Shown here: positions 1 through 64,000 of the stretch, piece by piece
Layout of the letters: the number at the start of each line of letters is the position of its first letter
Numbering within the stretch: the first letter of the stretch is position 1
Source of the DNA: Aliarcobacter sp.
Lineage (GTDB): Bacteria > Campylobacterota > Campylobacteria > Campylobacterales > Arcobacteraceae
Direction of reading: 5' to 3'
DNA: 64,000 nucleotides
Assembly (NCBI GenBank): GCA_028689025.1
Contig: JAQTXA010000012.1
Location: forward strand, 1 to 64,000
Notes under the pieces: generated by a model
What the model was told of the DNA's origin: nothing
What the model saw: only the letters and a program-made list of their open reading frames with translations
The model's database searches: none
Program-made: the position numbers and the translations under genes

Positions 1-377
1 GGATTTATAATAAATGTAGTTCTAACAACTCCCATAAACTCTTTTCCCATAAATTGTTTTAATTGCCAAACACCAAAATCTTCACACATTTTTTTACTTT
101 CATCAGATAAAAGTGTAATTGTTAAATCTTTAGCTTCAATAAATTTTCTATGTTTTTTTGTATCATCAGGACTCACCCCTAAAATAACAGCATCTAAATC
201 ATCAAAAGAAGAGTGTTTATCGGTAAAATCACAAGCTTGTGTTGTACAACCAGGTGTTAAATCTTTTGGATAAAAATATAAAACAATCCATTTTCCTGCT
301 AAATCTCTCGAGCAAATTTCAACATCATCTTGATTAGCAGCACAAAAACTGGGTGCTGTATCTCCTATTTTTAACAT
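1..377 (-). CDS. bcp: Thioredoxin-dependent peroxiredoxin, Bcp/PrxQ type (3' end outside window)
   Basis: The reverse strand from the ATG at 377 reads MLKIGDTAPSFCA... with the peroxidatic motif YPKDLTPGCTTQACDF, which is the PrxQ/Bcp signature: peroxidatic Cys, then a second Cys five residues later. Such enzymes reduce hydroperoxides in the cytoplasm using thioredoxin. An AAGGA ribosome site lies 8-9 bases before the ATG. About 125 codons are present; the C-terminus lies beyond base 1. The gene starts only 17 bases after the cmoA stop, so the two are probably co-transcribed. Confidence 0.9.
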   Translation of the reverse strand, partial: MLKIGDTAPSFCAANQDDVEICSRDLAGKWIVLYFYPKDLTPGCTTQACDFTDKHSSFDDLDAVILGVSPDDTKKHRKFIEAKDLTITLLSDESKKMCEDFGVWQLKQFMGKEFMGVVRTTFIIN

Positions 378-394
378 AATAGAAATCCTTTAAT

Positions 395-1105
395 TTATTT
401 TTTTATTGCTATAAATGTTGCAAAATTTACCCATTTGAAAATAGTTTCACAATGGCTAAATCCAGCATCTAATATCATTTTTTTATTTTCTTCTTCTGTA
501 TATGGTATTAATACATTTTCTAAAGCTTCTCTTTTTTGAGAAATTTCAAATTCAGAGTAACCTTGTGTTTTTTTGAACTCATAATATTCATCAATTGATT
601 GTTTATTTAAAGTTGAATTTGAAGAGATAACTTTTTCACTAAAGATAAAAATACCTTTTTCTTGCAAAGAATCATATATCTTTTTAACTAATTTTTCTCG
701 CTGAAGTGGTCTTATAAATTGTAAAGTGTAGTTTGAAAGTATAAGTTTTGCATTTTCATAAGAAACATCATGTAAATCTGCATTAATAAGTTCGATCTCA
801 ACTCCAAAAGCTTTTGCTTTTTTTGCTGCTCTATTTAGCATTGCAGTTGAATTATCAATACCTATTAATTCTAAATTGTCTTTGCAATGTTTACTAAGTT
901 CTATAAGTGTTGAAGCAGTTGAACATCCTAAATCGTAAACTTTATCATTCTCTTCTAAAAAATTGCATGCAAAATTTATTGATAATCTTTGCATCTCTTT
1001 ATAAAAAGGAACTGACCTGTTTAACATATCATCAAATACTGATGCTACTTCTTCATCAAATTCGAATTGTTTTGTAATTGATTTTTTAAATACTTTATCT
1101 ACCAT
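395..1105 (-). CDS. cmoA: Carboxy-S-adenosyl-L-methionine synthase CmoA
   Basis: A 236-residue class I SAM-dependent enzyme. CmoA converts SAM and prephenate to carboxy-SAM, which CmoB uses to make 5-oxyacetyl-uridine at the wobble base of tRNAs. The N-terminal region ([12 protein letters not shown], about residues 24-35) and motif [10 protein letters not shown] (57-65) are typical of CmoA rather than generic methyltransferases, and the length agrees with the family. It is followed closely by the peroxiredoxin gene. cmoB is not in the window. The start ATG at 1105 leaves 54 bases to ribF; no strong ribosome site is visible. Confidence 0.9.
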
Positions 1106-1159
1106 AGATATATTTTATCTAAATGCATATTAATAAATATTAATTTGATAAATATTTAT

Positions 1160-2002
1160 TTATTTGAAGTAATTTTTAGCAGATTCTATATCATCTAAAA
1201 TTTGTTTTTTTAACTCTTCAAAGCTATCAAATTTTTGATTATCTCTTAGTTTTTCATAGAATTTTATTTGTGTTGTATAGTTACTATTTTTAATATCTTC
1301 ATCAATAATATGAGTTTCAACTGCATAACTTCCATCTGTTGTAAATCTATGTCCTAAAAAAGTAATTGAGTTATATTCTTCCTCATCTAAAATAGTTTTT
1401 GTAATGTAAACACCTTCTTTAGGTAATAAAAATTCATCAATTTTTAGATTTATTGTTGGCACAAAACTTTTAGTTCCTAATCCCTGACCTTTGATTTGAT
1501 GGCCGTAAATTTTGTACTCTTTTCCTAAAAGTTTATTCGCCATATTAATATTGCCATCTTTTATATATTCTCTTATTATTCTTGAATGGACAGCAACATC
1601 ATCGATTTTTATCTCATCAAGAACTAAAACTTCTCCATTAAAAAGTTTTTTAAGTCCTTCTATACAATATCTTCTATTTTTCCCAAAACAAAAATCAAAA
1701 CCAACAACTATTTTTTTTAGATTTGGAAATTCTTGTTTAATTAATTTAATAAATTCATCACCTTCAAGATGTTTGATATTTTCTAATACATAATAATAAA
1801 TTGGATAAGGGCTATACTCTTGTCTATATCTTTTGGGAGTTAGGTTTGCATATCCTGATTCTATTGAAACAATTGCTCCATGTTCATCCAAATTTTTGAA
1901 AAGTTGTTGATGGGCATAATGCATTCCATCAAAACCTCCAATTGCTATTGAAGTTATTGTATTTTTATTTACTAAAATAGAAGAGCTCTTCTTCATTTCC
2001 AT
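1160..2002 (-). CDS. ribF: Bifunctional riboflavin kinase / FAD synthetase
   Basis: A 280-residue protein that phosphorylates riboflavin to FMN and adenylates FMN to FAD. The N-terminal nucleotidyltransferase has GGFDGMHYAHQ (22-32), the HxGH-like ATP site of RibF. The C-terminal kinase has GQGLGTKSFVPTINL near 172-186 and a terminal GVY plus charged helix. It is somewhat shorter than enterobacterial RibF (about 310), as usual in Campylobacterota. The 5' end overlaps tlyA by 38 bases, indicating translational coupling in a tlyA-ribF operon. The ATG at 1996 (third codon) is an equally possible start. Confidence 0.9.
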   Translation of the reverse strand: MEMKKSSSILVNKNTITSIAIGGFDGMHYAHQQLFKNLDEHGAIVSIESGYANLTPKRYRQEYSPYPIYYYVLENIKHLEGDEFIKLIKQEFPNLKKIVVGFDFCFGKNRRYCIEGLKKLFNGEVLVLDEIKIDDVAVHSRIIREYIKDGNINMANKLLGKEYKIYGHQIKGQGLGTKSFVPTINLKIDEFLLPKEGVYITKTILDEEEYNSITFLGHRFTTDGSYAVETHIIDEDIKNSNYTTQIKFYEKLRDNQKFDSFEELKKQILDDIESAKNYFK

Positions 2003-2675
2003 CTTTCCCTTGTAATTTACTCATGCTTGAGTATTTTAATTTCCAATTTAATGCAAGTGTTGTATTTACAAATTTTTCTCTTGCTTTTATGATGGCATTT
2101 TTATCTTTTACCACACCTTTTTTATCTCTTTTTACATTAGTTCCAACTTCAAACTGAGGTTTAAAAAGAATGATAATATCTTTTGAAGCTAAACGATTTA
2201 TATCATTTAAAATATTTAAAATAGAAATGAATGAAACATCACAAGTTACTATTTCAAAAATTTCATCACTTTGAAAGTTTCTAATATCTGTGTTTTCAAA
2301 AAAAGAAATATTAGGATTGTGTTTGATTCTTTCGTGTAGTTGATTTGAACCTACATCAACACAAGTAACTTTTTTTACTTCATTTTCAAGTAAAATTTGC
2401 GTAAATCCACCAGTACTACTTCCAATATCTAGGGTATTTTTATCTTTTAAATCAAAATGTTTTAATTCTTGTAAAAAATATTTTAGTTTGTAAGCAGCAC
2501 GTGACACATAAAAATCATCTTCTAAAATCTCAATTTTGTGATTTTGCTCAACATTAAAAGAGGGTTTTGATATAATCGCACCATCAATTTTAACTTTTTC
2601 TGATTTTATTAATTCACAAGCTTTGTTTCTGCTTTGAATGTTAAAGGTTTCTGTTAAATATAAATCTAATCTCAT
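1965..2675 (-). CDS. tlyA: TlyA-family rRNA 2'-O-methyltransferase (hemolysin A family)
   Basis: 236 residues: an S4 RNA-binding domain at the N-terminus (about 1-60, MRLDLYLTETFNIQSR) followed by an FtsJ-like methyltransferase with motif I LDIGSSTGG (82-90). TlyA 2'-O-methylates 16S/23S rRNA cytidines and affects capreomycin sensitivity in several bacteria. It overlaps ribF by 38 bases. Its ATG lies 14 bases from the divergent start of the YigZ gene, and a perfect TATAAT sits 7 bases upstream of the ATG, which suggests a leaderless mRNA. Confidence 0.9.
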   Translation of the reverse strand: MRLDLYLTETFNIQSRNKACELIKSEKVKIDGAIISKPSFNVEQNHKIEILEDDFYVSRAAYKLKYFLQELKHFDLKDKNTLDIGSSTGGFTQILLENEVKKVTCVDVGSNQLHERIKHNPNISFFENTDIRNFQSDEIFEIVTCDVSFISILNILNDINRLASKDIIILFKPQFEVGTNVKRDKKGVVKDKNAIIKAREKFVNTTLALNWKLKYSSMSKLQGKDGNEEELFYFSK

Positions 2676-2682
2676 GGAGGCA

Positions 2683-2688
2683 ATTATA
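2683..2688 (-). promoter_or_regulatory. -10 box of tlyA, implying leaderless transcription
   Basis: On the minus strand TATAAT ends 7 bases before the tlyA ATG. A start site about 7 bases after the -10 box would fall on or next to the A of the start codon. No Shine-Dalgarno sequence fits for tlyA here; the GGAGG at 2676-2680 reads on the plus strand and serves the divergent gene. Confidence 0.5.
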
Positions 2689-2689
2689 G

Positions 2690-3262
2690 TTGAAGTTTGT
2701 TCAAAAAGAGGTTAGCTGTACTTTTGAAGAAAAAAAGTCAAAATTTATAGCATATTTAATGCCCTATGAAATGTTCGATGTTGTAATGAAAAAAGTAAGA
2801 GAAGAACATCCAAAAGCAAGACATTATGTTTATGCTTATAGATATTTAAATGAGTTTGACCAAATAGTAGAAAATAGCAGTGATGATGGAGAACCAAAAG
2901 GAACAAGTGGAAAACCAAGTCTTACAGTGATGGCAGGAAATGAGCTTATAAATACAGCAGTAATAATAGTGCGATATTTTGGTGGAATAAAACTAGGAAC
3001 CGGAGGATTAGTTCGAGCTTATGGGGATAGTGTAAATGAAGTTATTAAAATAGCTGAGTTTAAAGAATATGAAAAATTAATAACTAAAACTTTGGTTTGT
3101 GATTATACAGAACTTTCAAAACTAGAATATTTACTAAATCAAGAAAATATAAATATAAAATCAAAAGAGTTTTCAACTCAAATAAATCTAATAATTGAAC
3201 TCACATCTGAACATTTTGAGCTTTTAAAATCTTTACTTTCAAGAAATATTTCAGTATCATAA
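2690..3262 (+). CDS. IMPACT/YigZ family protein
   Basis: 190 residues. The N-terminal UPF0029/Impact domain carries DDGEPKGTSGKP (66-77) and VRYFGGIKLGTGGL (94-107), the family signatures; a smaller C-terminal DUF1949-like ferredoxin-fold region follows. The bacterial family has been linked to translation control but its biochemical role is unsettled. It starts with TTG, supported by GGAGG nine bases upstream (2676-2680). It is divergent from tlyA with only 14 bases between the start codons. Confidence 0.85.
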   Translation: MKFVQKEVSCTFEEKKSKFIAYLMPYEMFDVVMKKVREEHPKARHYVYAYRYLNEFDQIVENSSDDGEPKGTSGKPSLTVMAGNELINTAVIIVRYFGGIKLGTGGLVRAYGDSVNEVIKIAEFKEYEKLITKTLVCDYTELSKLEYLLNQENINIKSKEFSTQINLIIELTSEHFELLKSLLSRNISVS

Positions 3263-3282
3263 TAACTAATTAAATTATTTAA

Positions 3283-3288
3283 TATAAT
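3283..3288 (+). promoter_or_regulatory. -10 box of the secretin gene
   Basis: TATAAT within TAATATAATTTTAGGAG. The same stretch carries the AGGAG ribosome site (3292-3296) five bases before the ATG at 3302, so the untranslated leader would be very short. Confidence 0.45.
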
Positions 3289-3301
3289 TTTAGGAGTTTT
3301 T

Positions 3302-4798
3302 ATGAAATTGAATAAATTGTTTTTTCTTGTTATTCTAACTTTTAACTTATTTTCTAATGATGAAATAAATATAAATTTCAAAGATTTAAAAATAATGGAT
3401 TTTATCAAAATCACTTCTAAAATTTTAAATAGAAATATTTTAATAACACAAGAGATAGAAGGAAATGTAAATTTTGTTTCAAATAAACCTCTAAATAAAA
3501 ATGAATTAATTAAAATATTAAATTATGTATTAGAAGATAAAGGTTATAACTTAGTTTTTAATGATGACATTTATAGAGTAATAAAATTAAACAATGAGCT
3601 TCCTCTTCTTGATAATAAGATTGATTCAACAAAAGATGAGTTTATTAAAAAAGAGATAAAAATATTTCCTCTTAAAAATATAGAAGCAAGTAATATTATA
3701 AAAATAGTTGATTCGATAATTAGTAAAAATATTTATGTAAATCCCAATAATAAACCATTAATTTCTATAGATGAAGATTCTAATTCAATTATTGTAAAAG
3801 CACCTATTGAAGAAATAGATGAAATCAAACTTTTATTAGAAGAACTAGATGTGGAAAAAGCTCAGGTTTACGTACAAGCTAGAATTATAGAACTTAATGA
3901 TGAGTTAGTAAATCAAATAGGAGTTACTTATGGAATATTTGCTGGAAGTACTAATAATAATGGACTTACAACTTTTTCTTCAAGTTTAAATAAGGGGAAT
4001 ATTCCTAAATTTTCTGTTGATGGTTTAACAATTCCAGATATTACTTCAGGTTTAGCATTAGGGGCAACTTTGAATTTATTGCGACAAAATGGAGCTTTAG
4101 ATATTGTTTCAGAACCTTCTATCCTAGCTGTTAATAATAAAGAGAGTTCAATTTATGTGGGAGAAACAATCTCTATTAAAACATCTAGTAGCGTTACAGA
4201 TGGTGGAACTACAAGAGAAAACTTTCAAAGGGAAGATGTTGGATTAACTTTAAAAGTGAAACCAAGAATTTCAAATGAAACAAAAGTAACTTTGGAAATA
4301 AATACTATTTTAGAAGGTGTAAAAACTACTCAAACTGTAAGTGGAAATGCAGATACATCAAAAAAAGAGGTAAAAACAACTGCAATTTTAAATAATGGTG
4401 AAAGTGTTATTATTGGAGGTTTAATAGAAAATAAAACTGAAATTACAAATCAGAAAGTTCCTGTTTTAGGTGATATTCCCTTATTTGGAGAACTTTTTAA
4501 GAATAGCATTTCTAATAATAAAAAGAATAATTTAGTTGTAATTATAACTCCATATTTAATACCTAAAACAAAAGACATTACTTTTATTAGAAACAAATTA
4601 TCTGAATTAAAAATGCTTGAAGATAAATATTTAGAAGATTCATTGATAAAATTAAAAGAGAACTCTTTAAAAAAGAGAGTTCAGGATAAAAATAGGAAAG
4701 AGAAATTAAAAGAGTTAGATAAAGAAATCAAAGAAGTTGAACTAAATTCTAATATAAATAATCATGAAAAAAGAGTAAAAGAGATTTTAGGATATTAG
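3302..4798 (+). CDS. Secretin (GspD/PilQ superfamily), orphan
   Basis: 498 residues. A short signal peptide (1-20, LFFLVILTFNLFS) is followed by an N0/STN-like domain (INFKDLKIMDFIKITSK, 25-41), an NolW-like N1 domain (about 120-190) and the secretin core, ending in VPVLGDIPLFGELF (386-399) and ITPYLIPK. Secretins form the outer-membrane ring of type II secretion, type IV pili or related machines. It is compact, lacking the extra N2/N3 domains of large GspD. The last 65 residues form a strongly charged, probably coiled-coil tail rich in K/E. No other secretion or pilus gene is nearby, so the parent machine cannot be named. Confidence 0.85.
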   Translation: MKLNKLFFLVILTFNLFSNDEININFKDLKIMDFIKITSKILNRNILITQEIEGNVNFVSNKPLNKNELIKILNYVLEDKGYNLVFNDDIYRVIKLNNELPLLDNKIDSTKDEFIKKEIKIFPLKNIEASNIIKIVDSIISKNIYVNPNNKPLISIDEDSNSIIVKAPIEEIDEIKLLLEELDVEKAQVYVQARIIELNDELVNQIGVTYGIFAGSTNNNGLTTFSSSLNKGNIPKFSVDGLTIPDITSGLALGATLNLLRQNGALDIVSEPSILAVNNKESSIYVGETISIKTSSSVTDGGTTRENFQREDVGLTLKVKPRISNETKVTLEINTILEGVKTTQTVSGNADTSKKEVKTTAILNNGESVIIGGLIENKTEITNQKVPVLGDIPLFGELFKNSISNNKKNNLVVIITPYLIPKTKDITFIRNKLSELKMLEDKYLEDSLIKLKENSLKKRVQDKNRKEKLKELDKEIKEVELNSNINNHEKRVKEILGY

Positions 4799-4803
4799 AA
4801 GTA

Positions 4804-5418
4804 TTAATTTACGAAATTCATTAATTTATCATTTAAAACTAGTGATGAAATTGTACTTTTAGGATTTGTTGAATTGACGATTTTATTACAATCTACACAT
4901 AAAATTATGATATTTTCAAGATTATAACCACCACCGTCTTTTATCTCTTTTACAAAATTAGTATGAGAATCTTTTAAACTAAGAGTATTTCCACATCTAT
5001 TACAGCATTTGTTATCTCTTCTCCAAGCAAACTCTTTTCTTTGTGGCCAATCACTTGGATATTTTGGATTTGATATAGATTTTTCTTCATAATTTACCCA
5101 AATATTTTCTCTTGAAATAGTACTTTGAGTTTTTTTAGAATACTGAAAATTAAAAAATTGTTCAACTACATTTTCAATAATTAAAGTTTCCCTAAGTTCT
5201 AAATTTAATTCATTTTCTGTTTTTTCTACAATAGAGTATTCAATATTGATTTTTGGATGATTTGTTTGCATATGTAATTTTAAATCTTTTAAAAATAATG
5301 GAAAGTTACCATTATTTTTATATTTAGCAGAAAATATTTTTTCTCTGTAAATATAAAGTGGAATTAAACAAGCTATTAATAGACTTGCAAGTATTGAAAA
5401 ATCTGCACCTAAAACCAA
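4804..5418 (-). CDS. Membrane-anchored HNH-like zinc protein, catalytic His apparently lost
   Basis: 204 residues with one N-terminal membrane segment (about 6-24). The C-terminal part has an HNH frame with two CxxC pairs (C139/C142 and C174/C177) and GGGYNLENIIILCVDCN. In canonical HNH nucleases a DH pair precedes the GG by seven to eight residues; here that place reads N154-F155, and the only nearby His is H152. The zinc fold is therefore likely, nuclease activity doubtful. It lies 10 bases downstream of the cysteine-poor HdrB-like gene and is convergent with the secretin gene. Confidence 0.7.
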   Translation of the reverse strand: MVLGADFSILASLLIACLIPLYIYREKIFSAKYKNNGNFPLFLKDLKLHMQTNHPKINIEYSIVEKTENELNLELRETLIIENVVEQFFNFQYSKKTQSTISRENIWVNYEEKSISNPKYPSDWPQRKEFAWRRDNKCCNRCGNTLSLKDSHTNFVKEIKDGGGYNLENIIILCVDCNKIVNSTNPKSTISSLVLNDKLMNFVN

Positions 5419-5428
5419 AATTTATTCC

Positions 5429-6523
5429 TCATATTATTTCAGGATTAACTTGATGTTTAGTCAAAGTTGCAGAAGCCTCTTTATGATTTCCTGATGCTAA
5501 TTTTTGTAATTCATTTTTATGAATAATTGGAAGGATAACTTCTCTTCCACAAATTTTTTCTAATTGTTTTCTATTGTAATCAAAAATATAAAAATCTTCA
5601 TTTGTATCTACAAGTAAAAAATCAGCATTATTGTCAAAAGCATCTAATAAAATAGTTGCTGCAACATGATAAGTTATCATTGGATTTTTATTAAAAGTGT
5701 TTTTTGCTAAATCAAGTTTCATAGAATCAAGTTTTAAAATATTTGCATCTAACTTATTTAATAACTCTAAAGTCTCTTCAGAATCTTTTGAAGGATAATA
5801 AGCAATATTAAAATCTTTAAAATCATGTTTTATTTCATAATCTTCTTCAAATTTTCCAAAGTCTAAAATCAAAGTTTTATTTACTCTAAAATTTTGTTTT
5901 TCAAGTGGCTCAAATTGATTTAAATTATCTTGAACTGTTTGAATTTTTTCTTCAATACTTTTATCAAAATTGTAAATTCTATTTTCTAAACTCGTATGAT
6001 ATTGTGAACCTATCTCAACACTATCAAGAGCAAGAAGTACATAATTTCCAAGTGCTGGATTTTTTTGAACAATATCATAGGCTAAAATTAGGATTGCATC
6101 ACCAATATAATCACTTTTATAGTTTAGAGTATTTGAAGCATAGAAATATTGTTTTAATTTTAAATATTCGATTTTATCTTCTGGTTGAACTAAATCTTTT
6201 AAGATTTTGATTTTTTCTTTGAAGTCATTATCATCAATTAGTAAATCATCATAAGCTCTTCTAATTGAAATAGGCTCAATTGTAAGATCTTTTCCAAAGT
6301 TATTTACAACTTCTTCTAAAGTAATTGAAGCTTTTACAAAAACTCCATTTATTACTAAATCAAAATCAGCAGAATCAGTAAATCCTAATCTTGCACTTTT
6401 ATTTATTGTATTTAAAATATCTAAAATATTTTTTTCATTTTCAGTTTTTAAAAAATGTTTTGTGTAGTATGGTAAATAATCAGAGTTTTTATCAAATTTG
6501 AATAAAGAAATTTCTAGTTTCAT
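5429..6523 (-). CDS. Cysteine-poor HdrB/SdhE-like protein (possibly DUF5644), function unknown
   Basis: 364 residues, soluble. The first 100 residues resemble the ferredoxin-like N-terminus of succinate dehydrogenase/fumarate reductase iron-sulfur subunits in pattern (ISLFKFDKNSD..., IEPISIRRAYDDLLID) but have none of the 2Fe-2S cysteines. The C-terminal half, ending LPIIHKNELQKLASGN, resembles the tail of HdrB/CCG-domain proteins, again without their cysteines; the only Cys is C325. I infer a cofactor-free relative of HdrB-type subunits found in Campylobacterota. The DUF assignment is from memory and unconfirmed. Confidence 0.55.
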   Translation of the reverse strand: MKLEISLFKFDKNSDYLPYYTKHFLKTENEKNILDILNTINKSARLGFTDSADFDLVINGVFVKASITLEEVVNNFGKDLTIEPISIRRAYDDLLIDDNDFKEKIKILKDLVQPEDKIEYLKLKQYFYASNTLNYKSDYIGDAILILAYDIVQKNPALGNYVLLALDSVEIGSQYHTSLENRIYNFDKSIEEKIQTVQDNLNQFEPLEKQNFRVNKTLILDFGKFEEDYEIKHDFKDFNIAYYPSKDSEETLELLNKLDANILKLDSMKLDLAKNTFNKNPMITYHVAATILLDAFDNNADFLLVDTNEDFYIFDYNRKQLEKICGREVILPIIHKNELQKLASGNHKEASATLTKHQVNPEII

Positions 6524-6573
6524 TAATAACGTACCTTATTTTATAGTTGGATAGATTTTATAGAATTTTTACT

Positions 6574-6614
6574 TAAAAAAAATGATAAGTAAGAGATTTT
6601 CCTGCTTATCATTT
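6574..6614 (-). terminator. Rho-independent terminator downstream of murA
   Basis: On the minus strand the arms AAATGATAAG and CTTATCATTT form a 10-bp stem with a 15-base loop. The run of Ts after the stem is the complement of the A-run ending at 6580. It lies 11 bases past the murA stop. Confidence 0.75.
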
Positions 6615-6624
6615 ATAAACTATG

Positions 6625-7890
6625 CTATTCAGTAAACCTTTTTACATCAGCACCAATAAGTGAAAGTTTTCCTTCAAGATTTTCATAACCTCTATCAAGG
6701 TGATAAATTCTATGAATATTTGTTTCACCTTTTGCTACAAGAGCTGCAAGAACTAACGCAGAAGAGGCTCTTAAATCTGTAGCCATTACATCTGTTCCGT
6801 TTAAAGTTCCAGCTTTTCCATTTATAGTTGCAGTGTTTCCATTTAGATGAATATCAGCTCCAAGTCTTAAAAGCTCACTAACATGCATAAATCTATTTTC
6901 AAATAGTCTTTCATCAATTGTACTTGTACCATTTGCTTGAGTTGCAAGTGCCATAAATTGAGCTTGCATATCAGTTGGGAAACCTGGATACTCTGTTGTT
7001 ATAATATTCGCAGGTTTGATTTCATCTGTAGGTAAGATTGTAACACTATTGTCATCTTGTAATACTTCAAAATTCATCTCTTCTAGTTTTGAAATAAGAG
7101 CTTCTAAGTGTAGAGGAATTACTTTTTTGATTGTTAGTTTTTGATTTCTAATAGCAGCTGCACACATATATGTTCCAGCTTCAATTCTATCAGGGATTAC
7201 ATCAAAAGGTTTTATATCTATTAACTGTTGTCCTGTTCCCTCAATTATAATTTTTGAAGTTCCAATACCTTGAATATTTATTCCTGAATTTGCTAATACT
7301 TCACAAAGTTGCACAATTTCTGGCTCTTTTGCTGCATTTATAATAGTTGTTGTTCCATGTGCAAGGGCTGCTGCCATTACAGTGTTTTCAGTTCCACCAA
7401 CAGTTACTTTATCAAAAACTATTTTTGCACCTTTTAAACCATTTGGTGCAGTAGCTCTTATATATCCATGTAAAATCTCAATTTTTGCACCCATTTGCTC
7501 TAAAGCTTTAAGATGTAAATCAACTGGTCTTTGCCCAATTGCACAACCACCTGGAAGTGAAACTTCACAATGTCCAAATCTAGCAAGAATTGGCCCTAAA
7601 ACCAAAATAGAAGCTCTCATTGTTTTTACAATATCATAAGTTGCTGTTGTATTATTTATTGTTGTTGTATTAATTTTTGCAGTATGATTATCTTTTTCAT
7701 AAGTTCCACCAAGTTTTTTGATTAGCTTTAAAAAAGTGTTAATATCAACTACATCTGGTAAGTTTCCAATAGTTATTTCATTTTTTCCCAAAATAGTGCA
7801 AGCAATCAAAGGAAGGGCTGCATTTTTAGCACCTGATATTTCTACGCTTCCTGAAATATCTTTTCCCCCAATAATTTTTAAGTATTCCAT
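6625..7890 (-). CDS. murA: UDP-N-acetylglucosamine 1-carboxyvinyltransferase MurA
   Basis: 421 residues, full length. MurA transfers enolpyruvate from PEP to UDP-GlcNAc, the first committed step of peptidoglycan synthesis in the cytoplasm. The N-terminal substrate site is seen as [10 protein letters not shown] (19-28). The active-site loop [11 protein letters not shown] carries Cys116, equivalent to E. coli Cys115, the residue alkylated by fosfomycin, so this is the fosfomycin-sensitive form at that position. The gene is followed by its own terminator and is probably a single transcription unit. Confidence 0.97.
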
Positions 7891-8020
7891 GTTTCCCCTA
7901 CGAAGTATTTATATATATGGTTAATATAATATCTAAAATAAGCTTTAAGATATGGAGAGTTCAATAATCTATCTTTAATAGGATTGTAAATACAATTTAC
8001 TTTTAGAACAAGGGATAAGA

Positions 8021-8905
8021 ATGGAAAATCAGGTTAATAAAGGCGTACAATATATGCTTTTTGCCTCTTTATTATTTGCTTTTATGGGCGCTGCTGCAAA
8101 AGAGTTAACTGATTCAATGAGTTCAGTTGAGGTTGTATTTTTTAGAAATATATTTGGAGTTCTTTTTATTTTAATATCGATTTATAAATCTCCATTAAAA
8201 CAAATTGGTGGAAAATTTTGGTTGTTGGTTTTTCGAGGACTTGCTGGATTTATTGCCTTACTTTTTTTCTTTTACAATATTTCACAAATACCTCTTGGTG
8301 AAGCTATGACTTTTTCAAAAACATCTACAATTTTCACAGCTGTATTAGCTTATATTTTTTTAAAAGAGAAGTTAGGAATAAAAGGTTGGTTTGGTGTTTT
8401 TGTGGGTTTCATTGGAATTGTATTTATTACAGAATTTGATGGGAGCAGTTTAGAAAAGAGCGATTATTTAGGAATATTATCAGGAGTAGGAGCTGCACTT
8501 GCTTATACTTCTGTTAGGGAACTGCGAACCTATTATGATTCACGAGCTATTGTTTTATCTTTTATGACAATAGGAACAATTGGGCCTTTATTATTGATGA
8601 TTATAGGAAGTGTTTATACAAATCCCAATTTGGATTTTATGTTAGGCACTTTTTCTATGCCAAAAGTAGATGATTGGTTATATATAATATTATTAGGAAT
8701 TTTTTCTACTTTTGCTCAAATATACATGACAAAAGCATACTCTTTTGCAAAAGCTGGAATTATTGGGACAATCTCTTATAGTAATATAATTTTCTCAATA
8801 ATTTTAGGACTTATTTTAGGGGATAATTTTCCTTCTATTTCGATTGTTTTTGGTATACTATTGATAGTTTTGAGTGGATTTTTAGTTTCAAGTAAAAAGG
8901 GATAA
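8021..8905 (+). CDS. EamA/DMT-family membrane transporter
   Basis: 294 residues, strongly hydrophobic, with about ten predicted membrane helices arranged as two EamA repeats (about 8-135 and 150-290). The first repeat has FRNIFGVLFI and GEAMTFSKTSTIFTA, the second AYSFAKAGIIGTISYSNIIF, all typical of drug/metabolite transporters. The substrate cannot be told from sequence. AAGGGATAAGA precedes the ATG. It is followed after one base by the glutamate-synthase-like gene, so it heads a run of closely spaced genes ending with kdsA. Confidence 0.85.
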   Translation: MENQVNKGVQYMLFASLLFAFMGAAAKELTDSMSSVEVVFFRNIFGVLFILISIYKSPLKQIGGKFWLLVFRGLAGFIALLFFFYNISQIPLGEAMTFSKTSTIFTAVLAYIFLKEKLGIKGWFGVFVGFIGIVFITEFDGSSLEKSDYLGILSGVGAALAYTSVRELRTYYDSRAIVLSFMTIGTIGPLLLMIIGSVYTNPNLDFMLGTFSMPKVDDWLYIILLGIFSTFAQIYMTKAYSFAKAGIIGTISYSNIIFSIILGLILGDNFPSISIVFGILLIVLSGFLVSSKKG

Positions 8906-8906
8906 G

Positions 8907-10625
8907 ATGGAGTTGAGTTTAGAAGAGATTTTTTGGATTTTGTTTTTTGTAGTAATTGTTGCTTGGTATATTCATGATAAATATGTTCAAAGAGAACATC
9001 AATTACTTGTAAATTATCCAATAATTGGAAGATTAAGGTATTTATTTGAAGAGGTAAGTGAGCCTTTTAGACAATATTTTGGTGATGAAAAATTTTATGA
9101 ATCAAAAGATAAATTGGACTGGGTTTATAAAGCAGCTAGAGATAGACCAAATTATGCATCTTTTTCTCCTGCACAACCTTTGCCACAACCAAAGTTTATG
9201 ATTAGACATGCAAATATTGTTTTAAATGATAATGAAGTTGAAAATGATTTTGAAGTAATGTTTGGGGAAAGACGAAAAAAACCTTTTACTTCAAAAAGTA
9301 TAATAGCAAGATCTGCTATGAGTGATGGTTCTATCTCTCCTGAAGGAACAAGAGCTTTTGTTCAAGGTTCATTTATTGGGGGATTTCCAATAAATTCAGG
9401 GGAGGGTGGAGTTACATCAAACTTTTTTGTTACCCATGAAAATTATGATGAATCTTATATGAAAATAGTTGATAGTAATAATTTCTATAAAAATATTAAA
9501 AAAGTAACTAAATTCTTATTTAATGGTGCACTTGCAGCTGATGTTTATAGAAAATTAGTTTTTAAAAATGATCCAGAAGCCGAAACTTATATTTTAGATT
9601 TAAATAAAAAACGATTTTATAGACCAAATTGGGATGCGCCATTAGAAGCTTTTCCAAAAGAAGTTCCATCTGACATGCCTGATATTGTATTTCAAATTAG
9701 TTCAGGACTTTATGGTGCACGGGATAAAAATGGAAATTTTGATGCTGATAGATACCAAAAAGTGATGAGTTTTTGTCAAATGACAGAGATAAAACTTGCT
9801 CAGGGTGCGAAACAAACAGGTGGAAAATTATCAGGGCAAAAAGTAACTCCTGCAATTGCATACTATAGAAACGTTGAAGCATATAAAGATGTTTTTTCAC
9901 CAAATAGATTTCCTTTTGCTAACTCAATTGAAGAGTTATTTGATTTTATTGGAACACTACAAGAGTTATCACAAAAACCAGTAGGTATGAAAATAGTAAT
10001 TTCAGATAAAGAAAATATTGAGCCATATGCAAAAGAGATAAAAAGAAGAGTAGATGCTGGAATTGATGCTTATCCTGATTATATTACTCTTGATGCTGGA
10101 AGTGGTGGGAGTGCAACTGCTCCTTTAGAAATGATGGAAAGAGTTGGTTTAGATGTTAGAGATTCTGTTTATTTAGTGGATAAAATTCTAAAAGAGTATG
10201 GAATTAGAGATAAAGTTAGAATTGTTGCAAGTGGAAAGATATTAACTCCTGATGATATTATTATTGTAATGAGTCTAGGAGCTGATTTCTTACAAATTGC
10301 CCGTGGATTCATGATGAGTGCTGGTTGTATTCGAGCAAGATATTGTTCAGGAACTACAGGACGACAATGTCCAGTTGGACTTGCGACTCAAGATAAGAAA
10401 AAAAGAAGAAAATACTTTGTTTTCAAACATGCTACTTATGTTGCAAATTATCATAAAAATCTTTTAAAAAATGTAAAAGGTTTATTAGCAATCATGGGAT
10501 TAAAAAATATAAAAATGTTAGACCAGCATAAATTACTTTTTGTAGATAAAAACTCAAGGGTACATGACAATCTTGATGAGGTATTTAGAAGAAAATTAGA
10601 TTTAGGAAAAGATAAAGGAGAATAA
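8907..10625 (+). CDS. FMN-binding glutamate synthase family protein (membrane-anchored)
   Basis: 572 residues. An N-terminal membrane helix (about 7-24) precedes a GltS-type FMN domain with SPEGTRAFVQGSF, INSGEGG, LAQGAKQTGG and DAGSGGSATAPLE. Cysteines C474, C480 and C488 (spacing CX5C, CX7C) lie where glutamate synthases bind a 3Fe-4S cluster (spacing CX5C, CX4C in GltB). It lacks the glutaminase domain of GltB, so it cannot itself draw ammonia from glutamine. The true substrate of this family is uncertain. The true gltB-gltD pair lies at 24.4-30.2 kb. Confidence 0.85.
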   Translation: MELSLEEIFWILFFVVIVAWYIHDKYVQREHQLLVNYPIIGRLRYLFEEVSEPFRQYFGDEKFYESKDKLDWVYKAARDRPNYASFSPAQPLPQPKFMIRHANIVLNDNEVENDFEVMFGERRKKPFTSKSIIARSAMSDGSISPEGTRAFVQGSFIGGFPINSGEGGVTSNFFVTHENYDESYMKIVDSNNFYKNIKKVTKFLFNGALAADVYRKLVFKNDPEAETYILDLNKKRFYRPNWDAPLEAFPKEVPSDMPDIVFQISSGLYGARDKNGNFDADRYQKVMSFCQMTEIKLAQGAKQTGGKLSGQKVTPAIAYYRNVEAYKDVFSPNRFPFANSIEELFDFIGTLQELSQKPVGMKIVISDKENIEPYAKEIKRRVDAGIDAYPDYITLDAGSGGSATAPLEMMERVGLDVRDSVYLVDKILKEYGIRDKVRIVASGKILTPDDIIIVMSLGADFLQIARGFMMSAGCIRARYCSGTTGRQCPVGLATQDKKKRRKYFVFKHATYVANYHKNLLKNVKGLLAIMGLKNIKMLDQHKLLFVDKNSRVHDNLDEVFRRKLDLGKDKGE

Positions 10626-10626
10626 A

Positions 10627-11004
10627 ATGAATTTAGACAAGGTAATTTCTGGTTTTTTTATTATTTTAGCAATGACTCTAAATTTCGGTTTTTTTTACGG
10701 AGATATGCATATAATTGAGAGTCACAGTAAATATGAACTTTTTGCTGCAATTATTGTAAATTTAATTGCAACAATTTTAAAACTTGGGGACAAAACACAA
10801 TTAGGTTCAGTTTTATTGGCAACTTCATTGGTTGCAGATATTCAGTTAATCGCAGCTGCAACTATCTGGACAGTTGCAATTTATTCAGCTGGTGTTGATA
10901 ATTCAATTTTAGGAATGGTTGTCTCTTTATCAGGTGGAGCACTATTAGCAAATGTAACTTCAGTTGTATTATATGTAGGCGATACAATAAAATCTAAAAG
11001 ATAA
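10627..11004 (+). CDS. Small four-helix membrane protein (DUF6394-like)
   Basis: 125 residues with four hydrophobic segments (about 5-24, 34-51, 60-88, 94-116) and a short basic tail. It begins one base after the glutamate-synthase-like stop and is followed after 15 bases by a K+ channel gene, so the three are likely co-expressed. I recall similar proteins in Campylobacterota under DUF6394, but have no functional evidence. Position suggests a role near the membrane-anchored FMN protein or the channel. Confidence 0.65.
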   Translation: MNLDKVISGFFIILAMTLNFGFFYGDMHIIESHSKYELFAAIIVNLIATILKLGDKTQLGSVLLATSLVADIQLIAAATIWTVAIYSAGVDNSILGMVVSLSGGALLANVTSVVLYVGDTIKSKR

Positions 11005-11019
11005 AAATAGGTAATTAAT

Positions 11020-12708
11020 TTGAGAAACAACTCTTTATTTATAATATTACAAAGAATGAGAATACCTTTTTTGGTAATAATTATAACTTACACTATTGCA
11101 ATTATTGGATTGATTCTAATTCAAGGTGTAGATGCAGATGGAAATCCTTATAAGATGTCAATTTTTGATGCTTTTTATTTTATCTCTTATACTGCAACTA
11201 CAATTGGATTTGGGGAAACCCCTTTTGCATTTACTTATCCACAAAAAATTTGGGTGACTTTTTCCATATATTTAACTGTTCTTGGTTGGTTTTATGGAAT
11301 TGGTTCATTAGTTTCATTATTGCAAGATAAACTTTTTATTCAAGAGATGCAAAGAACAAAATTTTTAAGACAAATAAAAAATTTAAATGAGAGATTTATT
11401 ATCGTTTTAGGTTATAACCAAATAACAAAAAAAATCATCATAAAAGCACTAGAACAAGGTGTTAGAAGTGTTGTTATTGAAAAAGAAAAAGAAAGAATAA
11501 ATGATTTAATACTTGAGAATTTTACACCAACGGTTCCTTCTTTAAATAGTGAAACATATACAGTAAGAGTTCTTGAAGCAGCAGGTATAAAAAAAAAGAA
11601 TTGCAAAGCAATTGTTTCATTATTTGAAGATGATGCTTTAAATCTCAAAATTACTTTAATTGCAAAAAGCTTAAATAAAAATGTAAAAGTTGCAGTTAAA
11701 TCAACAACAAAAAATCACACAGAAAATCTAAAAGATTTAGATGCTCAAATTATAGTAAATCCATTTTCAATTATTTCCTCAGAAATAAATATGGCTTTAA
11801 TCGCTCCAAATCTATTTAAAATTGAGAAATGGCTTTATAAATTAGGACATTTGAATTCAAGTTTGCCACTTTTTCCTAAAGGACTATATATTATTTGTGG
11901 ATATGGGCGGATGGGAAAAAAGATTTTTGAGAAGTTAAGTGATAATAGTAATATTGAAGTTAAATTAATAGAGATAAATAAAAATAAAGATAACGAATTT
12001 ACAAAAAATGAGATTTCCCATTTAGTTTTTGGTGATGCAGATGATAAAGAACTCTTAATAGATATTGGTGTAAAAGATGCCGTTGCTATAGTTGCAGCAA
12101 CAAATGATGATACAACAAATTTATCTATTTTAGCAACAGCAAAAAAATTAAATCCTATGATAATGACTATAGTTAGAGAAAATGATTTAGCAGATGATTT
12201 TTTATTTAAAAATGCAAATATTGACCATATTTTTACTCCTTCTAAAATAGTAGTAAATAAAGTTACAAATGCATTGGTGAATCCACTTAGCGATATATTT
12301 TTAAAACAAATTATTAAAAAAGATAATATTTGGGCTTCAGAACTTATTAGTAGACTAGTGCGTGAAATAGATGAAAGTCCACTTTTATTAGAGTTTGAAA
12401 TAGGCGAATTTTTTGCTCCTGAGATTTGTGCCCATTTATCTAATAAAGAAACATTATCTTTAAGTATTTTTGCCACATCTCTTTATAATCACAAACAAAA
12501 TAATAATGTTGTACCTTTGTTACTTCAACGAGAAAATGATATAATACTTACCCCAAGTTGGGAATATGAGATAAAAATAGGTGATAAACTTTTATTCGCA
12601 TGCGATGCACATGCAAAAAATGATGTGGAGTATATCTGCCAAAACAATTATGAATTTTATTATGCATTAACAGGTAAAGAAAAACTAAGAATATTTAAAA
12701 GGAATTAA
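11020..12708 (+). CDS. Potassium channel protein with two TrkA-N/RCK domains
   Basis: 562 residues. Two membrane helices (about 14-35 and 76-98) flank a pore loop with selectivity filter TIGFG (61-65). Two cytoplasmic regulator domains follow: the first (LGYNQITKKI, about 131-140) lacks a full GxGxxG, while the second (CGYGRMGKKI, about 292-301) has it. Such proteins are ligand-gated K+ channels. The start is TTG at 11020; the ribosome site is weak. The stop abuts the kdsA ATG with no gap. A second, shorter channel lies at 57047-58174. Confidence 0.88.
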   Translation: MRNNSLFIILQRMRIPFLVIIITYTIAIIGLILIQGVDADGNPYKMSIFDAFYFISYTATTIGFGETPFAFTYPQKIWVTFSIYLTVLGWFYGIGSLVSLLQDKLFIQEMQRTKFLRQIKNLNERFIIVLGYNQITKKIIIKALEQGVRSVVIEKEKERINDLILENFTPTVPSLNSETYTVRVLEAAGIKKKNCKAIVSLFEDDALNLKITLIAKSLNKNVKVAVKSTTKNHTENLKDLDAQIIVNPFSIISSEINMALIAPNLFKIEKWLYKLGHLNSSLPLFPKGLYIICGYGRMGKKIFEKLSDNSNIEVKLIEINKNKDNEFTKNEISHLVFGDADDKELLIDIGVKDAVAIVAATNDDTTNLSILATAKKLNPMIMTIVRENDLADDFLFKNANIDHIFTPSKIVVNKVTNALVNPLSDIFLKQIIKKDNIWASELISRLVREIDESPLLLEFEIGEFFAPEICAHLSNKETLSLSIFATSLYNHKQNNNVVPLLLQRENDIILTPSWEYEIKIGDKLLFACDAHAKNDVEYICQNNYEFYYALTGKEKLRIFKRN

Positions 12709-13512
12709 ATGAAAATCTTAACAGGACCATGTGTACTAGAAGATAGAGATACAGTTATGAGAATAGCTGAAAAATTAAAACCATTAAGTGAAGATAAAAG
12801 AGTTGATTTTTATTTTAAAGCTTCATTTGATAAAGCTAATAGAACAAGTATCAATTCTTTTAGAGGTCCAGGACTTGACGAGGGATTAAAAATATTTCAA
12901 GAGATAAAAGAACAATTTGGTTATAGATTAGTAACTGATATTCATGAATCATATCAAGCAGCACCTGCTGGTGAAGTAATTGATATTTTACAAATTCCTG
13001 CATTTTTATGTAGACAAACAGATTTATTAGTTGCAGCTGCAAAAACACCTGCAATTATTAATATAAAAAAAGGACAATTTTTAGCAGCTGATGCTATGAA
13101 ACATCCAGTTGAGAAAATTTTAAATACAAGAGGAATAACAGAAGTAAGTTATGAAACTTCTGAAAAAGCTGGTGTTTGGCTTTGTGAAAGAGGAAATACG
13201 TTTGGATATGGTGCTTTAGTTGTTGATATGAGAAACTTACTTTTATTAAAACAATATGCTCCAGTTATTTTTGATGCAACGCACTCTGTTCAAATTCCAA
13301 GCACTGGTGGAACAACAGGTGGAAACTCTGCTTTTGTTCCATATATGGCAAAAGCAGCAGCAGCTGTTGGTGTTGATGGATTCTTTTTTGAAACACATAT
13401 TGACCCAAGCATCGCACTTAGTGATGGGCCAAATATGCTTAAAATTGAAGACTTATATAAAACAGTTAGTGATATTTTTGCAATACAAGATGCTTTAGGA
13501 TACCAAAAATAA
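12709..13512 (+). CDS. kdsA: 3-deoxy-8-phosphooctulonate synthase, metal-dependent type
   Basis: 267 residues. KdsA condenses PEP with arabinose-5-phosphate to give KDO-8-phosphate for the lipid A-KDO core. FKASFDKANRTS is the family signature. The N-terminal GPCVLED has Cys8 where the metal-independent E. coli enzyme has Asn. Metal-ligand motifs FDATHSVQ, FFETHIDP and ALSDGPN are also present. From known class II enzymes (Aquifex, Helicobacter) this predicts a metal-requiring enzyme. It directly abuts the K+ channel gene. Confidence 0.96.
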   Translation: MKILTGPCVLEDRDTVMRIAEKLKPLSEDKRVDFYFKASFDKANRTSINSFRGPGLDEGLKIFQEIKEQFGYRLVTDIHESYQAAPAGEVIDILQIPAFLCRQTDLLVAAAKTPAIINIKKGQFLAADAMKHPVEKILNTRGITEVSYETSEKAGVWLCERGNTFGYGALVVDMRNLLLLKQYAPVIFDATHSVQIPSTGGTTGGNSAFVPYMAKAAAAVGVDGFFFETHIDPSIALSDGPNMLKIEDLYKTVSDIFAIQDALGYQK

Positions 13513-13523
13513 GGCATCCTTTC

Positions 13524-13564
13524 TTGATGGGTTGCTGTGCCAGTTTTTGTGCTAAACCCATCAA
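13524..13564. repeat. 10-bp inverted repeat just after kdsA
   Basis: Arms TTGATGGGTT (13524-13533) and AACCCATCAA (13555-13564) with a 21-base loop. There is no T-run after it, so it is at best a weak terminator. The left arm contains an ATG that opens a 16-codon cysteine-rich reading frame (13527-13577, MGCCASFCAKPIKILI), which may be chance. Confidence 0.5.
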
Positions 13565-13573
13565 AATTCTTAT

Positions 13574-13599
13574 CTAAGAAAGCTTCTTTCTTAGTTCTT
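13574..13599 (+). terminator. Hairpin followed by T-rich stretch, possible kdsA terminator
   Basis: CTAAGAAAG (13574-13582), a three-base loop and CTTTCTTAG (13586-13594) form a perfect 9-bp stem followed by TTCTT. It lies about 60 bases after the kdsA stop and is also suitable for stopping minus-strand transcripts of the small reading frame at 13606-13686. Confidence 0.45.
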
Positions 13600-13605
13600 T
13601 GAGTT

Positions 13606-13686
13606 CTAATATACTTTGTAATGATAATAAGTGATTGAACTTGATCTATGACCTAATACAGGTGAAATCAAAATTGTATCTTTCAT
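13606..13686 (-). CDS. Possible 26-residue peptide downstream of a palindrome
   Basis: Reverse-strand ATG at 13686 opens a 26-codon frame ending at TAG (13606-13608). It has a good ribosome site, AAGGTG, six bases before the ATG, and a perfect palindrome directly upstream (13696-13726). The peptide (MKDTILISPVLGHRSSSITY, then YHYKVY) is polar with a serine- and tyrosine-rich end. It resembles nothing I recognise; the spacing of signals is the only support, so it may be a leader peptide or chance. Confidence 0.3.
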   Translation of the reverse strand: MKDTILISPVLGHRSSSITYYHYKVY

Positions 13687-13695
13687 AACTACACC

Positions 13696-13726
13696 TTAAT
13701 ACTATTTTGATATAAAATAGTATTAA
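13696..13726. promoter_or_regulatory. Perfect 13-bp inverted repeat, operator-like
   Basis: Arms TTAATACTATTTT (13696-13708) and AAAATAGTATTAA (13714-13726) with a 5-base centre GATAT. It lies immediately upstream of the ribosome site of the minus-strand 26-codon frame and downstream of the 109-residue gene. No T-run or GC-rich stem argues against a terminator, so a protein-binding site is more likely. Confidence 0.45.
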
Positions 13727-13769
13727 AATTAAGTCATTTATTTATCTTGAGAGCATCAAGTTATAACTA

Positions 13770-14099
13770 TTAAAGTTTCGCCAACATAATTAGAATAAAT
13801 GGAACATGGTATTTAGGAGCACCCACAATATCAAACATTTTACATGTTACCCCTGCAAACTTTAAAATATCATCTTTTGTATATTCATGATCGTATGCAT
13901 TATTAAGTAATTCTAGAGTTTTTTGTGATACTTCTTCAAGATTATCACAATTAACATTATCCTCATCAAGTGTTTTTACAAATTTACATGCATGAGGAAA
14001 TGTTTCTAATAACTCTTTTAACTCTTGTTCTTCAATACCTTCTAAAAGTTGTGAGTATTTATGGAAAAAATCACTTATCTCTTGAAATTTACAAACCAT
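13770..14099 (-). CDS. Hypothetical protein, 109 residues
   Basis: I do not recognise this protein. It is a soluble, largely helical and acidic protein with four cysteines (near residues 3, 38, 51 and 86), no membrane segment and no known motif. A good ribosome site (AAAGGA) lies five bases before the ATG. It stands alone on the minus strand between kdsA and ribH, genes that are adjacent in Campylobacter, so it marks an insertion at that junction. Confidence 0.7.
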   Translation of the reverse strand: MVCKFQEISDFFHKYSQLLEGIEEQELKELLETFPHACKFVKTLDEDNVNCDNLEEVSQKTLELLNNAYDHEYTKDDILKFAGVTCKMFDIVGAPKYHVPFILIMLAKL

Positions 14100-14248
14100 A
14101 TGATTCCTTTGTGTTTATTTTTTAATATACAAAAAGTGTACCATGTATTTTGGCTTCTCAAATGACAATATTTAACAAGAATATAGCTTTTTTATAAATT
14201 TCTAGAAAGTACCATTTTATGGTATTATTTTTTAAATTTAAAATATTG

Positions 14249-14264
14249 AATGGTATTAACCATT
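14249..14264. promoter_or_regulatory. Palindrome AATGGT-ATTA-ACCATT upstream of ribH
   Basis: A perfect 16-bp palindrome ends 17 bases before the ribH -10 box, covering the -35 region. A related inverted pair, TACCAT-TTT-ATGGTA, lies at 14210-14224. The repeated ACCAT/ATGGT half-sites suggest a repressor or activator site for ribH-nusB-pyrF. No FMN riboswitch is visible. Confidence 0.4.
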
Positions 14265-14281
14265 TTAAAGATGCTTTAGGA

Positions 14282-14287
14282 TATAAT
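14282..14287 (+). promoter_or_regulatory. -10 box of ribH-nusB-pyrF
   Basis: TATAAT in the context GCTTTAGGATATAATT, the extended form typical of Campylobacterota housekeeping promoters. It lies 33 bases before the ribH ATG, which has a GGAGA ribosome site. Confidence 0.6.
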
Positions 14288-14320
14288 TAAAACATATATA
14301 CATATTTTTGGAGAAAATAA

Positions 14321-14791
14321 ATGAAAATTATTGAAGGTAATTTAAGATTAAATGGTAGTGAAAAAATCGCTATTATCAACGGAAGATTTAATCATATTAT
14401 AACTGATAGATTAGTTGAAGGTGCACAAGATGCATTCAAAAGACATGGTGGAAATGAAGATAATTTAGATTTAATATTAGTACCAGGTGCTTTTGAAATT
14501 CCATTTGCTTTAGAAAAAGCACTATCTAGCGGAAAATATGATGCAGTTTGTTGTGTAGGTGCAGTAATCAGAGGAGCAACTCCTCATTTTGATTATATTT
14601 CAGCAGAAGCTACAAAAGGAATTGCAACAGTTGGAATTAAGCATGGTGTTCCTGTATCAAATGGTGTTTTAACTACTGATACAATTGAGCAAGCAATTGA
14701 GCGAGCTGGTTCAAAAGCAGGGAACAAAGGTGCCGAAGCAATGGTTACAATAATAGAAATGCTAGATTTATATAGCGAAATGGGGAAATAA
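14321..14791 (+). CDS. ribH: 6,7-dimethyl-8-ribityllumazine synthase
   Basis: 156 residues, the usual length. RibH condenses the pyrimidine intermediate with 3,4-dihydroxybutanone-4-phosphate in riboflavin synthesis and assembles into icosahedral or pentameric shells. Motifs are [11 protein letters not shown] (21-31), [13 protein letters not shown] (55-67) and the catalytic segment [14 protein letters not shown] with His89. It heads a three-gene operon; nusB begins one base after its stop. The link to ribF at 1.2-2.0 kb is functional, not positional. Confidence 0.97.
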
Positions 14792-14792
14792 T

Positions 14793-15188
14793 TTGGCAAC
14801 TAGAACACAAGCTAGAGAGTCTGTAATTGGTTTATTATATGCTTATGATTTAGGTAATGAAGGAATTGTAAAATTTGTAGATGAAATTTTAGAAGACAAA
14901 AAAATCAGAAATCAACAAAAAGAGTTTGCTTTAAAACTTTTTAATGGAACAATAGAAAATATAGAAAGTATTGATAAAGAGATTATTGTTCATTTAAATC
15001 AAGGAACTTTAGAAGATATTGGTTCCGTTGAAAAATCAATATTAAGACTTGCAGTTTTTGAAATCTTATTTGAAGATTTACAAAAAGCTATCGTGATAAA
15101 TGAAGCAATTGAATTATCAAAAAGATTAGCTAGTGATGGTGCTCCAAAGTTTGTAAATGGATTACTTGATAAGATTGTAAAGGCTTAA
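14793..15188 (+). CDS. nusB: Transcription antitermination factor NusB
   Basis: 131 residues, all-helical. NusB with NusE (S10) binds boxA in rRNA leader transcripts and supports antitermination. Family features are RTQARESVIGLLYAYD at the N-terminus, then EKSILRLAVFEI and AIELSKRLASDGAPKFVNGLLDKI at the C-terminus. The start is TTG at 14793, one base after ribH. The ribosome site (GGGGA) lies inside the end of ribH, so translation is probably coupled. Confidence 0.95.
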   Translation: MATRTQARESVIGLLYAYDLGNEGIVKFVDEILEDKKIRNQQKEFALKLFNGTIENIESIDKEIIVHLNQGTLEDIGSVEKSILRLAVFEILFEDLQKAIVINEAIELSKRLASDGAPKFVNGLLDKIVKA

Positions 15189-15191
15189 TTT

Positions 15192-15890
15192 ATGAGTGAA
15201 TCAATGAAATTATGTATATCTTTAGATTTGCCAACTGCAAAAGAAAATTTAGATTTAGTTGAACAAATAAAAGATTTTGATGTTTGGTTAAAAGTAGGTT
15301 TTAGATCATATATTAGAGATGGAAAAAAGTTTTTAGAAGATTTAAAAGCAATTAATCCAAATTTTAAAATATTTTTAGATTTAAAACTTTATGATATTCC
15401 AAATACAATGGCAGATGCAGCAGAAGAGATTGCTAATTTTGGATTAGTAGATATGTTTAATGTTCATGCAAGTTCTGGTGTTGAGGCTATGAAAACTGTT
15501 ATGGATAGAATCAAAGATATTCCAAACAAGCCTTTAGTATTAGCGGTTACTGCACTTACTTCTTTTGATAATGAAAGCTTTAAGGCTATTTACAATGAAG
15601 ATATAAGTGCAAAAGCAACACAGTTTGCAAAAGATACTTATTCATCTGGTGTAGATGGAGTAGTTTGTTCAGCATATGAAAGTTTAGATATTAAAAATAA
15701 TACTTCAAAAGAGTTTATTACTTTATGTCCAGGTATCAGACCATTTGGTGAAGATAGTGGCGATCAAAAAAGAGTAGCTGATATTCCATTTGCAAAAGAA
15801 AATCTAGTAGATTTTATCGTTGTTGGAAGACCAATATATAAAGATGTTAATCCAAAAAATGTAGTTGAAGAGATATTAAAAAATATTTAA
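15192..15890 (+). CDS. pyrF: Orotidine 5'-phosphate decarboxylase
   Basis: 232 residues. PyrF converts OMP to UMP, the last step of de novo pyrimidine synthesis. The catalytic DxKxxD motif is seen in DLKLYDIPNT (D63, K65, D68), and the phosphate-binding end in GIRPFGED and FIVVGRPIYK. It is the third gene of ribH-nusB-pyrF, three bases after nusB. No ribosome site stands out, and coupling to nusB is likely. Confidence 0.97.
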   Translation: MSESMKLCISLDLPTAKENLDLVEQIKDFDVWLKVGFRSYIRDGKKFLEDLKAINPNFKIFLDLKLYDIPNTMADAAEEIANFGLVDMFNVHASSGVEAMKTVMDRIKDIPNKPLVLAVTALTSFDNESFKAIYNEDISAKATQFAKDTYSSGVDGVVCSAYESLDIKNNTSKEFITLCPGIRPFGEDSGDQKRVADIPFAKENLVDFIVVGRPIYKDVNPKNVVEEILKNI

Positions 15891-15933
15891 ATATCTCTTT
15901 AGACTTTTAAGTATGTTTTAAGTGATGTAGTAC

Positions 15934-15939
15934 TATAAT
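15934..15939 (+). promoter_or_regulatory. -10 box of the tRNA array
   Basis: TATAAT in GTACTATAATTTCC, with T-rich sequence upstream. It lies 42 bases before the first tRNA and could drive the whole array; AT-rich spacers between later tRNAs may hold further promoters. Confidence 0.5.
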
Positions 15940-15980
15940 TTCCATCCTGATTTTAAGAAGTTAAAATTACGGAAAACTGC

Positions 15981-16071
15981 GGACAGTTGGGTGAGCTGGC
16001 TGAAACCACCTCCCTGCTAAGGAGACGTGCTGGTAACGGCACCGAGGGTTCAAATCCCTCACTGTCCGCCA
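15981..16071 (+). tRNA. tRNA-Ser (GCT)
   Basis: 91 bases with encoded CCA. The acceptor stem is GGACAGT/ACTGTCC with G discriminator, the anticodon GCT is at 16016-16018, and there is a long variable arm as expected for serine tRNA. It is the first of ten tRNAs in the array. Confidence 0.93.
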
Positions 16072-16078
16072 TTATTAT

Positions 16079-16155
16079 GGGTTATTAGCTCAGCTGGTTA
16101 GAGCACTCGGCTCATAACCGAGTGGTCGAAGGTTCGAGTCCTTCATAACCCACCA
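16079..16155 (+). tRNA. tRNA with CAT anticodon, elongator Met or Ile2
   Basis: 77 bases with CCA. The acceptor stem is GGGTTAT/ATAACCC, anticodon CAT at 16113-16115, anticodon stem CTCGG/CCGAG. It lacks initiator features. Whether it is elongator Met or the Ile tRNA whose wobble C becomes lysidine cannot be settled by eye; the tRNA at 16553-16629 is the other candidate. Confidence 0.88.
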
Positions 16156-16217
16156 CTATTTTAATTAATAGTTTTCACTTTTTGTGATTTTAAAAATGTG
16201 TTTCGATACATTTTTAT

Positions 16218-16294
16218 GCGGGAGTAGCTCAGTTGGCTAGAGCTTCTGCCTTCCAAGCAGACTGTCGCGAGTTCGAGTCTCGTCTCCCGCTCCA
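16218..16294 (+). tRNA. tRNA-Gly (TCC), copy 1
   Basis: 77 bases with CCA. The acceptor stem is GCGGGAG/CTCCCGC, anticodon TCC at 16252-16254. It is identical to the copy at 16351-16427. Confidence 0.93.
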
Positions 16295-16350
16295 CTATTA
16301 AATAGAATTGGTAATACTATTTAATTTTTATTAATTTTACCAAAAGTGAT

Positions 16351-16427
16351 GCGGGAGTAGCTCAGTTGGCTAGAGCTTCTGCCTTCCAAGCAGACTGTCG
16401 CGAGTTCGAGTCTCGTCTCCCGCTCCA
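16351..16427 (+). tRNA. tRNA-Gly (TCC), copy 2
   Basis: 77 bases, identical to the copy at 16218-16294, with anticodon TCC at 16385-16387. The spacers differ beyond the gene ends, so the duplicated unit is little more than the tRNA itself. Confidence 0.93.
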
Positions 16428-16465
16428 CTATAATCTGAATAGATTAATCGTTCTTTTATTTATAT

Positions 16466-16542
<77 letters not shown>

Positions 16543-16552
16543 ATTTTTAGAT

Positions 16553-16629
16553 GTCAAGGTAGCTCAGCTGGTTAGAGCGCTGGTCTCATAAGCCGGAGGT
16601 CGAGGGTTCGAGTCCCTCTCTTGACACCA
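16553..16629 (+). tRNA. tRNA with CAT anticodon, Ile2 or elongator Met
   Basis: 77 bases with CCA. The acceptor stem is GTCAAGG/TCTTGAC with a G-T pair at its base, anticodon CAT at 16587-16589. It is not an initiator. It is the partner candidate to the tRNA at 16079-16155 for the Met/Ile2 pair. Confidence 0.88.
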
Positions 16630-16647
16630 TTTCGAAAGAAATACGGC

Positions 16648-16723
16648 GCTGGTGTAGCTCAGTTGGTAGAGCAGCTGATTTGTAATCAGCAGGTCGGGAG
16701 TTCGACTCTCTTCACCAGCTCCA
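16648..16723 (+). tRNA. tRNA-Thr (TGT)
   Basis: 76 bases with CCA. The acceptor stem is GCTGGTG/CACCAGC, anticodon TGT at 16681-16683, anticodon stem GCTGA/TCAGC. Confidence 0.93.
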
Positions 16724-16742
16724 TATTTAAACTTTATTTTCT

Positions 16743-16817
16743 TGGGGTATCGCCAAGTGGTAAGGCAACGGTTTTTGGTACCGTCACTCGAAGGTTCGAA
16801 TCCTTCTACCCCATCCA
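16743..16817 (+). tRNA. tRNA-Gln (TTG)
   Basis: 75 bases with CCA. The acceptor stem is TGGGGTA/TACCCCA, anticodon TTG at 16775-16777. The discriminator is T, where E. coli has G. Confidence 0.92.
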
Positions 16818-16878
16818 CATAACTTACTTATTATAAAATCTAATTAATACTTGATACTGTTAATTTTTTACAACTAAT

Positions 16879-16955
<77 letters not shown>

Positions 16956-16999
16956 AATCTTTCCTCTAAAATGGAAAATTATTCATATACTATATTTAA

Positions 17000-17076
<77 letters not shown>

Positions 17077-17175
17077 ACTTTTATAGGCTTATTAGCCTCC
17101 TTTCCCTATCTCAATTTTTCTAAAAAATACAATAAATTTTATTAATTTCAGTTAATGTATTAATGCAAAAATACT

Positions 17176-17201
17176 AACATTTAAATGATGATTTAAATGT
17201 T
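17176..17201. repeat. 11-bp inverted repeat in the gap after the tRNA array
   Basis: Arms AACATTTAAAT (17176-17186) and ATTTAAATGTT (17191-17201) with a 4-base loop, in the 260-base gap between the last tRNA and the next gene. A longer-range pair, CGGAATT/AATTCCG, follows. Nothing coding is seen in this gap. Confidence 0.4.
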
Positions 17202-17301
17202 TAATAACGGAATTTATACTGTAATCTTTTTCTTCTTGAATCTTAATAATATAATCTTTTTAATTCCGCTACTTCATAATTCTTTTAAAATATATTTTAG
17301 A

Positions 17302-17307
17302 TACAAT
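17302..17307 (+). promoter_or_regulatory. -10 box of the gene at 17337
   Basis: TACAAT in TTTTAGATACAATATAG, matching the phylum's extended -10 pattern, 30 bases before the ATG. AGAGGAAG serves as the ribosome site. Confidence 0.45.
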
Positions 17308-17336
17308 ATAGTGAATTTAACAAAAGAGGAAGTTTC

Positions 17337-17873
17337 ATGAGTGATAGATTACATGAAATAATTGGACAAATAGGTGTTTTACACAATCAATTATTAGAGA
17401 ATAAAAAAATAAAAGATGCAAATGAAGTATTTGAATTTATAAAAAATTATGATAAAGATATACAAAAACATTATTTAGATTTATTATTACAATATTATTT
17501 CCAGAAAAATGATTTAAAAAATTTAAAAGAGTTATTATTAGTTGGTGCAAAATTTGATATTAGATTTGAAGATGTTAAAGAGGCATTTTTAAATATAAAA
17601 TCAGAAGATGAAAATGTTATAGAGTTTATGGAAGATGCAGTTGTTTTTATAAAAGAAAAAATCAATGAAGTAGATTTAAAAGATATTTATAATTATTATA
17701 CAAATAACAATCAATTACAAGATATGTTGAATTCTTCAATAGAATTAATCAAAAGAAATAGATATGTTTGTGTTTATTGTTTTCATAATTTAGAGAGTGT
17801 TTACGGAAAGTTCTTTTTAAATAAAGATTTATTGGAATCTCTAAAAAGAGATTTACCATATTTGTTAAAATAA
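17337..17873 (+). CDS. Hypothetical protein, 178 residues
   Basis: I do not recognise this protein. It is soluble, rich in K, D, E, L and N, and predicted mostly helical, with no membrane segment and no clear catalytic motif. Two cysteines sit near residues 142-145 (YVCVYCFHN, a CxxC pair). It has a good ribosome site (AGAGGAAG) and its own promoter. The membrane protein gene begins nine bases after its stop, so the two probably form a unit. Confidence 0.7.
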   Translation: MSDRLHEIIGQIGVLHNQLLENKKIKDANEVFEFIKNYDKDIQKHYLDLLLQYYFQKNDLKNLKELLLVGAKFDIRFEDVKEAFLNIKSEDENVIEFMEDAVVFIKEKINEVDLKDIYNYYTNNNQLQDMLNSSIELIKRNRYVCVYCFHNLESVYGKFFLNKDLLESLKRDLPYLLK

Positions 17874-17882
17874 AGATATAAA

Positions 17883-18629
17883 ATGCCTCCTTTTGAGTTT
17901 GTAATACCTACGAGTTTTTTATTTCTTCCTGCAAATTTTTCTTTTGTGTCTTTTTGTTTTTTTATAAGTTTCATTACTTCAAAAATATTTAAAAGTGTAA
18001 TAGTTTTCTTCGTATTATTAATCTCATTATTAAGTATTGCTTATGGTGATTTATTTTTAAAATATGTAATTAAAAATTATTATGAATTAACTCAAATGGA
18101 TTCAAAAATATACATATATCCCACAAAGAATGATGGACAAAAAATTGATAGTTTATCAATTTCAAGTATATATGCTCATCCTCTTAAATATTCAACAACA
18201 TTAACTTCTATTGAAAAAGATGAAATTAGAGTTATTCACGAAAACTATGTGGAGAGATTTATAGATATAACAACCTATGCAAATAAGTATAATAAAATTG
18301 TTTCAAATGTAGAAAGAGTTAGTTTAAATAATAATAAGAATTTCAATAATGATGAAAAGGCAAGATTTTTAATAGAAAAAAATACTAAAATAACTTTTTT
18401 CTCTGGTGTTTATTCAGAAGAAGAGTATAAGTTTATTGATACAACAACCAAATATGTTTTAGCAACAGCATTTAAAATATCTTTTTTAATAGATAATCAT
18501 AAATTTAGAAATAGATATTTATATTGGGGAAATGAAAAAGAAGAGGAGTTTAATCCTTCATCTATTCAGAATTTTGACAATATTTATAAAAAAATGTTTA
18601 TAGATGATTTAAGAGGGAAAGTTAGATAA
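17883..18629 (+). CDS. Hypothetical membrane-anchored protein, 248 residues
   Basis: No family recognised. The first 55 residues are strongly hydrophobic and probably form two membrane helices (about 10-30 and 36-56). The remainder (about 190 residues) is polar, with regular charged helices and a YSEEEYKFIDTTTKYVLATAF segment that I cannot assign. It follows the 178-residue gene by nine bases. The ribosome site is weak. It precedes the chemoreceptor gene by 64 AT-rich bases that include TATAAT-like sequences. Confidence 0.65.
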   Translation: MPPFEFVIPTSFLFLPANFSFVSFCFFISFITSKIFKSVIVFFVLLISLLSIAYGDLFLKYVIKNYYELTQMDSKIYIYPTKNDGQKIDSLSISSIYAHPLKYSTTLTSIEKDEIRVIHENYVERFIDITTYANKYNKIVSNVERVSLNNNKNFNNDEKARFLIEKNTKITFFSGVYSEEEYKFIDTTTKYVLATAFKISFLIDNHKFRNRYLYWGNEKEEEFNPSSIQNFDNIYKKMFIDDLRGKVR

Positions 18630-18693
18630 TTTGTATTTAATTATAATATAATTATTATATAATTATTATTCAAGAATATCAAAAAGGAAATCC

Positions 18694-21165
18694 ATGAAAA
18701 ACTTTTCTATAAAAAGTAAATTATTGGTTATAGTGATAGCTACTATAATTCTTGTTGCTACAATGATAGCTTTAAAATCTATATATGAGATTAATAATTT
18801 AACGAATCAAAATATAGAAGAGTATAAGCAAAATGCTTATAATAATGCAAATGAAGAATTAAAAGCATTTACAAATTTTGCAAAAAATATTGTAGTAAAT
18901 CTTTATAATCAATCTTTACCTGAAAATGTTAAAAAGAATGTAGAAGATACTTTAAAAAATCAAACGGATTTTTTATTTACAGTTCTTACTAGAGTATATG
19001 AAGAGCAAAAAGGAAAAATTTCTGAAGCTGAATTAAGAAAATTATTGCTTGATACAATAGATGCTGTTAGATATGGTGAAAATAAGGATTATTTTTTCGT
19101 TTATGATGAAAATTCAACTATTTTAAAACTCCCAATTAGTCCAGAAAGAGAAGGAACTAAAAATACTCAACCTTATATAAAAGATTTTATTGATACAGCT
19201 TTTAAAAAAGGAGAAGGATTAGTTCCCTATGCACAAGTGGTAAAAGATAAACCTTCTAGACAAAAAGTGTCTTACATAAAATTATTTAAACCATTTAATT
19301 GGGTAGTCGGAACAGGTGCTTACATAGATAATGTTACAGATGCTCTACAAAAAAAAGCATTAGAAGATGTATCTCATCTTAGATTTGGTAAAGATGGATA
19401 TTTTTATATTTATGATTATGATGGTGTAAATATAATGCATCCTATAAAACCTGATCTTGTAGGTAAAAACTTAATAAATTTAAAAAGTAAAAATGGTGTT
19501 TATTATATTAAAGATTTAATTGAGGTTGCCAAAAAAGGTGGTGGAATTGTAACCTTTGATTTTGAAAAACCAAATGATAGTAAATTATATGAGAAAATAG
19601 GCTATTCAGTAGGTTTTGACGAATGGAAATGGATGATTGGAACTGGTGCTTATACTGATGATATAGAAAAAAATATTGAAGTTATGAAAACTAATTCAAA
19701 AGAGAAAATAACTTCAACTATTTTGGGAATTTTACTTATTGCATTGATTGTGTCAATTATTATAATTTTATTTGTAACATTTTTTATAAATAGAGAGATA
19801 CTAACTCCTTTAAATACTTTTGAAGTTGGACTATTAGATTTCTTTAAATATCTTAATAAAGAGACAAAAAATGTTGAGAAAATCACAATTAAATCTAATG
19901 ATGAAATTGGGATAATGACAGAAATTGTTAATTCAAATATTGAAAAAACGAATAAGTTAATTGAACAAGATGAAAAATTAATTAACAATGTTAAGAATGT
20001 TGTTTCAGAGATTAATAAAGGTAATTTAAAAAATAGAATAGAAGCTAAAAGTGATAATGAAAGTTTAGAAGAGTTAAAAAATATTTTAAATGAGATGTTA
20101 ACTCTGATTTCTGGAAAAATCAATGATGACTTAATAGTTATTGATGAAGTTTTAAATGAATATAAAAATGTTAATTTCACAGTTAGAATAAATAACCCTC
20201 ATGGAGTTGTTGCAAAAGCCCTTAACTCTTTAGCTGATACTATTAATCATATGTTAGTCGAAAGTAAATCAAATGGATTAACCCTAGAAGAGAGTTCAAA
20301 TATTCTTCTTGCAAATGTTGATAAATTAAATGTAAGTTCAAATGAAGCAGCAGCTTCTTTGGAAGAAACAGCAGCAGCAATTGAAGAGATAACAAGTAAT
20401 ATTAGAAATAACACAGAAAATATTGCAAAAATGGCTACTTATTCAAATAGTGTAACAAAATCTGCAAATGATGGTGAAAAATTAGCAAATCAAACAACTC
20501 AGGCAATGGATGAAATTAATGTACAAGTTAATTCTATTAATGAAGCAATTTCTGTAATTGATCAAATTGCATTCCAAACAAATATTCTTTCTCTAAATGC
20601 AGCAGTAGAAGCAGCAACTGCAGGAGAAGCTGGTAAAGGATTTGCAGTAGTTGCAGCAGAAGTGAGAAACTTAGCATCAAGATCAGCAGAAGCAGCTAAA
20701 GAGATAAAAAGTATTGTTGAAAATGCAACTACAAAAGCTAATCAGGGCAAATTAATAGCTGGAAATATGATTAATGGATATAAAGAGTTAAATCAAAATA
20801 TTACAAATACAATAAATTTAATTCAAGATATTGAGATGTCAAGTAAAGAACAACTTACTGGAATTGAGCAAATTAATGATGCCGTAAATCAATTAGATCA
20901 ACAAACACAAAAAAATGCTGCAGTTGCCTCTCAAACTCAAGATGTAGCAGAAATAACAGATGAAATTGCAAGATTGATTGTAAGTGATGCAAATGCAAAA
21001 GAGTTTATGGGTAAAAATGAAGTTAGAGCAAAAGAGATGAACAAAAAAAGTAATTCTTTATCATCTAATGTAAAAATAGCCCAACCAATACAGAAAAAGA
21101 AAATAGTTGAAGAGAAAAAAAGTTCAACTAAAAAATCTGATGATTCAGAGTGGGAAAATTTTTAA
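18694..21165 (+). CDS. Methyl-accepting chemotaxis protein with two Cache domains and a CheR-tether-like tail
   Basis: 823 residues. A membrane helix (about 7-28) is followed by a periplasmic region with two single-Cache modules (DYFFVYDEN near 129 and [10 protein letters not shown] near 232, each followed by WVVGTGAY or WMIGTGAY). Then come a second membrane helix (about 343-366), a HAMP-like region and the signalling hairpin around [20 protein letters not shown] (about 646-665). Ligands of such sCache_2 sensors are often small organic acids. The protein ends in SEWENF, matching the xWxxF tether that recruits CheR/CheB in other receptors. An AAAGGAAAT ribosome site precedes the ATG. Confidence 0.92.
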
Positions 21166-21175
21166 AATATGAAAA

Positions 21176-21198
21176 GGGAAGTTTAAATAAAACTTCCC
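21176..21198 (-). terminator. Hairpin terminator overlapping the end of the 107-residue gene
   Basis: GGGAAGTTT (21176-21184) and AAACTTCCC (21190-21198) form a perfect 9-bp stem with a 5-base loop. On the minus strand it is followed by TTTTCATATTTT. The right arm lies inside the last codons of the minus-strand gene, and the element also sits just after the chemoreceptor stop, so it may act in both directions. Confidence 0.6.
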
Positions 21199-21506
21199 AA
21201 TTCATCACCTAAATAAGCATCTATTTTTTTTATAAAATCTTCAAAAGATTGATTTCCAGTTTTATTAAAAACTACAATCTCTTCTCCAAAATCATTTTGA
21301 ATAAAATGTTCTTCTTTTAAAACTTTTTTATATAGTTTTTGCAAATCTTCTTCGCTTTCATCTTTGTTAAATAAAAACCAGTTTGCAGTTGAATCTTCGA
21401 TTCTAATAAGTCCATAAGTTTTGTTATCATCAATATAATCTTGTATAGTTCCATTTTCAAATCTTGCACCTACAACTAAATCATTTTCATTTAGAATCAT
21501 TTCCAT
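21183..21506 (-). CDS. Hypothetical protein, 107 residues
   Basis: No family recognised. It is a small acidic soluble protein with a beta-rich start (NENDLVVGARFENGTIQDYI) and a helical end (FEDFIKKIDAYLGDELG). The ATG at 21506 has an AAAGGC-like site upstream. It converges with the chemoreceptor gene, and its 3' end forms part of a terminator hairpin. Confidence 0.65.
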   Translation of the reverse strand: MEMILNENDLVVGARFENGTIQDYIDDNKTYGLIRIEDSTANWFLFNKDESEEDLQKLYKKVLKEEHFIQNDFGEEIVVFNKTGNQSFEDFIKKIDAYLGDELGSFI

Positions 21507-21614
21507 TTTTTGCCTTTTTAATTATTAAAAGGATTATAATTAAACCAAAGTTAGCATAAGATTAGTTTTTATCTACTATAAGGTACAATTTCAAAAATTT
21601 CAAAAGGAAATAGT

Positions 21615-22490
21615 ATAAAAAATTTTAAAAAAGTACATATCGAAATCACAAATATTTGTAATTTAAAATGTACATTTTGTCCTCCCAAAATTCAACCAAA
21701 TGGAATAATGAGCTTAGAAAAATTTGATGATTTAAATGCTCAACTAAAACCATATACAAAAGAGTTAGCTTATCATATTGTTGGTGATCCATTGGTATTA
21801 ACAAATTTAAATGAATATTTAAATATTAGCCTAAAACATGATTTAAAAGTAAATATTACAACAACTGCAAATAATATAAATGAAAAGCACTACTATGCAC
21901 TTATGAATCCCACAATTAAGCAAATAAATTTTTCAATAAACTCATATAATGCAAATTCACACAAAAAATCACTTGATGAGTATTTAAATCCAATTTTAGA
22001 TTTTGTTAAATTTGCCCAAAGTAAAAATCATGAATATTTTATAAATTTTAGAATCTGGAATTTAGATGAAGAGAAAAGTGCAAAAGAGTTTAACAAAAAA
22101 GTATTTGATAAAATAAATCAAACTTTTAATTCAAATATAGATATTGATGAAGTTTATAATGAAAAACCAAAGAATATAAGAATAGCTAGAAAAATATTTT
22201 TTAATTTTGATGAGTATTTTTCTTGGCCAAATTTAGAAAATGGAATAGTTTCAAAAAGTGGATTTTGTTATGGATTAGATTCTCATTTTGGAATTTTAAC
22301 TAATGGTGATGTTATTCCATGTTGTTTAGACCAAAATGCTTGTATAAATCTTGGAAATACAAATACTACACAACTGGATGATATATTAAATTCTCAAAGA
22401 GTAAAAGCGATTCAAAAAGGTTTTAAAAACAATATTTTAGTTGAAGAACTTTGCCAAAAGTGTGAATATCGAACAAGATTTGATAAATAG
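21615..22490 (+). CDS. Radical SAM/SPASM protein, apparent ATA start
   Basis: The first canonical start in this frame is the ATG at 21708, but the frame is open upstream to TAA at 21579. The upstream part encodes KVHIEITNICNLKCTFCPP, the radical SAM CxxxCxxC cluster motif, which the shorter form would lack. No ATG, GTG or TTG lies in that extension. AAAAGGA (21602-21608) is six bases before ATA at 21615, giving 291 residues beginning (M)KNFKKVHIEIT. The C-terminal SPASM-like region has GFCYGLDSHFGI, VIPCCLDQNAC and LCQKC. The substrate is unknown. It is followed eight bases later by the EI24 gene. Confidence 0.75.
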   Translation: MKNFKKVHIEITNICNLKCTFCPPKIQPNGIMSLEKFDDLNAQLKPYTKELAYHIVGDPLVLTNLNEYLNISLKHDLKVNITTTANNINEKHYYALMNPTIKQINFSINSYNANSHKKSLDEYLNPILDFVKFAQSKNHEYFINFRIWNLDEEKSAKEFNKKVFDKINQTFNSNIDIDEVYNEKPKNIRIARKIFFNFDEYFSWPNLENGIVSKSGFCYGLDSHFGILTNGDVIPCCLDQNACINLGNTNTTQLDDILNSQRVKAIQKGFKNNILVEELCQKCEYRTRFDK

Positions 22491-22498
22491 GAAAAAAG

Positions 22499-23335
22499 AT
22501 GAATGAAATTGAAATTATATTAAAAAGTGTAAAAGATTTTTTTACAAGCTCAATGCTAAAAATTGCGCTTGTACCATTGATTGTTACCATGATTATTTTA
22601 TATATGTTATTTTTTACAGCAGCTGATTTTGGAATTTCTTCACTTCAAGAAATTGCACAAGCTTCTCAAAATGGTCAAGAAGTAGTTATTGATGAAAATG
22701 CTCCATTTTATTTTGTTTGGATGACATATTTAATTGTATTTTTATTTAAATACTCATTTACTTCATGGATTGCTGGTTTTTTATTTTATACTATTGGAAC
22801 AGTGATCGTTTTACAAGCTTCTGTAGTTTTATCAATTATTGTAATTGGATTTTTAACACCAATGATTTTGAAAATTTTACATAGAAGATACTATTCTCAT
22901 CTAGAATTAAAAGGATATGGAACTGTAGTTTTATCTATTTGGGTTTTAGCAAAAAGCTTATTTATGATGGTTTTTTTATTTTTAATTCTAATTCCTGTTT
23001 ATTTTGTGCCAATTTTAAATGTATTAGCTTTTTCTTTGCCTTTTTACTATTTCTTTCACAAGCTTTTAAATTTTGATGTTTCTTCAACAATTTTAAGTAA
23101 AGAGCAATTTAAAACAATTTATAAAGCAGAAGGAAATAATTTTAGACTTAGAACTTTATTTTTATATTTTGTTTCAATGATTCCATTTGCAACACTTTTT
23201 ACAGCTGTTTATTACATAATTTATTTAGGACATGCATATTTTACAAAACTTGATGAACTAACTAAAAATGAGTTAACAAAAGATGAAGTAATTAAACCAG
23301 ATTTTATAAAACTTGAATCTAATGCAAAAAACTAA
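22499..23335 (+). CDS. EI24 domain-containing membrane protein
   Basis: 278 residues with about five or six membrane helices, including a long central block (residues 75-185) typical of the EI24/CysZ family. In other bacteria CysZ imports sulfate, but Campylobacterota members of this family are not proven to do so. The N-terminal LKSVKDFFTSSMLKIALVPL segment is typical. A GGAAAA site precedes the ATG. Its end overlaps the glycerophosphodiesterase gene by 14 bases, indicating coupled translation. Confidence 0.75.
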   Translation: MNEIEIILKSVKDFFTSSMLKIALVPLIVTMIILYMLFFTAADFGISSLQEIAQASQNGQEVVIDENAPFYFVWMTYLIVFLFKYSFTSWIAGFLFYTIGTVIVLQASVVLSIIVIGFLTPMILKILHRRYYSHLELKGYGTVVLSIWVLAKSLFMMVFLFLILIPVYFVPILNVLAFSLPFYYFFHKLLNFDVSSTILSKEQFKTIYKAEGNNFRLRTLFLYFVSMIPFATLFTAVYYIIYLGHAYFTKLDELTKNELTKDEVIKPDFIKLESNAKN

Positions 23336-24023
23336 ATTTTTAGCTCACAGAGGTTTACATTTGGGAGTTGAAATTCCTGAAAATTCTCTTTTAGCTTTTA
23401 AAAATTCAGTTGAAAAAAGTTATGGTATAGAACTTGATATTACAATTTCAAAAGATAATCAAATTGTAGTTTTTCATGATGATACTTTGGATAGGTTGTG
23501 TAATGTAAGTGGAGATATTGAAGAGTTTGATTACTCTTATTTAAAGAGTTTAAATCTCTATAAAACTAAAGAACAAATACCTTTATTTAGCGAAGTTTTA
23601 AAAATAGTAGATTCAAAAGTAGAACTATTTATTGAAATAAAAAAACATAAAAATATTGGAATTTTGGAAAATATTTTATCTTCTTTATTGGAAAATTATA
23701 GAGGTGAATATTCTATTTGTTCCTTTGAAAAAGATATATTAACTTGGTTTAAAAAAAATAAAAATTCAATCAAAAGAGGTCTGATTTTTGAACCACTAAA
23801 TAAAAAATTCCAAAAATACAATAAACTTATTTTTTTATATAAATATTTTAAAATAAAACCAGATTTTATCTCTTTAAATTATAGTTTGTTTAATAGTGAT
23901 ATTCTTAAATTTTGTAAGAGAAAAAAACTCTTTATTTCTCTTTGGACAATTGATTCTTCTGAAAAATATCAAAGGGTAAATTCACAAGTTGATGCCTTAA
24001 TTTTTGAGAAAATTACTCCTTAG
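23322..24023 (+). CDS. Glycerophosphodiester phosphodiesterase family protein
   Basis: Begins MQKTKFLAHRGLHLG. The family active site is complete: HRG near residues 9-11, ENSLLAF, ELD and VFHDDTLDRL. GDPD enzymes hydrolyse glycerophosphodiesters to glycerol-3-phosphate and an alcohol. There is no signal peptide, so it acts in the cytoplasm. I prefer the ATG at 23322 over a TTG three codons earlier because its product has the normal N-terminus; the gene overlaps the EI24 gene by 14 bases. Its 3' end overlaps a convergent 35-codon gene by 11 bases. Confidence 0.88.
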   Translation: MQKTKFLAHRGLHLGVEIPENSLLAFKNSVEKSYGIELDITISKDNQIVVFHDDTLDRLCNVSGDIEEFDYSYLKSLNLYKTKEQIPLFSEVLKIVDSKVELFIEIKKHKNIGILENILSSLLENYRGEYSICSFEKDILTWFKKNKNSIKRGLIFEPLNKKFQKYNKLIFLYKYFKIKPDFISLNYSLFNSDILKFCKRKKLFISLWTIDSSEKYQRVNSQVDALIFEKITP

Positions 24024-24120
24024 GGTTTTTGTTTTGAAGTTTTTGTGTGAAATATGCCAATAAAACCACCACAAATATGATAATAATAAATGAAAATATT
24101 TCAGATTCTAAGTCACTCAA
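24013..24120 (-). CDS. 35-residue single-pass membrane protein
   Basis: Minus-strand TTG at 24120 with AGAAGGA upstream opens a 35-codon frame. It encodes an acidic N-terminus (MSDLESE), one strongly hydrophobic helix (about residues 8-24, FSFIIIIFVVVLLAYF) and a basic tail (KLQNKNPKE). Acidic outside and basic inside charge distribution fits a real membrane protein. It overlaps the end of the glycerophosphodiesterase gene by 11 bases. Small proteins of this kind often accompany larger membrane complexes, but no partner is evident. Confidence 0.6.
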   Translation of the reverse strand: MSDLESEIFSFIIIIFVVVLLAYFTQKLQNKNPKE

Positions 24121-24222
24121 ATCCTATCCTTCTTTTTATTTCAGTTTATCTAAATTCAAATAAAAAATATTAGAATAAATTAGCAAAATGCTATTTTATA
24201 TCATATAATCAAAATATTTGCT

Positions 24223-24275
24223 GTATATAATATATACCAAAATCATAAAAATAATGGATGTTTTATCTGTATAAT
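24223..24275 (+). promoter_or_regulatory. gltB promoter region: palindrome and -10 box
   Basis: A perfect 15-base palindrome, GTATATA-A-TATATAC (24223-24237), lies 32 bases upstream of TATAAT (24270-24275). The rest of the 262-base gap (24121-24382) is AT-rich with no recognised riboswitch or coding frame. A leader of about 100 bases would precede the gltB ATG. Confidence 0.45.
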
Positions 24276-24382
24276 GAGGCATTATATAGATTCAATATTC
24301 TACGTATTTAACTATATTTAAACTAATTTATTGTATATTATCCAACTTTACTACGGGATATAAAAGATTAATATAAAGGAAA

Positions 24383-27300
24383 ATGATGGGGTGCAATTTA
24401 GACTTACTAACTTCTTTTAAAGATAATTGCGGGTTTGGTTTAGTAGCTGATATGAAAAACCGACCAAGTCATAAAAATTTAGAAGATGCAATAACTTCAC
24501 TCGAAAGAATGATGCACAGAGGTGCAGTAGCGGCCGATGGTAAAACTGGAGATGGTTCAGGTTTATTATTATCAATGCCAGACTCATTTATGAGAAAAAT
24601 AGCATTAGAAAAAGGTATTGATTTACCAGAAATATATGCTGTTGCTATGATTTTTACAAGAGATTTAAAAAATATAGATGTTTTTACAGAGTTCTGTGAA
24701 ATTAATGATTTAAAAGTAGTACTTACAAGAACAGTTCCTGTTGATACTACAGCATTAGGGCAACAAGCACTAGAGAGTTTACCAGAAATTATACAAGTGT
24801 TTGTTGTTCCAGGTACGTTAATGTCATCAAAAAGATTTGATGCAATGCTTTATTTAACGAGAAAAGAGTGTGAACACAAATTAATAAATGATAAAGATTT
24901 TTATATTCCAACATTTTCGTCAAAAGTTATAGCCTATAAAGGGCTAATTATGCCTACGCATATTAAGAATTTTTATATTGATTTAAGAGATGAAGATTTT
25001 AAAATATCATTCTCATTATTTCATCAAAGATTTTCAACAAATACGCTTCCTTTATGGAGATTAGCACAACCTTTTAGAGCAATAGCTCACAATGGTGAAA
25101 TTAACTCTGTTGAAGCAAATAGATTTAATGTTGAAGTAAAATCTGAACAATTAAAATCAGAAATCTTCTCTGAAGATGAAATGAAAAGATTACTTCCAAT
25201 ACTTCAAAATGTTGGTTCAGATTCTACATCTTTAGATAATATGTTTGAATTTTTATTAGCAAATGGTGTAGATTTCTTTAAAGCTGCAAGATCACTTGTT
25301 CCTGCACCTTGGCAAAATGCTCCTCATATGGATTCTGATTTAAGAGCTTTTTATGAGTATACAGCAACTGCGATGGAAGCATGGGATGGACCTGCTGCTG
25401 TTTCATTAACTGATGGAAGACATATTGGATGTTTAATTGATAGAAATGGATTAAGACCTTCTAAATATGTTATTACAAAAGATGACAAATTATATATCAC
25501 ATCTGAATATGGAACATTAAAAATTGAAGATGATAATATTTTAGAAAGAGGTAGATTACAATCAGGACAAATGATTGCACTTGACCTTAAACACGGAAAG
25601 ATATTAAAAGAAGAAGATATTAATAATTATTTAAAATCATCTCAACACTATTCAAAATGGTTAAATGATGATATGGATTATATTCAAGAATATATTGAAG
25701 ATACTTTTTTAAATGTAAAAGATTATAAATTAGAAAACTTAGAAAAGAAACAAAAATTCTTTAATATTACTTATGAAGTATTGGACCAAGTTATTGAGCC
25801 AATGGCAAAAGAAGGAAAAGAACCAGTTGGTTCTATGGGAGATGATACTCCTTTAGCTTGTTTCTCTCAAGTTAGCAGAAATTTTACAGATTTATTTAGA
25901 CAAAAATTTGCACAAGTAACAAATCCACCAATCGATCCATATAGAGAAAAAGTGGTTATGTCATTAGAAACAGGATTTGGACAAGTTCATAATGTTTTAG
26001 ATGAAAAACCAGAATATGCAAGAAGATTAAAAGTAACAAGTCCAATTTTAATGAAAGAAAAATATGATGTTTTATACTCTTTTGGAGATGAAAAATCACC
26101 AAGATATGATGCATATTATAAAAATAGAGTATTTACTACAACATTTAAATCAGATTTAAAATTATCTTTAGAAAAATTAGCTTCTTATGTAGTAAAAGCT
26201 GTAAAAAAAGATGGTGTTTCGGTTGTTATTTTAGATGATAGAGCACTAAATGATAATGAAAAAGTAATTCCAGCTGCTATGGCTGTTGGTTTTGTTAATC
26301 AAAAGTTATTAAAAGAAGGTGTTAGACATAATGTTTCAATAGTTTCAATTACTGGAGAAGTTTATGATCCACATATGGCAGCTGTTTTAGTTGCATTTGG
26401 TTGTACCGCAATTTATCCTTATATGATGTATGCCTCAACTGTAGCCTTTTTCCAACGAGAAAAACCTACGAAATATGAATTACAAAAATTATTAAAAAAT
26501 ACACAAAAATCTGTTAATGCTGGTTTATTAAAAATCATGTCAAAAATGGGTATTTGTACAATTGCATCATATAGAAATTCAGGATTATTTGACATCATTG
26601 GTTTAAGTGATGAAATTGTTAATGACTGTTTTACAGGTGCGCATAGTGATTTAGCTGGTTTAGAATATAGTGATATTGAAGAAAAAATCAATAAATCTCA
26701 CCATAATGCATATAAAGAAGAGAATACTATTTTCCCACTTGATTTAGGTGGATTTTATAAATACAGTAATGGTGGTGAATACCATGATTATGGTCCAGCT
26801 ACAACAAAAGCTATGCATAATAAATCAGCTTCTAAAAAAGAAGAGTTAACTGATTTTGATGGATTAAGAGAATTAGTAAAAAATAGAGATAAAAAATTTA
26901 TTAGAGATTTCTTTGAATTTAACTCAGATAGAACTGCAATTGACTTGAGTGAAGTTGAAACTAAAGAAGATATTTTCAAAAGATTTGCAACTGCTGCAAT
27001 GTCTCTTGGATCAATTTCTCCTGAAGCTCATGAAGCAATGGCAACTGCTATGAATACTATTGGTGGTATGTCAAACTCAGGTGAGGGTGGAGAAGATTCA
27101 AAAAGATTTGGAACAATTAGAAATTCAAGAATTAAACAAGTGGCATCAGGAAGATTTGGTGTAACACCTGCTTATTTAAGAAGTGCTGATGAGTTACAAA
27201 TAAAAGTTGCACAAGGTGCAAAACCAGGTGAAGGTGGACAATTACCAGGACATAAAGTTACTGCTCTTATTGCAACACTTAGACATACGGTTCCTGGTGT

Positions 27301-28822
27301 TACATTAATTTCACCACCACCACACCATGATATTTATTCAATTGAAGATTTAGCTCAATTGATTTTTGACTTAAAACAAATTAATCCATTAGCTAAAATT
27401 ACAGTTAAATTAGTTTCATCAATTGGTGTTGGAACAATTGCCGCTGGTGTTGCAAAAGCTTATGCTGATAAAATTATTATCTCAGGTGGAGATGGTGGAA
27501 CAGGAGCTGCTCCTTTAACATCAATCAAACATGCTGGTAATCCTTGGGAAATGGGTCTTTCTGAAGCTCATAATGCTTTAAAAGCAAATAAACTAAGAGA
27601 ATTTGTACATGTTCAAACAGATGGTGGATTAAAAACTGGTCTTGATGTTGTAAAAGCAGCAATGCTTGGTGCTGAATCTTATGCATTTGGAACAGCTTCA
27701 TTAACACTACTTGGATGTAAAATTTTAAGAATTTGTCATACAAATAAATGTTCAGTTGGAGTTGCAACTCAAGATGAAACATTAAGAGATCACTTTACAG
27801 GTACAGTTGAAAGATTGATTTCATACTTTACATTTATAGCTGAAGATGTAAGAAATATTCTTGCATCATTAGGTTATAAAACAATTGAAGAAATAGTTGG
27901 AAGATCTGATTTATTAAAAGTTATTGATGATAAATTTGCACAAAAATTCGATTTCCAAAATATCTTAAGAAGAATTGATGGAATTGATACTTGTCAAAAA
28001 GCAACAAATGCTCCTTTTGATGATAATAAATTTGAAAAAGAGTTATTAAAAAAAGTTCACAGAACTATTGAAAATCCTAATTCACCAATAAAAGTTAATA
28101 CTGAAATTTCTAACTTAAATAGATCTTTTGGAGCATTAATTTCAGGAGAAATTGCAAGATTCTATGGAGACAAAGGTTTACCTGAAGATTCTATTATTAT
28201 TAATTTAAAAGGTATTGCTGGTCAATCTTTTGGAGCTTTCTTATCAAAAGGTATGAATTTACATTTAGATGGTGCAGCAAATGATTACGTTGGAAAAGGT
28301 ATGAATGGTGGTAAAATCATTATAAATCCTGTACACCAAGGTAAAGATTTTGCAGGTGCTGGAAATACATGTTTATATGGTGCAACTGGTGGAAAACTTT
28401 ATATTAGAGCTGCTGTTGGTGAAAGATTTGCAGTTAGAAACTCTGGATGTATTTCTGTTGTTGAAGGTACAGGAGATAATCCATGTGAATATATGACAGG
28501 TGGAATTGTAGTTATTTTAGGAAATACTGGAATTAACTTTGGTGCAGGTATGACAGGTGGTTTAGCATTTGTTTACGATCCAGAAAAAACTTTTGTTGAT
28601 AAAATGAATCAAGAATTGATTGAACCAGTAAGAGTTGATACAGATGATACAGAAAGAGAAAGATTATATTTAAAAAGATTATTATTAGACTATTTACACG
28701 AAACTCAAAGTGAAATAGCTGAAGGAATCTTACAAAACTTTAGAGCAGAAATTAGAAATTTCTGGATGATAAAACCTAAAAATATGACAGTGTTACCACT
28801 GGATCCGGACAAGGGAGATTAA
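24383..28822 (+). CDS. gltB: Glutamate synthase large subunit
   Basis: 1479 residues. GltB forms glutamate from glutamine and 2-oxoglutarate with GltD. The N-terminal glutaminase domain is processed to expose the Cys of DNCGFGLV (Cys16 here, so a 15-residue propeptide). A central domain follows, then the FMN/3Fe-4S synthase domain (about 830-1200, with SNSGEGGEDS and SGGDGGTGAAPLTSIKH and cluster cysteines 1112, 1118 and 1123). A C-terminal beta-helix rich in G-G repeats completes the protein (about 1240-1450). AAAGGAAAATG gives the ribosome site; the second Met could also be the start. gltD follows after four bases. Confidence 0.97.
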   Translation: MMGCNLDLLTSFKDNCGFGLVADMKNRPSHKNLEDAITSLERMMHRGAVAADGKTGDGSGLLLSMPDSFMRKIALEKGIDLPEIYAVAMIFTRDLKNIDVFTEFCEINDLKVVLTRTVPVDTTALGQQALESLPEIIQVFVVPGTLMSSKRFDAMLYLTRKECEHKLINDKDFYIPTFSSKVIAYKGLIMPTHIKNFYIDLRDEDFKISFSLFHQRFSTNTLPLWRLAQPFRAIAHNGEINSVEANRFNVEVKSEQLKSEIFSEDEMKRLLPILQNVGSDSTSLDNMFEFLLANGVDFFKAARSLVPAPWQNAPHMDSDLRAFYEYTATAMEAWDGPAAVSLTDGRHIGCLIDRNGLRPSKYVITKDDKLYITSEYGTLKIEDDNILERGRLQSGQMIALDLKHGKILKEEDINNYLKSSQHYSKWLNDDMDYIQEYIEDTFLNVKDYKLENLEKKQKFFNITYEVLDQVIEPMAKEGKEPVGSMGDDTPLACFSQVSRNFTDLFRQKFAQVTNPPIDPYREKVVMSLETGFGQVHNVLDEKPEYARRLKVTSPILMKEKYDVLYSFGDEKSPRYDAYYKNRVFTTTFKSDLKLSLEKLASYVVKAVKKDGVSVVILDDRALNDNEKVIPAAMAVGFVNQKLLKEGVRHNVSIVSITGEVYDPHMAAVLVAFGCTAIYPYMMYASTVAFFQREKPTKYELQKLLKNTQKSVNAGLLKIMSKMGICTIASYRNSGLFDIIGLSDEIVNDCFTGAHSDLAGLEYSDIEEKINKSHHNAYKEENTIFPLDLGGFYKYSNGGEYHDYGPATTKAMHNKSASKKEELTDFDGLRELVKNRDKKFIRDFFEFNSDRTAIDLSEVETKEDIFKRFATAAMSLGSISPEAHEAMATAMNTIGGMSNSGEGGEDSKRFGTIRNSRIKQVASGRFGVTPAYLRSADELQIKVAQGAKPGEGGQLPGHKVTALIATLRHTVPGVTLISPPPHHDIYSIEDLAQLIFDLKQINPLAKITVKLVSSIGVGTIAAGVAKAYADKIIISGGDGGTGAAPLTSIKHAGNPWEMGLSEAHNALKANKLREFVHVQTDGGLKTGLDVVKAAMLGAESYAFGTASLTLLGCKILRICHTNKCSVGVATQDETLRDHFTGTVERLISYFTFIAEDVRNILASLGYKTIEEIVGRSDLLKVIDDKFAQKFDFQNILRRIDGIDTCQKATNAPFDDNKFEKELLKKVHRTIENPNSPIKVNTEISNLNRSFGALISGEIARFYGDKGLPEDSIIINLKGIAGQSFGAFLSKGMNLHLDGAANDYVGKGMNGGKIIINPVHQGKDFAGAGNTCLYGATGGKLYIRAAVGERFAVRNSGCISVVEGTGDNPCEYMTGGIVVILGNTGINFGAGMTGGLAFVYDPEKTFVDKMNQELIEPVRVDTDDTERERLYLKRLLLDYLHETQSEIAEGILQNFRAEIRNFWMIKPKNMTVLPLDPDKGD

Positions 28823-28826
28823 TAGT

Positions 28827-30203
28827 ATGTTAAACTTTACAAAATTTGAAAGAATTAATCCTGAAAAAAGGGATGTACTTCAAAGATTAAAAGATTTTAA
28901 TGAGGTATATCAAGTATTTGGAAAACAAAGAGCAACTGAGCAAGCTGATAGATGTATGCAATGTGGAGATCCATATTGTCATACAGGTTGTCCATTAGGA
29001 AATTACATTCCAGCATGGTTAAAACAAACTGCAACTAAAAATCCAGATATGGCTTTTGCTTTATCAAATCAAACGTCTCCTTTTCCAGAGATTTTAGGAA
29101 GAATTTGCCCTCAAGATGTTTTATGTGAAGGTGCATGTTCTTTAAATACAGGTCATGGTGCTATTTCAATTGGTGCAATTGAAACTTATATTTCTGAAGA
29201 CGCTTTTGAAAAAGGTATGAAACCTAAATTTACTGAGCATAAAAATGATAAAAGAGTTGCTGTAATTGGTTCTGGGCCTGCTGGAATTTCAGCTGCAACT
29301 TTCCTTTTAAGAAAAGGGTTTAATGTTGAAATGTTTGAAAGAGCAGATAGAGCTGGTGGACTTTTAATGTATGGAATTCCAGGATTTAAACTAGATAAAA
29401 CTACTGTTGATAGAAGAATTAACTGGTTATTAGAAGCTGGAATGAAACTACATACTAATTGTGAGATTGGGAAAGATAAATCAATTTCAGAACTTGAAAA
29501 AGAGTTTGATGCAATATTTTTAGGTATTGGTTCAACTTCAAGTAATGAAGTAAAAATTGAAGGTGAAAAATCTTCAAATGTTCATTTTGCAATTGATTTT
29601 TTAACAGGAATTCAAAAAAGAAATCTTGGTAATAAAAATGCACAATATATTAATGTAGAAGATAAAAAAGTAGTTGTAATTGGTGGTGGAGATACTGCTA
29701 TGGACTGTGTTAGAACATCTGTTAGAGAAGGTGCTGAAAGTGTTAAATGTCTTTACAGAAGAGATGAAGCAAATATGCCAGGATCTAAAAAAGAAGTTGT
29801 AAATGCAAAAGAAGAGGGTGTTGAATTTGTATTTAATGTTGCACCTAAATCTATAAAAGTTGAAAAAGATTTAGCTGTTGCAGTTGAATTATATGAAACT
29901 ACTATGAGCGAAGCAGATGCAAGTGGAAGACAAAAAGTTGTAATTAAAGATGGAAGTGAATATTTAGAAGAAGCTGATATTGTTATTTTAGCATTAGGTT
30001 TCTCTCCTGAAGTTCCTACATTCTTAAAAGAGCTAAATGTTGAAACTAACTCTTGGGGTGGAATTGTAATTGATTCTTCATTCAAAACTTCAAATAAAAA
30101 AGTATATGCTGGTGGAGATTGCCGAAGAGGTGCTCACTTAGCTGTAACTGCTGCTGTTGATGGTAGAGAAGCTGCTAAAGCTATTATCAAAGAGTTATTA
30201 TAA
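28827..30203 (+). CDS. gltD: Glutamate synthase small subunit
   Basis: 458 residues. GltD oxidises NADPH and passes electrons to GltB through 4Fe-4S clusters and FAD. The N-terminal cysteine-rich domain has RCMQCGDPYCHTGCPLGN and GRICPQDVLCEGACSL. An FAD-binding GSGPAGISAA (about 149-158) and an NADPH-binding GGGDTAMDC (about 290-298) follow. It is directly downstream of gltB. The next gene, cysQ, starts three bases later but has a strong hairpin over its first codons. Confidence 0.96.
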   Translation: MLNFTKFERINPEKRDVLQRLKDFNEVYQVFGKQRATEQADRCMQCGDPYCHTGCPLGNYIPAWLKQTATKNPDMAFALSNQTSPFPEILGRICPQDVLCEGACSLNTGHGAISIGAIETYISEDAFEKGMKPKFTEHKNDKRVAVIGSGPAGISAATFLLRKGFNVEMFERADRAGGLLMYGIPGFKLDKTTVDRRINWLLEAGMKLHTNCEIGKDKSISELEKEFDAIFLGIGSTSSNEVKIEGEKSSNVHFAIDFLTGIQKRNLGNKNAQYINVEDKKVVVIGGGDTAMDCVRTSVREGAESVKCLYRRDEANMPGSKKEVVNAKEEGVEFVFNVAPKSIKVEKDLAVAVELYETTMSEADASGRQKVVIKDGSEYLEEADIVILALGFSPEVPTFLKELNVETNSWGGIVIDSSFKTSNKKVYAGGDCRRGAHLAVTAAVDGREAAKAIIKELL

Positions 30204-30206
30204 TAA

Positions 30207-30959
30207 ATGAATAATCTTACAGCCTCTTATAAAAATAGTTTTATAGAGGCTGTAATTCTTGCAAATAAAGAACTACATACTTACATAAATAAAAATCTAT
30301 CTTTAAATGATTATGAATATACAAATACCACTGGTTTTGGTGGAGATAATTCTTTAAAAATGGATTTAATAGCTGAGAATATTTTTATAAAATATTTAGC
30401 AGAATTTGGAAATATATACTCAGAAGAGTGTGGATTATTAAATACAAATAAAGAGTTTACAATTGTTATTGATCCTTTAGATGGAAGTAATAATTTTTAT
30501 TCTTCTTTGCCTTATTATGGAACTTCAGTTGCCCTACAAAAAGATGGAGTTGTAATAGCTGGGTTTGTTACAAATCTTATATCAGGAATTATTACATATA
30601 GAGCTTTTGAAGGTGAAATTAACTATTTTTCACTTCTAAAAGATAGAGAAATTACTCCTTTAAATAGCAATAAAACTAAAATTTCAGTTTTTGAAAGAGC
30701 CTATGAATACCCTCAAATTTGTCAAAAGCTACATGAAAAAAAGATGAAGTTTAGATCTTTAGGTGCTGTTGCCTTATCTTTATGTGATGCAAAAAACTAT
30801 GGTTTTGTATTGTATTGTGGGCAAATAAGAGAGTTTGATGTAGCTGCTGCTTTATATATTTGCAAGAATTTATTCATTTATAAAACAAAAGAAATACTGC
30901 TTATATCGCAAAATAAACATATGTTTGATTTAGTTAAAGAAATAATTAATGAATTTTAG
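30207..30959 (+). CDS. cysQ: CysQ-like 3'(2'),5'-bisphosphate nucleotidase / inositol monophosphatase family
   Basis: 250 residues. The metal-binding motifs of the family are present: SEECG (about residue 72) and DPLDGSNNFYSSLPYYG (about 91-107), then FDVAAALYIC near 211. CysQ removes the 3'-phosphate of PAP made in sulfate assimilation; an inositol monophosphatase role cannot be excluded. The final metal Asp motif is FDVAA rather than WDxAA. It is the third gene after gltBD and contains a long hairpin over codons 4-17. Confidence 0.8.
   Translation: MNNLTASYKNSFIEAVILANKELHTYINKNLSLNDYEYTNTTGFGGDNSLKMDLIAENIFIKYLAEFGNIYSEECGLLNTNKEFTIVIDPLDGSNNFYSSLPYYGTSVALQKDGVVIAGFVTNLISGIITYRAFEGEINYFSLLKDREITPLNSNKTKISVFERAYEYPQICQKLHEKKMKFRSLGAVALSLCDAKNYGFVLYCGQIREFDVAAALYICKNLFIYKTKEILLISQNKHMFDLVKEIINEF
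30217..30255 (+). promoter_or_regulatory. 17-bp hairpin inside the start of cysQ
   Basis: Left arm 30217-30234 (TTACAGCCTCT, bulged T, ATAAAA) pairs fully with 30239-30255 (TTTTATAGAGGCTGTAA) around an ATAG loop. It begins 10 bases after the first base of the cysQ ATG. Such a structure should affect cysQ translation or act as a 3' stabiliser of gltBD mRNA. Confidence 0.6.
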
Positions 30960-30981
30960 GTTATAACTCCACCATAAATAA

Positions 30982-31256
<275 letters not shown>

Positions 31257-31257
<1 letters not shown>

Positions 31258-32723
31258 TGTCTAAAGTAACAACTATTATCGACATTGGGTCTAACTCAAT
31301 GCGAATGGTTGTACTACAAAAAAGTAGCAGATTCGCATTTAACTTAATAAATGAAACGAAAAGTAAGGTAAAAATATCTGAAGGTTGCTATGAAAATGGT
31401 GGAAACCTACAAGAAATTCCTATGCAAAGAGCATATGAATCTTTGAAATCTTTTTTAAATATATCTAATGCCTTAAAATCAAGAAAAATCATTTGTGTTG
31501 CTACGTCTGCATTAAGAGATGCACCTAATTCAAATATATTTATTTCAAGAATCAAAAAAGATTTAGGATTAAATATTAAAGTTATTGATGGTGAAAAAGA
31601 GGCTTATTATGGTGGAGTTGCTGCGTTAAACTTACTTCATGATGACACTTTTGTTACAGTTGATATTGGTGGTGGTTCTACAGAATTTTGTTTTGTAAAA
31701 AATGGAAAGATTGAAAAATCAATATCTTTAAATATTGGAACTGTTAGAATAAAAGAACTTTATTTTAATAAAGAAGATATTGAAGGTGCTAAAAAAAATA
31801 TTTTAGATAATTTGAAAAGTATTTTTAATTTAGATGTAGAAATTCCAAAAAAAGTTGTAGGAATTGGTGGAAGTATTAGAGCATTATCAAAAATGATAAT
31901 GACTAATAATGAATACCCTTTAGATATTTTACATGGATATACTTATCAAGTAAAAAAAGAGATCACATTATTTGAAAAAATAATTGAAGCAAGAAACAGT
32001 GATGAATTAAAATCATTAGGTGTAAAAAAAGATAGATTTGATACTATAAAAGAGGGTGCTTTTATATTTAAAACTATTTTAGATGAACTTTCTATATCAG
32101 AAGTTGTAACTTCAGGAGCAGGAGTTCGAGAAGGTGCATATTTGAGTGATTTGTTAAGAAGTTCTAATCATAAATTTCCTGCTAATTTTAATGTTAGTGT
32201 TAGAAATTTACTTGATAGATTTGAAATTGATCAAAAACAAAGTGCCTTTATGGGAAATAATGCAGGTAAAATATTTGATATATTAAAACCAATGCATAAT
32301 CTAGATAATAAATATAAATCATTATTAATTATTTCGTCTAAACTTCACTCTATTGGATCAACTTTGAATTTTTATAAATCAAATGATAATGCTTTTGATT
32401 TTATTTTAAATGGTCTAAATTATGATTTTTTACACACTTCAAGAGTTGTTGTAGCTCATACAATTAAGTTTTCAAAAAAGTCGCTTCCAAATAAATCAGA
32501 TATTTTAAAATATGAAGATCTTTTACCATCACTTAATGTAATGCAATGGATGTCTTTTATGATTTCATTAAATATTGCAATAAATCACGATTTTTCAAGA
32601 CCAAAAGTCTCTTATGAACTTCAAGATAAAGTACTTAAAATAGTTTTATCAAATAACTCATTTTTAATCCAATCAAATATTGATAAGTTAGAGAGTCCTG
32701 AAGATTTAATTGTAGAGTTGTAA
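31257..32723 (+). CDS. ppx: Ppx/GppA exopolyphosphatase family protein
   Basis: 488 residues. An actin-like ATPase fold: phosphate 1 motif DIGSNSMRMVVL (8-19) and phosphate 2 motif VDIGGGSTEF (about 138-147), with VVGIGGSIRAL later. The C-terminal half looks like the HD-type extension of long Ppx proteins. These enzymes degrade polyphosphate and/or convert pppGpp to ppGpp; which one applies cannot be told. It is translationally coupled to the ferredoxin and followed after two bases by the lauroyltransferase gene. Confidence 0.9.
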
Positions 32724-32725
32724 TT

Positions 32726-33634
32726 GTGAAGAAGATAATTTATCAACTTTTTATAGTTGTTGTTTCCATCCTCAGATATTTACCAAAATCTTTAAGACGT
32801 GGTTTTTTTAGATTTATAGCATATTTAGGATATTTGTTTGCAAGAAAAACAAATAAAATTATTGAAACGAATTTGAATTTTGTATTTGATAACAGTCTAT
32901 CTCAAACTGAAATTAAGGAGATACAAAAATATTCTTATTTTAATATGGTTTTGTGGGCACAATCTTTAATTGAAAATTTAGATGTCACAGATGAAGAGTT
33001 AAAAAATAATGTAAAAATAGAAAATGCTCATATTATTGAGAATTTAAAGAAAGAAGGTAAACCTTTAATTTTTATCTCTGCTCATTATGGGAATATCGAG
33101 ATGCTAAGCCATTATATTAACAGGTTTTTTATTCCTGTATATCAAGTTGCAAGAGAATCAAATTTCGAAGAGATTGATGAATTTATAACAAAAGCTAGAG
33201 AAACATCAGGAAGTAAGATTATTTTTAGAGCAGGTGCTATAAAAACACTTGTAAAAGCAATGATAAAAAAAGAGGCTGTCTCTTTAATAATTGATCAAAA
33301 TATAAACTCAAGAGAGGGTGAAGAGGTTGTTTTTTTAGGAAAAAAAGCATATCAAACATCTTCAAGTGCCAGTTTAGCAAGGAAATTTGGAGCTTATATA
33401 ATTCCAATTGCTGTTTTTAATCAAGATAATTACACTTATAAAATAAAAGTTTATGAACCAATAATTCCAATAAAAACTGATAATGAAAAAGAAGATTTAA
33501 AAAATATTTCTCAATTGGAAGCTAATGCAATATCTGCTATAATTTACGAAGATAAAAAACAATGGTTTTGGCCACACAAAAGATTTAAAAGTCATTATAG
33601 AGAGATATATGAAAAGAATTCTAATAATAAGTGA
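32726..33634 (+). CDS. Lipid A biosynthesis acyltransferase (LpxL/HtrB family)
   Basis: 302 residues with an N-terminal membrane anchor (about 5-22). The catalytic HX4E motif is AHYGNIE with His120 and Glu125, and IIDQNINSREGE and FFGKKAYQTSS-like substrate segments follow. Such enzymes add a secondary acyl chain to Kdo2-lipid IVA at the inner membrane. The start is GTG at 32726. It overlaps the ELM1-like gene by 26 bases and opens the surface-glycan locus. Confidence 0.9.
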   Translation: MKKIIYQLFIVVVSILRYLPKSLRRGFFRFIAYLGYLFARKTNKIIETNLNFVFDNSLSQTEIKEIQKYSYFNMVLWAQSLIENLDVTDEELKNNVKIENAHIIENLKKEGKPLIFISAHYGNIEMLSHYINRFFIPVYQVARESNFEEIDEFITKARETSGSKIIFRAGAIKTLVKAMIKKEAVSLIIDQNINSREGEEVVFLGKKAYQTSSSASLARKFGAYIIPIAVFNQDNYTYKIKVYEPIIPIKTDNEKEDLKNISQLEANAISAIIYEDKKQWFWPHKRFKSHYREIYEKNSNNK

Positions 33635-34484
33635 TGGGAAACCAGGTCATTTAAACCAATCGATAGCTTTTTGTAAAATTAAAAATATTAGTTATGATAT
33701 ATTAGAAGTTAAGTTTAAATCGAAATTTTACAAACTTTTATCTTATCTTTTTGATAGATTTGATTTTTTTACAGACGCTTTATTTGAAAAACACAAAGGT
33801 TATTATCCTGAATTTTATGATGCAATTATAAGTACGGGTTCAGGAACTTATTATTTTAATAAATTAATAGGTCAAAAATATAATAAAAAATCTATAGCAT
33901 TAATGCTTCCAAAATCTTACAAATACACAAATTTTTATTATATTGTTGCTCAAGAACATGATCATCCTATTTTGTTAGATAATTTATTAGCTATTCCTTT
34001 AAATTTATCATATACAACTCCAAAAGGTTATATTGAAAAAGTTGATGATAAAAAATCATTAGCTATAATAATCGGTGGAGATAATGGTATTTTTTCTATG
34101 AATTATTATCTAATAAAAGAGAAATTAGATAAAATTTTTGAAGAGTTTCCTGATTATTTGAAATATATTACTACATCAAGAAGAACTTCTTTTGAAGTTG
34201 AAGCTTTGATTGACGAATATGAATTTGATTATAAGTTGATTTATTCAAGAGAACCTAACATAAATCCTATAGGAGATTTTATTGCAGTTTGTGATGAGTT
34301 TTTTATAACTATTGATTCAACTTCAATGCTTAGTGAAGTACGAGCAAATAGTGATGCGAAAATTAATATAATTGAATTAGAATCAAAAAAAGAAAACACA
34401 AAATATCATAAACTAGCAGCAATCATAAATGACATGGATGAAAAATTAAATTTTGTGAAATTATTAAGAAAAATAAAAATTTAA
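33609..34484 (+). CDS. ELM1-family (DUF1022) putative glycosyltransferase
   Basis: 291 residues. Starts MKRILIISDGKPGHLNQSI, the signature of the ELM1/DUF1022 family. GGDNGIFSMNYYLI and the C-terminal ITIDSTSMLSEVRAN resemble the nucleotide-binding half of GT-B enzymes. Plant ELM1 is linked to mitochondrial fission, while bacterial members occur in LPS loci and are probably sugar transferases. It overlaps the acyltransferase gene by 26 bases, supporting a shared envelope role. Confidence 0.75.
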   Translation: MKRILIISDGKPGHLNQSIAFCKIKNISYDILEVKFKSKFYKLLSYLFDRFDFFTDALFEKHKGYYPEFYDAIISTGSGTYYFNKLIGQKYNKKSIALMLPKSYKYTNFYYIVAQEHDHPILLDNLLAIPLNLSYTTPKGYIEKVDDKKSLAIIIGGDNGIFSMNYYLIKEKLDKIFEEFPDYLKYITTSRRTSFEVEALIDEYEFDYKLIYSREPNINPIGDFIAVCDEFFITIDSTSMLSEVRANSDAKINIIELESKKENTKYHKLAAIINDMDEKLNFVKLLRKIKI

Positions 34485-34516
34485 AAGAAAAAAGAATCAT
34501 AATTTAAGGAAAAAAG

Positions 34517-35785
34517 TTGAATAAAAAAATTTGTATAATAGGCCTTGGATATGTAGGTCTTCCATTAGCTCATGCATTTAGTAAAAAATATCAAGTGGTA
34601 GGTTTTGATATAAATAAACCAAGAGTAGATGAATTAAATTCAGGTTATGATAGAACTTTAGAATTAACAAATGAAGAGGTTAATGAATCAATTTCTAATG
34701 GTATGCTTTATACAACTAATATGGATGAGATTAAAGATTGTAATATCTATATAGTTACTGTTCCTACTCCTATTGATTCTTCAAATAGACCAGATTTAAC
34801 TCCTTTAATAAAATCTTCACAAACTATAGGAAAAGTTCTTAAAAGAGATGATATTGTAATTTATGAAAGTACAGTTTATCCTGGTGTTACAGAAGAAGTT
34901 TGTGTACCTGAACTTGAACGTGAATCTGGAATGATTTTTAATAAAGATTTCTTTTGTGGATATAGTCCAGAAAGAATTAATCCAGGTGATAAAGAACATA
35001 CAGTTACTAAAATTCTTAAAATAACATCTGGTTCAAATCCTGCCATTGCAATTGTTGTTGATGAACTATATAAATCAATTATAACTGCCGGAACTCATAA
35101 AGCAAGCTCAATTAAAGTTGCTGAGGCTGCAAAAGTAATTGAAAATACTCAAAGAGATGTAAATATTGCACTTATAAATGAATTAGCTCTAATTTTTGAT
35201 GCTATGAATATAAATACAAATGATGTAATTGAAGCAGCCGCAACAAAATGGAATTTTATTAAATTAAAACCGGGACTAGTTGGAGGACACTGTATTGGTG
35301 TGGATCCATATTATTTAACTTATAAATCTGAAGAGTTAGGCTATAAACCTAACTTAATTTTGGGTGCAAGACAGATAAATAATGGAATGGGTAAATATAT
35401 TGCAGAAAAAACTATTAAACTTATGATTAAAGCTGGAAAATTAATAAAAAATTCAAATATTTTAATAATGGGATTAACTTTTAAAGAAAATTGCCCAGAT
35501 ATTAGAAATACAAAAGTGGTAGATATTATCTCTGAATTAAAAGATTATGGTGCAAATATTGATGTTTATGAGCCTTGGATAGATGAAAAAGATAAAAATT
35601 ATTATGATTATAACTTTGTAGAAAATCCATTTGAAAACTCAAAAAAATATGACTCAATTTTGGTAGCTGTTGGACATGATAAATTTAAATCATTAAGTCA
35701 AAAAGAGTACGATAATATAATAAATGGTGAAAAAATTATAATTGATGTTAAAGGAATTGTTCCTGAACCTTCTTGGAAATTATAA
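34517..35785 (+). CDS. tviB: UDP-N-acetylhexosamine 6-dehydrogenase, TviB/WbpA family
   Basis: 422 residues. The N-terminal NAD-binding site is IGLGYVGLPLAHAF (8-21), followed by VPTPID and ESTVYPG. The catalytic loop is GGHCIGVDPYYL with Cys259, and TFKENCPDIRNTKV lies in the C-terminal domain. It oxidises C6 of a UDP-HexNAc to the uronic acid. The overall sequence pattern matches TviB, which makes UDP-GlcNAcA. With WecB downstream, UDP-ManNAcA is another possible product. The start is TTG with an AAGGAAAA ribosome site. Confidence 0.85.
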   Translation: MNKKICIIGLGYVGLPLAHAFSKKYQVVGFDINKPRVDELNSGYDRTLELTNEEVNESISNGMLYTTNMDEIKDCNIYIVTVPTPIDSSNRPDLTPLIKSSQTIGKVLKRDDIVIYESTVYPGVTEEVCVPELERESGMIFNKDFFCGYSPERINPGDKEHTVTKILKITSGSNPAIAIVVDELYKSIITAGTHKASSIKVAEAAKVIENTQRDVNIALINELALIFDAMNINTNDVIEAAATKWNFIKLKPGLVGGHCIGVDPYYLTYKSEELGYKPNLILGARQINNGMGKYIAEKTIKLMIKAGKLIKNSNILIMGLTFKENCPDIRNTKVVDIISELKDYGANIDVYEPWIDEKDKNYYDYNFVENPFENSKKYDSILVAVGHDKFKSLSQKEYDNIINGEKIIIDVKGIVPEPSWKL

Positions 35786-35788
35786 TAT

Positions 35789-36877
35789 ATGAGAATTGTG
35801 CAGTTATTACCTGAACTAAATGAAGGTGGAGTTGAACGAGGTGTTGTTGAACTAAACCGAGAATATGTTAAACTTGGAATTGAATCATATGTTATTAGCG
35901 CAGGTGGAAAACTTGAAAATCAAATTAATCTTGATGGCGGAACTTTTATAAAATTTGATGTTTGTAGTAAAAATATTTTTACAGCGTTTTCAAGAATAAA
36001 TAGACTAAAAAAGATTTTAAAAGATTTAAATCCAAATATTATTCATGTAAGAAGTAGAGTTCCAGCTTGGCTTGTCTATTTTGCAAATAAAAGTTTAAAA
36101 ATAAAAGTAGTTAGCACTGTTCATGGTTTTAATAGTGTTGGTTTTTATAGCTCAATTATGCAAAAAGCAGATGCAGTTATATGTGTTAGTAATAGTATAA
36201 AAGAGTATATTCAAAAACATTATCAAACACCAGAGTCTAAAATAACTGTAATTCCAAGAGGAATTGATTTAGAGCTTTTTAATCCAAAAAATATTGATGA
36301 TATTTTTATAGAAAATTTCAAAAAAGAGTTTAATTTAGAAAATAAATTTATAGTTTCAAGTGTGGGAAGAGTTACTCAATTAAAAGATTATGAGACTTTT
36401 ATAAAAGCAATTTTAATAGTAAAAAATGAACTTCCAAATATTGTAGGTTTAATAGTTGGTGGGGTAAGAAGTGATAAGGAAGATTATCTGAACTCTTTAA
36501 AAAAATTAATAAAAGAGTTAGATTTAGAAGATAATATTATTTTTACAGGAAGTCAAAGTAGAATTGAGCAAATCTATGCTTTAAGTGACGTAGTAATTAG
36601 CAGTTCAAAAAAGCCAGAGAGTTTTGGACGTGCAGTTGCTGAAGCAATTTGTATGAATAAACCAGTAATTGCTACAAATCATGGTGGTGTAAAAGATATT
36701 ATAATTGAAAATGAAAATGGTTTTTTCTTTGAAGTAGGAGATGATAAAGAGTTAGCTAATAATATTTTGAAATCAAAGAAATTAAGTTTTGATGGATATA
36801 ATTATATTTCTAATAATTTTTCTTTGAAAAATATGTTAGATAAAACTATTGCTGTTTATAAAAAAGTTTGGAGTTAG
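35789..36877 (+). CDS. Glycosyltransferase family 4
   Basis: 362 residues, GT-B fold. The start MRIVQLLPELNEGGVERGVVEL is typical of retaining GT4 enzymes; the donor-site region has VGRVTQLKDYETFI and SSSKKPESFGRAVAEAICMNKPVIATNHGG with the E-x7-E arrangement. It probably adds a sugar of the O-chain or core; acceptor and donor are unknown. It starts three bases after the dehydrogenase stop and is followed closely by another GT4. Confidence 0.88.
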   Translation: MRIVQLLPELNEGGVERGVVELNREYVKLGIESYVISAGGKLENQINLDGGTFIKFDVCSKNIFTAFSRINRLKKILKDLNPNIIHVRSRVPAWLVYFANKSLKIKVVSTVHGFNSVGFYSSIMQKADAVICVSNSIKEYIQKHYQTPESKITVIPRGIDLELFNPKNIDDIFIENFKKEFNLENKFIVSSVGRVTQLKDYETFIKAILIVKNELPNIVGLIVGGVRSDKEDYLNSLKKLIKELDLEDNIIFTGSQSRIEQIYALSDVVISSSKKPESFGRAVAEAICMNKPVIATNHGGVKDIIIENENGFFFEVGDDKELANNILKSKKLSFDGYNYISNNFSLKNMLDKTIAVYKKVWS

Positions 36878-36881
36878 AAAT

Positions 36882-37973
36882 TTGAATATATTAATGGTAA
36901 GTCTTGATTATCCACCAACAGTGGGAGGAATAACAGCCCATGTTTATGAGTTGTCACAAGCTTTAAAAAATATTGGATGTAAAGTTAGTGTTGCAACAAA
37001 ATTTGTTGATGATAAACAAAAAGCTTTTGAAACTGTAGATGGAGTTGATATTCATAGATTTAAACTTAAATTTATTGGATTTTCTTATGGTCTTCAAATT
37101 AATAACTTTTTAAAAAAACTAATCAAAAAAGAGAAGTTTGACATTATTCATATTCATGGAATGAGACCTTTAGAATTTTATAATATCAAAGAGATTCCTT
37201 TAGTTTATACAAATCATACATCTGGATATTTGAAAAGAATAAAAAAAGGTGGATATAGAATTGCACTTTTAAAAAGATTATTTAACAAACCAAAACTATT
37301 TTTAGCTCCAAGTGAAGAACTTCTTGATGTTCCTTTTGAGTTTAATGCAAAAAAAGTATTTATATCAAATGGTGTTATTTCTGATAAATTTACAAGAAAT
37401 ATTGAAGTTCGAAAAAAGATAAGAGATGAACTTGGAATAAAAGATAATGAAAAATTAGGAATAGTTACAAGAAGAATGGTTTGGAAAAATGGTGTTAATT
37501 TCTTAGCCTTAGCAACAAAATATATAAAAAATCAAGATTTAAAATTATTGTTTATTGGTGATGGTGAACAGTATAAAGATGTGAAATCTATATTGGAAGA
37601 AAATTTTAAAAATAGATATATTTTATTGGGTTCAAAAAAACATGATGAAATCATAAACTATTATAGTGCAGCTGATTTATCAATTTTGCCATCTCTTATG
37701 GAAGCTACAAGTATTAGTGGACTTGAAGCGATGGCTGCTTCTTTACCATTAGTTGGAACTAATGTTGGTGGAATTCCAGTTATTATAAAAGATGGAGAAA
37801 ATGGTTTTTTATGTGAAAGTGAAAATCCAGAGGATTTAGCATTGAAAATTGATAAACTTCTTGATAATGATATTATTGAAATGGGTAATAAATCAAAACA
37901 GATGGTTGATATTCATTTTGATTGGATTGAAATTGCAAAAGAGACTTTAAAAGAATATAAGGCAGTTTTATGA
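36882..37973 (+). CDS. Glycosyltransferase family 4
   Basis: A GT-B enzyme starting (M)[20 protein letters not shown], with donor-site segments [13 protein letters not shown] and [24 protein letters not shown] chose the TTG at 36882 because GGAG lies eight bases upstream and the product then has the normal GT4 N-terminus. A TTG at 36849 would add 11 residues and overlap the previous gene. Its stop overlaps the wecB start (ATGA). Confidence 0.88.
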
Positions 37974-39103
37974 AAAAAGTCTTATTAATATTCGGAACAC
38001 GGCCAGAAGCTATAAAAATGGCACCACTTGTAAAAGCATTTGAAAAAGAAAAAAATATTATCTCAAAAGTTTGTGTAACAGCACAACATAGAGAGATGCT
38101 TGATCAAGTTCTTGATATGTTTGATATAAAACCTGAATATGATTTGAATATTATGAAACCAGGTCAAGATTTATTTGATGTAACTACTAATGTTCTTTTA
38201 GGATTAAAAGATGTATTAAATGATTTTAATCCAGATGTTGTTTTGGTTCATGGCGATACTACAACTACAAGTGCTTCTAGTTTAGCTGCTTTTTATAATA
38301 AAATAAAAGTAGGACATGTGGAAGCAGGTTTGCGAACTGGGGATATTTATAGTCCTTGGCCAGAAGAAGCAAATAGACAAATAACTAGTGTATTAGCAAA
38401 CTATCATTTTGCACCAACCTCGACAAGTGCTGATAATCTTCTAAAAGAAAATAAAAATCCTAATGATATTATTGTAACTGGAAATACAGTTATTGATGCT
38501 TTGTTCTTAGCATTGGATAAAATAGAAAAAAATGATGATTTAAAATCTAAAATCATAGATTCAATAAACTCACAATATAAACTTCAAGATGATAAAAAAA
38601 TAATACTTGTAACTGGACATAGAAGAGAAAACTTTGGTGAAGGATTTATAAATATTTGTGAAGCTTTGAAAACTATAGCTATAAATAATCCTGATATTGA
38701 TATAGTTTATCCAGTTCATTTAAATCCTAATGTACAAAAACCAGTTAAAGAAATTTTGTCAAATACATCAAATGTATATCTAATTGAACCTCTTCAATAT
38801 GAAAGTTTTATATATATGATGAATAAATCATACTTTATTATTACAGACTCAGGTGGAGTTCAAGAAGAAGCTCCAAGTTTAGGGAAACCTGTTCTTGTAA
38901 TGAGAGATACAACTGAAAGACCAGAAGCAGTTGATGCTGGAACTGTAAAACTGGTTGGAACAAATAAAGAGATAATTATCAAAGAAGCGCAGAATCTTTT
39001 AGATAATAAAGAAGAATATGAGAAAATGAGTAAAGCCCATAATCCTTATGGAGATGGTAATGCTTGCAAAAGAATTGTTGAGTTTATTAGGGATGTAAAT
39101 TAG
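37970..39103 (+). CDS. wecB: UDP-N-acetylglucosamine 2-epimerase (non-hydrolysing)
   Basis: 377 residues. WecB interconverts UDP-GlcNAc and UDP-ManNAc. Signatures are [13 protein letters not shown] (8-20), [21 protein letters not shown] and [16 protein letters not shown]. Together with the upstream UDP-HexNAc dehydrogenase it could provide UDP-ManNAcA for the surface glycan (inference). The start overlaps the previous gene by four bases. Confidence 0.94.
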
Positions 39104-39104
39104 T

Positions 39105-40127
39105 ATGAGAATTTTACATGTTGCGAATTTTTCAATTTTTAAAAATGATGCTGTTTTTTATTCTATGGATAAAAAAATTTCAAATGGTTTAATACGAAAT
39201 GGACATTTTGTTTCTGATTTTAGTTACCGAGATATTTCAAAAATAAATAGAGTTCTTGGATTAAAGAAAGTTGGTATAAATAAAATGATTAGGTCTCTAA
39301 TTATTTCAATTGACAATTTGCAACCTGATTTAATTCTTTTAGGACACACTGAATTAATAAATGGAGAAGTTTTATCTTTCATAAGAGAAAAATATCCAAA
39401 AATAAAAATTGCTATGTGGTGGGTTGATTGGCTTAAAAATCTTGCATCTATTAAATCAAAGATAAAATATATTGATGTTTTATTTACAACTACAGGAATT
39501 AAAGATTTCCCAAATATTGATTTTGAGAATAAAAATTTGAAAATTTGTTATATACCAAATATGTGTGACAGTTCAATCGAGTCATATAAATCTTTTGAAG
39601 AAATAAGTTATGATAGGGATCTGTTTTTTGCTGGAAGATTGGACAAAGAGAGAGAAAGTTTTATAAATAGTTTAAAGACATCATTGAAAAATATTAAATT
39701 TGATATTTTTGGAAATACAAAAGATACTGTTTTATTAGGAAATAAATTTTTACAAACAATATCAAAAAGTAAAATATCATTAAATCTTAGTCGAGACCAC
39801 GAAACTTCTTTATACTCTTCAGATAGATTAATTCAATTAATGGCAAATGGAACAATGGTAATATCAAAAAATATTCCAGATATTGAAATTTTATTTGACA
39901 ATGATGAGATAATACTTTTTGATGAAAAAGAAGAGTGTTTAGAAAAAATCAATTACTATTTAAATAATGATGAAGAACGAAAAAAAATAGCTAAAAAGGG
40001 ATGGGAAAAAGCTCATAACTCATATAACTCAACAAGAGTAACAAAATTTATGATGGAAACAATTTTTCAAGAAACTTACAGCGAAGAGTATGAATGGAAA
40101 AATCAAATTATAAGTAGTAATAAATAA
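39105..40127 (+). CDS. CgeB-like glycosyltransferase
   Basis: 340 residues with a GT-B-like layout. The N-terminus ILHVANFSIFKNDAVFYS and the C-terminal ISLNLSRDHETSLYSSDRLIQLMANGTMVI fit the glycosyltransferase group related to CgeB/DUF3880. Acceptor and donor are unknown. It follows wecB after one base, and its last base overlaps the next gene's ATG (TAATG). The region is AT-rich and lysine-rich, as often in horizontally exchanged glycan genes. Confidence 0.75.
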   Translation: MRILHVANFSIFKNDAVFYSMDKKISNGLIRNGHFVSDFSYRDISKINRVLGLKKVGINKMIRSLIISIDNLQPDLILLGHTELINGEVLSFIREKYPKIKIAMWWVDWLKNLASIKSKIKYIDVLFTTTGIKDFPNIDFENKNLKICYIPNMCDSSIESYKSFEEISYDRDLFFAGRLDKERESFINSLKTSLKNIKFDIFGNTKDTVLLGNKFLQTISKSKISLNLSRDHETSLYSSDRLIQLMANGTMVISKNIPDIEILFDNDEIILFDEKEECLEKINYYLNNDEERKKIAKKGWEKAHNSYNSTRVTKFMMETIFQETYSEEYEWKNQIISSNK

Positions 40128-41098
40128 TGAAAAAAATATTAATTATACGATTTACTTCATTAGGTGATTTAGTTACTCTAGAACCAACTTTTAGGGCTTT
40201 TAGAGAGTTTTTTAAAGATAGTGAAATTACATTCTTAACATCAGGAATAGGAAAAGGTTTATTTGCTGATAGTGGTTATTTTGATGAATTTATTGTACAC
40301 AAAAAGTTTTTAGAAACAGTTTCGTTACTTAAAAACAAAGAATATGATTTAGTTATAAATTTACAATGTAATAGACCTTCTCATTTTATAAATCTTACTG
40401 TTTCAAAGAAAAAAGTTATAAATAAATCTTTTAATCTATTTCAAAAAATATTTGGTATAAAAGTGCCATCAAAATCTGCTTCTGAAATGATTAAATTAGC
40501 AGGATTTGATGAAAAAGTTGTTGATGAGTATTTTAAAAAAGATAAAGGTTTTATAAAATTACCAACTTCTAAATCAGAATTATTTACAAAAAATGATGAA
40601 AAAAAAGTTATTGCAATTTCAACAGGAACAAGTGAACGATGGCTTAGTAAAAAATGGGGAATAGATAATTATTCTGATTTAATTGGAAAGTTAATTGAAA
40701 ATAATTTTGAAATAATTTTAGTAGGTTCTTCTTTAGAATTAGAAGATTCAGAATTTTTATTAAAAAAATATCCGCAAATTAGAAGTTTTGTAAATAAAAC
40801 AAATCTAACTCAATTAAAAAATTTATTAGCAAATGTTGATTTCTTTATTGGAAATGACAGTGGACCAACCCATATAGCAGCAGCAGTTGGAGTTAATACA
40901 ATTACAATATTTGGTTCAACAGATATTAAACATTGTGTTAAGTTTATGCCATATACAGGAATACATGAATATTTAAAACCAAGTGAAGATATAAAATGTC
41001 ACCCTTGCTATAAAACAAAATGTCCAACAAATATGGAATGTATGCAAAGTATAAAAGTAGAAAATATAGTAGAAAAAATTAGGATAATGAATGATTAG
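40127..41098 (+). CDS. Glycosyltransferase family 9 (heptosyltransferase-like)
   Basis: 323 residues. Starts MKKILIIRFTSLGDLVTLEPTF and has the GT9 ADP-heptose-site motif GNDSGPTHIAAAVGVNTITIFGST (D-S-G-P-x-H). The C-terminal CHPCYKTKCPTNMECM is also typical. It probably transfers heptose to the LPS core; ADP-heptose genes are in the same locus at 52.3-55.8 kb. It overlaps its neighbours by one base upstream and eight bases downstream. Confidence 0.88.
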   Translation: MKKILIIRFTSLGDLVTLEPTFRAFREFFKDSEITFLTSGIGKGLFADSGYFDEFIVHKKFLETVSLLKNKEYDLVINLQCNRPSHFINLTVSKKKVINKSFNLFQKIFGIKVPSKSASEMIKLAGFDEKVVDEYFKKDKGFIKLPTSKSELFTKNDEKKVIAISTGTSERWLSKKWGIDNYSDLIGKLIENNFEIILVGSSLELEDSEFLLKKYPQIRSFVNKTNLTQLKNLLANVDFFIGNDSGPTHIAAAVGVNTITIFGSTDIKHCVKFMPYTGIHEYLKPSEDIKCHPCYKTKCPTNMECMQSIKVENIVEKIRIMND

Positions 41099-42269
41099 TT
41101 TATTAAAACAACAAAATATTTTTATATTCTTATTGTTTTTATGGACCGTTTCAATTCCATTTAAAAATGCTATATATCAAGGAAGTATAATAACCTTAAT
41201 AATATTTTTTGTAATTTATATTATTAAAAATAGAGATTATAATAATTTTAAAATATTATTTTATAAATATAAAGATTTATTTATCGCTTTTTCTTTGATA
41301 ATTTTAAGTATGACAATTTCAAATATAATAAATGATGTTTCAAAAACTGAAGCTTGGCATTTAGAATTTAGTTATATTTATAGATATGCATTTATTTTTA
41401 TAATTTTAATTTATTTTTATTCTAAAAAGTTTTTCTCAAAACAATTATTTGTAACTTTTGTTTTTATATCATTGGGGATTCAAGGTTTAGATGGTGTATT
41501 TCAAAGTATAACAAGTTATGATATTTTTAAGCATAATATTGGAAATTTAACAGATGGTTTAAGTGGAGTTACATTTAATAGGAATATTTTTGGTTTTTTT
41601 GTTGCGTTAGGAGTAATATTGTCATTTTTTTTAATAAGGAAAGATAATATTTTTAATAAAATAAATTTTATAGTTTTTCCATTTTTTATAATTTTTATCT
41701 TTTGTACACTGTTTTCTTATTCAAGAGCGGCCTGGGTTTCTATTTTTATAGCTTTTAGCTTTTATATAATTATGAATTATAAAAAAATAAATATTAAATA
41801 TATTTTTATTTCTGGAATTATTTTTATAATACTATTTTTTATAATTTCTAATGTAGATTTATTACAAAATAGGTTTGAACAATTACTTAAAGGAGATTCT
41901 TCTCTTAGAAATGTAATATGGCTTAATGCAATTGAATTAATAAAAGAAAAATTAATTTTTGGATGGGGATTAGATACTTGGAAAAATTATGGTATGAAAG
42001 AGTTTGCAGGTGTTCATAATATTATATTAGAAATACTATTTTTTATGGGATTCTTTGGACTTTTAGCTTTTATATATTTTTTCATATTAGTTATAAAAGA
42101 AATTTTTAATGTAAAAAATTATGTTTTGTTAACATTTGTTGTTTTTATGTTGGTTGTAGGGCAGTTTGATCATAGTATAATTACAGGAAAAACATATTTA
42201 TCGCCCATGGTAATTTTAATGTTTTTTGTATTTGTCTACAGAGTAGAAAAAAAGGAGAAAATTGCATGA
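41091..42269 (+). CDS. O-antigen ligase/polymerase family (WaaL/Wzy-type)
   Basis: 392 residues with about ten to twelve membrane helices and a large periplasmic loop. The loop and flanks carry [14 protein letters not shown] and [27 protein letters not shown], the O-antigen ligase (Wzy_C) pattern with R...and H-N. It either joins O-chain to core or polymerises O-units; these two activities cannot be separated by sequence alone. The gene is especially low in GC. It overlaps both the GT9 gene and rmlA (four bases). Confidence 0.82.
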
Positions 42270-43156
42270 AAGGTATAATCTTAGCAGGAGGTAGTGGAAC
42301 AAGACTCTATCCAATAACAAAAGGTGTTTCAAAACAACTTGTTCCAATCTATGATAAACCAATGATATATTATCCCCTTTCAGTTTTAATGTTAGCAGGA
42401 ATTAAAGAAGTCCTAGTAATAACAACTTCCCAAGATCAACAAAGCTTTATAAATCTTTTAGGTAATGGTACTGATTTAGGAATGAGATTTGAGTATATTA
42501 TTCAACCAAGCCCAGATGGTTTAGCACAAGCATTTATCTTAGGAGAAGAATTTCTTGATGGTGATGATGTTTGTTTAGTTCTTGGTGATAATATTTTTTA
42601 TGGCCATGGCCTTACAAAACTTCTTGCACAAAGTGTAAAAAATGTAAAAGGTGAAAATAAAGCAACAGTATTTGGTTATTATGTAAAAGATCCAGAAAGA
42701 TATGGTGTTGCAGAGTTTAATGATAATGGTGATGTAATAAGTATAGAAGAAAAACCAGCTGAAGCAAAATCAAACTATGCAGTTGTTGGATTATATTTTT
42801 ATCCAAAAGATGTAGTGAAAAAAGCAAAAGAGGTAAAACCTAGCGATAGAGGTGAATTAGAAATTACAACTTTAAATGAAATCTACCTTCATGAAAATAG
42901 ACTAAAAGTTGAACTAATGGGAAGAGGGTATGCTTGGCTAGATACGGGAACACATGAAAGTTTACTAGAAGCTTCTTCTTTTATCCAAACTATTGAAAAT
43001 AGACAATCACTAAAAGTAGCTTGTTTAGAAGAAATAGCTTATGAAATGGGATATATTTCAAAAGAAAAATTATTAGAATTAGCAGAGCCGTTGAAAAAAA
43101 ATCAATATGGACAATATCTAATAAATAGAGCAAATCAACCAAGAAGAGTAATCTAA
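42266..43156 (+). CDS. rmlA: Glucose-1-phosphate thymidylyltransferase
   Basis: 296 residues. RmlA makes dTDP-glucose from dTTP and glucose-1-phosphate, first step of dTDP-L-rhamnose synthesis. Motifs: [20 protein letters not shown] (6-25), [18 protein letters not shown], and [18 protein letters not shown]. Base use looks more conserved than the flanking transferases. It overlaps the ligase gene by four bases and is followed after one base by rmlC. Confidence 0.97.
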
Positions 43157-43157
43157 T

Positions 43158-43733
43158 ATGCAATTCACAAGAACAAGAATTCGTGATGTAATAGTAATTG
43201 AACCAAAAGTACATGGTGATGATAGAGGATACTTTGTAGAAACTTTTAGAGCAGATAAATTAGAAAAATTTCTTGGTTTTAAACTAAACTTTGGACAAGA
43301 TAATGAATCTAAGTCCTCAAAAGGAGTTCTTAGAGGACTTCATTATCAACTTCCTCCACATGCACAAACAAAACTAGTACGTGTAATTCAAGGTAGAGTT
43401 TTAGATGTTGCAGTTGATATTAGACGTAACTCACCAACATTTGGACAATATGTAGCTGTTGAATTAAGTGCTGAAAATAAAAAACAAATGTTAGTTCCAA
43501 TAGGCTTTGCTCATGGATTTGTAGTTTTGGAAGATAATACAATTTTTGCATATAAAGTTGATAATTACTATAGTCCAGAATGTGATAGGGGAATAGCTTT
43601 TGATGATAAAGATTTAAATATAGATTGGATTTTAGATAAAGAAGAATTAAAACTGTCACCTAAAGATACTACTCAACCAAAATTAAATGAAACAAATGAT
43701 TTGTTTGAGTTTGGAGTTGATTATTATGCCTAA
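43158..43733 (+). CDS. rmlC: dTDP-4-dehydrorhamnose 3,5-epimerase
   Basis: 191 residues, cupin fold. RmlC epimerises dTDP-4-keto-6-deoxyglucose. The segments HGDDRGYFVETFR, GVLRGLHYQLPPHAQTKLVR and GFAHGFVVLED contain the catalytic His and Asp region. The remaining pathway genes rmlD and rmlB lie 2.6 kb downstream, separated by an MBOAT/SGNH pair. The MBOAT gene follows after 13 bases. Confidence 0.96.
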   Translation: MQFTRTRIRDVIVIEPKVHGDDRGYFVETFRADKLEKFLGFKLNFGQDNESKSSKGVLRGLHYQLPPHAQTKLVRVIQGRVLDVAVDIRRNSPTFGQYVAVELSAENKKQMLVPIGFAHGFVVLEDNTIFAYKVDNYYSPECDRGIAFDDKDLNIDWILDKEELKLSPKDTTQPKLNETNDLFEFGVDYYA

Positions 43734-43746
43734 TAAGAGAAAGTAA

Positions 43747-44962
43747 TTGCTTTTTAATAGCTACGAATTCATATTTGCATTTCTGCCAATAACATTTTTC
43801 ATATACTTTTACCTAAACCATAAAAGATTGACACAAGCCTCAAAAGGGTTTTTAGTGTTTAGCTCACTATTTTTTTATTCTTGGTGGAATATTGCATATT
43901 TGCCTTTGATTTTGATAAGTATGCTCTTTAATTATGTAATAGGTAATAGTTTAAATAAAGAAATAAAAGAAAATAAAAAAACTTTTTCAAAAAAATCAAT
44001 TTTGATTTTTGGAATAGTAGCTAATGTGTCATTGCTAGGATACTTTAAATACGCAGATTTTTTTATAGAGAATTTTAATTTAATGTTAAACTCAAATGTA
44101 AACCTTTTACATTTAGTCTTGCCTTTAGCAATTTCTTTTTTTACTTTCCAACAAATAGCATATTTAGTTGATTCATATAGACAAGAAACAAAAGAGTATG
44201 ATTTTTTAAATTATGCACTGTTTGTAACTTTTTTCCCTCAATTAATTGCAGGACCAATAGTTCATCATAAAGAGATGATGCCTCAATTTGCTAATAATAG
44301 AAATATGGTAAAGAATTATAAAAATATAGCTCTTGGAGTTTTTATATTTTCTCTTGGTTTGTTTAAAAAAGTAGTAATTGCAGATACCTTTGCTGTTTGG
44401 GCAAATACTGGATTTGATACAGCAATAACTTTAAATCTTTTCGAAGCATGGGCAACAAGTCTCTCTTATACATTCCAATTGTATTTTGATTTTTCAGGAT
44501 ATACGGATATGGCAATAGGTATTTCACTGTTGTTTAATATAAAACTACCTATTAACTTTAATTCTCCATATAAAGCAAGAAATATACAAGATTTCTGGAG
44601 AAGATGGCATATAACTCTTTCAAGATTTTTGAGAGATTATATTTATATTCCATTGGGTGGGAATAAAATATCAAGCTTTAGAACATACTCAAATCTTCTA
44701 GCTACTTTCGTAATAGGTGGATTTTGGCATGGAGCAGGGTGGACATTTTTGTTCTGGGGATTTCTACACGGAATAGCACTAGTAATTCATAGACTTTGGT
44801 CAAACCTTGGATTTAAGATGTGGACTTGGTTAGCGTGGTTTATTACTTTTAACTTTGTAAATGTAGCATGGGTATTTTTTAGAGCAAAAGAGTGGGATGA
44901 TGCGGTTAAGGTTTTAGGTGGGATGATTGGGCTTAATGGCGTTGTTATTTCGGATAAACTTT
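43747..44962 (+). repeat. Direct repeat, left copy (1,216 bp)
   Basis: Matches 49725-50940 with no insertions or deletions. By eye only three bases differ, all synonymous and within the first 48 bases (43752, 43755, 43794). The flanking gene end (45185-45213) also matches 51163-51191 exactly at the same offset of 5,978. Confidence 0.92.
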
Positions 44963-45213
44963 CAAATAAATTAGCATTTTTGGTTGATTATGGAATAACT
45001 TTTGATGTAGTAACTAAACATATTCATTCTGGAAATAAAAGTTTAACTTGGCTTTTAGTTGGAATATTTTTTATTTTATTTTTCAAAAATTCTATGGAAA
45101 AAAGAGATAGTTTTAATCTAAATTATAAAAATTTATTTTTAGCTTTTATCTGTTTTGTTTATAGTATTTTATGTTTAAATAAAATTTCTGAATTTTTATA
45201 TTTTAATTTTTAA
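43747..45213 (+). CDS. MBOAT-family O-acyltransferase, copy 1
   Basis: 488 residues with about ten to twelve membrane helices. It belongs to the AlgI/DltB/PatA group. The conserved GGFWHGAGW carries His328, and a second His at 341 ends LFWGFLHG. Such proteins move acyl groups across the inner membrane for transfer to a polysaccharide by an SGNH partner, here the gene at 45243. The start is TTG with GAGAAAG upstream. Residues 1-405 are identical to copy 2 at 49725; residues about 406-480 differ and the last eight are again the same. Confidence 0.9.
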   Translation: MLFNSYEFIFAFLPITFFIYFYLNHKRLTQASKGFLVFSSLFFYSWWNIAYLPLILISMLFNYVIGNSLNKEIKENKKTFSKKSILIFGIVANVSLLGYFKYADFFIENFNLMLNSNVNLLHLVLPLAISFFTFQQIAYLVDSYRQETKEYDFLNYALFVTFFPQLIAGPIVHHKEMMPQFANNRNMVKNYKNIALGVFIFSLGLFKKVVIADTFAVWANTGFDTAITLNLFEAWATSLSYTFQLYFDFSGYTDMAIGISLLFNIKLPINFNSPYKARNIQDFWRRWHITLSRFLRDYIYIPLGGNKISSFRTYSNLLATFVIGGFWHGAGWTFLFWGFLHGIALVIHRLWSNLGFKMWTWLAWFITFNFVNVAWVFFRAKEWDDAVKVLGGMIGLNGVVISDKLSNKLAFLVDYGITFDVVTKHIHSGNKSLTWLLVGIFFILFFKNSMEKRDSFNLNYKNLFLAFICFVYSILCLNKISEFLYFNF

Positions 45214-45242
45214 AAAGGTATTTTCTGAAAGCAAAAAAATGG

Positions 45243-46265
45243 TTGAATTATTTAATTGTTAATATTATTCTTTTTATATGTTTTATTGTATCTTTTAATT
45301 GTATTATAGATCCTTTTCAACATTATAGAAAAGCTACTATATATACATTTGATTATTCTGGAAATCAAAAATATTTAAATCCAGGATTAGCTAAAAATTA
45401 TGATTTTAATTCAATTATTATTGGTACTTCGATGACTGAAAATTTTACTTTAGATAAAACAAAATTTTTTATGAATAAACCAATTAAATTATCAATTGCT
45501 GGAGGTAAAGCATATGAGTTTAAACAAATCCTTGATATCGCTTTTTCAAATCATGAAATAGAAACAGTATTATTTGGATTGGATATATACTCTTTTTTAA
45601 ATGCTAAAGAATCTTATAATGATATACCATATTATTTATATGATAATAATTTTTTTAATGATTATAAATATTTATTGAATTTAGATACATTAAAAAGATC
45701 ATTTAACGTGCTTCTTTCGAAAAAAAATAATATAAATGAAAGTGAAGATAATTATAATCATATGTTTGAATGGCAAGACAATTATCAAAAAAATTTCAAT
45801 TTAGAAAATGTTATTAATAATTGGGAAAATCGTGAGACAATATTTAAACATAAAAAATCTTTTTGGGATTTAAAGCAATTAGAAAATAATTTTGATAATA
45901 ATCTGTATAAAATAATAGTTGAAAATAAAAATAAAAAATTTATTATATTTTTCCCTCCTTATTCAATTTTAACCTATAAAGATTGGCAAGAAAAAGAAAG
46001 TTTAGATACAATATTGGAATTTAAAGAATACATGTACAATAAATTAATATTTTTAGAAAATGTTAATTTGTATGATTTCCAAATAGCAAAAAATATTACT
46101 CATAATTTAGGTAATTATAAAGATATTACACATTATTCTCAAAATATTAATTTTTGGATTATTGATCAAATATATAATGGTAATTTTCTTTTAAATTCTG
46201 GAAATAAGAATAAAATCGAAATAGATTTTAGACAACAAATAAATCAATATAAGATAAAATTTTAA
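45243..46265 (+). CDS. SGNH/AlgJ-like acyltransferase partner, copy 1
   Basis: 340 residues from TTG. One N-terminal membrane helix (about 2-20) anchors a periplasmic domain. A GTSMTENF segment (Ser63) resembles SGNH block I, and DITHYS (Asp294, His297) fits the C-terminal DxxH dyad. It probably transfers acyl groups delivered by the upstream MBOAT protein. Conservative start used: an in-frame CTG at 45225, six bases after AAAAAGG, would add six residues (CTG-KAKKW) and has a better ribosome site. Little similarity to the partner at 51202. Very low GC. Confidence 0.7.
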   Translation: MNYLIVNIILFICFIVSFNCIIDPFQHYRKATIYTFDYSGNQKYLNPGLAKNYDFNSIIIGTSMTENFTLDKTKFFMNKPIKLSIAGGKAYEFKQILDIAFSNHEIETVLFGLDIYSFLNAKESYNDIPYYLYDNNFFNDYKYLLNLDTLKRSFNVLLSKKNNINESEDNYNHMFEWQDNYQKNFNLENVINNWENRETIFKHKKSFWDLKQLENNFDNNLYKIIVENKNKKFIIFFPPYSILTYKDWQEKESLDTILEFKEYMYNKLIFLENVNLYDFQIAKNITHNLGNYKDITHYSQNINFWIIDQIYNGNFLLNSGNKNKIEIDFRQQINQYKIKF

Positions 46266-46290
46266 GAATTATTAAAGGTTTTTAACAATA

Positions 46291-47154
46291 ATGAATATTT
46301 TAATAACAGGTTCAAATGGACAGCTAGGAAATGAGATAAAAGAGCTGTCACAAAACTACTCTTACAACTTCTTTTTCACAGATAGAACAAATCTAGATAT
46401 TACTTCTAAAGATAATATAAAATCTTTTTGTCAAATTAATAATATAAATGTAGTCATTAACTGTGCAGCATATACAGCAGTGGATAAAGCAGAATCAGAT
46501 ATAGAAAATGCAGATTTAGTAAATAGAAAAGCTGTAAAGAAATTAGCACTAGTATCTCAAGAGTTAGATATTAAATTAATTCATGTATCAACTGATTACG
46601 TATTTGATGGAAGAAATTTTAAACCTTATATTGAAGAGTTTCAAACAAACCCACAAGGTGTTTATGGAAAAACAAAACTTGATGGTGAAAATGAAATGAG
46701 AGATATCAACCCAAAAAATTCAATCATCATTAGAACTTCATGGGTTTATTCAAGTTTTGGAAATAATTTTGTTAAAACTATGTTGCGTTTAGGAAAAGAA
46801 AAAGAGTCTTTGGGAGTAATCTTTGATCAAGTAGGAACTCCTACTTATGCTAAAGATTTGGCAAAAACTATTTTAGATATTCTTCCTAAAATCAATAATG
46901 AAAAAGTAGAAATATATAACTATACAAATGAGGGTGTATTGTCTTGGTATGACTTTGCAAAAGAGATAATGAAAATGGCAAAATTGAATTGTAAAATAAA
47001 TCCAATAGAGACATTTCAATATCCAACGCCAGCAATCAGACCACATTTTTCACTTTTAAATAAATCAAAAATAAAATCAACTTTTAATATAGAAATACCA
47101 TATTGGAAAGATAGCTTAGCGGAATGTTTAAAAACAATGGGAGAAAAAAAATAG
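46291..47154 (+). CDS. rmlD: dTDP-4-dehydrorhamnose reductase
   Basis: 287 residues. RmlD carries out the NAD(P)H-dependent last step to dTDP-L-rhamnose. The N-terminal Rossmann site is ITGSNGQLGNEI (4-15). STDYVFDG and VYGKTKLDGE (YxxxK catalytic pair) follow. It lies inside the segment bracketed by the MBOAT repeats, directly before rmlB with no gap. Confidence 0.96.
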   Translation: MNILITGSNGQLGNEIKELSQNYSYNFFFTDRTNLDITSKDNIKSFCQINNINVVINCAAYTAVDKAESDIENADLVNRKAVKKLALVSQELDIKLIHVSTDYVFDGRNFKPYIEEFQTNPQGVYGKTKLDGENEMRDINPKNSIIIRTSWVYSSFGNNFVKTMLRLGKEKESLGVIFDQVGTPTYAKDLAKTILDILPKINNEKVEIYNYTNEGVLSWYDFAKEIMKMAKLNCKINPIETFQYPTPAIRPHFSLLNKSKIKSTFNIEIPYWKDSLAECLKTMGEKK

Positions 47155-48189
47155 ATGCAAAATAAAAATATATTATTAACAGGAACAGCAGGATTTATAG
47201 GTTCAAATTTTGTACCATATTTTTTAGATAAATACCCAGAATATAATCTAATAAACCTAGATCTTCTAACATATGCTGGAAATTTAGAAAACCTAACAGA
47301 ATGTGAATCAAATCCAAGATATAAATTTATAAAAGGTGATATCTGTAATAGAGAATTAATAGAATTTATTTTTTCAGAACATGATATTTCTGGTGTTATT
47401 CACTTTGCAGCTGAATCTCATGTTGATAACTCAATTAAAAATCCAGGTGTGTTTGTCCAAACAAATGTAAATGGAACATTTACTTTAATTGATGTTGCAT
47501 ATAAGTATTGGATGAATAAACCGTTTGAATATAAAACTAAATATCAAAATTCAAGATTTCATCATATTTCAACTGATGAAGTATATGGAACACTAAGTCT
47601 TGATCCAAAAGATTTATTTACTGAAACTACTCCATATGCACCAAACTCACCATACTCAGCTTCTAAAGCATCTAGTGATATGATTATTAGAGCTTATAAT
47701 GAAACCTATGGAATGAATACAGTAATTACAAACTGCTCAAATAATTATGGACCAAAACAACATGATGAAAAACTAATTCCTACGATTATAAGAAAAGCAC
47801 TTTCAAATCAAAATATTCCAATCTATGGTGATGGAAAAAATATTAGAGATTGGTTGTATGTTTTAGACCATTGTAAAGGTATAGATTTAGTTTATCATAA
47901 TGGTAAAAAAGGTGAAACTTATAATATTGGTGGAAGAAATGAAAGAACTAATTTACAAATAGTAAATACTATTTGTGAAATACTAGATAGTAAAGTTCCC
48001 TCAAAAACTTCATCTTCTTATAAAGAATTAATTACATTTGTAGAAGATAGAGCTGGACATGATAGAAGATATGCAATAGATGCAACTAAACTAGAAACGC
48101 AACTAGGATGGAAAGCTGATGAGAACTTTGATAGTGGGATTGTTAAGACTATTGAGTGGTATTTGAATAAATATAAAAAAGTTGGATAA
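47155..48189 (+). CDS. rmlB: dTDP-glucose 4,6-dehydratase
   Basis: 344 residues. RmlB makes dTDP-4-keto-6-deoxyglucose, using bound NAD. Motifs: TGTAGFIGSNFVPYF (9-23), STDEVYGTL, and SPYSASKASSDMIIRA (YxxxK). The gene abuts rmlD with no gap and is followed after three bases by a transferase gene. It lies within the repeat-bracketed segment. Confidence 0.97.
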   Translation: MQNKNILLTGTAGFIGSNFVPYFLDKYPEYNLINLDLLTYAGNLENLTECESNPRYKFIKGDICNRELIEFIFSEHDISGVIHFAAESHVDNSIKNPGVFVQTNVNGTFTLIDVAYKYWMNKPFEYKTKYQNSRFHHISTDEVYGTLSLDPKDLFTETTPYAPNSPYSASKASSDMIIRAYNETYGMNTVITNCSNNYGPKQHDEKLIPTIIRKALSNQNIPIYGDGKNIRDWLYVLDHCKGIDLVYHNGKKGETYNIGGRNERTNLQIVNTICEILDSKVPSKTSSSYKELITFVEDRAGHDRRYAIDATKLETQLGWKADENFDSGIVKTIEWYLNKYKKVG

Positions 48190-48192
48190 ACT

Positions 48193-49155
48193 ATGAAAAC
48201 ATTAATAATTGGTAAAAAAAATATGCTTTTATGGCCGGAAAATTTAAGCGAAGCATTTATTCAAACTAATATAGAAAATAAGATTTTATTTTTAAATGAA
48301 TTGGGTTTTACTGAAGATTTAAAAAGGAATATTTTTAAACTAGTTTCTAAGGACTTAATGTATGCAAATATTAGTAAGATTATTGATACTGAAATAAAAA
48401 AGTTTCAACCTGATTTAATAATTGTAATAAGCCCTTTTATGTTTAATGAAAAAGTTTTTGAATGTTTAGATAATTTTTCAAATATAATTAAATGTGCTTG
48501 GATTGGAGATAGATTTACACCTTTACATAAAAATATAGCTAATAAGTTTGACCATCTTTTTTACACAGATTCTTTTTTTTTAGAAGATGGAAAAAACTTT
48601 AATTTTCCAAATGGGAGTTATCTTCCTTTAGCTGTTAATGAAAATAGATTTTTTGATAAAAATCAAAAAAGAGAAGAACGATTACTTTTTATTGCTTCTT
48701 ATACCAAACAAAGAATGGAATTTTTAAAACAGATAAATTCTATTTATTTAAAACTTATTGGCGCTAAATGGCAAAAAGATTATTTGAAAAAACATACAGA
48801 ATATGTAGATAAAAATATAAATATAAATCAAGTTGTAGAGGAATATAATTCATCACAATTTATTTTAAATATTAAGCATGAACATAATGTTGTTAATGGC
48901 TTAAATATGAGAACCTTTGAATCAATTGCTTCAGGAGGATGTCTATTGCAAGATTATGTTAAGGATATTGAGATTAATTTTGAAATAAATAAAAACATAT
49001 TAGTTTATAATAATATTGAAGAATTAAATGAATTGATATTAAAAATGAGAAAAGATAAATTGACAATGAATAATTTAATTAAAAATGGTAAAGAATTAGT
49101 TTTAAAAGAACATACTTATAAAAATCGTGTTAATAAAATATTAGAGCAGTTTTAA
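48193..49155 (+). CDS. CgeB-like glycosyltransferase
   Basis: 320 residues. The N-terminal half is not recognisable by motif, but the C-terminal half (FILNIKHEHNVVNGLNMRTFESIASGGCLLQDYVKDIEINF) fits the CgeB-like glycosyltransferase group. It probably adds a sugar, perhaps rhamnose given its place after rmlB (inference). Its final base overlaps the acetyltransferase ATG. Confidence 0.72.
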   Translation: MKTLIIGKKNMLLWPENLSEAFIQTNIENKILFLNELGFTEDLKRNIFKLVSKDLMYANISKIIDTEIKKFQPDLIIVISPFMFNEKVFECLDNFSNIIKCAWIGDRFTPLHKNIANKFDHLFYTDSFFLEDGKNFNFPNGSYLPLAVNENRFFDKNQKREERLLFIASYTKQRMEFLKQINSIYLKLIGAKWQKDYLKKHTEYVDKNININQVVEEYNSSQFILNIKHEHNVVNGLNMRTFESIASGGCLLQDYVKDIEINFEINKNILVYNNIEELNELILKMRKDKLTMNNLIKNGKELVLKEHTYKNRVNKILEQF

Positions 49156-49724
49156 TGATAAAAGAAATTAAAAAATTCATAAAAGAACTAAGAAAACCAT
49201 ATTATACAAATAAAAACAAGAAATATAGAAAATATGATATTGGTGATTATACTTATGGTAAACCTAAAATTTATGCAGAACCTTCATTATTTAAATTAGG
49301 TAAGTTTTGTTCTATCGCAGATGGGGTAATTATTTATGCCGGTGGTGAACATCATCATGATTGGATTAGTTCATATAATTTTTCAGCGAAATTTAATTGT
49401 ACATCTTGTACCACTTCTAAAGGAAAAGTTACAATTGGAAATGATGTATGGCTAGCTGATGGTGTTTTGATTTTATCAGGTGTAACTATAGGAGATGGAG
49501 CAGTTATTGCTGCAAGATCAGTTGTAACCAAAGATGTTAAACCTTATGAAATTGTTGGTGGAAATCCAGCTAAACATATAAAATTTAGATTTAATGAAAC
49601 ACAAATTGATGAATTATTAAAAATAAAATGGTGGGATTGGGATATTGAGAAGATTAAATCTAATTTTGATTTAATTTTAAGTGATAATATTGATAAATTT
49701 ATCGAAAAACATAAGGAAAAGTAA
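49155..49724 (+). CDS. CatB-type hexapeptide-repeat O-acetyltransferase
   Basis: 189 residues. Left-handed beta-helix repeats run from about 40 to 150, with GKFCSIADGVIIYAGGEHHHDW, IGNDVWLADGVLILSGVTIGDGAVIAA and VGGNPAKHIKFRF. Such enzymes acetylate sugars using acetyl-CoA in the cytoplasm. The catalytic His is likely in the EHHHDW segment. It is directly followed, with no gap, by MBOAT copy 2; its last codons supply the ribosome site (AAGGAAAAG). Confidence 0.87.
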   Translation: MIKEIKKFIKELRKPYYTNKNKKYRKYDIGDYTYGKPKIYAEPSLFKLGKFCSIADGVIIYAGGEHHHDWISSYNFSAKFNCTSCTTSKGKVTIGNDVWLADGVLILSGVTIGDGAVIAARSVVTKDVKPYEIVGGNPAKHIKFRFNETQIDELLKIKWWDWDIEKIKSNFDLILSDNIDKFIEKHKEK

Positions 49725-50940
49725 TTGCTCTTCAATAGCTACGAATTCATATTTGCATTTCTGCCAATAACGTTTTTCATATACTTTTACCTAAACCATA
49801 AAAGATTGACACAAGCCTCAAAAGGGTTTTTAGTGTTTAGCTCACTATTTTTTTATTCTTGGTGGAATATTGCATATTTGCCTTTGATTTTGATAAGTAT
49901 GCTCTTTAATTATGTAATAGGTAATAGTTTAAATAAAGAAATAAAAGAAAATAAAAAAACTTTTTCAAAAAAATCAATTTTGATTTTTGGAATAGTAGCT
50001 AATGTGTCATTGCTAGGATACTTTAAATACGCAGATTTTTTTATAGAGAATTTTAATTTAATGTTAAACTCAAATGTAAACCTTTTACATTTAGTCTTGC
50101 CTTTAGCAATTTCTTTTTTTACTTTCCAACAAATAGCATATTTAGTTGATTCATATAGACAAGAAACAAAAGAGTATGATTTTTTAAATTATGCACTGTT
50201 TGTAACTTTTTTCCCTCAATTAATTGCAGGACCAATAGTTCATCATAAAGAGATGATGCCTCAATTTGCTAATAATAGAAATATGGTAAAGAATTATAAA
50301 AATATAGCTCTTGGAGTTTTTATATTTTCTCTTGGTTTGTTTAAAAAAGTAGTAATTGCAGATACCTTTGCTGTTTGGGCAAATACTGGATTTGATACAG
50401 CAATAACTTTAAATCTTTTCGAAGCATGGGCAACAAGTCTCTCTTATACATTCCAATTGTATTTTGATTTTTCAGGATATACGGATATGGCAATAGGTAT
50501 TTCACTGTTGTTTAATATAAAACTACCTATTAACTTTAATTCTCCATATAAAGCAAGAAATATACAAGATTTCTGGAGAAGATGGCATATAACTCTTTCA
50601 AGATTTTTGAGAGATTATATTTATATTCCATTGGGTGGGAATAAAATATCAAGCTTTAGAACATACTCAAATCTTCTAGCTACTTTCGTAATAGGTGGAT
50701 TTTGGCATGGAGCAGGGTGGACATTTTTGTTCTGGGGATTTCTACACGGAATAGCACTAGTAATTCATAGACTTTGGTCAAACCTTGGATTTAAGATGTG
50801 GACTTGGTTAGCGTGGTTTATTACTTTTAACTTTGTAAATGTAGCATGGGTATTTTTTAGAGCAAAAGAGTGGGATGATGCGGTTAAGGTTTTAGGTGGG
50901 ATGATTGGGCTTAATGGCGTTGTTATTTCGGATAAACTTT
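49725..50940 (+). repeat. Direct repeat, right copy (1,216 bp)
   Basis: Matches 43747-44962 with three synonymous base differences near the start. The segment between the repeats holds SGNH copy 1, rmlD, rmlB, a glycosyltransferase and the CatB-type acetyltransferase. Confidence 0.92.
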
Positions 50941-51191
50941 TATATAATATAAAAGTTTTTAAGCCAATAATTGCAAATAATCCAGATTTATTTGGTAAAT
51001 TGATTTTTGGTAGTACACCTTTTTCTTTTATTATTGCTGGAATTCTTGTGGTTTTATTATCAAAAAATGTTGTTGAATATTCGAAAATATTTAAATTTAA
51101 TTTGATAAGTTTATTATTTTTAATAACATTATTTATAGGAACAATCTTGAATATGTCAAGGGTTTCTGAATTTTTATATTTTAATTTTTAA
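49725..51191 (+). CDS. MBOAT-family O-acyltransferase, copy 2
   Basis: 488 residues, same length and fold as copy 1 (43747-45213), with GGFWHGAGW (His328). Residues 1-405 are identical to copy 1. Residues about 406-480 are unlike it though also membrane-spanning, and the last eight (SEFLYFNF) match again. The start is TTG, with AAGGAAAAG upstream. The downstream partner is the SGNH gene at 51202. Confidence 0.9.
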   Translation: MLFNSYEFIFAFLPITFFIYFYLNHKRLTQASKGFLVFSSLFFYSWWNIAYLPLILISMLFNYVIGNSLNKEIKENKKTFSKKSILIFGIVANVSLLGYFKYADFFIENFNLMLNSNVNLLHLVLPLAISFFTFQQIAYLVDSYRQETKEYDFLNYALFVTFFPQLIAGPIVHHKEMMPQFANNRNMVKNYKNIALGVFIFSLGLFKKVVIADTFAVWANTGFDTAITLNLFEAWATSLSYTFQLYFDFSGYTDMAIGISLLFNIKLPINFNSPYKARNIQDFWRRWHITLSRFLRDYIYIPLGGNKISSFRTYSNLLATFVIGGFWHGAGWTFLFWGFLHGIALVIHRLWSNLGFKMWTWLAWFITFNFVNVAWVFFRAKEWDDAVKVLGGMIGLNGVVISDKLLYNIKVFKPIIANNPDLFGKLIFGSTPFSFIIAGILVVLLSKNVVEYSKIFKFNLISLLFLITLFIGTILNMSRVSEFLYFNF

Positions 51192-51201
51192 GGATATTTT
51201 G

Positions 51202-52281
51202 ATGATATATAAAAAGTTTAGCAAAATATTTTTTCTAGCTATTTCAATTTTTGTGATTATAAATTTAGTTATTTGGAATTTTTTTACAAAAGACATTTTG
51301 ACAAATAATTCAGATAAATATACTGGTGATTTATCAAGAATGTCCTATCTATCTCACTTGAATTTTGAAAGAAAAGATTTACGTACTTTAGATAAAAAAA
51401 TGTTAGATACAAATAGTTATAACATTGAAGATATTGATATGATAACCATAGGAGACTCTTTTTCAAATGGTGGAGCTGGTGGTGAAAATAAATATTACCA
51501 AGATTACTTAGCAACAAAATTAGATTTAAATATTTTAAATTTATACAATCTGCCAAACTCAAGAAACTCTTTAGAAACGATTGTATATTTATATAATAGT
51601 GGTTTTTTGGAAAAGACAAAAGTTAAATATATTTTAATAGAGTGTGTTCAATGGGGGATTATTGATAGATTCTCATTTGATTTAGATACATCAAAAACAA
51701 TCTCTATGGATGAAATCAGAGAGATTTACAAATTTAATACAAAAGATGAAGAAAAAAGAGAAAATCTTTTACCAGATGTTTCATTTATAAATACTGGAAA
51801 TTTTAAATTTATTGCTTATAATATTTTATATAATTTTTCAGATAAAGCATTCTTTTCTTTTGTTCATAAATTTAAATTAAATGACTATTATTTTTCTTTA
51901 GAGAATAAAGATTTTATTTTTTATAAAAATGATGTAGGATATTTAAGAAAAATTAGTGAGGACAATTTAAAAACTGTTAATCACAATCTAAATTTATTAT
52001 CAAATCTTTTAGCAAAAAAAGATATAAAACTTATTTTTATGCCAGCTGTTAACAAATATGATTTGTATTATCCTTATATTGTAAAAAATAAATATCCAAA
52101 AGATTCATTTTTTGATATTTATAGGAAGTTAGATAAAAACTATATTTTTGTAGATACAAAAGATATTTTAAGTAAAAAAGTAGAAGAAAAAGAGAAAGAT
52201 ATTTTTTATATAGATGATGCTCATTGGAGTTATAAAGCATCAGATATAATTACAACAAAAATAGCAGAGGAATTGAATTAA
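51202..52281 (+). CDS. SGNH/AlgJ-like acyltransferase partner, copy 2
   Basis: 359 residues, one N-terminal membrane anchor (about 5-27). SGNH block I is ITIGDSFSNGG with Ser86; a DDAHWS segment gives Asp338 and His341. It is likely the periplasmic or membrane-bound acyl transferase working with MBOAT copy 2. I use the ATG at 51202 rather than the TTG three bases earlier because the AAGGA spacing is better. It is convergent with gmhA, and its stop lies inside a shared terminator hairpin. Confidence 0.8.
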   Translation: MIYKKFSKIFFLAISIFVIINLVIWNFFTKDILTNNSDKYTGDLSRMSYLSHLNFERKDLRTLDKKMLDTNSYNIEDIDMITIGDSFSNGGAGGENKYYQDYLATKLDLNILNLYNLPNSRNSLETIVYLYNSGFLEKTKVKYILIECVQWGIIDRFSFDLDTSKTISMDEIREIYKFNTKDEEKRENLLPDVSFINTGNFKFIAYNILYNFSDKAFFSFVHKFKLNDYYFSLENKDFIFYKNDVGYLRKISEDNLKTVNHNLNLLSNLLAKKDIKLIFMPAVNKYDLYYPYIVKNKYPKDSFFDIYRKLDKNYIFVDTKDILSKKVEEKEKDIFYIDDAHWSYKASDIITTKIAEELN

Positions 52282-52301
52282 TATTTATATTAACTCAATT
52301 C
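52270..52301. terminator. Bidirectional terminator hairpin between convergent genes
   Basis: GAATTGAATTAATA (52270-52283) pairs with TATTAACTCAATTC (52288-52301) at 13 of 14 positions, around a four-base loop. It includes the stop of the SGNH gene and the last codons of gmhA, which are only eight bases apart. Confidence 0.6.
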
Positions 52302-52856
52302 ATCATCAACAATCTGACAAATAGTATGCCCAAATAATATATGCATCTCTTGGATTCTTGGAGTATTATTTGAAGGTACAATAAGATTTATATCACATAC
52401 TTCATTCATAGCTCCTCCATCACGCCCCGAAAATCCTAGCGTTTTACAACCTAACTCACGTCCAAGTTTTAATGCTGAAACAATATTTTTACTATTACCA
52501 CTTGTACTAATACCAATAATTAAATCACCTTTATTTGCAAGTGCTTCAACTTGTCTATCAAAAACTCTATCATATCCATAGTCATTCCCAATAGCTGTTA
52601 ATGCGCTTGTATCTGTTGTTAATGCAATTCCTGGTAATCCTCTTCGCTCACTTTTATATCTACCTGTAAGTTCAGCTGCAATATGTTGAGCATCTGCTGC
52701 ACTTCCACCATTTCCACATAAAAGAACTTTATTACCATTTTTTAATGTTTCTACAACTAATAAAGAAGCTAGTTCTAGCTTTTCAGGCATAGTTTCAATT
52801 GTAAGATTTATAACTTCTAGATGAGATAATAATTCATTTTTAATTGTATGTTTCAT
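52290..52856 (-). CDS. gmhA: Sedoheptulose-7-phosphate isomerase
   Basis: 188 residues. GmhA converts sedoheptulose-7-phosphate to D-glycero-D-manno-heptose-7-phosphate, the first step of ADP-heptose synthesis. SIS-fold motifs: [20 protein letters not shown] (52-71) and [12 protein letters not shown]. It is the last of four minus-strand heptose genes and overlaps hldE by 17 bases. Confidence 0.96.
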
Positions 52857-54276
52857 TATTTTGAATCCTTTGGATTATTTTAGTTGTACTTTTTCCATCT
52901 ACAAATTGAACAAGTCTTAACTCTTGAGCTATATCTTGCCCAACAACATCTTTACCTTCGTAATCCCCACCTTTTACTAAAATATGTGGTTGCACTAATT
53001 TTATTAGTTCATAAGGTGTTTCTTCTTCAAAAATCACTACATAATCAACTGATTCTAATGAAGCTAAAATATAAGCTCTATCATCTTGTGTATTGATTGG
53101 TCTTGTTGGCCCTTTTAGTTTTTTTACTGAACTATCAGCATTTAATCCTAAAATTAAAATATCTCCATAACTTTTTGCTTCTTCTAGATATTTAACATGA
53201 CCTGCATGTAAAATGTCAAAACATCCATTTGTAAATACGATTTTTTTGCCTTTAGCATGAAGCTTTTTAGCTAGTGTTTCAATCTCTTCAAATGATTTAA
53301 TATGAGAAGATGAGTTTGATTTATTTAAACTTGATTCATATTCATAAATTTCATCAAGAGTTGCAGTTGCACTTCCTATTTTCCCTACAACAACACCAGC
53401 TGCAAGATTGGCAAATTGTATTGCATCATCAATTTTCATATCATTTGCAATTGCAAATGCAATAGAAGCAATTACCGTATCTCCAGCTCCTGTTACATCA
53501 TAAACTTCTCTAGCAACTGTTGGTTTTATTCTAAGTTTATCATCAAAAATTGCAATTCCACTTTCACTAAGGGTAATAAGTGAAACTTCTAAATTACATT
53601 CAATTTTTAATTTTTTGATGGCTTTTTCTAAAGTTTCATTATCTTTAATAGTTATTGATGTGGCTTCAATTGCCTCTTTTTTATTTGGTGTTAGAGTATA
53701 AGCACCTTTGTATTTACTATAATCTTTACCTTTTGGATCAACAAAAACTTTTATTTTATTTTTATTTGAAATAGAAATAATCTCTTGTGTTAATTTTGTT
53801 GTTAAAATGCCTTTTCCATAATCTGAAAGTATAATAACATCGTAATTTAAAATATTTGCATTTAATTTATTAACTATCTCTTTTTCACTATTTTTTGAAA
53901 TATCTTCAATACTTTCATTATCATATCGAAGAACTTGTTGTTGAGAAGCTATTAAACGACTTTTTTTAGATGTTTTTCTATTTTCTTCAATGATTAGCAT
54001 ATTTGATTGAACTTCGATATCTTTTAATAAACCTTCAAGTTCACTCGCTACTAAATCATCTCCTACCACGCTTAAAACATCTACTTTCGAGCCAAGTGCT
54101 CTAAGGTTATTTATAACATTTCCAGCTCCACCTAAAACAGAACTCTCTTTATCTATATTTACTACTTGAACAGGAGCTTCTGGTGAAATTCTCTCACATT
54201 TTCCCCATAAGTAATGGTCAATCATTAAATCACCAATTACTAATATTTTAGGATTTTTATTTTTAAAATCAATCAT
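52840..54276 (-). CDS. hldE: Bifunctional heptose-7-phosphate kinase / heptose-1-phosphate adenylyltransferase
   Basis: 478 residues. The N-terminal ribokinase-type kinase (about 1-320) has [11 protein letters not shown] and [11 protein letters not shown] (catalytic Asp). The C-terminal nucleotidyltransferase (about 345-478) has [20 protein letters not shown] with the HxGH motif. The protein supplies two steps of ADP-heptose synthesis, separated by GmhB. It overlaps gmhA and abuts hldD, so the operon is tight. Confidence 0.97.
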
Positions 54277-55284
54277 TTATTTAACTTCTTCTTTGAATAA
54301 TCTTTTTATTTCAGAGATATATGCTCTGATTCCATCTTCCATCTCAAATTTTGGTTGATAATTAAGATTTTCGATAGTTAAATCAATATTTGCTTGGGTA
54401 AAAAATTGATATTGTCCGATAAATGGATTTGGTATATACTCTTTTCCATTGTCAATTTCTAGTTCATTCTGTAAAATATTTACTATATCTTCGAAACTTC
54501 TAGCTTTCCCTGTTCCCACATTATAAATACCAGATTTTTTAGGTTTACAAGCTTTGATATTTGCTTGAATAATATCATCTATATAAATAAAATCTCTAAG
54601 AATTTTATCACTACCTTCAAAAAGTTTAGGTGTTAAACCTTTTAAAATTTGATGCCCAAATTGAACAATCATAGAAGCTGTTTTATTTTTATAAAATTCT
54701 CTTGGACCATAAACATTAAAATATTTTAATCCAACAATAGAAATATCTAAATCTTTTTTTAGATATTCATAAGTAATATTATCCATCATAACTTTTGAAA
54801 AACCATAAGCATTATTTGGTGACTCATATCCCACTTCAAATCTATCACTATCACCATAAGTAGCTGCACTTGATGCATAAATCATATTGGCTTTGTGATT
54901 GATTGCAATTTTTAATAAATTTTCATAAGCATTAACATTTGTTTTTATCATTAAATCTTGCTCGCTAACTGTTGTATCCGAAATAGCGGCTTGATGAAAA
55001 ATGTAATCAAATTTATAGTTTTTTTCTAAATTTTTTAATAATTTTTTATCGTTTATATCTCCACTTATTACAATGCCTTTAAAACCTAAAAGATTTTTAA
55101 AATGACCAAAGCTTTTTAAATTTCCATTAGAAAAAGTTTCACCACTTCTAAAACAATCTAGAACTATAATTTTACATTTAGGATAATTGTTTTGAAAATA
55201 AAATGCAAGATTAGAACCTATAAATCCAGCTCCACCCGTTATTAAAATACTCTTTTTATTAAAATTTATATCAGTATACTTCAT
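54277..55284 (-). CDS. hldD: ADP-glyceromanno-heptose 6-epimerase
   Basis: 335 residues. HldD epimerises ADP-D,D-heptose to the L,D form. The N-terminal site ITGGAGFIGSNLAFYFQ (15-31) binds NADP; ASSAATYGD and YGFSKVMMD provide the Ser/Tyr/Lys catalytic set. PREFYKNK is also typical. It directly abuts hldE, and gmhB lies eight bases upstream. Confidence 0.96.
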   Translation of the reverse strand: MKYTDINFNKKSILITGGAGFIGSNLAFYFQNNYPKCKIIVLDCFRSGETFSNGNLKSFGHFKNLLGFKGIVISGDINDKKLLKNLEKNYKFDYIFHQAAISDTTVSEQDLMIKTNVNAYENLLKIAINHKANMIYASSAATYGDSDRFEVGYESPNNAYGFSKVMMDNITYEYLKKDLDISIVGLKYFNVYGPREFYKNKTASMIVQFGHQILKGLTPKLFEGSDKILRDFIYIDDIIQANIKACKPKKSGIYNVGTGKARSFEDIVNILQNELEIDNGKEYIPNPFIGQYQFFTQANIDLTIENLNYQPKFEMEDGIRAYISEIKRLFKEEVK

Positions 55285-55292
55285 TATTAACC

Positions 55293-55817
55293 TTAATTTT
55301 TAATTATGTTTATTGTATCTATTAAATTACTTGCAATATTTGAAAATTCAGAATTATTTTTATCTTGTGAGATTAATATTTTATTTAAAATATTTGCATT
55401 TATTGCAGTTTCTATATCACTTTTCTTATCTCCAATTAGCCAAGAATTTTGTAAATCTATATTAAAGTCATTTAAGGATTGTTGAATCATTCCTATTTTT
55501 GGTTTTCTACAATCACAATTCTCATCAGGAGCATGAGGACAATGATACACTTTTAGTATATTTACATTATTTTTTTTAAATTCATTTATCATCCAATTCG
55601 TAAGTTCTTGAAAATCATTTATTGAAAAATATCCTCTTCCTATTCCTGATTGGTTAGTAATAATAATAATTTCATAACCTAAATCTGTAAAATATCTACA
55701 AGCATCAAAAACACCATCAATAAATTCAAATTTTTCAATTTGGCTTACATAACCATAATCATGATTTATTACACCATCTCTATCTAGAAAAATGATTCTT
55801 TTATTTAAATTTGAAAT
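55293..55817 (-). CDS. gmhB: D-glycero-beta-D-manno-heptose 1,7-bisphosphate phosphatase, apparent ATT start
   Basis: HAD phosphatase: FLDRDGVINHDYGYV holds the nucleophile Asp, IIITNQSGIGRG motif II, and CPHAPDENCDCRKP the zinc-binding cysteines. The reading frame is open up to 55970, but the known family begins about eight residues before FLDRDG. AAAGGA (55824-55829) is six bases before ATT at 55817, giving 174 residues. The nearest canonical start, GTG at 55862, would add 15 residues and has no ribosome site. It heads the heptose operon and is divergent from the transferase gene at 55904. Confidence 0.85.
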   Translation of the reverse strand: MSNLNKRIIFLDRDGVINHDYGYVSQIEKFEFIDGVFDACRYFTDLGYEIIIITNQSGIGRGYFSINDFQELTNWMINEFKKNNVNILKVYHCPHAPDENCDCRKPKIGMIQQSLNDFNIDLQNSWLIGDKKSDIETAINANILNKILISQDKNNSEFSNIASNLIDTINIIKN

Positions 55818-55903
55818 GATAAATCCTTTATATTTAGCTCTTAAAATATTATCATAAAGCACTTTTGAGTATAATAAAATTATTTTGTAATTAGAAAGTA
55901 CCA

Positions 55904-56773
55904 ATGACAAAAACAACAATTTCATATAAAACAAAAAGTATTCTAATAGAAGAACTTTCAAAACAATCAAATATAGAGGTTTTAAAAGAAGGAAATTTCT
56001 TTATAAACCTTTTTTCAAAGAAAAAATATGCAGATGTATATTTTCATTCAGGAAGTTTAGATGACAAATCTATTGAAAATATCAGAAATTCAAAAATTAC
56101 AATAACAAATACTTTTGCTTCAATGAATCAAATAATAGCAAAAACTAAAATTTCCCATGAAAAAATAAAAGTAATTTACCCAAGTATAAATGTTGAATAT
56201 AAAAAAATAAAAGAGGTAAAATCAAAAATTTGTGAAGAGTTACAAATTGATTTAACAAATAAAATTATCTTTTTTACTGCTAAAAATATAAAATCTTCAG
56301 GTGTTAAAGAGTTCTTAGATATTTGTTCTTCTTTGACATACCAAGATTTCAAAATTATAATTGCAGCTGAAAAAAAACAGATTGCAGCTTTGCAATTTCA
56401 ACTTCCAAAATATCAAAAATTACAAGATAGAATAGTTTTACTTGAAGATTATGCAAATATTAATGATTTATTTTTAGCTTCTGATATATTTTTATTGCCA
56501 ACTTATAATAAATCTTTTTCAACAAATATTTTAAAAGCTATGTTTTGTAAGTGTGTTGTTTTTTTAAGTATAGATAATGATGCAAAGGAAATCTTAGATG
56601 TTTTTGCTTCATTGGATAGTCCCACAGATTCAAGTGCAGCTTTTAAAATTGATGCAATTTTGCAAGGTGAAAATGACTTAAAGAAGATAAAAAAACAAAA
56701 TAGAAAATTGGCTTTAGAGTTTACACTTGAGAATAATTTAGTGAAAATTAATCATATACTAGAGAATGTTTAA
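55904..56773 (+). CDS. Glycosyltransferase family 4/1-like protein
   Basis: 289 residues, shorter than a typical GT-B enzyme. The C-terminal half has [20 protein letters not shown] and [29 protein letters not shown], which fit the GT4 donor site with a weakly preserved E-x7-E. A sugar transferase of the LPS core is likely given its divergent position next to gmhB. Donor and acceptor are unknown. It is separated from rpmB by its own promoter region. Confidence 0.7.
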
Positions 56774-56795
56774 ATTTAACTTAAGAAAAATAAGA

Positions 56796-56801
56796 TACAA
56801 T
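56796..56801 (+). promoter_or_regulatory. -10 box of rpmB
   Basis: TACAAT in ATAAGATACAATACGC, 33 bases before the rpmB ATG. It follows the transferase stop, separating the glycan locus from the housekeeping region. Confidence 0.5.
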
Positions 56802-56834
56802 ACGCAAATATTTTTCACTATAGAAGGAATACAA

Positions 56835-57023
56835 ATGTCAAGAAGATGCGCAATATCTGGAAAAGGACCTATGTCTGGAAACAACGTAAGTCATGCTAAA
56901 AACAGAACTAAAAGAAGATTTTTACCAAACATTAGAACAGTTAGAGTTACACTAGAAGATGGAACTACAACTAAGTTAAAAGTTTCTGCAAAAGAGTTAA
57001 GAACTCTTAAAAAACACTCATAA
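56835..57023 (+). CDS. rpmB: 50S ribosomal protein L28
   Basis: 62 residues starting [21 protein letters not shown], the L28 signature, ending in a basic tail. I chose the ATG at 56835 because GAAGGA lies just upstream and the family starts here. An open frame continues upstream to 56766 but is not part of L28. L28 is a component of the large ribosomal subunit. Confidence 0.96.
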
Positions 57024-57046
57024 GAAGGCTCTAGAAAAGTGCTTTC

Positions 57047-58174
57047 ATGAGCATCTTTACTAAAGTAAAAAAGGCTATTGGCTGGGAAATAAGAACAGCC
57101 AAACCTCAATACGATTTAAATCCCTTAATATATTCACAATTAAAACCTTTTAGATTACCATTAATTCTAATTCAGTCTGTAATGATGATAGGAACATTAG
57201 GTTATGTTTACATTGAAGATTATTCAATTATGCATGCCATTTTTCAATCAGCTTATACATTTACTACAACAGGATTTGGTGCATTAAATGAAGCAAATTT
57301 CAGTAATCAAGGAATTGTATTTACTGTATGTTTGATGTTAGCAGGTTTTGCTACTCTTACTTTTTCTGTGGGTATCGTAATTGATGTTATAGCAAACGGT
57401 TCTTTATTAGTATTATTACGGGAGAGAAAAATGCTTTATAAAATAGCAAGATTAAGAAGACATTTTGTGATTTGTTATCATAATGAATATACAGCGCAAC
57501 TTGCTCGTCAATTCAGAGAAAATCATATTCCTTTTGTTGTAGTGGATCCAAGAGAAGATCTTGAAGAAATTGCTAAAGAGAACAATTATCCATATTTTGT
57601 AAAAGAAGAACCTTATAAAGAGGTAGCTTTTTTAAAATCTCATTTAAGTTCTGCAAAGGGTGCTATCTCTTTATCAAAAAATATTTCAGATAATATTACT
57701 CTAATCGCATCAGTTAGACTTTATGAAAAAGAGTTAGGAAGAAATCCTTTTTTAATTATTTCAAATGCAGAAACACAAAATGAAAAAATCAGACTTAAAA
57801 AACTTGGAGCTGATAAAGTTGTAGCAACTCCATCACTTATGGCAAAAAGAGTAAGTGCTATGGCCATAAGACCTGATATGGAAAATGTTCTTGATGAATT
57901 TTTATATAAAAGAGATACTCCAATAGATATGGAAGAAGTTTTTGTAAATGAAGATTCATGGGTAGTTGATAGAGAGATAAAAGATTTACATTTAAGAGAT
58001 AGATTAAAAGTTTCAATTATTGGAATTACAGAAGTAAATGGAAAGTTTATTCAAATGCCAAAGGGAACATTACCAATAAATGCAAATTGTAAATTATTGT
58101 TGGTTGGTTCTCAAAAAGGTATTGTAAGAGCGAAAAGAATTATAAATTTAACTAAAAAACCAGAGGATATATAA
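57047..58174 (+). CDS. Potassium channel protein with TrkA-N/RCK domains
   Basis: 375 residues. A pore region between two membrane helices (about 34-54 and 88-112) carries the selectivity filter TTGFG (74-78). The cytoplasmic part has an RCK domain (FVICYHNEYTAQLARQFRE, about 141-159) whose usual GxGxxG is replaced by CYHNEY, then a TrkA-C-like domain (about 290-370). It is a smaller relative of the channel at 11020-12708 and follows rpmB by 23 bases. Confidence 0.87.
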   Translation: MSIFTKVKKAIGWEIRTAKPQYDLNPLIYSQLKPFRLPLILIQSVMMIGTLGYVYIEDYSIMHAIFQSAYTFTTTGFGALNEANFSNQGIVFTVCLMLAGFATLTFSVGIVIDVIANGSLLVLLRERKMLYKIARLRRHFVICYHNEYTAQLARQFRENHIPFVVVDPREDLEEIAKENNYPYFVKEEPYKEVAFLKSHLSSAKGAISLSKNISDNITLIASVRLYEKELGRNPFLIISNAETQNEKIRLKKLGADKVVATPSLMAKRVSAMAIRPDMENVLDEFLYKRDTPIDMEEVFVNEDSWVVDREIKDLHLRDRLKVSIIGITEVNGKFIQMPKGTLPINANCKLLLVGSQKGIVRAKRIINLTKKPEDI

Positions 58175-58178
58175 AATT

Positions 58179-59360
58179 ATGTTTACTATTTTACCAATCA
58201 AAGGCTATATAGATCAAATAGATGGATTTTATTGTGATGGAATTCATGCAGGACTTAAGCCAAATGGAAATAATGATTTAGGATTTATCTATAGTGATAA
58301 GCCATGTACTGTCGGAGCTATTTTTACAGAAAATAGATTTCAAGCAGCTCCATTAAAACATTTTTTACAATATGGCGAAGATTTTAAAACAAACTTTGTT
58401 TTAATAAATTCAAAAAATGCAAATGCACTAACAGGAAAAAAAGGTATTGAAAATATCAATACACTATTTTCTCAATTAGATTTTGGTTTAGTAAATCCAA
58501 TTATGAGCTCAACTGGTGTTATTGGAAATCCATTACCTATTGAAAAAATTGTTGCAGGTGCAAAAAGATTTGATTTAAGTTCTAAAAATGGTGAGAATCT
58601 TAGTCGTGCTATTATGACAACAGATGCGTATCCTAAAACTTGTATGTATGAAGTAAAACTTGAAGATGGAACTTCTTTTAAAATAGGTGCCGTTGCAAAA
58701 GGTGCTGGAATGATAAATCCAAATCTTGCAACAATGCTTTGTTTTATTTGTACTGATGCTGCTGCTCCTTATGCTGACATTATGGAAGCTTTAAAAGTAA
58801 ATAGTGAAACTACTTTTAATGCAATTTCAGTTGATGGTGATACATCTACAAATGACACAGTAATGGTGTTATCAAATGGTAATTCAAATGCTTATAATAA
58901 AGAAGCATTTAGAGAAGTTTTAAGACTTGTTATGCATGATATGGCTATGTTAATGGTAGCAGATGGTGAGGGTGCAAAAAAAGTTGCTGCATTTGAGGTT
59001 ATAAATGCTGTTTCAGATGAACAAGCTATGATTGCTGCAAAAGCTTTATCAAATTCATTATTAGTAAAAACTGCACTTTTTGGAGAAGATCCAAACTTTG
59101 GAAGAATTGCTTCAACTATTGGTGCTTCAAGAATTGATTGTGATGATGAGAAATTAGTAATTTCTTATAATGATGTAGTTGTTTTTAATAAAGGTGAAAT
59201 CTGTTTTGATGCAACAATTGAAGCAAAAGCTGCTGAAGTATTAAAAAAAGATAAATATAAAATTATTTGTGATATTGGTTTAGGTGAAGGTAAATTCACA
59301 GCTTATGGGTGTGATTTAGGTTATAAATATGTTGAAATTAATGCAGATTATAGAAGCTAA
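58179..59360 (+). CDS. argJ: Glutamate N-acetyltransferase / amino-acid acetyltransferase ArgJ
   Basis: 393 residues. ArgJ transfers the acetyl group from N-acetylornithine to glutamate in arginine synthesis, and some members also acetylate glutamate with acetyl-CoA. The autocleavage region KGAGMINPNLATMLCF places the nucleophile at Thr185, so the precursor should split into two chains. ISVDGDTSTNDTV and EDPNFGRI are also typical. Whether it is mono- or bifunctional is not visible. Confidence 0.96.
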   Translation: MFTILPIKGYIDQIDGFYCDGIHAGLKPNGNNDLGFIYSDKPCTVGAIFTENRFQAAPLKHFLQYGEDFKTNFVLINSKNANALTGKKGIENINTLFSQLDFGLVNPIMSSTGVIGNPLPIEKIVAGAKRFDLSSKNGENLSRAIMTTDAYPKTCMYEVKLEDGTSFKIGAVAKGAGMINPNLATMLCFICTDAAAPYADIMEALKVNSETTFNAISVDGDTSTNDTVMVLSNGNSNAYNKEAFREVLRLVMHDMAMLMVADGEGAKKVAAFEVINAVSDEQAMIAAKALSNSLLVKTALFGEDPNFGRIASTIGASRIDCDDEKLVISYNDVVVFNKGEICFDATIEAKAAEVLKKDKYKIICDIGLGEGKFTAYGCDLGYKYVEINADYRS

Positions 59361-59397
59361 TAAATAACTTTTTACAAAAAATTAAGTACTTAGATAG

Positions 59398-59403
59398 TAT
59401 AAT
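59398..59403 (+). promoter_or_regulatory. -10 box of the YdcH-like gene
   Basis: TATAAT in TTAGATAGTATAATCCC, 29 bases before the ATG at 59433, with TAGGA as the ribosome site. Confidence 0.5.
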
Positions 59404-59432
59404 CCCAAAAAATTAAATACATAGGATGCAAA

Positions 59433-59648
59433 ATGTTTCACGAATACAGAGATGTAATTACAGAGTTAAAACAAAAAGATGGACACTTTCATAAACTTTT
59501 TGAAAAACATAATGAGTTAGATGATGTTATTGCAAAACTAGAAGAATCACATGCTGACCAATTTGAGATTGAAGCTAAGAAAAAAGAGAAGTTAAAGTTA
59601 AAAGATGAAATTTACTCAATGATTGTAAAATTTAAGGGTGAAAATTAA
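59433..59648 (+). CDS. YdcH family (DUF465) small coiled-coil protein
   Basis: 71 residues, almost entirely helical and charged. FHEYRDVITELKQ and FEKHNELDDVIAKLEE followed by KKKEKLKLKDEIYSMI are typical of the DUF465/YdcH family. The function is unknown. It stands alone with its own promoter and terminator. Confidence 0.85.
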   Translation: MFHEYRDVITELKQKDGHFHKLFEKHNELDDVIAKLEESHADQFEIEAKKKEKLKLKDEIYSMIVKFKGEN

Positions 59649-59670
59649 TTTTTTAGTTAACTAAAAAATT
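59647..59670. repeat. Perfect 24-bp palindrome after the YdcH-like gene
   Basis: AATTTTTTAGTT followed by its exact reverse complement, starting in the stop codon of the preceding gene. It precedes the main terminator by one base. It could fold into a hairpin with A/T arms or serve as a protein site. Confidence 0.5.
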
Positions 59671-59671
59671 T

Positions 59672-59708
59672 AAGGGGATGAAAGTTTAGGCTTTTGTCCC
59701 CTTTTTTT
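59672..59708 (+). terminator. Rho-independent terminator
   Basis: AAGGGGATGAAAG (59672-59684) pairs with CTTTTGTCCCCTT along 13 bases, two of them G-T, around a six-base loop and followed by seven Ts. It ends the YdcH-like transcript ahead of the gyrA promoter. Confidence 0.85.
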
Positions 59709-59760
59709 ATATTTTTATTTTTATAAATTTTATTACAACTTATGCTAAGCGCATTTTAGA

Positions 59761-59766
59761 TATAAT
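59761..59766 (+). promoter_or_regulatory. -10 box of gyrA
   Basis: TATAAT within CATTTTAGATATAAT, an extended -10. It is 33 bases before the gyrA ATG, with AAAGG as ribosome site nine bases before the start. Confidence 0.55.
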
Positions 59767-59798
59767 AAATCAATTTTATATTACAAAGGCCTTTTTTT

Positions 59799-62396
59799 AT
59801 GGAAAACCTTTTCGAAAATCAAGATATTATAGACATAAATATTGAAGACTCAGTTAAAGCTTCTTATTTAGATTACTCAATGAGTGTTATTATAGGTAGA
59901 GCATTACCAGATGCAAAAGATGGTTTAAAACCAGTACACAGAAGAATTTTATTTGCAATGCACGATTTAAATATTACTTCTAAATCTGCTTATAAAAAAT
60001 CAGCAAGAATTGTTGGAGATGTTATCGGTAAATATCACCCACATGGTGATACTTCTGTTTATGATGCACTTGTAAGAATGGCACAAACTTTCTCAATGAG
60101 AGCACCACTTGTAGATGGTCAAGGAAACTTCGGTTCTATTGATGGAGATAGCGCAGCTGCTATGAGATATACAGAAGCTAGAATGACAAAAATAGCTGAA
60201 GAAGTTTTAAGAGATTTAGATAAAGATACTGTAAACTTTACTCCAAACTATGATGATACTATGAAAGAACCTTCAGTTCTTCCAACAAGAGTTCCAACTT
60301 TACTTCTAAATGGAAGTGAAGGTATTGCTGTTGGTATGGCTACAAAAATTCCTCCACATAATATTACTGAATTATTAAATGCAGTTTTATACACAATTGA
60401 TAATCCAGAAGCAACTGCTGATGAATTAATGCAATTTATTCAAGGACCAGATTTCCCAACAGGTGGAACAATCTTTGGTAGACGAGGTATTATTGATGCA
60501 TATAATACAGGTAGAGGAAGAGTTAGAATTAGAGCTAAACATCATATTGAAACAAGAGGTAAAAAAGAGATTATTGTTCTTGATGAATTACCTTATCAAG
60601 TTAATAAATCAAGGCTAATTGAACTTATTGCAAACCTTGCAAAAGATAAACAAATTGATGGTATTTCAGAAGTTAGAGATGAATCTGATAGAGAAGGTAT
60701 TAGAGTTGTAATTGAACTTAAAAAAGATGCAATGAGCGAAATAGTTTTAAACAACTTATACAAATCAACTCCAATGGAAACTACTTTTGGAATTATTCTT
60801 TTAGCTGTTTATAACAAAGAGCCAAAAGTATTTACATTACCTCAATTATTAACTGTTTTCTTATCACATAGAAAAACTGTAATTATTAGAAGAACTATTT
60901 TTGATTTAGAAAAAGCAAAAGCTAGAGCTCATATTTTAGAAGGTTTAAAAATTGCTTTAGACAATATTGATGAAGTTGTAAAAATCATTAGAGCAAGTGC
61001 AAATGATCAAGAAGCAAAAGATAGTTTACAAAATAGATTTGGTTTAAGTCCAATTCAATCTCAAGCTATTCTAGATATGAGACTTGGAAGATTAACTGGT
61101 CTTCAAAGGGATAAATTAGAAGCTGAATATCAAGAATTAATGATTTTAATTGCAGAACTTGAATCTATTTTAAAATCTGAAGAGAAATTAAATGAAATCA
61201 TTAAAGAAGAATTAACTGATATTCAAGAAAGATTTGCAAGTGATAGAAGAACTGATATTGAAGACTCTTATGACGAAATTGATATTGAAGATTTAATTCC
61301 AAATGAGCCAATGGTTGTTACAATTACACATAATGGTTATGTAAAAAGAGTTCCAATCAAATCTTATGAAAAACAAAGACGTGGTGGAAAAGGTAAAGTT
61401 GCAGTGACTACTCACGATGATGACTTTATTGAGAAATTCTTTGTAAGTAATACTCATGATACTTTAATGTTTGTTACAAATATGGGTCAATTATATTGGT
61501 TAAAAGTTTACAAAATTCCAGAAGGAAGTAGAACTGCAAAAGGTAAAGCAGTTGTTAACTTAATTAACTTAAGACCTGATGAAAAAATTATGGAAATTAT
61601 TCCAACTCCTGATTTTGATGAATCTAAATCTTTAGTATTCTTCACAAGAAATGGAATTATAAAAAGAACTTCATTAAGTGAGTTCTCAAATATTAGATCA
61701 AATGGTGTAAGAGCGATTGTTCTTGATGATTTAGATGAAATTGTAACAGCAAAAATTGCAGATGTTGAAACTCAATATTTAATGATTTTCACAAGCATGG
61801 GACAATGTATTAGATTCGAAATTGAAAAAACAAGAGATCAAGGAAGAAGTACAAGAGGAGTTAGAGGTATCAAGTTTAAACATGATATTGACTTCGTTGT
61901 AGATGCTGATGTTGTAAGTAATGAAGAACAAGAACTTTTAACTGTGTCTGAAAAAGGTATTGGAAAAAGAACAACTGTCGAAGAGTATAGACTTACAAAT
62001 AGAGCAGGTTCTGGTGTTATTTCTATGAAACTATCTCCAAAAACTGGTAATGTTGTAGGAGAAGTTTTAGTTGATGATACACAAGATTTAATGTTATTAA
62101 CTTCAATTGGAAAAATGATTAGAGTTGATATGCAATCAATTAGAAAAGCTGGAAGAAATACAGCTGGTGTAATTATTGTAAATGTAGATAAAAATGATAA
62201 AGTTGTATCAATTGCTAAATGTCCAAAAGAGGATGAAGAGATAGAACTAGATGAAAATGGAAATATTATTAGATATACAGAAGATGGTGAAATCTTAGAA
62301 TCAATTATAATTGATCATGAATCAAATAAAACACCAACTTTATTAGATGTAATAGATTTAGAAGATGATAATTTAGAAAAAGGTGAGGAAGAATAG
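59799..62396 (+). CDS. gyrA: DNA gyrase subunit A
   Basis: 865 residues. GyrA cuts and rejoins DNA during supercoiling with GyrB. The N-terminal breakage-reunion domain has [18 protein letters not shown] (79-96) and the catalytic Tyr in RYTEARM. The C-terminal beta-pinwheel has the GyrA-box region [11 protein letters not shown] (near 525) followed by repeats. The quinolone-determining residues are Thr85 and Asp89, the unmutated state. The final 50 residues are highly acidic, as in many GyrA proteins. Confidence 0.98.
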
Positions 62397-62400
62397 AAAG

Positions 62401-63438
62401 ATGAGAAAGTTTAATGTTGCAGTTGTTGGAGCTACTGGTGCAGTTGGGGAAGAATTATTTAGAGTTTTAGAAGAGTATGATTTCCCTATTAATAAATTAA
62501 TACCCTTAGCTAGTTCAAGAAGTGCTGGTTCAAAAGTTGAATATAAAAATAAAGAGATTACAGTTTTAGAATTAACTGAAACTTGTTTTGAAGAAAATGA
62601 TGTTGAAATTGCATTTTTTAGTGCAGGTGGAAGCGTTTCTGAAAAATTTGCAAAATTTGCAGTAGAAGCTGGAGCTGTTGTAATTGATAATACAAGTCAC
62701 TTTAGAATGGATCCAACAGTTCCTTTAGTTGTACCTGAAGTAAATCCAGAAGATATAGCATTATGGAGAGAATCAGGAATTATTGCAAACCCAAATTGTT
62801 CAACTATTCAAATGGTTTTATCTTTAAAACCTCTTGATGAATTATATGGAATTAAAAGAGTTGATGTTTCAACTTATCAAGCAGTTTCTGGTGCTGGAAA
62901 AACTGGTATGGAAGAACTTGTAAAACAAATGCAAGCATTTTTCTCATTTACACTAGATGAAGCAGAAATAAAAGCTTTTCCACATCAAATTGCTTTAAAT
63001 GTAATTCCTCAAATTGACGTTGCTACGGATAATGGATTTACTAAAGAAGAGATGAAAATGGTAAAAGAGACTCAAAAAATTATGCATAAAGATATGCAAA
63101 TTGCAGCAACTTGCGTAAGAGTTCCAGTTCTAAGATCTCATAGTGAATCAATTACAGTTACATTTAATGATGGTGTAGATGTTGATTTAGAAAAAGTAAG
63201 AGAAGTATTAAATAACTTTGAAAATGTAGAAGTTATTGATGATTTACCAAATAAAAAATATCCAATGCCAATTATTTCAACAGATACAGATATTACATAT
63301 GTTGGAAGAATTAGAAAAGATATTTATGCTTCAAATATGATTCACTATTTCAATGTAGCTGATCAAGTAAGAGTAGGGGCTGCAACAAATGCAGTAAGAA
63401 TTGCTCTTAAATGGGCTGACCTAGAAAATAACATCTAA
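62401..63438 (+). CDS. asd: Aspartate-semialdehyde dehydrogenase
   Basis: 345 residues starting MRKFNVAVVGATGAVGEEL. Asd reduces aspartyl phosphate to the semialdehyde for lysine, threonine, methionine and diaminopimelate synthesis. The NADP site is GATGAVG and the catalytic Cys133 lies in NPNCSTIQM. I chose the ATG at 62401 because the product has the normal N-terminus; an upstream GTG at 62383 lies inside gyrA. It is five bases from gyrA, so the two genes may be co-transcribed. Confidence 0.96.
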   Translation: MRKFNVAVVGATGAVGEELFRVLEEYDFPINKLIPLASSRSAGSKVEYKNKEITVLELTETCFEENDVEIAFFSAGGSVSEKFAKFAVEAGAVVIDNTSHFRMDPTVPLVVPEVNPEDIALWRESGIIANPNCSTIQMVLSLKPLDELYGIKRVDVSTYQAVSGAGKTGMEELVKQMQAFFSFTLDEAEIKAFPHQIALNVIPQIDVATDNGFTKEEMKMVKETQKIMHKDMQIAATCVRVPVLRSHSESITVTFNDGVDVDLEKVREVLNNFENVEVIDDLPNKKYPMPIISTDTDITYVGRIRKDIYASNMIHYFNVADQVRVGAATNAVRIALKWADLENNI

Positions 63439-63950
63439 TGTTAGAAAAAATCTTTGAAAATGTAATGTGGAAAGCAAGACTTTTTGTCTTACTTCCCGTT
63501 ATTTTTGGACTTATTGGAGCTATAATACTTTTTGTTGTAGCTTCAAAAGATATTTTTGAAGTTCTGACTTATACGTTAAATGTATATTTAAATGGATTAC
63601 ATCCTGAAAATTTTCATGAAGAGATAGTAAGTAAAATTATTGGGGCAGTTGATTTATATCTAATTGCTGTTGTTATGTTGATTTTTGCATTTGGTTTATA
63701 TGAACTATTTATCTCAAAAATTGATGCAGCAGAAGAAACATCAGCTGGAAATAATATCTTAGCTATTAATTCACTAGATCAATTAAAAGATAAAATTGCA
63801 AAAGTTATTGTAATGGTTTTAATTGTTAGTTTTTTCCAAAAGGTATTGCATACAAATTATGATGGTGCATTGCAAATGTTATATTTTGCTTTATCAATTG
63901 GAATATTATCTGTAGGACTTTACTTTTTAGGTAAAGTTGGAAAACATTAA
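63438..63950 (+). CDS. YqhA-family membrane protein
   Basis: 170 residues with three or four membrane helices. The N-terminal FENVMWKARLFVLLPVIFGLIGAI and later ELFISKIDAAEE are the pattern of the YqhA/UPF0114 family. Function is not established. Its ATG overlaps the asd stop by one base (TAATG), suggesting coupled translation. Confidence 0.82.
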   Translation: MLEKIFENVMWKARLFVLLPVIFGLIGAIILFVVASKDIFEVLTYTLNVYLNGLHPENFHEEIVSKIIGAVDLYLIAVVMLIFAFGLYELFISKIDAAEETSAGNNILAINSLDQLKDKIAKVIVMVLIVSFFQKVLHTNYDGALQMLYFALSIGILSVGLYFLGKVGKH

Positions 63951-63961
63951 AAAGGTAAAAA

Positions 63962-64000
63962 ATGTCAAAAATCTTTGTTGATGCATGTTTTAGAAAACCA
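63962..64000 (+). CDS. hemE: Uroporphyrinogen decarboxylase, first 13 codons
   Basis: Only MSKIFVDACFRKP is visible before the window ends. This matches the start of Campylobacterota HemE, which removes four carboxyl groups from uroporphyrinogen III in haem synthesis. AAAAAGG precedes the ATG. The next residues, normally including the WMMRQAGRY motif, lie outside. Confidence 0.7.
   Translation, partial: MSKIFVDACFRKP

Follow-up and report, generated by a model that had tools for sequence, protein, structure and literature searches.

The window, a stretch of 64,000 nucleotides from an Aliarcobacter genome, carries a radical SAM/SPASM gene that offers no conventional start codon ahead of its catalytic motif (Table 1). 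As the sequence-only reading had claimed, in-frame ATG, GTG and TTG codons are absent from the upstream stop to the CxxxCxxC motif, and AAAAGGA stands six bases before the ATA proposed there as the start. The TACAAT that it had named as a -10 box is also present, one base to the left of the position it had given (21585-21590). The same reading had warned that automatic calling would trim away the cluster motif, and the mechanical ORF caller does begin the gene at 21708, past the motif, as it does in two relatives. A coding-signal scan of the window also flags the gene, including the stretch before Met32; the other entries of that scan are mostly antisense in appearance. RNA structure over the start was unremarkable in the one leader that was folded (z 0.72).

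Table 1. Features at the radical SAM locus and in its surroundings, in window coordinates.
Feature	Position	Strand	Remark
tRNA array	15981-17076	+	ten genes, five of them tRNA-Met(CAT); about 4.5 kb upstream of the radical SAM gene
178-aa protein	17337-17873	+	no Pfam family matched
In-frame TAA	21579-21581	+	closes the reading frame upstream of the radical SAM gene
TACAAT, likely -10 box	21584-21589	+	leader would be about 18 nt, judging by distance
AAAAGGA, Shine-Dalgarno	21602-21608	+	gap to ATA of 6 nt (21609-21614)
ATA, proposed start codon	21615-21617	+	T at -1, A at +4
Radical SAM/SPASM (twitch) gene	21615-22490	+	291 aa counted from ATA, stop included
CNLKCTFC, radical SAM cluster motif	21657-21680	+	Cys15, Cys19, Cys22; CxxxCxxC pattern
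ATG of Met32	21708-21710	+	first canonical in-frame start, 3' of the cluster motif; rejected as true start
Cys218, Cys236, Cys237, Cys280, Cys283 of the C-terminal SPASM/twitch part	22266-22463	+	invariant in both alignments; Pfam SPASM
EI24/CysZ Pfam family gene	22499-23335	+	directly downstream of the radical SAM gene

The identity of the product as a radical SAM/SPASM enzyme is firm on the profile matches, with 39.6 bits to Pfam Radical_SAM (cut-off 29.5) and 46.7 bits to Pfam SPASM (cut-off 21.5). None of the 20 NCBIfam equivalog families listed (MoaA, PqqE and others) reaches its cut-off. The three cluster cysteines are invariant in alignments of 19 and 30 rows. BtrN gives the best match in the profile search (E 1e-15) and also in the fold comparison (4m7t; E 9.7e-12, TM-scores of 0.60 and 0.70), and it shares with the protein the radical SAM twitch architecture, a similar size, the cluster motif and the C-terminal cysteines. 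At 16% identity this similarity of sequence and fold is remote, however, and a shared reaction is not claimed; a BtrN-like radical SAM enzyme is the best reading of the profiles and the structure model. A pseudogene is ruled out by the full open frame, the invariant cysteines and the third-position bias of the changes, which between two relatives number 27, 12 and 61 at codon positions 1, 2 and 3.

An orthologue search recovered the gene in 93 of 104 genomes of the Arcobacter family. The start region was taken from all 93, and 91 loci were readable, a run of N over the start (L010) and a contig end (L101) accounting for the two dropped. The codon aligned with 21615 is ATA, ATT or ATC, together termed AUH, in 72 of the 91 (49, 20 and 3 loci, respectively). 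In L082 and L040 it lies one codon later; L040 also carries an ATG in frame, 15 codons ahead of the anchor. The remaining 17 loci have a canonical start. AUH is found in all readable genomes of groups g1, g2, g3, g6, g29, g30 and g36-g41 and in 14 of 15 of g33; the canonical starts belong to g7, g32, g34 and g35 (14 loci), g4 (two) and a single g33 locus, L066. In L087, which is included in the 72, no more than 3 nt separate the Shine-Dalgarno from the AUH codon, so the next codon, an ATA, is the likelier start. Outside the family, all 47 of the named loci L165-L211, mostly from Sulfurimonas, Sulfurospirillum, Sulfuricurvum and Sulfurovum, have an ATG, GTG or TTG start, usually one codon closer to a conserved Phe, and L035/L164, likewise from outside, has ATA at the aligned column with TTG two codons later. 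The named loci number 80, of which 79 were readable (L135 was dropped), and overlap the 93 family loci.

These orthologues strongly support the ATA as the likely start, and they contradict two further suggestions of the sequence-only reading: a recent change from ATG to ATA, since a non-AUG codon is common to most of the family, and a sequencing error at 21617, since relatives have AUH at the same codon. The check it had proposed, whether orthologues begin with ATG at that codon, found no readable case within the AUH clade. L034 and L083 (both g4) and L066 appear to be returns to ATG or TTG inside the clade and offer natural revertants for comparison; AUG or UUG would thus be tolerated there.

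Two alternatives would place the true start elsewhere. If the AUH codon were an ordinary conserved isoleucine within a protein begun further upstream at another codon, selection on the isoleucine would likewise confine it to ATA, ATT and ATC, and some loci do have longer open frames holding an upstream TTG, GTG or ATG. A canonical in-frame codon of some kind lies between the upstream stop and Cys15 in 23 of the 72 AUH loci, and in L015, L029 and L030 an ATG is found two codons upstream of AUH, directly abutting the Shine-Dalgarno. Against this stand the 49 AUH loci in which that interval contains no ATG, GTG or TTG, among other observations. In eight of the 72, an in-frame stop falls two codons upstream of AUH, and the codon left between the two is not start-like (GTT, ACT, AAA, AGC, AAC or AGT). 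The GG core of a Shine-Dalgarno precedes the AUH codon by 5-8 nt in 71 of 72 loci; among 101 ATG genes of one relative with a GGA core, the spacing has its mode at 6 nt. Of the 72 loci, 54 have a -10-like TANNAT ahead of the codon, 48 of them at a spacing of 22-29 nt (the 18 loci lacking the box include 13 of the 14 from g33); the distance from box to AUH shifts in single-base steps. An internal isoleucine is therefore very improbable, and the combination of the ATA start with the Shine-Dalgarno register is, as judged from the aligned loci, more than chance. A product beginning at Met32, as chosen by mechanical ORF calling, is scarcely credible. Met32 is invariant in the alignments, but it is just as invariant where a relative uses an ATG start further upstream, and the stretch before it has coding signal and contains the invariant cluster motif. 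The first strand of the structure model (pLDDT 89.4; residues 6-9) also precedes Met32 and immediately precedes the cluster cysteines, so that initiation at Met32 would remove the cluster site.

A third alternative accepts AUH as the start and denies it a regulatory role, its weakness being tolerated where expression is in low demand and its retention owed to drift in an AT-rich genome. The three apparent returns to ATG or TTG, which show no visible harm, and the Shine-Dalgarno, which is short rather than extended, are in its favor. The behavior of the third letter is harder to reconcile with drift, because ATA becomes ATG by one transition. In a quickly built tree of 98 proteins, which has long branches and scores L035/L164 as AUH, the AUH label must have changed no fewer than 4 times. 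Within AUH the third letter must have switched between A, T and C a minimum of 12 times, and never to G inside the AUH clade. Two codons on, where A/G flips are frequent, codon 3 (mostly AAA/AAG, Lys) changes at least 20 times on the same tree, and its third base in the 72 AUH loci is A in 35, G in 35 and T in 2. A published reconstruction also speaks against drift, in that switches to AUG are commoner there than switches away from it, with AUG to AUU accounting for 1 of 61,358 (PMC5622118). Drift of this kind is therefore considered unlikely, and the pattern suggests that a weak start has been kept by selection.

The bases flanking the codon are biased as well. T occupies -1 in 58 of 72 AUH loci versus 76 of 192 canonical starts in one relative, with a Fisher p of 2.8e-9 that is only indicative, as the family loci are related rows and their counts not independent. 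A occupies +4 in 68 of 72 versus 96 of 192 in the same type of comparison. A U at -1 is able to pair with A37 of the initiator tRNA, and an A at +4 with its U33.

Within the sampled part of two genomes, the AUH start is specific to this gene and not a genome-wide habit. Two relatives contributed 800 kb each, about 30% of either genome, and 336 orthologous genes from these stretches passed a real-gene filter. The scan looked for AUH codons present in both relatives, preceded by a Shine-Dalgarno and lying ahead of the first canonical start that the two have in common. Thirteen ORFs were raised, the radical SAM gene among them. When the 5' ends of the other 12 were read, nine had ATG starts, and three short ORFs (70-96 aa) look like non-coding shadows; apart from these three, the radical SAM gene is the sole survivor of vetting. 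An alternative filter was set aside because it would miss the radical SAM gene, whose start codons fall at different columns in the two genomes.

An initiator tRNA with a changed anticodon was considered and rejected: the fMet-type loops all read CAU (pattern search, 21 genomes, 44 matches), and matches with other loops (such as TTT, TTA, TTC and ATA) were set aside. The IF3 gene does not share the AUH codon class either. infC of the family starts with TTG in all 18 loci readable among 31, the 13 others not being recognized by the motif and left out, so self-control of IF3 of the same class cannot be invoked. The TTG start of infC (AAT TTG AGT) is conserved in L044 (at about 1468) and 17 further loci; in L044 the start overlaps the end of the preceding gene.

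Based on these data, a model that we consider quite probable would have translation begin at the AUA at 21615, on a short leader whose AAGGA Shine-Dalgarno, six bases ahead of the codon, sets the position, with the ordinary CAU initiator tRNA reading the codon through a third-position mismatch. The AUA/AUU/AUC class would be old, having taken the place of an ancestral AUG early in the history of the Arcobacter family, and would have persisted because an AUG there would drive translation too strongly or escape regulation. Output would, for that reason, be low and probably sensitive to IF3 or to initiation status. In this model we infer initiation at 21615, low output, IF3 control and a benefit; a regulated low-level start fits the conservation of the codon and the literature on other such starts. 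A more tentative extension, which is possible but less likely than not, would make the AUG-avoiding start a sensor of the state of initiation, through IF3 or the supply of initiator tRNA, that switches the radical SAM enzyme with growth. Because A, U and C replace one another at the third letter, selection would then be holding the weakness itself, with U at -1 and A at +4 keeping the site usable. If true, control of the IF3 class would be operating in bacteria that begin their own IF3 gene with UUG.

Starts of this kind are already known from infC, pcnB, sigR and ccpN; what sets the present case apart is which gene is involved, how widely the start occurs across the family and the absence of an extended Shine-Dalgarno. 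According to published work, infC starts with AUU in E. coli, ATC in Streptomyces and AUA in S. aureus, so that the same class of start has been long kept with a third letter differing between lineages (PMC5472188, PMC13009471). In contrast, the gene described here encodes an enzyme, the family's own infC uses TTG, and IF3 control is putative. The S. aureus genes ccpN (AUA) and cvfC1 (AUU) likewise have conserved starts, reported to work at about 10-30% of the AUG level (PMC13009471). Those reporter levels pertain to the S. aureus genes, whose Shine-Dalgarno is strong and extended, whereas all 72 AUH loci have sites of four to five bases, such as AAGGA, AAGG or TAGGA. Streptomyces sigR is described as having a GTC start repressed by IF3, non-canonical in 32 of 34 species, GTT in two, and misplaced by annotation (PMC5472188). 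It resembles the present case in the conservation of a non-canonical start with drift and in the annotation error, and differs in its codon, in encoding a sigma factor and in its long Shine-Dalgarno, AGGAGGTG. None of the 72 AUH loci has an extended strong site of the sigR, ccpN or cvfC1 type; what they have across orthologues is a conserved non-canonical codon in register with a Shine-Dalgarno. In E. coli pcnB, a different gene with an AUU-class start, the inefficient AUU is stated to limit expression (PMC9410913), and a further study describes how IF3 rejects weak pairing at the third base in vitro (PMC10158994).

AUH starts have been described for few genes, and the radical SAM case spans most genera of one bacterial family. 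The literature library that was searched contained no paper joining Arcobacter, start codon and AUA, and none joining Arcobacter, radical SAM and SPASM; one preprint reportedly treats genes preferring non-AUG starts. The orthologues form a natural series of ATA, ATT, ATC, ATG and TTG starts, most with similar Shine-Dalgarno sites, and thereby make directly testable why a start that ribosomes discriminate against should be kept. More generally, calling starts only at ATG, GTG and TTG strips the catalytic motif from a conserved enzyme: since the gene seems to start at AUA, AUU or AUC in most species examined, simple gene callers lose the catalytic end of its product.

The surroundings of the gene recur in part among relatives. 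Three of the five tRNA-Met(CAT) genes in the upstream array have an initiator-type anticodon stem, and in L021, L022 and L149 an array of tRNA-Met, tRNA-Thr and tRNA-Gln lies 1-2 kb upstream. In L148 the gene immediately before the radical SAM gene encodes an orthologue of the 178-aa protein with the same final residues, and the last codons indicate the same arrangement in other g33 loci; in the window other genes intervene. On the downstream side, L021 and L148 also have an EI24/CysZ-like protein after their radical SAM gene.
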